Of a DNA stretch of 37,602 nucleotides, positions 1 to 37,602 are shown one piece after another. Position 1 is the first letter of the stretch, and the number at the start of each line of letters is the position of its first letter. Source of the stretch: Candidatus Gastranaerophilales bacterium Zag_111 (lineage in GTDB: Bacteria > Cyanobacteriota > Vampirovibrionia > Gastranaerophilales > Gastranaerophilaceae); the NCBI GenBank assembly GCA_001899395.1, contig MOYD01000062.1, positions 140,033 through 177,634 of the forward strand, in the 5' to 3' direction. Below the pieces are notes generated by a model. The model worked only from the letters and a program-made list of their open reading frames with translations, searched no databases and had not been told where the DNA came from. A program made the position numbers and the translations under genes.

Positions 1-1
1 C

Positions 2-484
2 GATTTTAACGAGACAAATGTAGGGCAACTATCAAAATTATTGGCAAATTGTTCAGACAAATACAAAGCAACAATTCTTATGACAACAAACCACCCAAGA
101 AAGATTGATTCCGCACTCTTAAATGCAGATTTAATTCCTTATCAAATTTATCTTGGACCGCCAAACTCCGCTGATGCGGCAAAAATTTTCAAATATCATC
201 TAAAAGGATTTACTGAGCAGGATATTGACTACACTTTATTAGGTCAAAAAGTTATACAAGCAATGGCAAAAAATGAAGCTTACAGTGCTCAGGGCATTGT
301 AAATGTCGTAGACAGCGCAAAAGAAAATACTTCAGGAGCACAAATTACAGAACAAGACCTGCTTTCTGCAATAGAGCGGGTTAGCCCTGACATTACTCAG
401 AAAACATATGAAGCATTTTTAGATGACATAAATGAAATTTTAGAAACATATTATAAGAACAGTACAAATGAGGGAAATCAATGA
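2..484 (+). CDS. AAA+ ATPase, C-terminal part (5' truncated by window)
   Basis: The frame is open from base 2, so the gene starts before the window; a TTG at 41 is internal, not a start. The visible part reads as the end of an AAA+ module: the sensor-1 strand ATILMTTNHPRKID, the following ALLNADLI helix, then the PPNSADAAKIFKYHLKGF lid entry and a helical lid domain to about residue 120 of the visible part. In FtsH/Cdc48-type AAA proteins the segment after 'DxALL' normally carries arginine finger residues (RPGRFD). Here the equivalent is NADLIPYQI with no arginine, so trans-activation of a neighbouring subunit may be lost or altered. The Walker motifs would lie upstream, out of view. The stop overlaps the next start by 4 bases (ATGA), so translation is probably coupled. 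The AAA call is firm; substrate and role are unknown. Confidence 0.75.
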   Translation, partial: DFNETNVGQLSKLLANCSDKYKATILMTTNHPRKIDSALLNADLIPYQIYLGPPNSADAAKIFKYHLKGFTEQDIDYTLLGQKVIQAMAKNEAYSAQGIVNVVDSAKENTSGAQITEQDLLSAIERVSPDITQKTYEAFLDDINEILETYYKNSTNEGNQ

Positions 485-1899
485 TATTACCGGTCTCAAA
501 CTCAATATATCCCGTTCGTACAGCGCAAGTAAAATTCACAAACAAAAACACAATACCGCCTGTAAATACGGATAATGCTTACGAAGAAAATTCAACTAAG
601 AAAAAATTAACTATTGGTGGTATTATTACGGCAGGTATTACTGCCCTTTGGGGTTTGATTTCCAAACTTCGCAAACCATCCGGCACTTCAGCCAAACAAT
701 TAATAAAACAAACTCAAAAGCTTATAAAAAAACTTCAACCGCAAAACAAAGAACTTGCTCAAGATATATTCCCTTTGTTCATTACACATGCCGAAAAACT
801 TGGCATTGGAGAGCAAGACTTTAATAAACTCCTAACAGGCATAAATGAGCAAAATAAAGATTTTATGATTTCTGAAGGTATTAGCATAATTTCCGGTAAA
901 ATGGACAAGATAAAAGAATTTATAACCTCACCGGCAGAAGATTTAGTTACCCTTGTCGAAAATCTTACCAAGAAAAACAAACACATCTTTGAAAGAGTTA
1001 CCAAAACTCCTGAAGAATTTAAAGTGGCAGATGTCGACGATATTGCAATGTATTTGACGGACTTAAAACCGGAAAACAGTGAATATATGTTTAACGAATT
1101 ACTTCCTATGCTAAATAAATATGAAGAACCGCTGAAATTGCGTTTAGCAAGCCAATATGTAAAACTATTAAACAAATTCACTAAAAAAACACAAAATGTA
1201 GTGCAAACAGTTGCAGAAGCTGATAATTTAGGAAGTAAAAACATAAACCGCTACAATATTTTGATAAATGTTAATGACGAAAATTACACCTGTGTAAATC
1301 CAATTATCCAAAACAGCAATAAACTTAAAGACACTGAAAAAGAAATAATCCAACTTTTGCAGACATTTAATAATTCTAACGCACACAGTATAAAACCGAT
1401 TTTGGCAAATTTAGAAAACTTAAACGAATTAAAAATAAAAATTCCGGAAGTTTTAAAACTACTCAAGGGTGAAGAAGATTCAAAAATATTTGACATGGTA
1501 ATGAAAGACCCAAAATTATACAATATTGAAGAACTTGCAGAAATCAAACCGTATTTGAAAGACTTAAAAGGCAAGGATTTAAAATTCTTATCCGAAATTA
1601 TTGAACCAAAAATCAGACAGTATAAGGAGTTATACAGATTAACTTGCCCTGACCATATTTCAGAAATAATGAGTACAATGACACCTGAAATTGCCCGTAG
1701 CTTTGATGATATAGCCAAATACACAGATAAATTAGGAAATAATATTTCTTATCAAGCCTTGTTACACGCATTAACGGAAGATAATATAAAAAACTTGGAA
1801 CAATTTCTGAAAAATGTTCGCAGGACAGAATTATGGGGCGATACAATGGTTTGGGCAGGCGATTACAAACCATATTTAGACGGAATAAAGGAGTTCTAA
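481..1899 (+). CDS. Large helical protein, unknown function
   Basis: A 472-residue protein I do not recognise. After a short polar leader it has one hydrophobic stretch at about residues 44-61 (IGGIITAGITALWGLISK), then about 400 residues that are almost all predicted helix, rich in K, E, L and N, resembling a repeat-like or scaffold protein. It contains few cysteines and no catalytic motif I can see. It starts inside the stop of the upstream AAA protein (ATGA overlap) and is followed 4 bp later by the coiled-coil/pseudo-AAA gene, so the three form an operon and probably work together. The N-terminal leader preceding an F-T/F-R-G type element is also seen in the downstream neighbour. The single hydrophobic segment could anchor it to a membrane. 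Existence as a gene is well supported; function is not. Confidence 0.75.
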   Translation: MILPVSNSIYPVRTAQVKFTNKNTIPPVNTDNAYEENSTKKKLTIGGIITAGITALWGLISKLRKPSGTSAKQLIKQTQKLIKKLQPQNKELAQDIFPLFITHAEKLGIGEQDFNKLLTGINEQNKDFMISEGISIISGKMDKIKEFITSPAEDLVTLVENLTKKNKHIFERVTKTPEEFKVADVDDIAMYLTDLKPENSEYMFNELLPMLNKYEEPLKLRLASQYVKLLNKFTKKTQNVVQTVAEADNLGSKNINRYNILINVNDENYTCVNPIIQNSNKLKDTEKEIIQLLQTFNNSNAHSIKPILANLENLNELKIKIPEVLKLLKGEEDSKIFDMVMKDPKLYNIEELAEIKPYLKDLKGKDLKFLSEIIEPKIRQYKELYRLTCPDHISEIMSTMTPEIARSFDDIAKYTDKLGNNISYQALLHALTEDNIKNLEQFLKNVRRTELWGDTMVWAGDYKPYLDGIKEF

Positions 1900-1903
1900 C
1901 TTA

Positions 1904-3100
1904 ATGAGGATAAGCGGTATCTATAACAATTATCGGGCTTATGGGACTGCATATCGCCAAAAACCGTCTTTTCGCGGTGAAGAGTGTGAAAAGGGTTACA
2001 GCCCGTATGTCGTTGATATGGCAAAAAAATACATGTATGTAAAAAATAATTCTGTTTTAATCTGGAATGAAGTTTATGATGATGATATGGATGATACATA
2101 CAACGATATATTAGCACTTATCGAAAAATTAAAAACCGCTTATGCCGGCAAAGACCAAAAAATACAAACACTTGAAACCGATATAAATAAAGTGAATAAG
2201 GATAATGAAACAGAACTTGCAAAACATGTCAGACTTTCAAGAGAAATTGACAAGGAAAATGACAACCGTGACGCCGAAAGAGTTCAGATTAACAAACTAT
2301 TAGTTAAAGAACGCCGCAAAAAACAAATTTACAAAGAGTTAGACTACAAATACATCAAGCTAAACGAACTGAAGGAAAAGACTTATCCACATGGGATAAT
2401 GATTTTAGGACTTGATGACCAAGATGCTCAAAAAGATGTTATAAACTACCTAAAAAACAACGGCTGCAAAGTCATACAAATTGATTTTAATAAAATTCCT
2501 CTAAGAACGGTAAACAAAGAAATTCTTACTCATTTAAAAAAAATTAAACAAAGCGGCGAACATTCAATAGTTTACATTGAAAATTTTGACAAATACACTG
2601 TACCAACAGATGAAAATTTTAATATAATAAGCAAATTAAAATACACATTATGCACTTGTGCAGATGAATACAACGCAACAGTTCTGGTTTTTGAATCTCA
2701 CCCTGAACGACTGGATGAAAATATCATTGGAGGTCACAGGTTTAAAAAGAAAATTGATGTACGAGACATCAAAGGCGAAGAATTCATCGCATTTGTGCCA
2801 AAGTATGACGGATACACAATGCACTTCGGAGCAGATGAAAATGACGAAGTAGACTTGTATTTAGGAAGTTTTGGCTACAACTTTAACACACTGTGGATAG
2901 ATACAACTTCACCGGAAAAAATAAAAAAAGTACTGCAAAACATAGATAAAATCAAGTCAAAAGAATTATTCAAACATATCGAATACGCCGAAATGCCGGA
3001 ACCTGATGATGTTAAGTCTATACCAAACATTATCCAGCTTGACCGCAAAACAAAAGACTATAAACCGATATACGGAACAGAACTATTTTTACATTTTTAG
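1904..3100 (+). CDS. Coiled-coil protein with degenerate AAA-like domain
   Basis: 398 residues. An AAGGAG sequence lies shortly before the ATG at 1904. Residues about 1-60 are a polar N-terminal region containing PSFRG; residues about 68-160 are a charged coiled coil; from 164 on the order of elements matches an AAA module. The Walker A position reads GIMILGLDDQDAQKD and lacks the GxxxxGK[ST] loop and its lysine. The Walker B position reads SIVYIENFDKYT with the usual DE replaced by EN. A sensor-1-like strand follows (ATVLVFESHPERLDENIIG), parallel to ATILMTTNHPRKIDSALLN in the first gene of the operon. I infer a pseudo-AAA paralogue that cannot bind or hydrolyse ATP normally and may be a partner of the upstream AAA protein. 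The 3' end overlaps the convergent pilin-like gene by 12 bp. Confidence 0.75.
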   Translation: MRISGIYNNYRAYGTAYRQKPSFRGEECEKGYSPYVVDMAKKYMYVKNNSVLIWNEVYDDDMDDTYNDILALIEKLKTAYAGKDQKIQTLETDINKVNKDNETELAKHVRLSREIDKENDNRDAERVQINKLLVKERRKKQIYKELDYKYIKLNELKEKTYPHGIMILGLDDQDAQKDVINYLKNNGCKVIQIDFNKIPLRTVNKEILTHLKKIKQSGEHSIVYIENFDKYTVPTDENFNIISKLKYTLCTCADEYNATVLVFESHPERLDENIIGGHRFKKKIDVRDIKGEEFIAFVPKYDGYTMHFGADENDEVDLYLGSFGYNFNTLWIDTTSPEKIKKVLQNIDKIKSKELFKHIEYAEMPEPDDVKSIPNIIQLDRKTKDYKPIYGTELFLHF

Positions 3101-3784
3101 CGGGTCAAAAACCTTCCAACCTCGATTTTTTACAAGCGTAAGACACCAGTAGCCATTTCCGGATTTGGAACAGTTTTGTTTGACCTCATCTTCTGTTCTG
3201 TCATTTCCTGCAGGAACAAAATTGCCGGTCTCTTCCTTAAATACCAGGATAAAAACATCTTTTCCCAGCATGTTTGGCTGTTTTTCTCCATTTGTATCAA
3301 CATAAAAAACATAACTAATAGTCGCACTGGTTTTCACTCCGAAACTAGAATATATAGAGGCAACGGAGTAGTCATCCATACAAACATAGCTCCCGTTATT
3401 CAAAATAAACATAATCGTTGCGCGCCCACACCTATTTTTATATGATGACTGAGCTTTTCCGGACAATGTTTGTATATCTACCCAACAACCGTCCGTATCA
3501 TAACAAATATTTGCAACTTTTATATATGGCAAAAAATATGTTTCAAACCAACTTTTGACAATATCCATATTATTGGAAGTAGAAGGAAGATTTACCGCGC
3601 CGTTATCATTTGCAGAAATCATCATCTGCTGTAATATTGAAAAATCTTCTTTTAAAATTGCTTCAGTTCGCATATTTTTTAGTTTTGTAATAAGTCCCGG
3701 TATTGTGATTGCAGCCACAACCCCAATAATTGCCAACGTTATTAACACTTCAGGTAAGGTAAAACCCCATTTTTTCTTACTCAT
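3089..3784 (-). CDS. Type IV pilin-like prepilin protein
   Basis: 231 residues. The N-terminus MSKKKWGFTLPEVLITLAI is a class III/type IV prepilin signal: a short basic leader, G|F cleavage site, then E at mature position 5 and a hydrophobic helix of about 20 residues ending at TIPGL. After processing by a prepilin peptidase the protein would be a (pseudo)pilin held in the inner membrane or assembled into a fibre. The globular part has several cysteines (CYDTDGC, NRCGRA, YVCMDD, QNCSKS, YWCLTL) and a segment DTNGEKQPNMLGKDVF that closely parallels the other pilin in this window (DINGFNNKPNRWGYDLF). It diverges from an XRE regulator gene across a region with two 12-bp palindromes. Confidence is high for the pilin class, low for its role (surface fibre, uptake or secretion). 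Confidence 0.9.
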   Translation of the reverse strand: MSKKKWGFTLPEVLITLAIIGVVAAITIPGLITKLKNMRTEAILKEDFSILQQMMISANDNGAVNLPSTSNNMDIVKSWFETYFLPYIKVANICYDTDGCWVDIQTLSGKAQSSYKNRCGRATIMFILNNGSYVCMDDYSVASIYSSFGVKTSATISYVFYVDTNGEKQPNMLGKDVFILVFKEETGNFVPAGNDRTEDEVKQNCSKSGNGYWCLTLVKNRGWKVFDPLKM

Positions 3785-3821
3785 TTAAAACCTACTTTCA
3801 AATCATTTGCTATCAATTCAG

Positions 3822-3833
3822 CCCATATATGGG
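3822..3833. promoter_or_regulatory. Palindromic operator candidate 1 (CCCATATATGGG)
   Basis: A perfect 12-bp palindrome in the divergent region between the pilin-like gene and the XRE gene. A near-identical palindrome lies exactly 40 bp downstream. AT-rich -10-like hexamers (TATAAT on the minus strand at 3836-3841 and 3847-3852, TATACT on the plus strand at 3849-3854) lie between the two, so a repressor on the pair would cover both promoters. The regulator is presumably the adjacent XRE protein, by inference. Confidence 0.65.
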
Positions 3834-3861
3834 TCATTATAATTTTATTATACTTTAAAAT

Positions 3862-3873
3862 CCCAAATATGGG
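3862..3873. promoter_or_regulatory. Palindromic operator candidate 2 (CCCAAATATGGG)
   Basis: Second 12-bp palindrome (one position differs from the first copy, leaving a single central mismatch), centred 40 bp from copy 1. It lies just after the plus-strand -10-like TATACT, that is near the expected transcription start of the XRE gene, so binding here would autoregulate that gene. Confidence 0.65.
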
Positions 3874-3896
3874 CAGCAATGTAAAGGATTATTTAC

Positions 3897-4172
3897 ATGA
3901 ACGACAGGGAAAAATTATATTGCAAAACACTAGGTCAAGCCATAAGACAACTACGAATTGAAAAAACCGGAAAAAGCGCCATAATGTTTGCTTATGAAAA
4001 CGACATTCCAAAATCCACACTCACTCGCATTGAACGCGGCGAAAATGAAGCTCAAATAGTTACACTAAAGAAAATTGCAGAAGCTTTTGGTTATTCAATG
4101 TCAGAATTTTTTGCAAAAATTGAAAAAGATTTACCCAAAGGGTTTAAAATTTTTGAAGACGAACACTACTAA
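3897..4172 (+). CDS. XRE-family transcriptional regulator
   Basis: 91 residues. A helix-turn-helix of Cro/C1 type spans about residues 10-70: LGQAIRQLRIEKTGKSAIMFAYENDIPKSTLTRIERGENEAQIVTLKKIAEAFGYSMSEFF, with the recognition helix around PKSTLTRIERG. The 'ALG-S-EFF' ending is typical of short stand-alone XRE regulators. It is divergent from the pilin-like gene 112 bp away with two palindromes in between, so it probably represses itself and the pilin gene. No effector domain is present beyond the DNA-binding fold. The same gene pair arrangement recurs at 16596-17609. Confidence 0.9.
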   Translation: MNDREKLYCKTLGQAIRQLRIEKTGKSAIMFAYENDIPKSTLTRIERGENEAQIVTLKKIAEAFGYSMSEFFAKIEKDLPKGFKIFEDEHY

Positions 4173-4249
4173 ACTAAATCAAAAGTACGGTGACATTGAT
4201 TGTTCAATATGATATGCTTTAACAAAAGATGGAAGTAATGAGGTGAAAA

Positions 4250-6076
4250 ATGACGGTTGTTTTTTATGGAATAACAAATAAAATTGTAAGCAGGATTGAC
4301 AAATATATATCTATCGCCGGTGAACCTTGTTGTTTTTCAACTAAAGATGAAGAAATAAATGAATACAAAGACGGGCTTTTGCTCAATAAATATGAAGTTC
4401 TCTCTTTGGCTGAAGTTTTAAAACGCTATCCTGATGCTGATATTTGGGTTACATATTGCAAACCGACAATTACTGCTAAAAAGTTGCTCCAAAAATTTTC
4501 ACCTGAAAAAATTCACTTTTTTGAAGCTGACTTAGAATACAGAAAAGGCTGCCGATTTTTAGGGCATTTTATTAGTTACAGGAAGGAAACCTTTTCACCT
4601 TGCTGTATTACAAAATACTGTCCGGTAATAGAAACCTCCGGCTCAATACCTGAGCGAATGGCGCAATGGAAAAACTATACAACAGAGCTTTTAGAAGACA
4701 TACGCAACGATAAACCTAACGACTGTTCAAAATGCCCACATCTTAAATATGGGTTTTACCCAAAAGAAGTAAAACTTGATATGATAAACTTTGGGACAAA
4801 CCAACCAGGCGATGTTTGCAATTTCAACTGTATTTACTGTTTTTGCGGGAACCAACTTAAACGCCTTAAACATGATGAAGACGGATTTACGACCTACGAA
4901 ATCCTACGACAGCTTTCACTAATGCCGGAATATGACACATCAGAATTTACTATCCAGCTTTCTAACGGTGAATTTTGTGTTAATAAACACTGCAACGAGA
5001 TTTTTGATATTTTGCTGAATAACAAATGGAAAGCAGTATTTTTAAGCAATATGTCCGTATATAACAAAAAATTTGCACAATTTTTAGAAACCGGCAGAGC
5101 CATACGAGTTCTTGTCTCGATTGATGCCGGAACCCCTGAAACCTTCAAAAAAGTTAAAGGAGCGGATTGTCTTGATAAGGTTGTTGCAAACCTTAAAAAA
5201 TATTCATTCGATAAAACTAAATTATGTTTAAAATACATTTTTTTAGAAGGATTAAACGATAATGAAGCTGATATCGACGGTTTTTATGAAATCGCAAAGT
5301 CTGTTGGATGTGATGATATAGTATTATCCAGCAATCTTTTTAAACCTTTCACTGAAAAAATGCGCGAATTAACACTTAGGATTATTAATAAAGCGAAAAA
5401 TGACGGAATTGTAATTTCGTCAAACAGTAGCTATCTTTGTGCAAAAGACGCTGCATTTATCAATAAAAGCTACATTGCGGCAATGTCACAACCATCACAA
5501 CCCCCTGTACAAACGTATGATGCAAAAATAAAAGCTAACGGGAATTCGATTATATATAACCCATACAGAACCGGTAAAATTACAGGTGACGGCGAACTTA
5601 CGCTGAATGCTCAACTAATACCGGGCTCAAACGCTGAATGCACTGTTTTACTTGGAAACAACTCCAACCTGGTAGTAAACGGTGATTTCTCTGTTCATCC
5701 GTCAGCAAAGCTTGAACTTATGGGAAATTCAAAACTTATAATCGGTTCAGGATTTATGCAATCAGGAGCGCAAATTAGCTGTGCAGAAAATATTACAATC
5801 GGTAATGATGTCATAATATCTGCAAATTGTTTTATAACAGATTCAGCAACCTGTCCTGTAACAGACAAAAAGGATAAGCAACCTAATAAAAATGCTCCCG
5901 TAACAATCGGCAACCAGGTCTGGATAGGTCGCGGCGCAATGATACTAAAAGGAGTTACAATCGGCAACGGCGCAATAATTGCCCCTGGAACTATAGTAAC
6001 CCGTGACATTCCACCATATGCCACTGCAGAAGGTAATCCGGTTAAAATCAAGAAAAAGTCTTTTTTAAAAAAGTAG
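4250..6076 (+). CDS. Radical SAM enzyme fused to hexapeptide-repeat acyltransferase
   Basis: 608 residues, preceded by GAGGTG 6 bp before the ATG. Residues 1-100 form an alpha/beta, Rossmann-like region. A cysteine-rich linker (CCITKYC at 118-124, CSKC at 159-162) precedes the radical SAM core, whose [4Fe-4S] motif is C190-x3-C194-x2-C197 (CNFNCIYC). About residues 430-600 are a left-handed beta-helix: repeated [IV]G-x4 units such as TIGNDVIISANC, TIGNQVWIGRGAMILKGVTIGNGAIIAPG, ending PPYATAEGNP as in maltose/galactoside O-acetyltransferases. By family knowledge the first half should cleave SAM to form a 5'-deoxyadenosyl radical and the second should move an acyl group from acetyl-CoA. Substrate is unknown; a surface sugar or its nucleotide-linked precursor is plausible. 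Such a fusion is uncommon in my experience. Confidence 0.85.
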   Translation: MTVVFYGITNKIVSRIDKYISIAGEPCCFSTKDEEINEYKDGLLLNKYEVLSLAEVLKRYPDADIWVTYCKPTITAKKLLQKFSPEKIHFFEADLEYRKGCRFLGHFISYRKETFSPCCITKYCPVIETSGSIPERMAQWKNYTTELLEDIRNDKPNDCSKCPHLKYGFYPKEVKLDMINFGTNQPGDVCNFNCIYCFCGNQLKRLKHDEDGFTTYEILRQLSLMPEYDTSEFTIQLSNGEFCVNKHCNEIFDILLNNKWKAVFLSNMSVYNKKFAQFLETGRAIRVLVSIDAGTPETFKKVKGADCLDKVVANLKKYSFDKTKLCLKYIFLEGLNDNEADIDGFYEIAKSVGCDDIVLSSNLFKPFTEKMRELTLRIINKAKNDGIVISSNSSYLCAKDAAFINKSYIAAMSQPSQPPVQTYDAKIKANGNSIIYNPYRTGKITGDGELTLNAQLIPGSNAECTVLLGNNSNLVVNGDFSVHPSAKLELMGNSKLIIGSGFMQSGAQISCAENITIGNDVIISANCFITDSATCPVTDKKDKQPNKNAPVTIGNQVWIGRGAMILKGVTIGNGAIIAPGTIVTRDIPPYATAEGNPVKIKKKSFLKK

Positions 6077-6108
6077 AAATCACTTGAGAATTAATGTATA
6101 ATAGGCAT

Positions 6109-6717
6109 ATGGATAATGTTATATATACAATTGGATATTCAACATATAATATTGAAGAATTCATCAGAGAATTAAATAAAATTGATAAATTGTGCCTTAT
6201 TGATGTTCGTTCTTATCCATTTTCCGAGCATTTTAGTGAATATTCTAAAAATAATTTAGAACCTCATTTGCACAGAAACAATATTCTTTATAGAAATTAT
6301 AAAGATGAATTTGGAGCAAGACAAGAAGATAATAAATATTATGAAAAATATGGATATCTTGATTTTGAGGAATTTATAAAATCAGATATTTTTCAATCTG
6401 GGGTTCAAAAATTACTAGAAGGGAAAAAACTGGATTACAATTTTATTCTTTTATGTGCAGAAAAAGACCCTATCAATTGTCATAGAGCAATAATGGTAGG
6501 TAGAGGACTTGAATTAGCGGGATTTAAAATTCACCATATAATAAAAGATAGTAATATTCAAACTCAAAAAGAAATAGAGGACAGACTGCTAAATATGTAT
6601 TTCCCAAATAGAGAACAACTAAGTCTTTTTGAACAAAAAACAAAAGATGAATATGTTACGGAAGCGTACAGATTACAAAATGCAAAAATTGGCTACAAGA
6701 AAGAAAGGGTTGCATAA
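6109..6717 (+). CDS. DUF488 family protein 1
   Basis: 202 residues from the ATG at 6109. An in-frame ATG at 6094 exists, but it sits against a TATAAT hexamer (6097-6102), a good -10, and the family begins at the MDNVIYTIGYS strand. DUF488 hallmarks: N-terminal YTIGYS, then CLIDVRSYPFSEHF, and near the C-terminus LLCAEKDPINCHRAIMVG, the conserved CxExxxxxCHR motif suggestive of a cysteine/histidine active or metal site. The biochemical role of DUF488 is not established as far as I know. No Shine-Dalgarno is visible, and the -10 lies only 6 bases before the start, which suggests a leaderless mRNA. It overlaps the next gene by one base (TAATG). Three-gene cassette with a second DUF488 and a dual-OB protein. 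Confidence 0.85.
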   Translation: MDNVIYTIGYSTYNIEEFIRELNKIDKLCLIDVRSYPFSEHFSEYSKNNLEPHLHRNNILYRNYKDEFGARQEDNKYYEKYGYLDFEEFIKSDIFQSGVQKLLEGKKLDYNFILLCAEKDPINCHRAIMVGRGLELAGFKIHHIIKDSNIQTQKEIEDRLLNMYFPNREQLSLFEQKTKDEYVTEAYRLQNAKIGYKKERVA

Positions 6718-7157
6718 TGAATATTTATACTATAGGTTTTACAAAAAAGGATGCTGAGACATTTTTCAATATACTCATAAAGAATAAAATTGAATGCCTT
6801 ATAGATATTCGCCTTAACAATGTTTCTCAATTGGCTGGTTTTACAAAAGCTGCTGATTTAAAATATTTTTTAAAACAAATAGCTAATATTGATTATATTC
6901 ATAATACAAATTATGCTCCGACAAAAGATATTCTTGACAATTATAAGAAAAACAAAATAACTTGGGAAGAATATGAAAATCTATATTTAAAATTAATAGA
7001 AAAAAGAAAAATAGAAAATATATTTCTCAAAGATGCCATGAAATATACTAATGTATGCCTGTTATGCTCAGAACCAACAGCTCAAAATTGTCATAGGCGC
7101 TTGCTTGCAGAATATCTGAAAAATAGCATTGAAAATTTAACGGTAAGGAATTTATAA
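6717..7157 (+). CDS. DUF488 family protein 2 (short)
   Basis: 146 residues, a second DUF488 protein: IYTIGFTKKDAETFF at the start, CLIDIRLNNVSQLAGFTKAADL in the middle, and VCLLCSEPTAQNCHRRLLAEYL at the end, keeping the CxExxxxxCHR signature. It is shorter than its upstream neighbour and not close in sequence, so this is not a recent tandem duplication. It starts in the upstream stop codon and the dual-OB gene begins at the very next base after its stop, so the three are translated as one unit. Two different DUF488 proteins side by side suggests a heteromer or successive steps on one substrate (inference). Confidence 0.85.
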   Translation: MNIYTIGFTKKDAETFFNILIKNKIECLIDIRLNNVSQLAGFTKAADLKYFLKQIANIDYIHNTNYAPTKDILDNYKKNKITWEEYENLYLKLIEKRKIENIFLKDAMKYTNVCLLCSEPTAQNCHRRLLAEYLKNSIENLTVRNL

Positions 7158-7811
7158 ATGCAAAATGAAATAAAGTTTATTATATTAACAAAATCGGCAA
7201 GACATGGCGGAAATTGTGTAGTAGGGATAAATATTGATAACGAAGAGATAATTAGGTTAGTTTCAAACAATGATAAGATTAAAGGTTCTTTATCCGATGA
7301 TAATATGAAATACCCAAACGGAGAAATCGCACAACCATTAGACATTGTGCAATTAAAGCTAGTAAAACACTTACCTGAAATTTATCAACCTGAAAATTAT
7401 CTATTAGACGAAACATATCAATGGAAAAAAATCAAAAATGCAACCTTTCAAGATATCTTACCTTATATATCAGATGAAAATGATATTTTTGACAATAATA
7501 TACCATTTTTAACAGATACAAATATAAACAATACAAAAAAATCAATCATGGTTATAAGAGTAAAAAATGTAAAATTATATCAATATTGCAGCCTTTATGA
7601 TATGGGAAATATTAAGCCTAAAACAAAAATTGACTTTTTATACAAATCAAAACCTTACGAAAAATTTTCAGTTACGGATAGAGATTATTTTGGGGAAAAT
7701 TGTGAATTCACAGATGCAATATTAGTTGTTACACTTCCAGCGAAACCATATCATGATTACTATTATAAATTTGTTTCCAAAATATTACCACTTAAAAAAG
7801 TTGAAAAATAA
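7158..7811 (+). CDS. Dual OB-domain-like protein
   Basis: 217 residues. The opening FIILTKSARHGGNCVVGINI followed by a beta-rich body (EEIIRLVSN, GEIAQPLDIVQLKLV) and the later 'CEFTDAILVVTLPAKPYHDYYYKFVSKILP' ending match my memory of the 'dual OB-containing domain' family found beside DUF488 genes; this is recalled rather than searched. OB folds commonly bind nucleic acid or oligosaccharide, so this is the likely recognition partner of the two DUF488 proteins. No membrane segment or signal peptide. It starts one base after the previous stop and ends at a strong hairpin that separates it from tRNA-Gln. Confidence 0.65.
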   Translation: MQNEIKFIILTKSARHGGNCVVGINIDNEEIIRLVSNNDKIKGSLSDDNMKYPNGEIAQPLDIVQLKLVKHLPEIYQPENYLLDETYQWKKIKNATFQDILPYISDENDIFDNNIPFLTDTNINNTKKSIMVIRVKNVKLYQYCSLYDMGNIKPKTKIDFLYKSKPYEKFSVTDRDYFGENCEFTDAILVVTLPAKPYHDYYYKFVSKILPLKKVEK

Positions 7812-7843
7812 AGCACTATTAATAAATATATCAATAGTGCTTT
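7810..7843. terminator. Hairpin terminator between dual-OB gene and tRNA-Gln (bidirectional)
   Basis: Perfect 11-bp stem (AAAGCACTATT / AATAGTGCTTT) with a 12-base loop, starting in the stop codon of the dual-OB gene. On the minus strand it is followed by a U-rich tract (TTTATTTTT), so it is the better terminator for the tRNA transcript, but it would also stop transcription from the left. Confidence 0.75.
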
Positions 7844-7849
7844 AAAACT

Positions 7850-7922
7850 CTGGGGTGGAAGGATTCGAACCTCCGAGATGGCTGAACCAAAATCAGCTGC
7901 CTTACCACTTGGCGACACCCCA
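7850..7922 (-). tRNA. tRNA-Gln (anticodon UUG)
   Basis: Minus-strand cloverleaf of 73 nt: acceptor TGGGGTG pairs with CACCCCA, D-arm GCCAAGTGGTAAGGC, anticodon stem-loop CTGA-TTTTGGT-TCAG giving anticodon UUG, and T-arm with GGTTCGAATCC. Discriminator base is G, as usual for tRNA-Gln; the CCA end is not encoded. A minus-strand promoter (TTGACA 7967-7972, 16 bp, TAAAAT 7945-7950) lies just upstream, and the transposon described below is inserted immediately beyond that -35 box. Confidence 0.95.
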
Positions 7923-7944
7923 ATATTTAATTGTCACATCTACT

Positions 7945-7972
7945 ATTTTATATACTAAAAAGTGTTTGTCAA
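7945..7972 (-). promoter_or_regulatory. Promoter of tRNA-Gln
   Basis: Minus-strand TTGACA (7967-7972) and TAAAAT (7945-7950) separated by 16 bp, about 22 bp before the tRNA 5' end. The transposon's target duplication begins 5 bp upstream of the -35 hexamer, so the core promoter was left intact but anything further upstream was replaced. Confidence 0.7.
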
Positions 7973-7976
7973 TATT

Positions 7977-7984
7977 TTATTTTG
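7977..7984. repeat. Target-site duplication, left copy (TTATTTTG)
   Basis: 8-bp direct repeat identical to 16202-16209, directly abutting the left inverted repeat. Eight bases is the duplication length expected for IS1595-family insertions. Confidence 0.9.
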
Positions 7985-8026
7985 GGCACTTATATACTAA
8001 ATTCCACTAAATAGGTTAAAACGGTT
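7985..8026 (+). repeat. Left terminal inverted repeat (42 bp)
   Basis: Begins GGCACTTATATACTAAATTC and ends GGTTAAAACGGTT. It matches the reverse complement of 16160-16201 except at positions 3 (C/G) and 39 (G/A). Confidence 0.93.
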
Positions 8027-8034
8027 AACAATGC

Positions 8035-8523
8035 TTAACAATCGTTGTTTTCGTCCTTAGAGTGATAAATTTTTCTAATAGTTTTTGCAAAATCAGACAA
8101 GGAATCATCTCTGTTCTCAGAGATTTCTTTGCTGAAATCTTTTACTTCTTCATTAAAATACTCTGCATATTTTTTCTTAAAATCTTCGTTAGAATCAGAA
8201 GTGTTGTAAATTGTATAAAAAATATCAATAGTATTTTCTAAAAGTTTTTTTAATTCTTTCTTATTATTAGTTTCATATTTATCTTCACTAAGGTATAAAC
8301 AATCTTCTGATAATCTGTCAAAAAGAAAATATTTTGTAACTGCATCAATAAAATTTTCTTTTTGGCTCAATGTTTCTGTACTATATACTACACCATAAAT
8401 TTGAAATACATCACGATAAAATTCTTCACATTTGTCTAACTCTGCAATTATATTTACTAAATCTCGACCACATATTTTATGCAGCCCTCGCTTGATTTCG
8501 ATTATATCGTGTATATTCTGCAT
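8035..8523 (-). CDS. Unknown protein overlapping the transposase gene
   Basis: 162 residues, acidic and mostly helical, no motif I recognise. It overlaps the 3' end of the transposase gene by 47 bp in another frame and finishes 8 bp inside the left inverted repeat, so it belongs to the transposon. It is probably translated from the transposase transcript. Its position between transposase and element end suggests an accessory transposition protein or a small cargo gene; neither can be decided from the sequence. The long overlap and lack of a clear ribosome-binding site lower confidence in the exact start. Confidence 0.6.
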   Translation of the reverse strand: MQNIHDIIEIKRGLHKICGRDLVNIIAELDKCEEFYRDVFQIYGVVYSTETLSQKENFIDAVTKYFLFDRLSEDCLYLSEDKYETNNKKELKKLLENTIDIFYTIYNTSDSNEDFKKKYAEYFNEEVKDFSKEISENRDDSLSDFAKTIRKIYHSKDENNDC

Positions 8524-9583
8524 CTCTTATTTGTCTCCAGGTAATTTTGGTATCTTGTATATTTTGTAAGAACCAGGTACATGCATCTGCTGAATTCTTC
8601 ATGTCTCTTGTATTATACCTGAAACATACTTCATTTGTATAATTTTGTATATGTTTGCGGGAAATCTTAATATGAGAGTTCTCTACTCGTTTCAATCCCG
8701 ACCAACCATTTTCCATTGTGTTGGTATAAATGTTTTTATTGTCCTTATTTACATAATTTCCTTTGCTATGGACAACAACCCCATGATTATAAATTGGTGG
8801 TAGTTTTTGATAACTTGGATTGTCATCAGTATATAAGTTTGAACCAGGTTGAACATATCTAAGCACTCCAGCATTTAATGTACTATCTGATACATTTGGA
8901 ATTACTCGGATAACTAAATTCCCACCTCTTTGTACAAAACCTTGAAGTAATTTTTTATTTTGATTAGGAATTTCTTTTACTTTCAATTTTTCTTTGAGGT
9001 GCATATTCTTAAGCAAACCACCAGCATGATATTCATCTACCTCTACAGTCCCGCTTAGTTCTTGATGATTTTCTTTACCCATAGCATTTCTTATTTTCTG
9101 TAAAATATGCCAGGCTGTTCTGTATGTAAACCCATACTCTCTTACAAGCATACTGGCTGGTAAGCCACGCTTATCTGAATGTTCTCGGAAAATTATTTCA
9201 AACCAGATTGGTAAAGGGATTTTTGTACTGTGAAATAGAGTACCAGTAAGTACATTAAATTCCTTACCAGTATTTTTGCATTTGTACCAACCATCTTTAC
9301 ATTTATAAACTTGAGAAGTTATATCATAAGGACTTTCTGGTTCACCCCTCCAAATAAGTTCTTCTAAGAATTCTATGCAGTCTTCATTTGTCTTGAAGAT
9401 TTCCCTCAAGGTTTTAAGATTTTTAAATTTTTTGTACAGAGCTTCCTTTATATTCATATGTATACTTATATAAAGTTCATGATTAGGGTTAAAATTGACT
9501 TTTTGAAGGAGATTGTTAAATTTTTTGTTAATATTCTTACGAAAAGATAAGGCAGAGTTATAGCTTAAATCAGCTATTTTCAT
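8477..9583 (-). CDS. ISXO2-like transposase, IS1595 family
   Basis: 368 residues if the ATG at 9583 is used; the frame stays open to a TTG at 9682, but that lies in the loop of the leader terminator, so a start further in is more likely (a GTG at 9619 and ATG at 9457 are alternatives). Hallmarks in order: helical N-terminal LREIFKTNEDCIEFLEELIW, a zinc-ribbon-like YKCKDGWYKCKNTGKEF, the signature TGTLFHSTKIPLPIWFEII, then the catalytic acidic residues in TVEVDEYHAGG (D183), LYTDDNPSY (D253) and NTMENGWSGLKR (E291). It catalyses cut/paste or copy-type transposition of the surrounding 8.2-kb element. Only one of the usual four zinc-ribbon cysteines of the family remains in place, which I recall as normal for a gut Bacteroidetes-type subgroup. 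Expression appears to be governed by the riboswitch-like leader. Confidence 0.9.
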   Translation of the reverse strand: MKIADLSYNSALSFRKNINKKFNNLLQKVNFNPNHELYISIHMNIKEALYKKFKNLKTLREIFKTNEDCIEFLEELIWRGEPESPYDITSQVYKCKDGWYKCKNTGKEFNVLTGTLFHSTKIPLPIWFEIIFREHSDKRGLPASMLVREYGFTYRTAWHILQKIRNAMGKENHQELSGTVEVDEYHAGGLLKNMHLKEKLKVKEIPNQNKKLLQGFVQRGGNLVIRVIPNVSDSTLNAGVLRYVQPGSNLYTDDNPSYQKLPPIYNHGVVVHSKGNYVNKDNKNIYTNTMENGWSGLKRVENSHIKISRKHIQNYTNEVCFRYNTRDMKNSADACTWFLQNIQDTKITWRQIRDAEYTRYNRNQARAA

Positions 9584-9668
9584 ATGATATGCAGTTTTTG
9601 TGTTTTTACGTTGAATCACTCTGCTGCTTCCATTACGTAGTACTAACCCCATAAAAAGAAGCAATAGA

Positions 9669-9693
9669 AAAACCCATCGCAACGATGGGTTTT
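9669..9693 (-). terminator. Intrinsic terminator in transposase leader
   Basis: On the minus strand: perfect 11-bp stem AAAACCCATCG / CGATGGGTTTT with a TTG loop, followed by a U-run (TTTTTC). It sits between the aptamer-like RNA and the transposase coding region. Its 5' strand can alternatively pair with an upstream copy of the 3' strand (9723-9733), the hallmark of an attenuator. Confidence 0.85.
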
Positions 9694-9733
9694 AATCAAA
9701 AACTTTTTTAATTAAACTTATTAACCCATCGTT
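9681..9733 (-). promoter_or_regulatory. Antiterminator pairing alternative to the leader terminator
   Basis: Minus-strand AACGATGGGTT (9733-9723) can pair over 11 bp with AACCCATCGTT (9691-9681). The second strand is the same one needed by the terminator hairpin, so the two structures exclude each other. The upstream strand also contains ATGGGT, which is the likely 3' half of the aptamer's P1 stem. Confidence 0.75.
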
Positions 9734-9809
9734 CAAGCATTAGCACCTTGCATTTCTGTAGGTTGCTGTGTGGTCATAGGGCTTGTCCCTCGCACAACTC
9801 TTTATAGGT
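9724..9809 (-). ncRNA. SAM-I-clan riboswitch-like aptamer (variant)
   Basis: The minus-strand RNA carries the conserved core of the SAM-I/SAM-IV clan in order: AAGAG, GAGGGA, GCCC, ATGA, GCAACC and AAGGTGCTAA, with spacing close to the SAM-I consensus. Candidate P1 is ACCTAT (9809-9804) with ATGGGT (9729-9724); P2a is TGTG with CACA; P2b is GGG with CCC; P3 is ACCT with AGGT. The P2 loop CAAGC can pair with GCTTG just after the GCTAA segment, a possible pseudoknot. No clear P4 hairpin is present, so this is a variant. P1 uses the same bases as the antiterminator, so ligand binding should favour the terminator and turn the transposase off. Ligand identity is inferred from motif match only. Confidence 0.75.
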
Positions 9810-9827
9810 ATTTATTTGTATAAATCT

Positions 9828-9856
9828 ATTTTACACCCACACCCCGAAATCGTCAA
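9828..9856 (-). promoter_or_regulatory. Promoter of the riboswitch-transposase transcript
   Basis: Minus-strand TTGACG (9856-9851), exact 17-bp spacer, TAAAAT (9833-9828). Predicted start near 9821, about 12 bases before the aptamer's P1 strand, which fits a dedicated leader RNA rather than read-through from the XRE gene. Confidence 0.8.
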
Positions 9857-9878
9857 CTTTGTCAGAGGATGGTGGGCA

Positions 9879-10235
9879 TTATTTAGATTTCTTATTCATC
9901 AGACGTGAAGCCAGTTTTAAGGCATCGTAATAGTTTTCTATTTCTCTATCATTAGTTGCAGCTTGAAGTATTTTTAGTGATTTTTGATAAGCAGAGTGAT
10001 TTGCAGGAAAGGAATCAAATTGGACAGGTTTATAACTATCCATGTCGGATAATTCAAAATCAAGAACTTCGGATAATTTCTTCAATGTTTTGTATGTCGG
10101 TTCATGAATTCCATTTTCTATTTTTGACAAATGCTTATCGTCAATATCTGCAAGTTCTGCAAGATGTTGTTGTGTAAAACCTTTTGCTTTACGAAGTTCT
10201 TTAATTTTCTTACCTAGTTCATTTTCTGCGTTCAT
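9879..10235 (-). CDS. XRE-family regulator in transposon
   Basis: 118 residues. A Cro/C1-type helix-turn-helix occupies about residues 5-65: LGKKIKELRKAKGFTQQHLAELADIDDKHLSKIENGIHEPTYKTLKKLSEVLDFELSD, with recognition helix near DDKHLSKIENG. The C-terminal 50 residues are helical and unassigned, possibly for dimerisation. The gene is divergent from the zinc-ribbon membrane protein operon (intergenic 10236-10402) and lies upstream of the riboswitch promoter on the same strand. It probably controls cargo expression, the transposase, or itself. Start ATG follows an AAGAAGG-like stretch. Confidence 0.9.
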   Translation of the reverse strand: MNAENELGKKIKELRKAKGFTQQHLAELADIDDKHLSKIENGIHEPTYKTLKKLSEVLDFELSDMDSYKPVQFDSFPANHSAYQKSLKILQAATNDREIENYYDALKLASRLMNKKSK

Positions 10236-10402
10236 GACAACCTTCTTTTATACATCATCTGTTAAATTCACATATAGATACACCGCAATATTAACTAGAT
10301 AACTTTATTAACAATTTGTAAAACTCAACAACTTTTTATCTTTTTGTGTTAAGATGTTTGCAGAATAGAAAAGTGTTCTATGAAGTTGAAAGGGATAAGA
10401 GC

Positions 10403-11497
10403 ATGACAGAAAGAACAAAAAACTGTCCTTTTTGTGGGGAAAAAATTGATGTAATGGCAATTACATGTAAATTTTGTGGTGAAAATATAAAAACAAACCA
10501 ACAAAAAGTCATAAGCATTTACAATAATGTTTTAGAAAAAATCAAAGATTTTAAAATTAAAAAATGTACTTTACTTGTTTTATTAATATTGGTCTTTCTG
10601 TTTATTGGTTCAGTCATTACGTATATAGTCGACAACAAAAGTGTGAATAATGCATTCGGTTCTTTTAACTTAAGTGAAATTGAAGAACCTATAGATGTTA
10701 TTGGGGCAATGTCAACTGATGAAAATATAATGAAAACATACTTAAATGGTATCCACTTACAACAAAATAAGGATAAAATTTTTCAAATGTTTTTAGGTAG
10801 ACTATCAAGTGAAGTTGAAAAATACAATGATTTAATGAATTGGTTTGATTTTTATGATTACTACGAGTATGAATATGAAATATTACAGAGTGGGCATCCA
10901 GCAACTATAAAGAGAATTGAACTTACACCAAAAATAAAAACTAATGAGTACGGGGAAACTATGAAAATTTATCTTACAAGCCCTAAGATGCCATTAATGG
11001 AATATGTATACATAGGAGAAGGTGCTCATCAAACAGTGATAGATTACCGTTATCTAAGTGAAAATTATTCAATGCTATTAGGAAAACCTTTTAAAGAATA
11101 CTTAGCTATTAAAGCGAAAGAGGAAACTGACTTAGATGGCGGTTCTTATTATCAAGATGCTGCGTTAGGAGTTTCTAAAAAATGTTTAGTTGATTGGATA
11201 ATAGCATTACAAAATTTTAGAAAGAAATATCCTAAGTTTGTATCTGATAATATGCAAATAGAACAAGATATTAATACATATACTTCCGATTTAATATCAG
11301 ATTTGTATCAAACATTTGATTTTGGAAACGATAAGATGTATCCAGAATGTAAAAAAGCATATGAAGATTTTTTAAATCGTGCCGACAAAGATACTCCTGA
11401 ATATAAGGTTGTAAAAGAGTGCTATGAAATTTTAAAAAGATATGATTTTAAAAGTAACGATGAATTTTGGAGTATGCTCAAGAGTTATAGAAATTAA
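10403..11497 (+). CDS. Zinc-ribbon single-pass membrane protein 1 (cargo)
   Basis: 364 residues from the ATG at 10403, chosen because AAAGGG lies upstream and the zinc ribbon then starts at residue 8; the frame extends to a GTG at 10346 with no support. Residues 8-25 form a zinc ribbon (C8-P-F-C11-G ... C22-K-F-C25-G). A transmembrane helix spans about 56-76 (LLVLLILVFLFIGSVITYI), and about 285 residues follow, with no known motif, likely outside the cytoplasm. First of three consecutive genes sharing the layout zinc ribbon - membrane helix - variable domain, all inside the transposon. The double-cysteine-pair ribbon resembles 'zinc ribbon domain-containing protein' families that sit at the cytoplasmic face. 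Function unknown. Confidence 0.85.
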   Translation: MTERTKNCPFCGEKIDVMAITCKFCGENIKTNQQKVISIYNNVLEKIKDFKIKKCTLLVLLILVFLFIGSVITYIVDNKSVNNAFGSFNLSEIEEPIDVIGAMSTDENIMKTYLNGIHLQQNKDKIFQMFLGRLSSEVEKYNDLMNWFDFYDYYEYEYEILQSGHPATIKRIELTPKIKTNEYGETMKIYLTSPKMPLMEYVYIGEGAHQTVIDYRYLSENYSMLLGKPFKEYLAIKAKEETDLDGGSYYQDAALGVSKKCLVDWIIALQNFRKKYPKFVSDNMQIEQDINTYTSDLISDLYQTFDFGNDKMYPECKKAYEDFLNRADKDTPEYKVVKECYEILKRYDFKSNDEFWSMLKSYRN

Positions 11498-11532
11498 TAA
11501 TATTAATATAGGAGATTAACATAGTAAAAGAA

Positions 11533-12426
11533 ATGAAAAAATGTCCTTTTTGTGGCAATGAAATTAAAGCAGAAGCTATAAAATGTAGATTTTGCGGTAA
11601 ATTCTTAAACGAAGAAAATCAAGATAACGAAAAAACTAGCGACAAGATTAAGAGTATAAAAGTATTTAAGAAATGCAAATTTTCTTTAAATAAATTTTTA
11701 GACCTAAGTTTTAAAATAGGAAAAGTACTTTCTTCTGTTCTTTTATTTGTAGTTCTTTTCGCAATTTTAGCAGCAAGTTGTGTTTTAATTTTTTCTAATG
11801 GGGGAACATTAAAAACTCCAAAATTTACTGTGTCAAAAGAGAACCAAGTTGTATCAGCACCATCTATAACTTCAAAAGATAGCGAAGAGCAAACTTTACC
11901 TGAGGAATACAAAATAATGATAACAAAGATAATTGAAAAACATACATTGGATTCATCTGTTGGAGAATATATAGAACATTATATTATGCATAATCTTTCT
12001 GAACAATATAAACGGCAATATTTAACGGGATTAGATAAGTATTATACTGATGCTCTTGATTATTATTCCCAAGATAGAAATAGTGTAGCTCGTAATAAAA
12101 TAATCAATGATACACTTGAAGAAATAGAATATTATCCAAGCGATGAAGATTATCAAAATGCTAAGAAAAACATAAAAATTTATGGACGATACAACAAGTA
12201 TTTGTGTGCCGGTATTTTAAAACAATATACTGAGATTTTTGAACAGAATTTACATAATGCAAAAGATAATGAAGCACAAAGCAATCTAACAAGACTAATT
12301 GCTTTAGGTGTTATTGGAGTTGGATTACTTATATTCGTCATTCTTTTATTCTTACCTGTATTAATTGAAATTGAAGAAAATACTAGATTTACAGCACATA
12401 AACAAGATATAGAATTAGCGAAATAG
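11533..12426 (+). CDS. Zinc-ribbon two-pass membrane protein 2 (cargo)
   Basis: 297 residues. Zinc ribbon at residues 4-21 (C4-P-F-C7-G ... C18-R-F-C21-G), nearly the same as in the preceding protein, then helices at about 64-87 and 255-278 with an external helical domain between. The C-terminal tail is short and cytoplasmic. A good GGAG (11511-11514) lies 18 bases before this ATG but only 6 before an in-frame ATA at 11521, so initiation might occur at ATA (adding IVKE) or the spacing is simply poor. It follows gene 1 by 35 bp and precedes gene 3 by 14 bp. No enzyme motif; the shared ribbon suggests the three proteins interact with one another or with a common partner. Confidence 0.85.
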   Translation: MKKCPFCGNEIKAEAIKCRFCGKFLNEENQDNEKTSDKIKSIKVFKKCKFSLNKFLDLSFKIGKVLSSVLLFVVLFAILAASCVLIFSNGGTLKTPKFTVSKENQVVSAPSITSKDSEEQTLPEEYKIMITKIIEKHTLDSSVGEYIEHYIMHNLSEQYKRQYLTGLDKYYTDALDYYSQDRNSVARNKIINDTLEEIEYYPSDEDYQNAKKNIKIYGRYNKYLCAGILKQYTEIFEQNLHNAKDNEAQSNLTRLIALGVIGVGLLIFVILLFLPVLIEIEENTRFTAHKQDIELAK

Positions 12427-12440
12427 ATGGAGAAGATAAA

Positions 12441-13025
12441 ATGTTTAATATATTTTTAAATAAAAGAATTTGTCCGAAATGTCATGAGAAAATCAATAAA
12501 ACAGAGAAGAAGTGTCCTTTCTGTGGAGAAGAACTTGATATAGAAATGAACACTACTTATTTAAATAAAGATACAAATATTATTGTTAAGTGTGTTGTTG
12601 CTTGTGTAATTACTATGTTTTGTTTCTCATTTATAAGTCGTCAGATTCAGATAATGCACTACAAAAGTTTACGAGCACAAATAGAGAAAAAACGGATTAA
12701 CGGAGAATACAAACAAAACTATACAATTGAGGAGGCTGTAACCTCAATAAATAAATTCTGGGAAACAAGTTTTATTGTAAAGAATGTACACAACTATGAT
12801 GTTAAGCTGGAAGATGCAAAAATATCTGATGTAGAAAATTATATAATTGAAAGCCCAGAAAATTATAAAAAAATTGGAGAACATGAATATCAGTGTATCG
12901 AAACAGAATTTACAAAAGGAAATATCTCATTTAAATTTATTTCAAATGAAAGAATCAAATTTACTGACAATACAACTGGAGATGTTGCAATTTACAAATT
13001 TATAGATGGGAAATTAACCAAATAA
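12441..13025 (+). CDS. Zinc-ribbon membrane protein 3 (cargo)
   Basis: 194 residues with GGAGA ahead of the ATG. Ribbon cysteines at 11, 14, 25 and 28 (CPKCHEKIN ... CPFCGEEL), membrane helix at about 48-65 (IIVKCVVACVITMFCFSF), and a 125-residue external domain containing EYQCIETEFTKGNISFKFIS, beta-rich and similar in feel to small secreted binding domains. It ends the operon: its stop codon is followed at once by a strong terminator. Same architecture as the two upstream genes but different outer domain, as if one anchoring and ribbon module had been combined with three different sensors or effectors (inference). Confidence 0.85.
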   Translation: MFNIFLNKRICPKCHEKINKTEKKCPFCGEELDIEMNTTYLNKDTNIIVKCVVACVITMFCFSFISRQIQIMHYKSLRAQIEKKRINGEYKQNYTIEEAVTSINKFWETSFIVKNVHNYDVKLEDAKISDVENYIIESPENYKKIGEHEYQCIETEFTKGNISFKFISNERIKFTDNTTGDVAIYKFIDGKLTK

Positions 13026-13027
13026 AA

Positions 13028-13059
13028 AATAACTCTCTATTATTAGAGAGTTATTTTTT
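13028..13059 (+). terminator. Terminator of zinc-ribbon operon
   Basis: 12-bp stem AATAACTCTCTA / TAGAGAGTTATT with a TTAT loop, followed by TTTT. It directly follows the stop of the third zinc-ribbon gene; A's on the left arm make it work in both directions. Confidence 0.85.
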
Positions 13060-13110
13060 ATCAGCATACTTATAATTCAGTGGTTTAATACTTCTATTAT
13101 AAAAACATCA

Positions 13111-13941
13111 TCAAAACGGAATTTCATCATCAGGTATTAAGTCATATGTTTCATTATTTATGAAAGATTCTTCCTCTTTTAAGATACCATTATATTTTTT
13201 CTCATAAAAACTAATTAGAAAGTTCCCAAGTGTTGCAACACTATTTACAATGAAACAAGCATATAAAGGGTCATCTATTATATATTGAGTACTATCTTTT
13301 CCATGAAATTTAGTTTTTTCACTTCTTAATAATTCTATAGATTGAGCCATATTAAGCAGAGAACTTCCTATTTGCCTAACTCTTTCATCAACATCTTTTG
13401 ATGGAAAGTATCCTAATCCTTTTAAAACTTTTTGAGTAAGATTATAAAGAGTATCTTTTTTATTATAATCTATATCTAATTTTCCTTGTTCAAGAATATG
13501 TTTTATAATACTTTCAAGAGCAGAATTTGCATATCCTATTGCTTCATCAGGTTTATCATAAACTTTTTGAATAGCATCTTCAAAAATGGCTTTTGCTTGG
13601 CGGTAATCGTTTTTATTAAGTCCCTCTATTTTGGCTATAGAATAAATAACACCTGTTACTTCGATTTTTAAATCTATAGCCATTTGAATTATTATCTCGT
13701 CTGACAACTGATTTAAAGTATTTTCTACATCAATCTTGTCTTGATTATCATCTTTATAAATAGGATAAAAATTATAAATAGGTTCAGGTTCACTATATCC
13801 ATATTGTTCATACCTAACAACTTTTTGCCATCTTTTAATGTAACGTTCAACTTTTTTATAAGTTGTATATTTTTTGAATAATGTATCAGATATTTTATCT
13901 ATTAAATCCATTACATAACTATGTGACAAAAGGTTTTCCAT
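13111..13941 (-). CDS. Abortive-infection C-terminal (Abi_C/HEPN-like) protein (cargo)
   Basis: 276 residues from the ATG at 13941, preceded at good spacing by GAGGGG; the frame opens at a TTG at 13956. The C-terminal half fits the Abi_C pattern as I recall it: DEAIGYANSALESIIKHIL, then TLYNLTQKVLKGLGY, then VRQIGSSLLNMAQSIELLR and the ending RSEKTKFHG. That ending is an R-x6-H (R206, H213), like the catalytic motif of HEPN ribonucleases, although Abi_C normally reads RN...HG. The N-terminal 130 residues are unassigned. Abi_C proteins are linked to phage-triggered growth arrest, so a defence role for this cargo gene is plausible. Family call is from memory of the motif; no search was done. 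Confidence 0.7.
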   Translation of the reverse strand: MENLLSHSYVMDLIDKISDTLFKKYTTYKKVERYIKRWQKVVRYEQYGYSEPEPIYNFYPIYKDDNQDKIDVENTLNQLSDEIIIQMAIDLKIEVTGVIYSIAKIEGLNKNDYRQAKAIFEDAIQKVYDKPDEAIGYANSALESIIKHILEQGKLDIDYNKKDTLYNLTQKVLKGLGYFPSKDVDERVRQIGSSLLNMAQSIELLRSEKTKFHGKDSTQYIIDDPLYACFIVNSVATLGNFLISFYEKKYNGILKEEESFINNETYDLIPDDEIPF

Positions 13942-14075
13942 ATTCCATCCCCTCAAAAAGTAATATTTTCTATTATATTAGAGTTTTTAAATTATGATTA
14001 AAAAATTAAGTAAAAATTAATATTTAATAATTTTGTAGAAACCATTTATATTTTCTTGCAGAAAAGGAGATATAC

Positions 14076-14660
14076 ATGGCATTAGAAGATACAATAACAA
14101 ACTTAGGCACAGCAATAATTAATCTGGTAAAGGTTAGGATTACAAAATCGTTTACAGCTTATGATGCAGAACTTGAAGAAACATTATTAGAGCTAAAAGC
14201 TAAAATTGATGAATTGGCAGAAAATAATTCTGGAAATGAAACTTCTCCAGTAGTAACCGAAAACAGCGTTGTTTATGACGAAACCTTAGGCAAAGATAAA
14301 GTAATTCTTACAAAAGAATATCTCAATAAATATATCCCTGATGTAACCTTTACAGAAGATTTGGAAATTTGGGTCATTTCTTCTGGTAAAATGTCTGTAA
14401 ATTTTGGTACAAATGGAGCACACTATAGTGTCAGTGGTCAAGAATCAAATACGGTTGACGAAACTCTTGTAAGTATACCAGATAGCGGAGCATGTTTAAT
14501 ATTTTGGAATAAATCCACTTATAAGGTAGATGTGGTCAATTCCAGCACTTTGACAGATTCAGATAATTGGATTGGATTACTTTTAGTTGATGGATTGGAT
14601 ACCACAGATAGAGAGGGTACTGATTTAGGGGCAGAATCATTAAGTATAGGTGGTTTATGA
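14076..14660 (+). CDS. Unknown cargo protein with phage-structural flavour
   Basis: 194 residues behind a very strong Shine-Dalgarno (AAAGGAGATATAC before ATG), unlike most genes here, so high expression is likely. Residues 1-50 are an amphipathic helix region (ITNLGTAIINLVKVRITK, then a short coiled coil); residues 70-190 are beta-rich, with many T, S, G and D and no cysteine pairs (only one Cys). The look is that of a tail-fibre, baseplate-attached or adhesin-like beta protein, but I recognise no family. No signal peptide. It stands alone, divergent from the Abi_C gene, and is separated from the DUF2130 gene by a bidirectional hairpin. Confidence 0.65.
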   Translation: MALEDTITNLGTAIINLVKVRITKSFTAYDAELEETLLELKAKIDELAENNSGNETSPVVTENSVVYDETLGKDKVILTKEYLNKYIPDVTFTEDLEIWVISSGKMSVNFGTNGAHYSVSGQESNTVDETLVSIPDSGACLIFWNKSTYKVDVVNSSTLTDSDNWIGLLLVDGLDTTDREGTDLGAESLSIGGL

Positions 14661-14680
14661 TACAGAAATAATATATTAAA

Positions 14681-14707
14681 AACTCAGTAGCTCTTTGCTA
14701 CTGAGTT
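14681..14707. terminator. Bidirectional hairpin terminator
   Basis: 10-bp stem AACTCAGTAG / CTACTGAGTT with a 7-base loop between convergent genes. The U-tract (TTTTTAATAT) is on the minus strand, so it mainly terminates the DUF2130 transcript. Confidence 0.7.
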
Positions 14708-14736
14708 AAAAGTTATCATATCAAGGTCTGTATTTA

Positions 14737-16035
14737 CTAACTTACATTTTGTAACTCAGCAAACTTTTCCTGCATAGTGGGATTATTTTTCGTTAACCTC
14801 TTTATTGTCAAATCTTCCGCTTTATTATTTGCTAATCTCAAATTATTCTCCGAAGACAACAATGCATCTTTTGTCTTTTGAAGGTGGTCGATTGTTTTGT
14901 CAATTTCTTCAATCGCTGATTTGAATTTTCTGCTCGCCAGTTCATAATTCTTTGAAAACTTATCTTTAAAGTCATTCATCGCAGCTTCAAAGTTTGAAAC
15001 ATCTATATTCTGAGCCTTAACCAACGCCAATTCTTTCCTGTATTCTAAAGAATTCAACGCAGCATTTCTAAGTAAAGTAATAATCGGAATAAAAAATTGC
15101 GGTCTTATTACGTACATCTTAGGATATTTATGCGAAACATCTACAATACCAGAATTATACAATTCACTTTCAGGCTCTAATAAAGATACTAAAACTGCAT
15201 ACTCACAGTTCTTTTCTCTGCGGTCTTTATCCAGTTCTTTTAGGAAATCTTCATTTTTCTTCTTTGTCGAAGTTGTATCCATCTCGTTTTTCATCTCAAA
15301 CATTATTGATATAAATTCACCGCCTTCAGAATCTTTATCTCTATAGATATAATCGCCTTTACTTCCGTTTTTTGCATCATTATCTTTTTCGAAATAAGCG
15401 TTCTGAAATCCTGTTGCACGTAATCTGTTAAACTCAATTTCACAATGCTGTTCAAGAGTTTCGCCGACCATTTTTGTTGAAAGTTTTGCTTTGAAATCCT
15501 TGTAATGTTCGATTTCTTCATCTTTAAAACGTAATTGGTTTTCATACTGGTCTTTTAAGGCTTGTTCACGGAGTTTAAATTCCTTTTCCGCTAACTCACT
15601 TTCATTAGTAAGTTTCAGAATAAAGTTTTCCTGAGCAGCTAATTTATTGCTCATATCTGCCATAATATTTGCGATTTGAAGGTCTTTATCTTTATTAAAG
15701 TTTTTCAATTTGTTTTGAAGTTCTAAAACTTCTTTATCTTTTACAGCAATAAATTCACCGAGTTTTGCTACAAAAGTTTCTTCTTTGGCTTTAATTTCAG
15801 ATTCTAATTCATTTATTTTTGCATCTTTGTCGTTTAATTCTTTGTTAAACTCTTTTTCAAGTTCAAGTTTTGTTAATTTAATCAAGTTGTTTTTATCGTT
15901 CTCAAACTGAATTTCTCTGTTTTTTAATTCTTTTGAAAATTCTTTGTCTTTAACTTGTTTAACTATTGCAGCATAATGGCTTTCATCTACCTGAAAAATT
16001 TCTCCGCATTTAGGACATTTAATTTCGTTTGTCAT
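14737..16035 (-). CDS. DUF2130 nuclease-like protein (cargo)
   Basis: 432 residues from the ATG at 16035, which has AAAGGA at proper spacing; an upstream in-frame ATG at 16053 has none. Order: a CPKCG knuckle at residues 7-11, a long coiled coil (about 30-190), then the DUF2130 core [28 protein letters not shown] (D228) and FEMKNE (E247, K249), and finally helices with [21 protein letters not shown]. The D...ExK pattern fits a PD-(D/E)xK nuclease fold, to which I recall the family being assigned. It is the last gene before the right end of the transposon. DUF2130 proteins are widespread and often stand alone; role unproven, possibly nucleic acid repair or defence. Confidence 0.85.
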
Positions 16036-16060
16036 TTTTAATTTTCCTTTCATTTTTTAA

Positions 16061-16094
16061 TTCTTAACTCGCAGGTACCTATTTGAGTTAAGAA
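16061..16094. promoter_or_regulatory. Inverted repeat upstream of DUF2130 gene
   Basis: Perfect 10-bp arms TTCTTAACTC / GAGTTAAGAA separated by 14 bp, in the leader or promoter region of the DUF2130 gene, within the transposon. No U-tract follows on either strand, so it looks like an operator or 5'-UTR hairpin, not a terminator. Confidence 0.45.
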
Positions 16095-16159
16095 AATGAA
16101 ATGGAAAAATTTGCTAGGAAACAAAAATGGTGGAAAATAGGGTTAAATAGAGTAGTGAA

Positions 16160-16201
16160 AACTGTTTTAACCTATTTAGTGGAATTTAGTATATAAGTCC
16201 C
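16160..16201 (-). repeat. Right terminal inverted repeat (42 bp)
   Basis: Reverse complement begins GGGACTTATATACTAAATTC; partner of 7985-8026 with two mismatches. Marks the right end of the transposon. Confidence 0.93.
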
Positions 16202-16209
16202 TTATTTTG
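16202..16209. repeat. Target-site duplication, right copy (TTATTTTG)
   Basis: Identical to 7977-7984. Removing 7985-16209 restores an uninterrupted spacer between tRNA-Gln and the next gene. Confidence 0.9.
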
Positions 16210-16226
16210 TAAGCTCTGTATCAGTT

Positions 16227-16559
16227 TTAAATATTGGTATTTATACTTGTTTTAGATAATTTTGCAGCCTTTTTAATTTTTATTGCCCGTCGTCTTATTG
16301 GTTGCAGTTCAAACAAATGCCTGGATGCTTTTCCTATACTTCTAAGAAATAGTGTACCAAGCATTGAAGTTATTCCGATATCGGAAACATCCCAATGTGG
16401 CATTCTCAATACTTCCGCTCCGGCAGCCAATCCAGACCAAAAACCTAAATCCATATTACGGTTATATTTTGCCCGAACAGTGTTTTTTGTAAAATATCGA
16501 ATTACTTTTGTTTCAAATTTTGGAGAGATTCTTAACATATTTTTATTAAAAATAAACAT
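16227..16559 (-). CDS. Small basic protein, unknown
   Basis: 110 residues, basic, with a patterned core FETKVIRYFTKNTVRAKYNRNMDLGFWSGLAAGAEVLRMPHWDVSD, followed by a short hydrophobic helix (IGITSMLGTLFLRSI) and a K/R-rich tail. I recognise no family. The opposite strand also carries an open frame of similar length, but this one reads as a balanced protein and lies on the same strand as the adjacent tRNA and XRE gene. No strong ribosome-binding site; a start at the internal ATG 21 bases in is possible. The transposon inserted 18 bp beyond its stop codon. Confidence 0.55.
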   Translation of the reverse strand: MFIFNKNMLRISPKFETKVIRYFTKNTVRAKYNRNMDLGFWSGLAAGAEVLRMPHWDVSDIGITSMLGTLFLRSIGKASRHLFELQPIRRRAIKIKKAAKLSKTSINTNI

Positions 16560-16595
16560 TAAATTTTTTGCTATTACTAAATAATAAAATTATCA

Positions 16596-16805
16596 TTAAT
16601 CAAGCATTTCAGACAACTTCACTCCAAGTGCATCCGCTATCTGTTTTGCCTGGCGGATATTAATACATCTGCGAGCAAGTTCATATTTTCCAATGGTAGA
16701 TTTATCTAATCCGACTTCAAACCCCAATTCTTCCTGTGATAAACCTTTCGCAAGCCGTATTTTATGCAAATTTTTACCGAATATTTTACAAATATCTTTA
16801 CTCAT
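16596..16805 (-). CDS. Small XRE-family regulator
   Basis: 69 residues from the ATG at 16805. An upstream in-frame start at 16847 would put the operator palindrome in the coding region and is unlikely. Almost the whole protein is a helix-turn-helix: FGKNLHKIRLAKGLSQEELGFEVGLDKSTIGKYELARRCINIRQAKQIADALGVKLSEML, recognition helix DKSTIGKYE. It is divergent from a pilin-like gene, and the gap contains two inverted repeats and a plus-strand promoter, so it likely represses both genes. This mirrors the arrangement at 3089-4172, though the regulators differ in sequence. Confidence 0.9.
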   Translation of the reverse strand: MSKDICKIFGKNLHKIRLAKGLSQEELGFEVGLDKSTIGKYELARRCINIRQAKQIADALGVKLSEMLD

Positions 16806-16825
16806 ATTGTTTATTGTGCTATAAT
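16797..16825 (+). promoter_or_regulatory. Promoter of pilin-like gene 2
   Basis: TTTACT (16797-16802), exact 17-bp spacer, TATAAT (16820-16825). The -10 box lies inside the inverted repeat at 16816-16834 and the promoter overlaps the start of the divergent XRE gene, so occupation of the repeat would block RNA polymerase. Confidence 0.6.
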
Positions 16826-16834
16826 AATTAGCAC
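16816..16834. promoter_or_regulatory. Operator candidate, GTGCTA-N7-TAGCAC
   Basis: Perfect 6-bp arms around an AT-rich core that contains the pilin promoter's -10 hexamer. Probable binding site for the adjacent XRE protein. Confidence 0.6.
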
Positions 16835-16839
16835 ATGTC

Positions 16840-16856
16840 GTAGACATAGCGTCTAC
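16840..16856. promoter_or_regulatory. Operator candidate, GTAGAC-N5-GTCTAC
   Basis: Perfect 6-bp inverted repeat about 10-25 bp past the predicted pilin transcription start; a second possible repressor site or an RNA hairpin in the 5' leader. Confidence 0.55.
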
Positions 16857-16904
16857 TAGATCATCTAAAAATAACGTTATTAAAGGTTGAAAGGGGTATT
16901 ATTT

Positions 16905-17609
16905 ATGCTTAAAATATTTACTACAAAAAACTTAAAAAATAAAAATTGTGGTTTTACACTTGCAGAAGTATTAATTACACTTGGAATTATTGGGGTAGTT
17001 GCAGCATTAACAATTCCGGGACTTATGAATGCCTACAAAGCTCACAGATTACATTCTCAGTTTTTAAAAGCCTACTCTACAGCACAGCAAGTATTTAAAC
17101 AAATGGAAGCTGATGACGTATCATTAGATCCTTCAACATATCCAACAGGTACTTTTTACAAAACATTCGGTCAATATTTGCAAGCTCCTCAATTTTGTTA
17201 TAGAAACGACGATAACACACAATGTTTTTCAGGAACATCAAGCAGTCAGCAGTATATTTCATTAGACGGGAACGCAACCGTACGATACAGCTGGTTTGAT
17301 GATGGTCAGATAGCTTTGCAAGACGGTTCATTGTTTTTGATTGAAAATTATACAAATACAAATCAATTATGGGTATCTGTTGATATAAACGGATTTAACA
17401 ACAAGCCTAATCGCTGGGGATATGATTTATTTACTTTTGAGTTTTTAGACGGGGAACTTAGGACAATGGGCGATAAAGAGACAAAATACAATAACATAGA
17501 CAAATATTGCAACCATGAAAAATCCCATGCTTTAAACGGTATAGCATGCGCGCATGAAGCAAAAGTCAAATCAGACTATTTCAAAAAACTTATAAAAGAA
17601 TTCAAATAA
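16905..17609 (+). CDS. Type IV pilin-like prepilin protein 2
   Basis: 234 residues from the ATG at 16905, which follows AAGGGG at good spacing (the frame opens at a TTG at 16887). Leader of about 16 basic residues, cleavage at CG|FTLAEVL with glutamate at mature position 5, then the hydrophobic helix LITLGIIGVVAALTIPGL. The globular part includes FCYRNDDNTQCFSG and, near the end, DINGFNNKPNRWGYDLFTF, a motif shared with the pilin-like protein at 3089-3784; the last part has two more cysteines (YCNHEK, IACAHE). Same class of processed inner-membrane or fibre protein. The gene is monocistronic and divergent from an XRE repressor. Confidence 0.92.
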   Translation: MLKIFTTKNLKNKNCGFTLAEVLITLGIIGVVAALTIPGLMNAYKAHRLHSQFLKAYSTAQQVFKQMEADDVSLDPSTYPTGTFYKTFGQYLQAPQFCYRNDDNTQCFSGTSSSQQYISLDGNATVRYSWFDDGQIALQDGSLFLIENYTNTNQLWVSVDINGFNNKPNRWGYDLFTFEFLDGELRTMGDKETKYNNIDKYCNHEKSHALNGIACAHEAKVKSDYFKKLIKEFK

Positions 17610-17664
17610 AATTTAGCAAAATTTATTTTCTCCGGTTTTATAATATAATAATCTAGGAGAACCT

Positions 17665-18153
17665 ATGTCTATTTCAAAAATTTATCAAACAGCAGTAGAA
17701 AAAGGCGGACAAATTTTAACAGACGGACGAGTTTATACAAAACGCCCTTCAATTCGTGTGCCAAACCGCACTATTGAACGTTTTATCGAGCCTAACGGTA
17801 ATTATCTTATTCTGATAAACCAAGAAGGGGTTTTAACAAAAAGAATATACAAATACCATCTTAACAACAATTCTACATTAACAGACAGTTGGGATTTCAT
17901 AAAAAACAGAGGTGTGCATTTAAGCACGGTTATAACTAACCAGGGAAAATCTTTTATGAGCAGAGTATTTGACAAAGTTGGAGAATTAAAGATTAAACAA
18001 GACGGCGTTATCTACATGCACCACAAAGGAAACCCTGACAGATACATAACAGATGTAAAAACACTTAACGGAATAACTTCAACACCAAAACCTTTCAGTC
18101 CAATGGGTTGGCTTAATAACGAATTCTACAAATACTTTAACAGGGAAAACTAA
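17665..18153 (+). CDS. Unknown small cytoplasmic protein
   Basis: 162 residues with TAGGAG before the ATG and a TATAATATAAT-type -10 stretch in the short gap upstream. Beta-rich with repeated short strands (NYLILINQEGVLTKRIYKY, ELKIKQDGVIYMHHKG). No signal peptide, membrane segment or known motif. Its stop overlaps the stop of the convergent nif3-like gene by 4 bases. Gene call is firm, function unknown. Confidence 0.75.
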   Translation: MSISKIYQTAVEKGGQILTDGRVYTKRPSIRVPNRTIERFIEPNGNYLILINQEGVLTKRIYKYHLNNNSTLTDSWDFIKNRGVHLSTVITNQGKSFMSRVFDKVGELKIKQDGVIYMHHKGNPDRYITDVKTLNGITSTPKPFSPMGWLNNEFYKYFNREN

Positions 18154-18845
18154 ATCTGTTCAAATGGTGATTTTTCCTGAGCATAAACGATTTCAACACC
18201 TTTACCTATAAGATTTTTTATAACAGGAAGGATTAAAATTTCTGCCTCAAAATGTCCGATATCGTAAACAACGATTTCTGCCTCAAGAGCTGTATGAAAT
18301 TTTAAATCTCCGGTTACTAAAACATTTGCACCAAGTTTTTTGGCGTCGTTTATAAACTCTGAGCCGCTGCCTGCACAAAATGCAACTCGTTGTACTGATT
18401 TTATACCTTTGTTATTTATAATACGCGCGTTTGGCGATATTTGTGCAAGTATACTTGAAAAATCTTCAATCTGCACCTGTTTGCCAAAATCAATCATGCG
18501 TAAGAATTCGTGTGCACAGTCAACTGAATATTTTTCAAGTCCTAAAGTTTGGATTATTGTGTCTGTTGTGCCCCCTTGGGCTTTATCAAGGTTTGTGTGT
18601 GCACTGTAGATATCAATATCTGCCCAATCAAGAGGGACAAAGAAAAGTGGATGATGAGAAATTATCATGTCACAATTTTGATTTCTTGCCTGATTTACAA
18701 CATCTTGAGTTGGAGTGAGGCAAAGCATTATTTTATGAACTTCGTTTGTTGAGGTTTCTACAGCAAACCCGCTTGCATCCCAAGCTTCTGCGGTCTCAGG
18801 CGGTGCAAAATTTTCAATTTTGGTTGTGATTGTGTATTTGTTCAT
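18150..18845 (-). CDS. Nif3-like dinuclear metal centre protein
   Basis: 231 residues from the ATG at 18845 (GAGGG precedes it; the frame extends to a GTG at 18872). NIF3 family features: N-terminal FAPPETAEAWDASGFAVE, the metal ligands in CDMIISHHPLFF, AHTNLDKAQGGTTD, and C-terminal TGDLKFHTALEA and DIGHFEAE. These histidines and acids bind two metal ions. The family is assigned as a GTP cyclohydrolase I-type/NIF3-like protein by similarity, but a physiological reaction is not settled. Its start is 27 bp after the coaBC stop, so it is the downstream member of the gmk-coaBC operon. Slightly shorter than usual (about 250). Confidence 0.9.
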   Translation of the reverse strand: MNKYTITTKIENFAPPETAEAWDASGFAVETSTNEVHKIMLCLTPTQDVVNQARNQNCDMIISHHPLFFVPLDWADIDIYSAHTNLDKAQGGTTDTIIQTLGLEKYSVDCAHEFLRMIDFGKQVQIEDFSSILAQISPNARIINNKGIKSVQRVAFCAGSGSEFINDAKKLGANVLVTGDLKFHTALEAEIVVYDIGHFEAEILILPVIKNLIGKGVEIVYAQEKSPFEQI

Positions 18846-18872
18846 GGATTTTCCCTCACACGCTTGCGCCAC

Positions 18873-20063
18873 TTATTTGCTAATCAGCTCTAAAATTTTG
18901 CGTGCAATAACGCGTTTTGGAGCTTTATCAAGTTTTATTATAGCGCCTGAATAGTCCAAGATTGTGACTTCGTTATCATCAGATGAAAATCCTATATCAC
19001 TTCGAGAAATATCGTTTGCTACAAGAAAGTCACAGCCTTTTTTGTTAATCTTTTCTTTTGCATTTTGTAAAAGGTTTTCAGTCTCAGCGCAAAAACCAAC
19101 GATTAGAGGTTTGTCTAAAGAATTATGCGCTCGTCGCTCACATAAACCGGCAAGGATGTCCGGATTTTTGACAAGCTCAAGTGTCAACACATCACTTTCG
19201 CCCTTTTTAATCTTTTGAGCGCACATTTCTTTTACTCTGTAATCAGCAACCGCTGCTGCCATAATTATTATATCAGACGTGTCAAATTCATTATCAAGAG
19301 CGGATTGCATATCAAGTGCAGATTTAACCTTGACAATCTTATACGGTGCCTCAAAGTCTTTGGTCGTAATCAAAACCACCTCAGCACCCATATCAGCAGC
19401 GTTATTTGCAAGAGCAAAGCCCATTTTGCCGGAGGAATAATTAGAAATATACCGGACAGGGTCAATATCTTCAATTGTCCCGCCGGAGGTGATTACAACC
19501 TTTTTGCCTTTTAATTTATCACTGCATTTTAAGGCTTCAACAACGGCATCAAATATCTTATCAAGCCTGCAAAGTCTTCCCTTGCCAAGATAACCGCATG
19601 CTAAAAATCCGCTGTCCGGCTCCAGAATTTCTATACCGCGGGATTTTAAAATCGAGAGATTTTTCTGAACTGCAGCATTATTCCACATATTACAGTTCAT
19701 AGCAGGCGCTATAATCATTTTTTTGCGAAAGGCGCAAGCAATTGAGGTTAAAAGATTATCAGCAATCCCCTGAGCTATTTTTGAAATCGTATTCGCAGTT
19801 GCAGGCGCGATAAGCATAATATCTGCTTCATCAGCAAGCGAAATGTGCTCAGGTTTCCAGCTTTTTACATCAAATTCTTCAACGTAAACTTCGTTTTGGC
19901 TAAGATTTTGCAGAGTAAGTTTTGTGACAAAGTTCAAAGCGTTCGGAGTGCAAACGACCTTAACATTTGCACCGGATTTTTTAAACTTGCGGATAAGTTC
20001 GCAAATTTTATATGCTGCAATTCCGCCTGTAATACCGATTAAAATGGTTTTTCCGCTAAGCAT
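18873..20063 (-). CDS. coaBC: Bifunctional phosphopantothenoylcysteine decarboxylase/phosphopantothenate-cysteine ligase
   Basis: 396 residues, usual length. The CoaC half (residues 1 to about 180) starts GKTILIGITGGIAAYK (flavin-binding), has the LIAPATANTISKIAQGIADNLL active-site loop and PAMNCNMW, the conserved motif around the catalytic Asn/Met. The CoaB half shows GKKVVITSGGTIEDIDPVRYISNYSSGKMG (nucleotide binding), IIMAAAVADYR and LVKNPDIL. Together they make 4'-phosphopantetheine from phosphopantothenate and cysteine using CTP and then FMN-dependent decarboxylation, in coenzyme A synthesis. The ATG at 20063 overlaps the gmk stop by 8 bases, so the two are translationally coupled. A longer in-frame start inside gmk is rejected. 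Confidence 0.97.
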   Translation of the reverse strand: MLSGKTILIGITGGIAAYKICELIRKFKKSGANVKVVCTPNALNFVTKLTLQNLSQNEVYVEEFDVKSWKPEHISLADEADIMLIAPATANTISKIAQGIADNLLTSIACAFRKKMIIAPAMNCNMWNNAAVQKNLSILKSRGIEILEPDSGFLACGYLGKGRLCRLDKIFDAVVEALKCSDKLKGKKVVITSGGTIEDIDPVRYISNYSSGKMGFALANNAADMGAEVVLITTKDFEAPYKIVKVKSALDMQSALDNEFDTSDIIIMAAAVADYRVKEMCAQKIKKGESDVLTLELVKNPDILAGLCERRAHNSLDKPLIVGFCAETENLLQNAKEKINKKGCDFLVANDISRSDIGFSSDDNEVTILDYSGAIIKLDKAPKRVIARKILELISK

Positions 20064-20628
20064 GTCCAAGCTCCCTGCGTGTAATTTCTTCAATCTCAGC
20101 AATTGCACGTTCTAAATCATCGTTTACAACAACGTAATCATACTGTTTAGACCGTTCAAGTTCGATTTTTGCTTCTGCAAGACGACGCTGGATAGTTTCC
20201 TCGTCTTCGGTATTTCGCCCGCGTAAGCGTTTTTCTAGTTCTTCAACACCTGCGCCCGGCGGAGCAATGAAAATCAAAACCGCTTCCGGCATTTTTTTCT
20301 TAACTTGTAATGCTCCTTGCGTTTCGATTTCAAGTATTATGTTTAAACCTTCTTCAAATTTTTGTTTAATAAATTTTTTCTTTGTTCCGTAGAAATTGCC
20401 GGCAAACTGAGCAAATTCTAAAAATTTGTCTTCTTTGACCGCTTTTTCAAATTCATCATGGGTCACAAAAAAATAATTAACTCCGTCAACTTCTCCTTGG
20501 CGGGGTTTTCTTGTTGTGCAGGAAACAGACAGAATAAAATTCGCGGCATTTCTCGCCATAAACTCTTTTAAAACAGTGCCTTTACCAACACCTGAACATC
20601 CTGAGATTACAAATAATTTTTTGTTCAT
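20056..20628 (-). CDS. gmk: Guanylate kinase
   Basis: 190 residues, typical length. P-loop FVISGCSGVGKGTV, the GMP-binding region SVSCTTRKPRQGEVDGVNYFFV, and FAGNFYGTKKK, ILEIETQGALQVKK, IFIAPPG in the expected order. Phosphorylates GMP to GDP with ATP. In many bacteria gmk precedes rpoZ and coaBC; here no rpoZ lies between gmk and coaBC. The ATG is followed upstream by a short spacer after the 176-residue unknown gene, so it may share its transcript. Confidence 0.97.
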   Translation of the reverse strand: MNKKLFVISGCSGVGKGTVLKEFMARNAANFILSVSCTTRKPRQGEVDGVNYFFVTHDEFEKAVKEDKFLEFAQFAGNFYGTKKKFIKQKFEEGLNIILEIETQGALQVKKKMPEAVLIFIAPPGAGVEELEKRLRGRNTEDEETIQRRLAEAKIELERSKQYDYVVVNDDLERAIAEIEEITRRELGHA

Positions 20629-20678
20629 AGATTGATTATACTATGAAGATGTGAAAAATAAACAACTAATTAGCAAAT

Positions 20679-21209
20679 TTAACCTTTTACAGCACCCCAT
20701 GCCTTAACATCACCGCGCTCATAACGGATTAGATAGTAACCGCCTGCCGGAACATATTCAATCTCTGCTTCCTGGTAAATGTCTTCCTCTTCTTTTTCAA
20801 CCGGCGGCAAACCTTTGCGTTCACGTTTTTTGTTTGTTTTTGCAATCTCTTTTGCTTGTTTTTTCTCTTTTTTTAGGGTCTTATCATCTTTTGTCACAGC
20901 GTACTTTGACATGTCAATTTCAACCTTGAAAACCGGAATTATCGCAATTGCTTTTTTGCATTCAATCAGGATTAGAAAATCTTTTTCATCAGACAATGCC
21001 AGTTCATAATGTCCGGGGGGAATAACATTTCCATAGGCGTCCCTTATTTCATCGACTAAAGACAAAGTCGGGTAAGTTGATTCACGAAGTGAATACTTGT
21101 AAAACGACTGGCTGCCAACGATTAACCCTGCAGTAATCTGTGGTTCTGTCGGGTAAACCCGTGTTTCAGAGTGCATCATAACATTGTCAACATAAAGCCC
21201 TTCAAGCAT
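20679..21209 (-). CDS. Unknown protein between rnpA and gmk
   Basis: 176 residues, not recognised. Residues 1-100 are beta-rich (LYVDNVMMHSETRVYPTEPQIT, YGNVIPPGHYELALSDEKDFLILIE), followed by a strongly basic helical linker (TLKKEKKQAKEIAKTNKKRERKG) and a short beta tail ending YYLIRYERGDVKAWG. No signal peptide, membrane helix or cysteine pairs. The start shares its A with the rnpA stop region (the genes abut at 21209), so it is translated with rnpA. It occupies the place where yidD/yidC are usually found. Gene call strong; role unknown. Confidence 0.8.
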   Translation of the reverse strand: MLEGLYVDNVMMHSETRVYPTEPQITAGLIVGSQSFYKYSLRESTYPTLSLVDEIRDAYGNVIPPGHYELALSDEKDFLILIECKKAIAIIPVFKVEIDMSKYAVTKDDKTLKKEKKQAKEIAKTNKKRERKGLPPVEKEEEDIYQEAEIEYVPAGGYYLIRYERGDVKAWGAVKG

Positions 21210-21559
21210 TACAATCGCTCCAGTAAAGTTTTTACATTTGATTTAATTTCAACAAAAGATTTTCCAAGTGCCGCGTCTGTTCCAACAAACACCAGCGACA
21301 AATATTTTTGTGAATTTCCTAAACAACCATCTTTAAGCAAAAGCCTGTAACTTTCGCGCATAAGCCGTTTTATTCTGTTCCGTTTAACCGCGCGTTTATG
21401 AACTTTTTTACTCACAACAAACCCGACTTTTGTAGGGTAATCTTCTTTTTTCAAAATACCTGCAAACAAAGTTACTCCACCCTTATGGGAGGAGTTTTTA
21501 ACTTTATATGTAGCTTTAAAAGCAGAACGCTTTTTTAATCTGAATTGTTTTGGTAACAT
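21209..21559 (-). CDS. rnpA: Ribonuclease P protein component
   Basis: 116 residues, usual length. LPKQFRLKKRSAFKATYK at the start, then KVGFVVSKKVHKRAVKRNRIKRLMRESYR, the highly conserved RNR signature that contacts the RNase P RNA, and LVFVGTDAA near the end. Supports 5' processing of tRNA precursors. It follows rpmH by 63 bp, the usual rpmH-rnpA arrangement, and abuts the unknown 176-residue gene. Confidence 0.97.
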   Translation of the reverse strand: MLPKQFRLKKRSAFKATYKVKNSSHKGGVTLFAGILKKEDYPTKVGFVVSKKVHKRAVKRNRIKRLMRESYRLLLKDGCLGNSQKYLSLVFVGTDAALGKSFVEIKSNVKTLLERL

Positions 21560-21622
21560 AAATACCTTACAAATTACCTTAACCCCGTGCCGGCAAAGGC
21601 AACGGGAAAAATTTACCCTGCA

Positions 21623-21775
21623 TTAAGCACGATTTTTAGCAGTGATAGCAAGCTTGTGACGACCGCGAGCTCTGCGTCTGTTGATTACTTCGCGTCCGCC
21701 CGGAGTTGACATTCTTGCTCTAAATCCGCTGACATTCTGTCTTTTTCTTTTTGTTCCTTCTAGTGTACGTCTCAT
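21623..21775 (-). CDS. rpmH: 50S ribosomal protein L34
   Basis: 50 residues, read directly from the minus strand: [20 protein letters not shown], continuing [20 protein letters not shown] and ending [10 protein letters not shown]. Typical small, very basic L34 with the conserved GFRxRMxTxxGR(x)V(I/L)xxRRxxGR core. AAAGGAAAT lies just upstream. The start of the protein, [12 protein letters not shown], is a common variant of MKRTxQPSxxKR. Upstream (21776-21872) is a divergent promoter region shared with proC: a minus-strand TTGACT at 21844-21839 with TATACA at 21823-21818 is a weak candidate (15-bp spacer). Confidence 0.97.
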
Positions 21776-21872
21776 TTTTTTATTTCCTTTTACTATTTAT
21801 TTGTCGTATAATTCAAATGTATAGTAAAAAAACTTAATAGTCAACAAATAATGAAAGGATTGGTTAAATATT

Positions 21873-22679
21873 ATGAAGAAAATCGGTTTTATCGGCTGTG
21901 GAAAAATGGCGGGAGCAATAATTTCAGGGATAAAAAAATCAGACTTAGCCGCAAATTATGACCTTATAGGTTCTGAAATCAACTCAGATATTGCTAAAAC
22001 TGCTTCTGATAGGCTTAACATACCGGTAATTACAGACAATAACGAACTTGTAAAGTCTTCAGACATAATATTTATCGCAACAAAACCTAACAATGTCTCA
22101 GAAGTTCTTGAAAACGTTAAACAAAACATAACACCGGAAAAGCTTGTAGTATCAATTGCAGCAGGCGTAAGCACAAACAAAATAGAAAATATTATACCAA
22201 ATATCAGACTTATTAGAATTATGCCAAACACACCGGCACTTGTAAGCCTTGCTATGTTCGGAGTTTGCAAAGGGACTAACGCAACAGAAAACGACGTTAA
22301 TTTAATTGAAGAACTATTATCCTCAATTGGCAGATGTATAACCGTAGAAGAAAACCAAATGGACATAGTAACCGCGATTTCCGGCTCAGGACCTGCATTT
22401 TTCTATCAGGTAATTGAAGACATGGCTCGAGCAGGTGAAAAATTAGGGCTGGAGTATGAAAAATCACTAATTCTTGCCACACAAACCGCGCTTGGTTCAG
22501 CGCAAATGGTATTTAACAGAGGAGAAACAACTGTTCAAACATTGATTGATAACGTTGCAACAAAAGGCGGATGTACATTCGTTGGAATAAGCGAAATGAA
22601 AGAACAAAACTCCACAAAATTATTTTATGATGTAATTGATAAAACCGCCCAAAAAGCAAACTCACTTGGGGGTAAATAA
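21873..22679 (+). CDS. proC: Pyrroline-5-carboxylate reductase
   Basis: 268 residues, normal length. Dinucleotide-binding motif KIGFIGCGKMAGAIISGI at the start, then IFIATKPNNV, VSIAAGVSTNKIE, RIMPNTPALV, TAISGSGPAFFYQVIEDMARAGEKLGL and TTVQTLIDNVATKGGCT, all conserved ProC blocks. Reduces 1-pyrroline-5-carboxylate to proline with NAD(P)H, the last step of proline synthesis. Divergent from rpmH. ATGAAAGGATTGG provides the ribosome-binding site. A TATAAT at 21807-21812 is a possible plus-strand -10. Confidence 0.97.
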   Translation: MKKIGFIGCGKMAGAIISGIKKSDLAANYDLIGSEINSDIAKTASDRLNIPVITDNNELVKSSDIIFIATKPNNVSEVLENVKQNITPEKLVVSIAAGVSTNKIENIIPNIRLIRIMPNTPALVSLAMFGVCKGTNATENDVNLIEELLSSIGRCITVEENQMDIVTAISGSGPAFFYQVIEDMARAGEKLGLEYEKSLILATQTALGSAQMVFNRGETTVQTLIDNVATKGGCTFVGISEMKEQNSTKLFYDVIDKTAQKANSLGGK

Positions 22680-22697
22680 AAAACATTTACCCTCCAC

Positions 22698-22724
22698 AAA
22701 AAAAAAAGACCTCTGGTCGAGGTC
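22698..22724 (-). terminator. Minus-strand intrinsic terminator downstream of proC
   Basis: Hairpin GACCTC-N5-GAGGTC (22708-22724) with a run of ten A's on its left; on the minus strand this is a stem followed by ten U's, a textbook terminator. On the plus strand the tail (AAGGTTGG) is poor. The remaining 22725-22916 holds no gene I can support. Confidence 0.65.
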
Positions 22725-22916
22725 AAGGTTGGTTATTTTTGGTTATGTTATAGTATTATGTCAGTTAAAAAACTGTATAGGTTATTATATGTTAGGGGTA
22801 ATTGTTTATTTCTTACATTGTGATAAATTCTCCTCAAGATTTATATTTGCCTATTTTGCCTAAGATATTTACAATTCTTAACAAACATTTTGCAAATTTG
22901 ATAATAAGATATTTAT

Positions 22917-23357
22917 ATGTGGGATAGTTTAAGAAAATTTTTCTTATCTAAGATACTTAGAAAGCACTACTGGCGCACCGGAAAATGCAAGGGTTGCGGA
23001 ATGTGCTGCACACATATTTACGTAAAACATTTTAAACATGTTTTGCAAGATGAGAAGGAGTTTAAACGATTACAATATTTGCATAAGTTTTATGCTGATT
23101 TAAAAATCATTGGCAAAGACGAACTTGGCTTGATTTTTGAATGCACAAATTTAGACCCTGAGACCAAGCGTTGTAAAATACACTTTTGGCGCCCGGGAAT
23201 TTGCAGACGTTATCCTCAGGAAGAACTTTTTTCAATGGGCGGAACCTTATCTGATGATTGCGGCTACAAAATGGAGCCTATTGTGCCGTTTGCAAAGGTT
23301 TTGGAAGATGTTGAAAATAAGCAGCGCCGAAAAAGAATTATTCGTAAATTGTTTTAA
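22917..23357 (+). CDS. YkgJ-type cysteine-cluster protein
   Basis: 146 residues. The motif CKGCGMCC (residues 24-31), then FECTNLDPETKRCKIHFWRPGICRRYPQEEL and DDCGYK, gives the set of cysteines expected of the YkgJ/UPF0153 family, thought to bind zinc or an iron-sulfur cluster. No signal peptide; basic termini. The physiological function of the family is unclear. The gene stands alone with no strong Shine-Dalgarno. Confidence 0.85.
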   Translation: MWDSLRKFFLSKILRKHYWRTGKCKGCGMCCTHIYVKHFKHVLQDEKEFKRLQYLHKFYADLKIIGKDELGLIFECTNLDPETKRCKIHFWRPGICRRYPQEELFSMGGTLSDDCGYKMEPIVPFAKVLEDVENKQRRKRIIRKLF

Positions 23358-23437
23358 AAAGATTATACTTTCCTCCAATGAAACGGCTGTTTGCATGGTT
23401 TAAATTAGACATGTAGACATATTTTGGAGATATGAAA

Positions 23438-23776
23438 ATGATGAAAAAGATTATAATGTTTTCGGTATTTTGTGCAATTTTGACCTTGCCACAGAGTTTT
23501 GCAGCATGCCCAATCAACACACCGGGTGTATGCAAAGCTGATATTGGCTCCGGGATAAATGACAAATTGCAGGATAAGATTTTACCTAACAATCTGGAGC
23601 AGATTACTAAACCTAACAGCAGCTTTGATAACAGAACAAACCTCGGGCAGCCGCATATTCCTGATAATATAAACATGGAACCAATTCAGGAAGAAAATAC
23701 ACAACCTTATGATGCGAATTGCCAGTTTGGAAACTGTATAAACCGCGGAGATTCAGGTTCAAACAAAAAAGATTAA
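23438..23776 (+). CDS. Small secreted cysteine-containing protein
   Basis: 112 residues from the ATG at 23438, preferred because GGAGA is 7 bases before it; ATGs at 23432 and 23441 are alternatives. A Sec signal peptide (basic start, hydrophobic core FSVFCAILTL, cleavage after FAA or similar) precedes a mature part rich in N, P and Q with four cysteines (ACPINTPGVC, NCQFGNC), which could form two disulfides. No known domain. Its stop overlaps the stop of the convergent cyclase gene. Probably periplasmic or exported; function unknown. Confidence 0.75.
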   Translation: MMKKIIMFSVFCAILTLPQSFAACPINTPGVCKADIGSGINDKLQDKILPNNLEQITKPNSSFDNRTNLGQPHIPDNINMEPIQEENTQPYDANCQFGNCINRGDSGSNKKD

Positions 23777-25737
23777 TGGTCAATACGTAGAACTTCGTAA
23801 ATATTCATTTTTTTTGCCTTGCCGCGAATTTGGACTTCACTGATTTTTATAACATCAGCGATATCTGCAATCGCGGCATAGGTTGAACTGCTTACCAGCA
23901 GGTTTGTTTTGTAAACCTTGTTGTAGCTTTCTATACGGCTGGCAAGGTTTACTGTGTCGCCGATTACAGTGTACTCCATACGGGATTCGGTACCAATGTT
24001 GCCGATAAAGACTTCGCCTGTATTTATACCAACCCCGATTTCAATTTTTGGTTTGCCTTCATAGAGCCATTTTTCCCTAAGATATTCAACTGTTTTAAGC
24101 ATTTCATAAGCGCATTTCACTGCGTTTTGAGCATGGTTAATATCCTGGATAGGCTCCCCAAAAATTGCCATTACAGCGTCTCCGATAAATTTGTTTATCA
24201 CGCCGTTGTATTTGCTGATTATAGGCTCCATTTCGCTAAAATACTCATTTAATATCATTGAAACTTCTTCGGCGGACATTTTTTCACTAAGGCTTGTAAA
24301 ACCTCTTATATCTGAAAATAAAACAGTAACAACCGCACGTTTTCCCCCAAGTTTCAAGTCATCAATATTGCTTACAACGTTTTTCATAATATCTTGGGAT
24401 AAATATTTTCCCATAGCCTGTTTTATTTTTTCTTTGTTGCGATTTTCAGATATGAATTTGAATGAGTACCCAAAAATAAGCGTAACAAGCTGAACTGCAA
24501 TAGGATTAATAAAACTCAGCATATAATTTTGTGATGCACATAACGCAACTGTTATAAAATAGAGCACATCCAAAAGAAGTATCAGAACAAGTGATTTAAT
24601 AAAGCGCATTCTGATAACACAAATAAATGTGATTAAAGCCAGAAGAAATATTGATAAAAATTTAACGGGCACACCGGCAGTATGCAAAAATTCATTATGA
24701 ATAAAATTGTCATACATTGTTGCCTGAATATCAACGCCCGGATGTCTTGAGCCTTTTGGAGTTTTCAAAACATCGGCAGATGGACCGTTTACATTGGCTC
24801 CGATTAAAACCGCTTTGTCTTTAAAAGCTTCAGGATTTATATCATCCGGCGCCGGAGTTCCTTTTTTAAGGTTTCTGTAAGACTCAATAATTTTATATGC
24901 AGGAATTGAATAATGCGTATAATCGCTCTTTTGATAAGAATCATTTATTTTGTAAATAACATTATCATAGAATTTAAGGTTAGTTGACACCATGGAATCT
25001 TTTATAAGGGTGTGAGGAATTACTAAATTTGTTTTAGGCACGATAATATTATTGTCATCAACGATAATATCATTTGTATTATTTTCCCAAAGATACATCC
25101 TCAATGGTAAAGAAGGATAATACGCGTCACCGATTTTAATAACATTGATTGCCGCAAAGAACAGCCCGGACACTTCATCAGAATTAATTTTCACGGACGC
25201 AAGATTTTTAGACGCGTCTACATACAATGCCGGCATCATTTCGGTTTTATAATAATACGGGTTAAAGTCAAGAGCCTGATAATCTGCATTAACAGAGTAT
25301 TTTTGTTTAAATTTTTTCATAAACGGTTCAGATGTTTCATCCAAAATACCTGATTCCGGCGCAAATCCTGAAACAAGGTTATCCATCTTTGAAACTTTAT
25401 TAACAAAGTCAACATCAGCTTTGCTCATTGGGTTAATCTTAGATATCAAAAGGTCAAACCCTATAACCTTTGGCTTAGCGTAAGTGTCAAAGAAATCCAA
25501 AAGCTCAGTATACATATTTTTTGCCCAAGGCCAGGGGTATTTACTTATAGATGTATCATCAATTACAACAACGACAACATCGCTTGAGCCGATTTTATCA
25601 GCAGAAAACCTGTCAATAAAAAAACTTCTCATTTCAGGTTCTAAGTAGATTGCAGACAGGATTAACATAACAGATGCCAGAACAAAATATATTAACACTG
25701 CATATAAATAAAACAACTTATTTTTCAACTTTTTCAT
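23773..25737 (-). CDS. CHASE2-domain adenylate/guanylate cyclase
   Basis: 654 residues. Membrane helix at about 6-32, a CHASE2 extracytoplasmic sensor (about 35-330; VVVVVIDDTSISKYPWPWAKNMY and PEAFKDKAVLIGANVNGPSAD are diagnostic), three more helices (about 345-425), and a C-terminal class III cyclase domain (about 465-650): VTVLFSDIRGFTSLSEKM with a metal-binding Asp, NKFIGDAVMAIFGEP with the second, and EYTVIGDTVNLASRIES. It should make cAMP (possibly cGMP) from an external signal sensed by CHASE2, as in cyanobacterial cyclases. No downstream effector is in the window. It is divergent from the KDPG aldolase gene, with 60 bp between the starts. Confidence 0.95.
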   Translation of the reverse strand: MKKLKNKLFYLYAVLIYFVLASVMLILSAIYLEPEMRSFFIDRFSADKIGSSDVVVVVIDDTSISKYPWPWAKNMYTELLDFFDTYAKPKVIGFDLLISKINPMSKADVDFVNKVSKMDNLVSGFAPESGILDETSEPFMKKFKQKYSVNADYQALDFNPYYYKTEMMPALYVDASKNLASVKINSDEVSGLFFAAINVIKIGDAYYPSLPLRMYLWENNTNDIIVDDNNIIVPKTNLVIPHTLIKDSMVSTNLKFYDNVIYKINDSYQKSDYTHYSIPAYKIIESYRNLKKGTPAPDDINPEAFKDKAVLIGANVNGPSADVLKTPKGSRHPGVDIQATMYDNFIHNEFLHTAGVPVKFLSIFLLALITFICVIRMRFIKSLVLILLLDVLYFITVALCASQNYMLSFINPIAVQLVTLIFGYSFKFISENRNKEKIKQAMGKYLSQDIMKNVVSNIDDLKLGGKRAVVTVLFSDIRGFTSLSEKMSAEEVSMILNEYFSEMEPIISKYNGVINKFIGDAVMAIFGEPIQDINHAQNAVKCAYEMLKTVEYLREKWLYEGKPKIEIGVGINTGEVFIGNIGTESRMEYTVIGDTVNLASRIESYNKVYKTNLLVSSSTYAAIADIADVIKISEVQIRGKAKKMNIYEVLRIDH

Positions 25738-25765
25738 AAATGCTCCCTGTCTGATATTAATGTTA

Positions 25766-25774
25766 TGATATAAT
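25766..25774 (+). promoter_or_regulatory. Extended -10 promoter of the sugar-acid operon
   Basis: TGATATAAT, a perfect TGn-TATAAT extended -10, 23 bp before the aldolase start. A -35-like CTGTCT lies 16 bp upstream. It drives the plus-strand run beginning with the aldolase. Confidence 0.65.
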
Positions 25775-25797
25775 AAATTAGAAAAAAAGGGTAGATT

Positions 25798-26406
25798 ATG
25801 AACATAAACTTAATAGAAAAATTACGGGAAAATAAAGTTTTTCCGATAATCAGAAGTACAAATAAACAAGATGTAATAGAAAAGGTAAATGCACTGTTAG
25901 ACGGCGGACTTGATGTAATGGAAGTCAATGTGGAGACCCCTGATATTTTTAATGCGATAAAAAAGATTTCTGATAAAGCAATCATTTGTGCCGGCGGGAT
26001 TATAACATCATTGCAGGCGCAAGCGGCAATTGACTCCGGAGCTAAGATTATATCTTCACCAATATTCCAGACAAACCTTGTTAAAATATCAAAAGATAAA
26101 CAACTTCCGTTTATTGCAGGCACTTCAACAGCAAACGAAGCTTATAATGCCTGGAAATCAAGAATTCCGATTGTTAAAATATACCCGATTACAGCAATGG
26201 GCGGAGAAAGATACATTGAAAACTTATTAAGACCCATGCCGTTTTTGAATGTTATTCCGCAAGGAAATGTTGAATTATCACAAGTTGAAGACTATATTAA
26301 AGCCGGCGCGCTGGCTGTAGGAGTAGGAAGAGATTTAACAAATGCTGATTCTTACTCTGAAATAACTAAACGTACAAAAAAAATACTGGAGAAATTAAAT
26401 AAATAA
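25798..26406 (+). CDS. eda: 2-dehydro-3-deoxy-phosphogluconate (KDPG) aldolase
   Basis: 202 residues, usual length. The class I KDPG/KHG aldolase blocks are visible: FPIIRS at the N-terminus, GLDVMEVNVETPD with the catalytic Glu, ICAGGIITSLQAQAAIDSGAKIISSPIF, and IVKIYPITAMGG with the Schiff-base lysine, then VIPQGNVELSQVEDYIKAGALAVGVGRDL. It cleaves KDPG to pyruvate and glyceraldehyde-3-phosphate. The ETPD replaces the usual RTP, so substrate range may differ. AAGGG precedes the ATG. It is coupled to the kinase by TAATG, making a sugar-acid module (kinase makes KDPG from KDG, aldolase splits it). Confidence 0.92.
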   Translation: MNINLIEKLRENKVFPIIRSTNKQDVIEKVNALLDGGLDVMEVNVETPDIFNAIKKISDKAIICAGGIITSLQAQAAIDSGAKIISSPIFQTNLVKISKDKQLPFIAGTSTANEAYNAWKSRIPIVKIYPITAMGGERYIENLLRPMPFLNVIPQGNVELSQVEDYIKAGALAVGVGRDLTNADSYSEITKRTKKILEKLNK

Positions 26407-27356
26407 TGACAGATGAAAAAAGTTTTGATTTAATAACAATAGGCGAAAGTCTTGTAGAGCTTTCCTCTAACCAGAAATTAAAAGACGCTGATTGTCTGCA
26501 CAAGTATTACGGCGGAGATTCGCTTGTTGTTGCGGTATCTGCAAGAAGATTAAACTCAAAGGTCGGGTTTATTACATGTCTTGGCAATGACGCATTTAAA
26601 GATTTTATGCTCTCAAGCTGGGAAAAAGAAGGACTGGACACGGGTCATATAAGAATTGTTGATGAAAAAAACGGGCTCTATATGGTATCTCGAGCAGCAG
26701 AGCATGATAAAGAATTCATTTACTACAGAAAAAGAATTGCACCGGCAAAACTTTCAATTGATGATATTGACGAAGATTATATTAAAAGTGCAAAAATAAT
26801 CTACGCTTCAGGAATTACACAGTCTCTGTCGCTTGCTGCTCGCGAAGCTGTAAAAAAAGCTTTTACAATCGCGAAAGAAAACGGGGTTATAACAGCATAT
26901 GACCCGAATTTTTCAACACTAATTACAACAAAAGAAGACGCTAAAGAGTATTTTGAAGAAATAATAGAATATACAGACATTCTGTTTATGAGTTCAAAAT
27001 ACGATACAAAAAGTATCTTTGAGATTGATTCGCTTGAAAACATAATGAAAAATATTTCAGATTTCGGAGTTCAAACAATTGTTATAAAATCAAGCCCTAA
27101 CAAAGGTTATTACCTTTACAATCAGCACAATACAACATTTATTCCGTTTTACACGGATAATATCGTTGACACAACATCATCAGGCGACGCCTTTAACGGC
27201 GCATTTTTATCAGCGCTTGCAAACGGTTATTCTAACCTGGAAGCTGCTAAAATTGCCTCGATTGATGCGGGATTGCAAGCTCAGGGGATTGGCGCAATAA
27301 AATCTATTCCGTATTATGATGAGGTTTACAAAATCTACAAAAACGAGGAGCCTTAA
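26406..27356 (+). CDS. PfkB-family carbohydrate kinase (likely 2-keto-3-deoxygluconate kinase)
   Basis: 316 residues. PfkB family: N-terminal ITIGESLVELS and YYGGDSLVVAVSARRLNSKVGFITCLGNDAF, and near the end DTTSSGDAFNGAFLSALANG with the catalytic Asp of the anion-hole motif. ASGITQSLS and FIYYRKRIAPAKLS resemble KDG kinases. With the aldolase just upstream (TAATG overlap), the best guess is phosphorylation of KDG to KDPG in a semi-phosphorylative Entner-Doudoroff or uronate pathway. Substrate is inferred from the neighbour; a ribokinase- or fructokinase-like specificity cannot be excluded. Confidence 0.85.
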   Translation: MTDEKSFDLITIGESLVELSSNQKLKDADCLHKYYGGDSLVVAVSARRLNSKVGFITCLGNDAFKDFMLSSWEKEGLDTGHIRIVDEKNGLYMVSRAAEHDKEFIYYRKRIAPAKLSIDDIDEDYIKSAKIIYASGITQSLSLAAREAVKKAFTIAKENGVITAYDPNFSTLITTKEDAKEYFEEIIEYTDILFMSSKYDTKSIFEIDSLENIMKNISDFGVQTIVIKSSPNKGYYLYNQHNTTFIPFYTDNIVDTTSSGDAFNGAFLSALANGYSNLEAAKIASIDAGLQAQGIGAIKSIPYYDEVYKIYKNEEP

Positions 27357-28381
27357 TGAAGAAAAAAAGGTTTGTACTATCAGGCTACTTTGGATTTAAA
27401 AACTTTGGTGATGAAGCGATTTTATCTGTTTTGGTGCAAAAATTGCAGCAATATAAACACAGAATTACCGTAATTTCTTCTGACCCGCAATACACTGCCT
27501 CAAAATTCAGACATATCAGAAGTGTTTACACCTTTAAACTCACAGATATTATCGGTGCAATCTCAAAATCAGACTGTCTGATTTCCGGCGGCGGAAGTCT
27601 TTTGCAAGACGCAACCAGTCTAAAAAGTTTGATTTATTACCTGGTAATAATTTTTATAGCGCTCATTTTAGGGAAAAAAGTTATAATCTTTGCTCAAGGT
27701 ATAGGACCAATAAAAAATCCTTTTGGCAAGTTCATGACCGGATTACTTTTGCGCCGCTGCACTTATGTAAGCGTTCGCGACCAAAAAAGTCATGAGTTTT
27801 TAAAAGCATACGGAATTGTTGCTGACTTGCTTTGTGACCCTGTATTTTCAACAAAAATAGAAAAAGTCGAAAAAACAAAAACAGTGGCAATTCAACTTCG
27901 CAACTGCAATGCCATGAATGAAGATTTTATTGACAGGCTTGCTATGGCAGTGTCAAAAGAATTCTCAGACTACAATATTGAGATTTTCCCGTTACAAAAG
28001 ACTATCGACACCGAAATATCAAAAAAATTTCAACATGCTCTAAACATGTTAAATCCTGAAATTAAAACAACTCTTTATGATGATTTAACAGACGAAGAAA
28101 TTATAAACAAAATAAAACAATGTGAATACTTAATTGCTATGAGATTTCATGCCATAATAATCGGACTTTTGGCAGGCGTAAAAACACTTGCAATAAACTA
28201 TGACATAAAAATTGAAAAAATTGCCGCTGAATTTGACCTGCCGCTGATTGATTTAAAAACCGATTTTAAAGACAATTTCAAAAAACTTAAAAATATAAAT
28301 ATAGCCCAAATTAGCGATAAAGTCAGCCAAAAAGAGTTTGACTGGAGCGGTTTTGAAAAAATTATAAATAACGAATACTAG
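27356..28381 (+). CDS. csaB: Polysaccharide pyruvyl transferase, CsaB type
   Basis: 341 residues. FVLSGYFGFKNFGDEAIL at the start, ISGGGSLLQDATS, KVIIFAQGIGP, and AMRFHAIIIGLLAGVKTLAINYD, the order expected for CsaB. The enzyme transfers a ketal pyruvyl group from phosphoenolpyruvate to a secondary cell-wall polysaccharide, which anchors SLH-domain proteins. Starts inside the kinase stop (TAATG), so it shares the transcript with the sugar-acid genes. Cyanobacterial relatives with SLH-type outer proteins often carry csaB, which fits. Confidence 0.9.
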   Translation: MKKKRFVLSGYFGFKNFGDEAILSVLVQKLQQYKHRITVISSDPQYTASKFRHIRSVYTFKLTDIIGAISKSDCLISGGGSLLQDATSLKSLIYYLVIIFIALILGKKVIIFAQGIGPIKNPFGKFMTGLLLRRCTYVSVRDQKSHEFLKAYGIVADLLCDPVFSTKIEKVEKTKTVAIQLRNCNAMNEDFIDRLAMAVSKEFSDYNIEIFPLQKTIDTEISKKFQHALNMLNPEIKTTLYDDLTDEEIINKIKQCEYLIAMRFHAIIIGLLAGVKTLAINYDIKIEKIAAEFDLPLIDLKTDFKDNFKKLKNINIAQISDKVSQKEFDWSGFEKIINNEY

Positions 28382-28408
28382 CCATTCGGGTAATTCAGCA
28401 TACAAGTT

Positions 28409-28449
28409 TACCATATTAAAATTAACTTGATTTAGAAATTAATATGGTA
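28409..28449. repeat. 11-bp inverted repeat spanning a start codon
   Basis: TACCATATTAA (28409-28419) and TTAATATGGTA (28439-28449), perfect, 19 bp apart. The right arm contains the ATG at 28444. It could be an operator in the csaB-GT gap or an mRNA hairpin that hides the first ATG and favours the one at 28453. Confidence 0.5.
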
Positions 28450-28452
28450 CTT

Positions 28453-29652
28453 ATGCAAGAAAAAACATCTGAACAAACCTATAAACTACTTGGTTTACCG
28501 GTTTGTAAAATCGAGAGAAATCAAAAACATAAAAAGAAAGAGCTGCTGAAATTTATACTTAGCGAAAGAGTTTTTGAAAATCTTACAGAAACCAAAACGC
28601 TTACAATCAGTAATAAAACCATTTACAAGCGGGTTGAAAGTCCTGATTATATTGACTTTTCAATACCTGAGATTTTTGGAATGCGCATAAATAAGCTTAG
28701 AAAGACAAAAAAAAGACTTTCTAAACTTGTCGACAGCAAATACAATAAAATCTTTATTTTAAAATCCAATCTTGGCGAAGCTTATATGTTTTTAAAAAAC
28801 ATAATAAATGAACTTATCACAGAAAATGATATCGTACTTATTATAACCAACAATACTGCACATTTAGAACTCATAAGCATGCTTGGTTTAGATATTGATA
28901 CTCTGTATGTTAAATCTTTTAAATACGAAGTTAATGAAAGCATATTTAGCATAGGAGCACAGACTTTTTATGTGGTATTTCCACTAAATTTTTATATTGA
29001 AGCTGAAAAAATTATCCTTTTGGCTAGTAGAAATTATCCAGAAATCATGTATAAGAATTTTGGACTAACTTCAAATATTTCAAGAAAATTTAACAGAATA
29101 ACAATAAGTTCAGGCACCCAAAAATCAGTAAATGATTATCTGATAAGAAATAACATTGGTAAATTCGTATTCATTGCCAGCCAAGCATCTACTTGTCAAA
29201 AAATTGAACCGCAATTTTGGGAAAATTTGCAAAAAGAACTTAATTTAACAGTGATAAAGAATTCCTCAGACTTAGAACTTGAAGATGCTTATGAACTTGC
29301 AAGCCGCTCAGAGGCAATAATAACATTGAGAAGCGGCTTATCAGAAATTCTGTCCGATATTGATAAACCGCATTTCGTCATTTACACAGATTTTCGACAA
29401 AGATACAAGTTTGATGAATTACCCAAAAACAGGGTATTGAGCGGTTATTCGCTAAAACACTACAAACCGAACAACTTCAAGATTTATGAAATTGAATATC
29501 AAAAGGAATTAGAATTAAAAATTATAAAAACAATTGTAAATAAGATAATAGCAAAGGAAGAAACGTATGAAAATTATTATACAAGCAGGCGGGAAAGGAA
29601 CACGACTTGGGAAACTTACACAGAACAAGCCAAAATGTCTTGTTCCGGTTAA
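28453..29652 (+). CDS. Glycosyltransferase-like protein (GT9-type fold)
   Basis: 399 residues from ATG 28453 (28444 is an alternative). The second half has KFVFIASQASTCQKIEPQFWENLQKEL, AYELASRSEAIITLRSGLSEILSDI and PHFVIYTDF, which parallels the heptosyltransferase (GT9) pattern and the similar stretch in the gene at 35370. The first half is less certain. The ORF runs 86 bases into the next gene, and its last 25 or so residues are a frame-shifted reading of that gene's nucleotide-binding region, so the original stop was likely near 29567. Family call is tentative. Confidence 0.65.
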   Translation: MQEKTSEQTYKLLGLPVCKIERNQKHKKKELLKFILSERVFENLTETKTLTISNKTIYKRVESPDYIDFSIPEIFGMRINKLRKTKKRLSKLVDSKYNKIFILKSNLGEAYMFLKNIINELITENDIVLIITNNTAHLELISMLGLDIDTLYVKSFKYEVNESIFSIGAQTFYVVFPLNFYIEAEKIILLASRNYPEIMYKNFGLTSNISRKFNRITISSGTQKSVNDYLIRNNIGKFVFIASQASTCQKIEPQFWENLQKELNLTVIKNSSDLELEDAYELASRSEAIITLRSGLSEILSDIDKPHFVIYTDFRQRYKFDELPKNRVLSGYSLKHYKPNNFKIYEIEYQKELELKIIKTIVNKIIAKEETYENYYTSRRERNTTWETYTEQAKMSCSG

Positions 29653-31120
29653 TAATCGCCCGATTATATTTCACTTATTTGAAAAATTTAAAGGCTCAGA
29701 GTTCATCATAATCGGTGACTATAAATACAGCGTGATTGAAAACTACCTAAAAACCTTTGCAAAAGGTGTCAACTATACACTTATAAAAGCACAAGGCTCC
29801 GGTAACATTTGCGGCATTAAAAATGCACTAAAAATCATTGCAAGCAAAGAACAATTTATGTTAATTTGGTGTGATTTAATTTTAAGTGAACAATTTAATC
29901 CGCAAAAACTTGATAAATCAAAATCCTACATCGGCATATCTGAAGATTTTGAATGCTCCTGGAGCTTTAAAAACGGTAAATTAGACAAAATTTCATCAAA
30001 AGAGTTCGGAGTTGCCGGCTGCTACATTTTTAACGACAAAAGCAAATTTGACGGGATACCTGAAACCGGCTCATTTGCAAGCTGGTTGAAAAATTCTGCA
30101 ATACCGCTAACACCAATCTCGATGCAACATTCAAAAGAAACAGGAACACTTGAAGCTATTGAAAAAATTTCTCCTACAGAAAACAGGTGCAGACCATATA
30201 ACAAAATGGAATTTACACACGATAAAGTAATTAAAACAGGTTTGACCGATGAGGGTAAAAAACTTATAGAAAGAGAAGTTGTCTGGTATGAAAAAATGAG
30301 CGGATATGGATTTAACAAAATTCCAAACATATATTCATTAAATCCGCTTACAATGGAAAAAATCAATGGCACAAATATTTTTAATGCAAAACTTACACCA
30401 ACACAAAAAAAACAAACTCTTGATAAGTTAATTGATGCCGTTAATCTTATGCACTCATACGAGACAAAACCGGCAGACAGAAACGATTTAGTACAAGAAT
30501 ATTTTACCAAAACTGTCCAAAGATTAGAAAGCATAAAGCATGCAATCCCGTTTGCTCAAGATAAATTTATTACAATCAACGGCAAAATCTGCAAAAATAT
30601 TATCTATGATAATAATCTGTTAAAAGACCTTGTTAAAAAGAATTTACTAAATACGACATACTGTCCGATACACGGAGATTGTACCTTAACAAACACAATG
30701 ACAGATGAAAACGGCGAAATCTATTTTATTGATGCTCGCGGCTATTTCGGCTCGCAAAAAGTTTTAGGCGACATAAGATACGATTGGGCAAAGCTTTATT
30801 ACTCAATTGAAGGCTGCTTTGATGAATTTAATATCAAAAATTTTGACCTTGAAATTAGTCAAAATTCAGTTTGCTACGAAATTCATTCAGCGGGCTGGAA
30901 AGAATTAACCAACTATTTTATTTCAAAGCTCAACAACGTAAACATTGATGAAATAAAACAAATTCACGCAATAATTTGGCTGTCTTTAGCAAGTCACACT
31001 TGGGAAGATTTTGACTCAATGTGCCTTGCGTTTTATAACGGACTTTACCTGATAAATGAATACCTGGAAGGAGAAAACAATGCTGCTGAAAGAAAAACAA
31101 CTGCGTCTGTCACCGCTTAA
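29567..31120 (+). CDS. Sugar-phosphate nucleotidyltransferase fused to APH/choline-kinase-like kinase
   Basis: 517 residues, AAGGAAG before the ATG. Residues 1 to about 215 are a nucleotidyltransferase: MKIIIQAGGKGTRLGKLTQNKPKCLVPVNNRPI, with the G-G-x-G-T-R-L nucleotide loop and PK. About residues 220-500 are an APH/choline-kinase-like domain with the catalytic loop HGDCTLTN (H369-G-D371 ... N376) and a metal-binding DARG (D389). Such fusions phosphorylate a small molecule and then attach CMP or another nucleotide (LicA/LicC logic). With the neighbouring phosphatase, isomerase and epimerase genes it likely activates a sugar or polyol for a surface polymer. The start overlaps the upstream gene by 86 bases and the end overlaps the next by 41. 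Confidence 0.85.
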   Translation: MKIIIQAGGKGTRLGKLTQNKPKCLVPVNNRPIIFHLFEKFKGSEFIIIGDYKYSVIENYLKTFAKGVNYTLIKAQGSGNICGIKNALKIIASKEQFMLIWCDLILSEQFNPQKLDKSKSYIGISEDFECSWSFKNGKLDKISSKEFGVAGCYIFNDKSKFDGIPETGSFASWLKNSAIPLTPISMQHSKETGTLEAIEKISPTENRCRPYNKMEFTHDKVIKTGLTDEGKKLIEREVVWYEKMSGYGFNKIPNIYSLNPLTMEKINGTNIFNAKLTPTQKKQTLDKLIDAVNLMHSYETKPADRNDLVQEYFTKTVQRLESIKHAIPFAQDKFITINGKICKNIIYDNNLLKDLVKKNLLNTTYCPIHGDCTLTNTMTDENGEIYFIDARGYFGSQKVLGDIRYDWAKLYYSIEGCFDEFNIKNFDLEISQNSVCYEIHSAGWKELTNYFISKLNNVNIDEIKQIHAIIWLSLASHTWEDFDSMCLAFYNGLYLINEYLEGENNAAERKTTASVTA

Positions 31121-31466
31121 TAAAACCTGGATATTTGATTTTGACGGTACACTTGTAGAGCATAACGGCTACAAAAACGGTCAAGACAGATTTTTACCGG
31201 GTGCAAAAGAGTTTTTGCAGTCAATTCCAAAAGATGATTTTGTAATAATTATGACTGCACGTGAAAAATCCGCCCGACAAGTTACGGAAGAATTTTTGAA
31301 AGCAAACAATATCCGTTACAACGAAATACTTTTTGAAATGCCGATGGGTGAAAGAATTTTGTTTAATGACAACAAACCCTCAGGATTACGTTGTGCATAC
31401 GCGGTAACGCCTGAGAGAAATGAAGGTTTAGCCGGAGTTGAAGTTATTATTGATGAGAATTTATAA
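31080..31466 (+). CDS. HAD-superfamily phosphatase (capsule type)
   Basis: 128 residues from the ATG at 31080, which has GGAGA in the right place; the frame opens earlier at 31056. HAD motif I is TWIFDFDGTLVEH (DxD), motif II IIMTARE, and a later FNDNKP with the acidic/lysine site. Short 'C0-like' HAD as found in capsule clusters, probably removing a phosphate from a sugar-phosphate intermediate. It overlaps the upstream fusion gene by 41 bases. Confidence 0.8.
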   Translation: MLLKEKQLRLSPLNKTWIFDFDGTLVEHNGYKNGQDRFLPGAKEFLQSIPKDDFVIIMTAREKSARQVTEEFLKANNIRYNEILFEMPMGERILFNDNKPSGLRCAYAVTPERNEGLAGVEVIIDENL

Positions 31467-31475
31467 GGAGAAATA

Positions 31476-32381
31476 ATGCTAATTCTAAAACCAATATCAC
31501 ACGAAACAATCTGGGGCGGAGAAAAACTTTTACCATTCGCGCCGGAACACCATGAAAGGCTTGGGCATCTTTATTCGCTTGTGTCAAACGGTGAATTTGA
31601 AAGCGTTATTCTAAACGGCAAATATAAAGATAAAACTTTCAGACAGTATTTTGATGAAAATAAAACACGATTAAATCTTGGCGGTTACAGTGAATTTCCT
31701 TTTGTAACAGCACTTGTTGACCCAAAAGATGATTTAAGTATTCAGGTACACCCTGATGATAAGTGCGCAAGAGAAATCGAAAACAGAAATTACGGGAAAA
31801 ACGAATCCTGGTATTTTATAGAACCTCCGGTAAATCATTGGCTCTACAACGGCTGCCGCGTTAATTCAACAGATGAAATCAAAGAAAAAATTATCCAAAA
31901 TCGTGTGGAAGAAGATGTTATAGACAGACTTCAAGTTGAAAAAGGCGACTATGTTTTTGTGGAACAGGGAACAATTCATGCTGCAACACATGGTGCTCTT
32001 TTTTATGAAATTGAGGAAAACTGTAATATAACATACCGATTTTTTGACTACAACAGAAAAGATAAAAACGGGAATTCACGCGAACTTCATATTGACAAAG
32101 CCCTGAAAGCGATAAAACCGGAAGTAAAATCAAAAACGCAAAAATACAACGGCAAAGAAATTTCAGAAAGACTTTATTCTACAAAACTTTTTGAATACAT
32201 TACCTGCTACAAAAACAATTCAGACACTCTGGAATGTTTAACGCTGCTTTCAGGTGAAACAACTATAGACAGCATATGTGTAAAGGCAGGAACAACAATT
32301 GTTTTAGAGCCGCAAGAAGAGGTAAATTTAAACACTTCAACATTTATTATGGCAAGACCCGTAACCAAAGGAGCAAAATAA
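31476..32381 (+). CDS. Mannose-6-phosphate isomerase-like protein
   Basis: 301 residues with AAGGAGAA before the ATG. Type I phosphomannose isomerase features: N-terminal ILKPISHETIWGG, then the zinc site LSIQVHPDD and later GTIHAATHGALFYEIEENCNITYRFFDYNR, and YVFVEQGTIHA. Interconverts mannose-6-phosphate and fructose-6-phosphate if canonical. The cluster setting (NTase-kinase, HAD, epimerase) suggests that it feeds a special nucleotide sugar, but true ManA is equally possible. Confidence 0.88.
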   Translation: MLILKPISHETIWGGEKLLPFAPEHHERLGHLYSLVSNGEFESVILNGKYKDKTFRQYFDENKTRLNLGGYSEFPFVTALVDPKDDLSIQVHPDDKCAREIENRNYGKNESWYFIEPPVNHWLYNGCRVNSTDEIKEKIIQNRVEEDVIDRLQVEKGDYVFVEQGTIHAATHGALFYEIEENCNITYRFFDYNRKDKNGNSRELHIDKALKAIKPEVKSKTQKYNGKEISERLYSTKLFEYITCYKNNSDTLECLTLLSGETTIDSICVKAGTTIVLEPQEEVNLNTSTFIMARPVTKGAK

Positions 32382-33052
32382 TGAACATAGAATTATCAGC
32401 ATCAATGATGTGTGCAAACTATTCACACCTGGAAAACGAAGTTAAATCACTCGAAGCCGCGGGCATTGACTCTTTCCATATTGATATTATGGACGGAAGT
32501 TTTGTAGACAACTTTGGAATGGGCTATCAGGATATGGCATACATTAAAAGCGTAACAAAGAGAACTGTAGATGCGCATCTTATGGTAAAAAATCCTTATA
32601 ATTATCTGGATATATTGTTCGGGTTAGGTGTTGACATAATATATATTCATCCGGAAGTTGACCCGGATCCGGCAACAACAATTGAAAAAATCAAAAATTC
32701 AGGTGCTCAAGCCGGTATTGCAATAAATCCGGGAACCTCAATTTCCAGTATAGAGGAACTTCTAAACACAGCAGACAGAGTACTAATTTTAGGGGTAAAT
32801 CCGGGACATGCAGGACGACAATATTTACCATATGTTGATAGAAAAATCGAACGTCTGCTGGCAATGAAACCTCTATATAACTATGAAATCATCTTAGACG
32901 GTGCCGTTACATCAGACCGTATAAAATACTGGAACCCGAAAGGTGTAAAAGGATTTATCCTTGGCACAGCAACATTATTTAGAAAAGATACAACGTTTGA
33001 AGATGCAATAGCATTGATAAAAAAGAAAAATTTGCAGGAGGCAATTTCATAA
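32381..33052 (+). CDS. Ribulose-phosphate 3-epimerase family protein
   Basis: 223 residues from the ATG at 32381, the last base of the previous stop, with AAGGAG ahead; the frame runs further back but is not a gene start. TIM-barrel epimerase blocks: LSASMMCANYSHLENEV, FHIDIMDGSFVDNFGMG with the His/Asp metal ligands, VDAHLMVKNP, NPGHAGRQYLPYVDRKI and IILDGAVTSDRI with the second catalytic Asp. Could be a genuine Rpe, or an allulose-6-phosphate/other ketose-phosphate epimerase given its place in a glycan cluster. Confidence 0.87.
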   Translation: MNIELSASMMCANYSHLENEVKSLEAAGIDSFHIDIMDGSFVDNFGMGYQDMAYIKSVTKRTVDAHLMVKNPYNYLDILFGLGVDIIYIHPEVDPDPATTIEKIKNSGAQAGIAINPGTSISSIEELLNTADRVLILGVNPGHAGRQYLPYVDRKIERLLAMKPLYNYEIILDGAVTSDRIKYWNPKGVKGFILGTATLFRKDTTFEDAIALIKKKNLQEAIS

Positions 33053-35367
33053 TGAAAACAATCAATAATATAAAAACCCAAATTACAGAATGCTGCGGAT
33101 GCGGTGCTTGTGCAAATATCTGTCCTGTTGGTGCTATAAAAATCATACAAGATAAAGAAGGTTTTTACAAACCTGAAATAGACGAAAATATATGTGTATC
33201 TTGCGGCAAATGCCTTGAAATTTGCACTATAGAGAATAACACGTTTGAGAACAATTCAAAAAACCCCGAATTATATGCCGCCATAGCAGATGACAGTATA
33301 AGAATGAAAAGTTCATCCGGAGGTGCGTTCAGTCTTATAGCAAATGAGATATTAGACAATAACGGCATAATTTGCGGGGCTGCATTTAGTGAAGACTGGC
33401 GAGTTGAGCACATTATAATAATAGATAACAAAAAAGATTTAGAAAAGTTAAGAGGTTCCAAATATGTCCAGAGTTATATTAGCGAAACCTTATTTAAACA
33501 ATTAAAAGAGTATTTAGATATAGGAAGATTAGTCCTATTTACAGGTGTTCCTTGCCAGGTTGCAGGGCTTAAAAATTATTTGAATAAAGATTACCCAAAT
33601 CTTTACACAATAGATTTAATATGCGCTTACGCACCTTCACCAAAAGTATTTGACAAATATTTACAAGAGAATTTTTCTAAACAATCACTAAAATATATAA
33701 AATTTCGCAGTAAAGAAAACATTACTTGGGGTTGCTCCATATTACAATTACAATTACAAGATGAGAGTATAATTTTAGATAAAAATTATATGACACCATA
33801 TCTTGACAGGCTTTTTAAAGGCTCACATTGTGAAAATTGTAAATTTAAAAAATTTCCCAGACCCGGAGATTTCACAATCGGAGATTTCTGGAGAATAGAA
33901 AAAGTTGCACCTGATATGAACGATAACAAAGGGACATCAGCAATTTTTCTTAACTCTGCAAAAGCTGCCGAATTGTTTCAAAAAATCAAACCGCAATTTC
34001 GCAAGCTTAAAGAAATGCCAACAAGTAGTGCAGGATGGCAAATTGATGTTAAAAATAAAATTTATAAAACTCCTGCCTGTATAAATTTTTACAAAAATAT
34101 TGATAAAAAAACTTATAACAGGAACGTAAACGAAGCAGCAAAAGAAAGTAATGTCGGAATAATAAATTGGTGGTTTGTTAATAACAGAGGAGCCATTTTA
34201 ACAAATTACGCGCTAAATGAGATGGTAAAAAATTTAGGATATAACGCGCTTACAATAAATTATATCAGTCCTTTTGAACGGAAAAATTTTGAAAATAGCT
34301 TTGCTCAAAAATTTGCAGATAAATATATAAAACGAACACGTTGGATAAACAATAAAAACGAATTAGAGACATTGAACAATGAAATCGGAACATTTATAGC
34401 AGGTTCAGACCAGATTTTCAGGTATTATCCTTGCAAGGCACACGGAATGATTTTTTATATGGGTTGGGTAAACTCCAACTTAAATAAATTAATATCATAT
34501 AGTGCAAGTTTTGCAGTGAATGAATTTGAAGCAACAGAAAATCAAAAAAATATAGTAAAACATTACCTTAACCGGTTTGATTATCACTCAGTACGGGAGT
34601 TAGACGGAGTTGATATTATGAATTCACAATTTGACATCAATTGTGAACAAGTTTTAGACCCTGTATTTTGTATTGATAAGCAAAAATATATTGATATGGC
34701 AGAAAAATCTACAGATAAAATAAAAGAAGATTTCATTGCTTACTACATAATGCAGCCAACAAAAGAAAAAACTGAGGCAATAAACCATATAAAAAAAGAA
34801 CTCAACATTTCAAAAGCAATATATCTTAATCCGCCAACATCAATAGAAAATTGGTTATGGTATATAAAAAATGCAAAATTCGTTGTTACAGATTCTTTCC
34901 ACGGAACCTGTTTTTCGATAATTTTTAATAAACAATTTGCAGTATTACCACACGAACATGAGTATCCTTCAAGATTTATAACCATTGACAGGATAACCGG
35001 CTTATCTTCAAGATTTTTCTATAAAAATAAAGATATTTACAAATCTAAAGATTTATTTAAAGAAATTGATTATGAAAAAGTTAATAAAAAAATTGAACAA
35101 GAAGCAAAGCGGTCAATTGATTGGTTAAAAAACGCGCTTGACAGCACTAAAACCAAAAAATTAAGTTATGAACAGGAAATGTATTCGGCATTGATTGATG
35201 ATTATACCAATCTTATTGAAAGTAAGCTCAATGGTATTGTTAGACCACAAAAAAGGAATAATATACTGCAAAATATATTCTCTGTAACAAATACTTACAG
35301 TAATACCAAGAAACATAAAATAATAACAATTTTGGGAATAAAAATTAAAATAAGAATAGGAAATTAA
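33052..35367 (+). CDS. Ferredoxin/FrhB-like domain fused to polysaccharide pyruvyl transferase-like domain
   Basis: 771 residues. Two [4Fe-4S] ferredoxin motifs near the N-terminus (C14/C15-x-C17-x2-C20-x3-C24-P and C48-x2-C51-x2-C54-x3-C58), then an FrhB/FdhB-type coenzyme F420 hydrogenase beta-subunit-like region to about residue 350 (KSSSGGAFSLIANEIL, GVPCQVAGLKNYL, HCENCKFK, GDFTIGDFW). From about 355 a PS_pyruv_trans domain (NRGAILTNYALNEMVKNLGY, FIAGSDQIFRYY, SFHGTCFSIIF). Separate FrhB-like and pyruvyl transferase genes are common neighbours in gut surface-polysaccharide loci; here they are one protein. Likely modifies a sugar, possibly using reducing power. Starts in the stop of the previous gene. 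Confidence 0.85.
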   Translation: MKTINNIKTQITECCGCGACANICPVGAIKIIQDKEGFYKPEIDENICVSCGKCLEICTIENNTFENNSKNPELYAAIADDSIRMKSSSGGAFSLIANEILDNNGIICGAAFSEDWRVEHIIIIDNKKDLEKLRGSKYVQSYISETLFKQLKEYLDIGRLVLFTGVPCQVAGLKNYLNKDYPNLYTIDLICAYAPSPKVFDKYLQENFSKQSLKYIKFRSKENITWGCSILQLQLQDESIILDKNYMTPYLDRLFKGSHCENCKFKKFPRPGDFTIGDFWRIEKVAPDMNDNKGTSAIFLNSAKAAELFQKIKPQFRKLKEMPTSSAGWQIDVKNKIYKTPACINFYKNIDKKTYNRNVNEAAKESNVGIINWWFVNNRGAILTNYALNEMVKNLGYNALTINYISPFERKNFENSFAQKFADKYIKRTRWINNKNELETLNNEIGTFIAGSDQIFRYYPCKAHGMIFYMGWVNSNLNKLISYSASFAVNEFEATENQKNIVKHYLNRFDYHSVRELDGVDIMNSQFDINCEQVLDPVFCIDKQKYIDMAEKSTDKIKEDFIAYYIMQPTKEKTEAINHIKKELNISKAIYLNPPTSIENWLWYIKNAKFVVTDSFHGTCFSIIFNKQFAVLPHEHEYPSRFITIDRITGLSSRFFYKNKDIYKSKDLFKEIDYEKVNKKIEQEAKRSIDWLKNALDSTKTKKLSYEQEMYSALIDDYTNLIESKLNGIVRPQKRNNILQNIFSVTNTYSNTKKHKIITILGIKIKIRIGN

Positions 35368-35369
35368 AA

Positions 35370-36440
35370 ATGATAAAAAATAAAACTGATTATTTTGCTA
35401 AATTAAAAAAAATAAGTAATATACTACTATTTTTTAATAAAAAACTTAGACACAAAGTACGAAATTATCTCAATACAAAAATAATAGAGATAACAAAAAC
35501 TGAATTGACGGAAAAATACCCAAATGATTATCTGATTTTTTCAAGAAACGGAGTTGGGGATATATTTTTTACGGCAAGTTTGATAAAAGAATTCAAAAAA
35601 ACACATCCGGGAAAAGTAATTTATATAACAGAAAAACCAAAATTAGAAAATTATATAAAAACCTTTAAAAGTATTGATGAAGTTATTGTTAATAAAAACC
35701 TTGATATTTTACAATCAGAAGCTCCTTTTCAGTCTCAAATTAGAAAAGGACATTTAAACTTTTTATACTTTCCTTACAGGGGTAAGAAGAAAAATTATGT
35801 ATTTGCAGACTCCTATGCTAATTTATTAGGGGTAGCTTTAGACGCCCAAAGAGAACTTCCGTTGATAAGTCCGGAAAATATAATAAATGCGGAAACAGAA
35901 ATAAAAAAACTAAACATTGAACCAAGCAAAACAATAATACTTATTCCGGAAGCTGTAATGTTTGACCATAATAAAGTAAAGCCCAAGACTTGGAAAAAAT
36001 TAGCAGATGAGCTTAAAAACAAAGGCTATGATGTTGTTTTTAACAGTTCAAACAGAGCTTACAAAAAATATAAGACTACATTTTTACCGGTAATGGATTT
36101 TATTGCATTAGCAAAACAAGTTAAACATATAGTTTCTTTTCGTTCTGGCATTTGTGATGTACTGGCAGGCGTTGGAATATATAATCTCACGGCAGTTTAC
36201 CCAGAAAATCTTGATGTAATATGGACTAATAAGTTTCTATTTGATGAACTACTAAACAAATATCACGAAAAAACTAAAGATGATGAATTTGAAAATATTT
36301 TTCATATATACTCACTTAACTCAAACTTTAAGGTCAACAATATATCTGAAATAATATTAGACGGAAATGAAAAACATTTAATTCAAGAAGTTTTGCACAG
36401 TATAAAAATTGACAAACCTAGTGAATACGCCTATAATTAA
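35370..36440 (+). CDS. GT9-like glycosyltransferase (heptosyltransferase fold)
   Basis: 356 residues. YLIFSRNGVGDIFFTASLIKEFKKTHPG matches the N-terminal 'R-x-x-G-x-G-D' loop of GT9 enzymes, and the second half has IILIPEA, KPKTWKKLADELKNKGYDVVF and AKQVKHIVSFRSGICDVLAGVGI, the usual sugar-nucleotide-binding part. Two bases separate it from the FrhB fusion. Expected to add a sugar to a lipid- or peptide-linked acceptor. Donor and acceptor unknown. Confidence 0.8.
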   Translation: MIKNKTDYFAKLKKISNILLFFNKKLRHKVRNYLNTKIIEITKTELTEKYPNDYLIFSRNGVGDIFFTASLIKEFKKTHPGKVIYITEKPKLENYIKTFKSIDEVIVNKNLDILQSEAPFQSQIRKGHLNFLYFPYRGKKKNYVFADSYANLLGVALDAQRELPLISPENIINAETEIKKLNIEPSKTIILIPEAVMFDHNKVKPKTWKKLADELKNKGYDVVFNSSNRAYKKYKTTFLPVMDFIALAKQVKHIVSFRSGICDVLAGVGIYNLTAVYPENLDVIWTNKFLFDELLNKYHEKTKDDEFENIFHIYSLNSNFKVNNISEIILDGNEKHLIQEVLHSIKIDKPSEYAYN

Positions 36441-36443
36441 ACA

Positions 36444-37211
36444 ATGGACTTAAAAGAATTCATAACAGGATATAAAGGCAAAGACATACCGCCGGAATTA
36501 AAAGAGTTCAACTGGGGCGCGTTCTTATTAACTTTTATATGGGGAATAAAGTATAAAGCTTGGATTACACTGCTTGCAATTCCTCTGTTTTTTATTCAGA
36601 TGCCGCTTGGGTTCAATTGGGTTTTACTTTTCGCATTACAAATATATTGCGGGATAAAGGGAAATGAATGGGCTTATCAGGTTGAATACTGGAAAAAGCC
36701 GGCTGATTTTAGAAAAACCCAAACAAAATGGGCGGTTACAGCAATCTTGTTAAACATTATTGTGCCGTTAATGATTATATCCTCTATCCTCAGATTTATA
36801 AATAAATCCCCTGATAACATGTTAGAGCTTGCTCAAAATGCACAATGTACAACAACTTACCACGTATTAAGCAAAAGATTACCAACGATATCAATAAACA
36901 ATATGACATCAGAAAATGAGATTGCAAAAAAATATGCGTCTCTTTACAGTAACAGCAAGGTAGAAATAAATACCGCATTAGTTAAATTCAAAAACGGCAT
37001 TGATTATACTATTATATTTAACAGGTTTGATGAAAATCAATGTGATATACATAAAAGAAACTGCTTAATTCGTGCCTCATACACCCTCCCTATGGGAGCT
37101 TCAACGTTTAGCGAATGTATATATTATTTTGACAAAGACAAAAAAATCGTTCCAGATGAAAATACCCAAAAAGCACTCGATAAGGGGCTGAATATCTTTA
37201 AATACTTGTAG
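36444..37211 (+). CDS. DUF2628-like membrane protein
   Basis: 255 residues. The opening (PPELKEFNWGAFLLTFIWGIKYKAW) and following helices at about 28-50 and 52-70 resemble DUF2628/'NWGAFFLxPxWGI' proteins; a third helix sits at about 96-118 (WAVTAILLNIIVPLMIISSILRF). The remaining 130 residues are a soluble domain with FNRFDENQCDIHKRNC and no known motif. The start follows the glycosyltransferase stop by only 3 bases, so it is likely in the same transcript. Role unknown. Confidence 0.75.
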   Translation: MDLKEFITGYKGKDIPPELKEFNWGAFLLTFIWGIKYKAWITLLAIPLFFIQMPLGFNWVLLFALQIYCGIKGNEWAYQVEYWKKPADFRKTQTKWAVTAILLNIIVPLMIISSILRFINKSPDNMLELAQNAQCTTTYHVLSKRLPTISINNMTSENEIAKKYASLYSNSKVEINTALVKFKNGIDYTIIFNRFDENQCDIHKRNCLIRASYTLPMGASTFSECIYYFDKDKKIVPDENTQKALDKGLNIFKYL

Positions 37212-37222
37212 AAAGGAAAACC

Positions 37223-37602
37223 ATGAAAGCAATCGCAATAAACGGAAGTCCGCGAAAAGGCGGCAACACAGAACAGTTATTAAACATAGTACTTGACACA
37301 ATTGCTAAATCCGGAATTGAAACGAAATTAATTCAAGTTGGCGGAACTGATATTCACGGGTGCCGCGGATGTTGGGCATGCACTAAAATTAAAAACGGGA
37401 AATGCGTATTTGATGATGACATGCTAAACGGAATTTTAGACGAAGTTTTTTCTGCTGACGCGTTGATTTTAGGAACGCCTTCATATTTTTCTGATATGAC
37501 ACCTGAATTAAAAGCTTTCATAGATAGAGCCGGAGTTGTTGCTGGAAGTATAGGCAACCCGTTTAAACACAAAATCGGAGCAGCAGTAGTTGCCCAACGA
37601 AG
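37223..37602 (+). CDS. Flavodoxin-fold NAD(P)H-dependent reductase (3' truncated by window)
   Basis: At least 126 residues; the frame runs off the window end. MKAIAINGSPRKGGNTEQLL is the FMN-binding start of the flavodoxin-like NADPH-dependent FMN reductase/iron-sulfur flavoprotein group, followed by GCRGCWACTKIKNGKCVF (a possible cluster-binding CxxCxxC) and LILGTPSYFSDMTPELKAFIDRAG. AAAGGA precedes the ATG. Probably reduces a quinone, nitro compound or iron-sulfur partner; the substrate is not identifiable. Confidence 0.88.
   Translation, partial: MKAIAINGSPRKGGNTEQLLNIVLDTIAKSGIETKLIQVGGTDIHGCRGCWACTKIKNGKCVFDDDMLNGILDEVFSADALILGTPSYFSDMTPELKAFIDRAGVVAGSIGNPFKHKIGAAVVAQR

What the first reader, a model, noticed from the sequence alone, without database searches (positions are those of the whole stretch)
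9669..9856. SAM-I-clan riboswitch-like leader controlling a transposase gene
Between a TTGACG-17-TAAAAT promoter and the ISXO2-like transposase, the minus strand holds the ordered core AAGAG, GAGGGA, GCCC, ATGA, GCAACC, AAGGTGCTAA of the SAM-I clan. It is followed by three copies of one sequence: strand 1 (9733-9723), strand 2 (9693-9681) and strand 3 (9679-9669). Strands 1:2 form an antiterminator (11 bp) and 2:3 a terminator (11 bp plus U-run). Strand 1 also supplies the 3' side of aptamer P1. So ligand should favour termination and hold the transposase off, and low SAM should switch it on. Riboswitches of this clan normally sit before methionine or SAM genes; one controlling transposition would couple mobility to methylation or nutrient state. 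P4 seems absent, so it may be a variant or a new subclass.
Basis: partly seen in the sequence, partly recalled or inferred. Interest (0 to 1): 0.92.

Follow-up and report, generated by a model that had tools for sequence, protein, structure and literature searches.

The report
SAM riboswitch inside a jumping gene
A transposon in a gut bacterium carries, just ahead of its own transposase gene, an RNA switch of the kind that normally senses the methyl donor SAM to control methionine genes, so its jumping is probably tied to the cell's SAM supply.

Summary
Rfam finds a SAM-I aptamer (RF00162, 55.6 bits, cut-off 44.4) at 9810-9723(-), then an 11-bp antiterminator/terminator pair. P4 is missing; the P2-loop pseudoknot is kept.

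The leader is not a host riboswitch hit by an insertion. It lies inside an 8.2-kb IS1595-type cargo transposon (7985-16201) with 38-bp inverted repeats (37 of 38 identical) and an 8-bp target duplication. Nine further elements carry the leader before an IS1595-type transposase; one of these transposases is only 35% identical.

Seven related copies keep the promoter but have lost the aptamer.

New here: a post-terminator segment can pair with the P1 5' arm or with the ribosome-binding site, suggesting a second, translational lock. Folding energies alone do not favour its ON state.

The same P4-less subtype occurs in many gut and rumen genomes and in phages. Of 99 genome loci with a first gene, 8 precede a SAM synthetase gene; in the window's family none of 44 does.

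SAM binding and switching are inferred, not shown.

The parts
7985..16201 (.). IS1595-type cargo transposon of 8217 bp that contains the riboswitch
   Evidence: Inverted ends and target duplication; end motif TTCCACTAAATAGGTT occurs only at these two places in the genome, up to 2 mismatches
7985..8022 (+). terminal inverted repeat, low end (transposase side)
   Evidence: 37 of 38 bases identical to the other end
16164..16201 (-). terminal inverted repeat, high end
7977..7984 (.). target-site duplication TTATTTTG, low side
   Evidence: it takes the first G of the GGGC end as duplication, so that the end reads GGCACTT
16202..16209 (.). target-site duplication TTATTTTG, high side
9828..9856 (-). 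probable promoter TTGACG-17-TAAAAT
   Evidence: Consensus match 10 of 12, not above chance by itself; TTGA of the -35 box is kept in all 14 rows of the leader alignment, the -10 box in most
9723..9810 (-). SAM-I riboswitch aptamer, P4-less
   Evidence: RF00162 55.6 bits, cut-off 44.4
9796..9811 (-). 5' arm of P1 plus J1/2; alternative partner of segment X
9782..9785 (-). P2-loop strand of the pseudoknot (CAAG)
   Evidence: Pairs with 9737-9734; 99.4% of cells paired in 39 sequences
9734..9737 (-). 3' strand of the pseudoknot (CTTG)
9723..9733 (-). strand 1: holds the 3' side of P1; 5' side of the antiterminator
9681..9693 (-). strand 2: 3' side of antiterminator, 5' side of terminator
9669..9679 (-). 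strand 3: 3' side of terminator, followed by a U-rich run
9647..9659 (-). segment X: post-terminator segment complementary to the P1 5' arm; with its upstream flank also to the ribosome-binding site
   Evidence: Duplex energies against shuffles; forced folds
9617..9631 (-). ribosome-binding site GGAAGC and GTG start codon
   Evidence: Alignment of related elements
8477..9619 (-). IS1595-family transposase; D195, D265 and E303 kept
   Evidence: PF12762, NF033547; the three columns are invariant in the 27 sequences aligned, window included
8035..8523 (-). second gene, unknown protein of 162 aa, overlaps the transposase
   Evidence: Follows the transposase in 6 of 9 loci at the clustering threshold, by eye also in L058 and L085, not in L030
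9879..10235 (-). cargo: HTH regulator
   Evidence: PF01381
13111..13956 (-). cargo: protein with abortive-infection C-terminal domain
   Evidence: PF14355 2.9e-11
14737..16053 (-). cargo: DUF2130 protein at the far end of the element
   Evidence: PF09903 2e-92

Best explanation
A P4-less SAM-I riboswitch is a built-in part of an IS1595-family cargo transposon and controls its transposase. When SAM is plentiful, the aptamer closes P1; strand 2 is then free to form the terminator with strand 3, and transcription stops before the transposase. If polymerase reads through, the P1 5' arm is occupied, so segment X can cover the ribosome-binding site and translation is blocked too. When SAM is scarce, strand 1 pairs with strand 2 (antiterminator), the freed P1 arm pairs with X, the ribosome-binding site is released from X, and transposase is made. 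Shown: aptamer class, terminator geometry, transposon ends, linkage in other elements, complementarity of X to both partners. Inferred: SAM as ligand, direction of the switch, the translational lock, and that transposition follows transposase level.
For: RF00162 above its cut-off over the full model. GCAACC and GGTGCTA, which hold SAM contacts as I recall them from solved SAM-I structures, are invariant in 39 aptamers aligned, though GGTGCTA and AGAG also served to anchor the rows. P1 has changes on both sides in 4 of its 6 pairs (covariation score reached by 0 of 500 shuffles). Terminator and antiterminator share strand 2. Exact 8-bp duplications in the 4 elements whose two ends were both read: window, L081, L083, L085. 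Homology between most pairs of elements begins within about 80 bases before the riboswitch and runs to the right end, while most cargo differs. Ten distinct transposase-linked leaders in all. Forcing the aptamer gives the terminator and an X:RBS hairpin together.
Against: No binding or expression data. Without ligand the predicted minimum-energy read-through fold (-61.6) still pairs X with the RBS; the arm:X fold is 1.9 kcal/mol weaker (-59.7), and in it 5 of the 6 RBS letters are paired elsewhere in a local hairpin, so a translational ON state is not shown. Within the 9 transposase leaders arm:X has no double-sided change and X:RBS 2, no better than shuffles (169 of 500). In the aptamer count the number of pair types is no better than shuffles (309 of 500), a slide by -2 gives as many double-changed cells (30), and one P2a pair fails in 22 of 39. 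Seven related copies have lost the aptamer and some of these look recently spread. No empty site was found.
Confidence: 0.78

Rival explanations
1. Incidental: a transposon landed behind a host riboswitch that used to control a methionine gene, the reading that PMC9943018 (section on transposases read) proposes for antisense riboswitches next to transposases.
For: That paper shows such a case. The window is the only SAM-I site found in its assembly.
Against: The riboswitch lies between the inverted repeats; it keeps its place in elements at different sites with different cargo; none of the 44 sites read in the family precedes metK (by eye and by clustering).
Confidence: 0.03
2. Relic: the aptamer is decaying and no longer switches; the hairpin acts as a constitutive attenuator of the transposase.
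For: Seven related copies have only an AGCAACC remnant behind the same promoter (Rfam negative in the four scanned). P2a pairing is uneven.
Against: In the intact leaders core letters are kept while the chromosomal transposases are 61-70% identical to the window's; P1 covaries.
Confidence: 0.1
3. Another ligand: the P4-less subtype senses a SAM relative (for instance SAH) or has altered specificity.
For: P4 is missing, and most associated genes are unlike those of classical SAM-I.
Against: Core letters unchanged; the same subtype precedes SAM-synthetase-like genes in 8 of 99 genome loci with a first gene (Pfam for 3 of them).
Confidence: 0.07
4. The arm/X inverted repeat is the edge of a small mobile cassette that carries the riboswitch from gene to gene, and not a regulatory pairing.
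For: Leaders with the same layout stand before several unrelated gene families; in L030 the leader is 86% identical to that of L086 over 182 bases while its transposase is only 35% identical to the window's.
Against: X matches the own RBS better than RBSs of other gene families on average (-11.9 against -8.6 kcal/mol, 39 loci), but it beats 95% of them in only 14 of 39 and fails in the MEQQ family. Duplications around such a cassette were not looked for.
Confidence: 0.1

Closest known systems
SAM-I (S-box) riboswitch, RF00162
   Same: Core sequence, P1-P2-P3, P2-loop pseudoknot, terminator/antiterminator platform
   Different: No P4; controls a transposase; lies within a transposon; extra segment X that can reach the RBS
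Translational SAM-I of Xanthomonas campestris (PMC7270179, passages seen)
   Same: A SAM-I leader that can sequester the Shine-Dalgarno sequence
   Different: That one has no intrinsic terminator and controls the met operon; here terminator and anti-RBS segment follow each other
SAM-IV and SAM-I/IV riboswitches (PMC6890682 and PMC2864571, passages seen)
   Same: Share the clan core; SAM-IV also lacks P4
   Different: SAM-IV has P5 and a second pseudoknot; SAM-I/IV lacks the P2 internal loop and PK-1 but has P4. RF00162 is the clan's best match here
IS1595-type mobile elements MTnSag1 and tISCpe8 (PMC5704250, passages seen)
   Same: Larger elements that encode an IS1595-family DDE transposase; tISCpe8 is a resistance element by the title of a cited paper
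   Different: No riboswitch is mentioned in the passages seen
Laboratory transposases under a synthetic riboswitch (PMC8767425, PMC11925237; search listing only)
   Same: A riboswitch controlling a transposase
   Different: As far as the listing tells, engineered for mutagenesis; here natural and within the element
Dam-methylation control of IS10 and Tn5 transposases (recalled, no call)
   Same: Transposase expression tied to methylation state
   Different: There the sensor is hemimethylated promoter DNA; here the methyl donor would be sensed by RNA

Membership tests
SAM-I riboswitch (RF00162) | Covariance-model score over the curated cut-off | tested here: met
   55.6 bits against 44.4
SAM-I riboswitch (RF00162) | Conserved core letters of the SAM pocket | tested here: met
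   GCAACC, GGTGC and AGAG present in the window and invariant in 39 aptamers; GGTGCTA and AGAG also anchored the rows; their role is recalled from structures
SAM-I riboswitch (RF00162) | P4 helix | tested here: not met
   Gap in the model alignment. Two of the 39 relatives aligned, L054 and L059, have a short hairpin there. The score stands without P4, so I call the window's leader a P4-less variant of SAM-I, not a typical member
SAM-I riboswitch (RF00162) | Pseudoknot between P2 loop and J3/4 | tested here: met
   4 pairs, 99.4% of cells paired, one pair with changes on both sides in 2 of 39
SAM-I riboswitch (RF00162) | Binds SAM, discriminates against SAH | not testable with these tools
   needs in-line probing
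SAM-IV riboswitch (RF00634) | Best-scoring model of the clan | tested here: not met
   RF00162 is the match shown; of overlapping clan matches only the best is kept, so the score of RF00634 was not seen
SAM-IV riboswitch (RF00634) | P5 and second pseudoknot | not tested
   The terminator region follows P1; no search for P5 was made
SAM-I/IV variant (RF01725) | No internal loop in P2 (PMC2864571, passage seen) | tested here: not met
   P2a and P2b are separated by an internal loop in the model alignment
IS1595-family transposon | IS1595 transposase domain over the curated cut-off | tested here: met
   NF033547 137.7 bits against 75
IS1595-family transposon | Catalytic D, D, E (assignment recalled) | tested here: met
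   Invariant in the 27 sequences aligned
IS1595-family transposon | Short inverted repeats and 8-bp target duplication (family value recalled) | tested here: met
   4 of 4 elements whose two ends were read, of 9 loci
IS1595-family transposon | Transposition activity | not testable with these tools
   Inferred from different insertion sites only

The most novel reading that the evidence does not exclude
A P4-less SAM-I riboswitch module has become a sensor carried by mobile DNA in gut microbes: cargo transposons, integrase elements and phages use it to couple transposition and accessory genes, among them elements with abortive-infection or DNA-methylase cargo, to a fall in SAM, with a terminator and an RBS lock worked by one P1 arm. 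A SAM fall could signal starvation or an attack that consumes SAM.
Probability: 0.4. Interest if true: 0.92.

Novelty: new variant of a known kind. Interest (0 to 1): 0.82.

Why it matters
Riboswitches are known as regulators of the metabolism of their ligand. A riboswitch that is an inherited part of a transposon would make a metabolite the direct control of DNA mobility. Because elements with intact and with decayed aptamers exist in related bacteria, whether metabolite sensing restrains a mobile element becomes directly testable. The wide P4-less subtype before accessory genes, including in phages, also opens the question of why mobile DNA would read the methyl donor.

Tried and rejected
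Empty site: the neighbour gene 16227-16559 was sought in 46 genomes of the genus; 10 have it, the window's own included. Six of the nine other loci were scanned for tRNAs: in the two closest (L252, L253) the next RNA gene is tRNA-Ser, not the tRNA-Gln of the window, and four had none, so no empty site was shown. Viral contigs with the window transposase: none of 22 pattern matches was a relative; that search also missed L030, so it does not reach distant relatives. Plasmids: no match to the leader. Another riboswitch class in the aptamer-less copies: Rfam at E up to 0.5 found none in the four scanned, and the leader of L230 folds no better than shuffles (135 of 200 as low). Defence annotation of the transposase or the second gene: none in PADLOC. 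A claim that the MEQQ-type riboswitch also drives the Mu-like transposase next to it in L066 and L069 was dropped: a hairpin without U-run lies between the genes. Whether L030 is truly viral is open: I recognised no phage structural gene in the 13 kb held, by eye only.

Rows dropped. Of 47 loci read, L094 (broken) and L095 (no recognised partner) were left out; one search failed on L094. In one search, 6 of 45 loci were left out (3 of type E, L054, L064, L082). In one search five loci (type E, L054, L082) and duplicates were left out (35 distinct of 45). A1 holds 39 of the 45 aptamers. Of the 117 genome stretches, 18 gave no first gene; first genes are mechanical picks (longest ORF within 260 bases) and a few are surely wrong. 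An earlier count on the 80 stretches listed gave 64 first genes; the Pfam scan covers those 64.

Papers: PMC9943018 passages and section 21; PMC7270179, PMC6890682, PMC2864571, PMC11092175 and PMC5704250 passages; all others search listing only. That no natural riboswitch-controlled transposon is in print rests, in an open-access library only, and most listed papers were not opened.

Full report
WHAT IS THERE. A scan of the window against all Rfam families gives two matches over the cut-offs: a tRNA at 7922-7850(-) and the SAM riboswitch RF00162 at 9810-9723(-), 55.6 bits (cut-off 44.4), E 2.3e-10, whole model, with the P4 columns gapped. It is the only RF00162 match in the 2.2-Mb assembly, which has a SAM synthetase gene elsewhere. 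The leader folds 4.1 standard deviations below shuffles; the terminator is one of 6 terminator-like sites in the region against 0.7 expected. The promoter consensus is not above chance, but its -35 TTGA is kept in all 14 leaders aligned.

THE GENE. The downstream protein is an IS1595-family transposase (PF12762 4.6e-30; NF033547 137.7 bits against a cut-off of 75), single copy in the genome. D195, D265 and E303 are invariant in the 27 sequences aligned. Related leaders put the start at GTG 9619 behind GGAAGC. A second gene, 8035-8523, matches no family over a cut-off; it follows the transposase in 6 of 9 loci at the clustering threshold and by eye in L058 and L085.

THE ELEMENT. Comparing nine loci with a riboswitch-linked transposase shows a DUF2130 block at the left, variable cargo, and a promoter-riboswitch-transposase-second gene block at the right. 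Homology of most pairs begins within about 80 bases before the riboswitch; the window and L086 also share the HTH gene before it, and L030 departs inside the transposase. The ends are inverted repeats: 7985-8022 and 16164-16201 share 37 of 38 bases and are flanked by TTATTTTG on both sides. L085, L083 and L081 have exact 8-bp duplications too (AAATTAAA, TTTTTGGA, GATTTTTC). In the other five loci both ends were not read; some lie on short contigs, and the end motif was not found in L030. In the own genome the end motif occurs only at these two places. Cargo: in the window an Abi_C protein, zinc-ribbon proteins below or near cut-off, an HTH protein and DUF2130; in L081 a C5 DNA methylase and a Vsr endonuclease; in L085 a protein with T5orf172 and ResIII domains; in L093 a weak MmeI methylase match below cut-off. 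So the riboswitch is inside the transposon and belongs to its mobility block.

HOW OFTEN. In the family of the window and one genome of another family 45 loci were fetched and read: 42 over the Rfam cut-off and 3 below (L093, L094, L095). By downstream gene, from clustering and by eye: zinc-ribbon ~140-aa gene 18, MEQQ gene 9, IS1595 transposase 8, N-formylglutamate-amidohydrolase-like 4, small gene plus HTH gene of integrase elements 3, another small gene 1; L094 is broken and L095 has no recognised partner. None is metK. Among the 21 loci of the first relatives search metK follows in 7, and probably in L022, where the contig ends inside it; all eight are in other families. Two viral contigs add one MEQQ and one transposase case (L029, L030), and L175 a tenth distinct transposase case. 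L030 has the leader (54.5 bits) before a transposase only 35% identical to the window's, which falls outside the main clade in a tree where long branches may mislead.

DENOMINATOR. Of 383 genomes of the order, 36 have a relative of the transposase. Eighteen have one with at least 53% identity. Of these 7 have the riboswitch (G000, G343, G269, G222, G299, G128, G213; that of G299 is below the Rfam cut-off). Seven keep the promoter and an AGCAACC remnant but no aptamer (G265, G350, G214, G393, G118, G207, G136, the last with stops in the gene; Rfam negative for the four scanned, L225, L230, L231, L234). In G190 the match starts inside the gene and its leader was not seen; G158, G108 and G198 are broken copies without it. 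Of the relatives at 45% or less, the seven read (L242, L024, L243-L246, L025) show no riboswitch motif upstream; the rest were not read. The copies with a remnant fall into two groups that are 97-100% identical across genera (with L238, leader unseen) and a broken one at 82-87%; they do not form one clade in the tree. Riboswitch copies are at most 75.6% identical to each other except one pair across two genera at 97.7%. This fits the idea that the switch restrains spread, but the numbers are small, and identical copies in draft genomes may include misbinning.

SECOND LOCK. Just behind the terminator lies a segment, X, complementary to the P1 5' arm. In 45 loci the best arm:X duplex is reached by 3 of 300 shuffles or fewer in 33 and by 4-10 in six more, the window among these (4); it is absent in the three integrase-type loci and weak or absent in L054, L064 and L082. 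In 35 distinct combinations several arm positions show changes on both sides (13 at one position, 8 at the next), though these follow gene families and are few independent events. In the 9 transposase leaders alone arm:X is 97% paired, with one-sided changes only, and no better than shuffles. X with its upstream flank also pairs with the ribosome-binding site: 39 loci, mean -11.9 kcal/mol with the own site, -8.6 with sites of other gene families, -7.3 with shuffled sites; 23 of 39 beat shuffles at 5%, 14 of 39 beat 95% of foreign sites; the 9 transposase loci are at 16 of 300 or better, and the MEQQ family fails. The column count for X:RBS is inconclusive. L073-L075 have arm and X but no terminator by eye, which would suit a purely translational switch. 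Forcing the aptamer in the window leader yields terminator plus X:RBS hairpin; forcing arm:X yields the antiterminator and takes X off the RBS, but 5 of 6 RBS letters then pair in a local hairpin, and the ligand-free minimum keeps X:RBS and is 1.9 kcal/mol better. The translational lock is therefore a proposal.

WIDER SUBTYPE. The core pattern was found in 117 stretches of named genomes, where the scan stopped at its limit; titles name Gastranaerophilales, Clostridia, Elusimicrobia, Alphaproteobacteria, Spirochaetia and others, mostly gut or rumen draft genomes, so misbinning of single contigs is possible. In 112 of the 116 that could be examined no more than 6 bases separate the pseudoknot strand from P1, which leaves no room for P4. 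Of 99 loci with a first gene, 21 cluster with a ~100-aa gene (F), 12 with the zinc-ribbon gene, 8 with the MEQQ gene, 8 are SAM-synthetase-like, 3 N-formylglutamate-amidohydrolase-like and 3 the IS1595 transposase (L142 and L190 repeat L085 and L092); the rest are small clusters and singletons. Seven viral contigs (L217-L223) and the complete Ruminococcus phage NatCom_28274 (PV036439.1) carry the riboswitch over the cut-off (8 of 8, 59.9-63.9 bits); in 7 of these 8 the next gene falls in the F cluster. L220 has a terminase, L217 a baseplate J protein and L219 a serine recombinase nearby; in the phage record the leader lies between terminase and DNA-methyltransferase genes. The three integrase-type loci have a phage-integrase-family gene 5-7 kb upstream (PF00589).

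MECHANISM AND JUDGEMENT. Most likely the transposase is off when SAM is plentiful and on when it falls. Membership: a SAM-I riboswitch by score, core and pseudoknot, lacking P4, hence a variant; SAM-IV and SAM-I/IV are disfavoured. One paper treats antisense riboswitches next to transposases as random insertions (PMC9943018); the inverted repeats speak against that here. No report of a natural riboswitch that is part of a transposon turned up; synthetic riboswitch control of a transposase is listed. The window's family is tied to Candidatus Gastranaerophilales by contigs of identical length: G222 C25 and CANQML010000025.1 (22769 bases), G153 C6 and CANQAV010000006.1 (88010), and in the window's own genus G025 C63 and CAMHMW010000063.1 (9635, named Melainabacteria).

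Noticed in passing
L225, L226, L227, L229, L230, L231, L234: Related elements keep the promoter but have lost the aptamer; near-identical copies occur in several genera.
   Followed up: partly
L261 9001-9471 (PV036439.1) and L217-L223: Phages carry the same SAM-I subtype, mostly before a ~100-aa gene of unknown function, in the phage record on the opposite strand to most of its neighbours.
   Followed up: partly
L055, L057, L082, L087, L089 and window 14737-16053: DUF2130 genes stand at the left end of the transposon and also behind the zinc-ribbon gene that follows the riboswitch in other loci.
   Followed up: no
L070, L071, L091: Elements with a phage-integrase-family gene have the riboswitch before a ~70-aa gene (excisionase-like by eye, no Pfam match for the one scanned) and an HTH gene; they lack segment X.
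   Followed up: partly
L066 and L069, about 700-760 bases after the riboswitch: A hairpin without U-run, with differing but paired letters in the two loci, lies between the MEQQ gene and a Mu-like transposase gene.
   Followed up: no
L120, L121, L127, L184, L188, L195, L214, L216: Clostridial or gut loci where the P4-less subtype precedes a SAM-synthetase-like gene; a natural control for ligand identity.
   Followed up: partly
L053, L056, L065, L076, L123, L136, L173: N-formylglutamate-amidohydrolase-like genes follow the riboswitch in more than one phylum by record title, with a good X:RBS match in the four tested (L053, L056, L065, L076).
   Followed up: partly
L054 and L059: Two zinc-ribbon-type leaders keep a short P4-like hairpin and the GCCTG version of the pseudoknot strand.
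   Followed up: partly
window 6094-7811: Two DUF488 genes and a dual-OB-domain gene stand next to the tRNA at 7922-7850, just outside the transposon.
   Followed up: no
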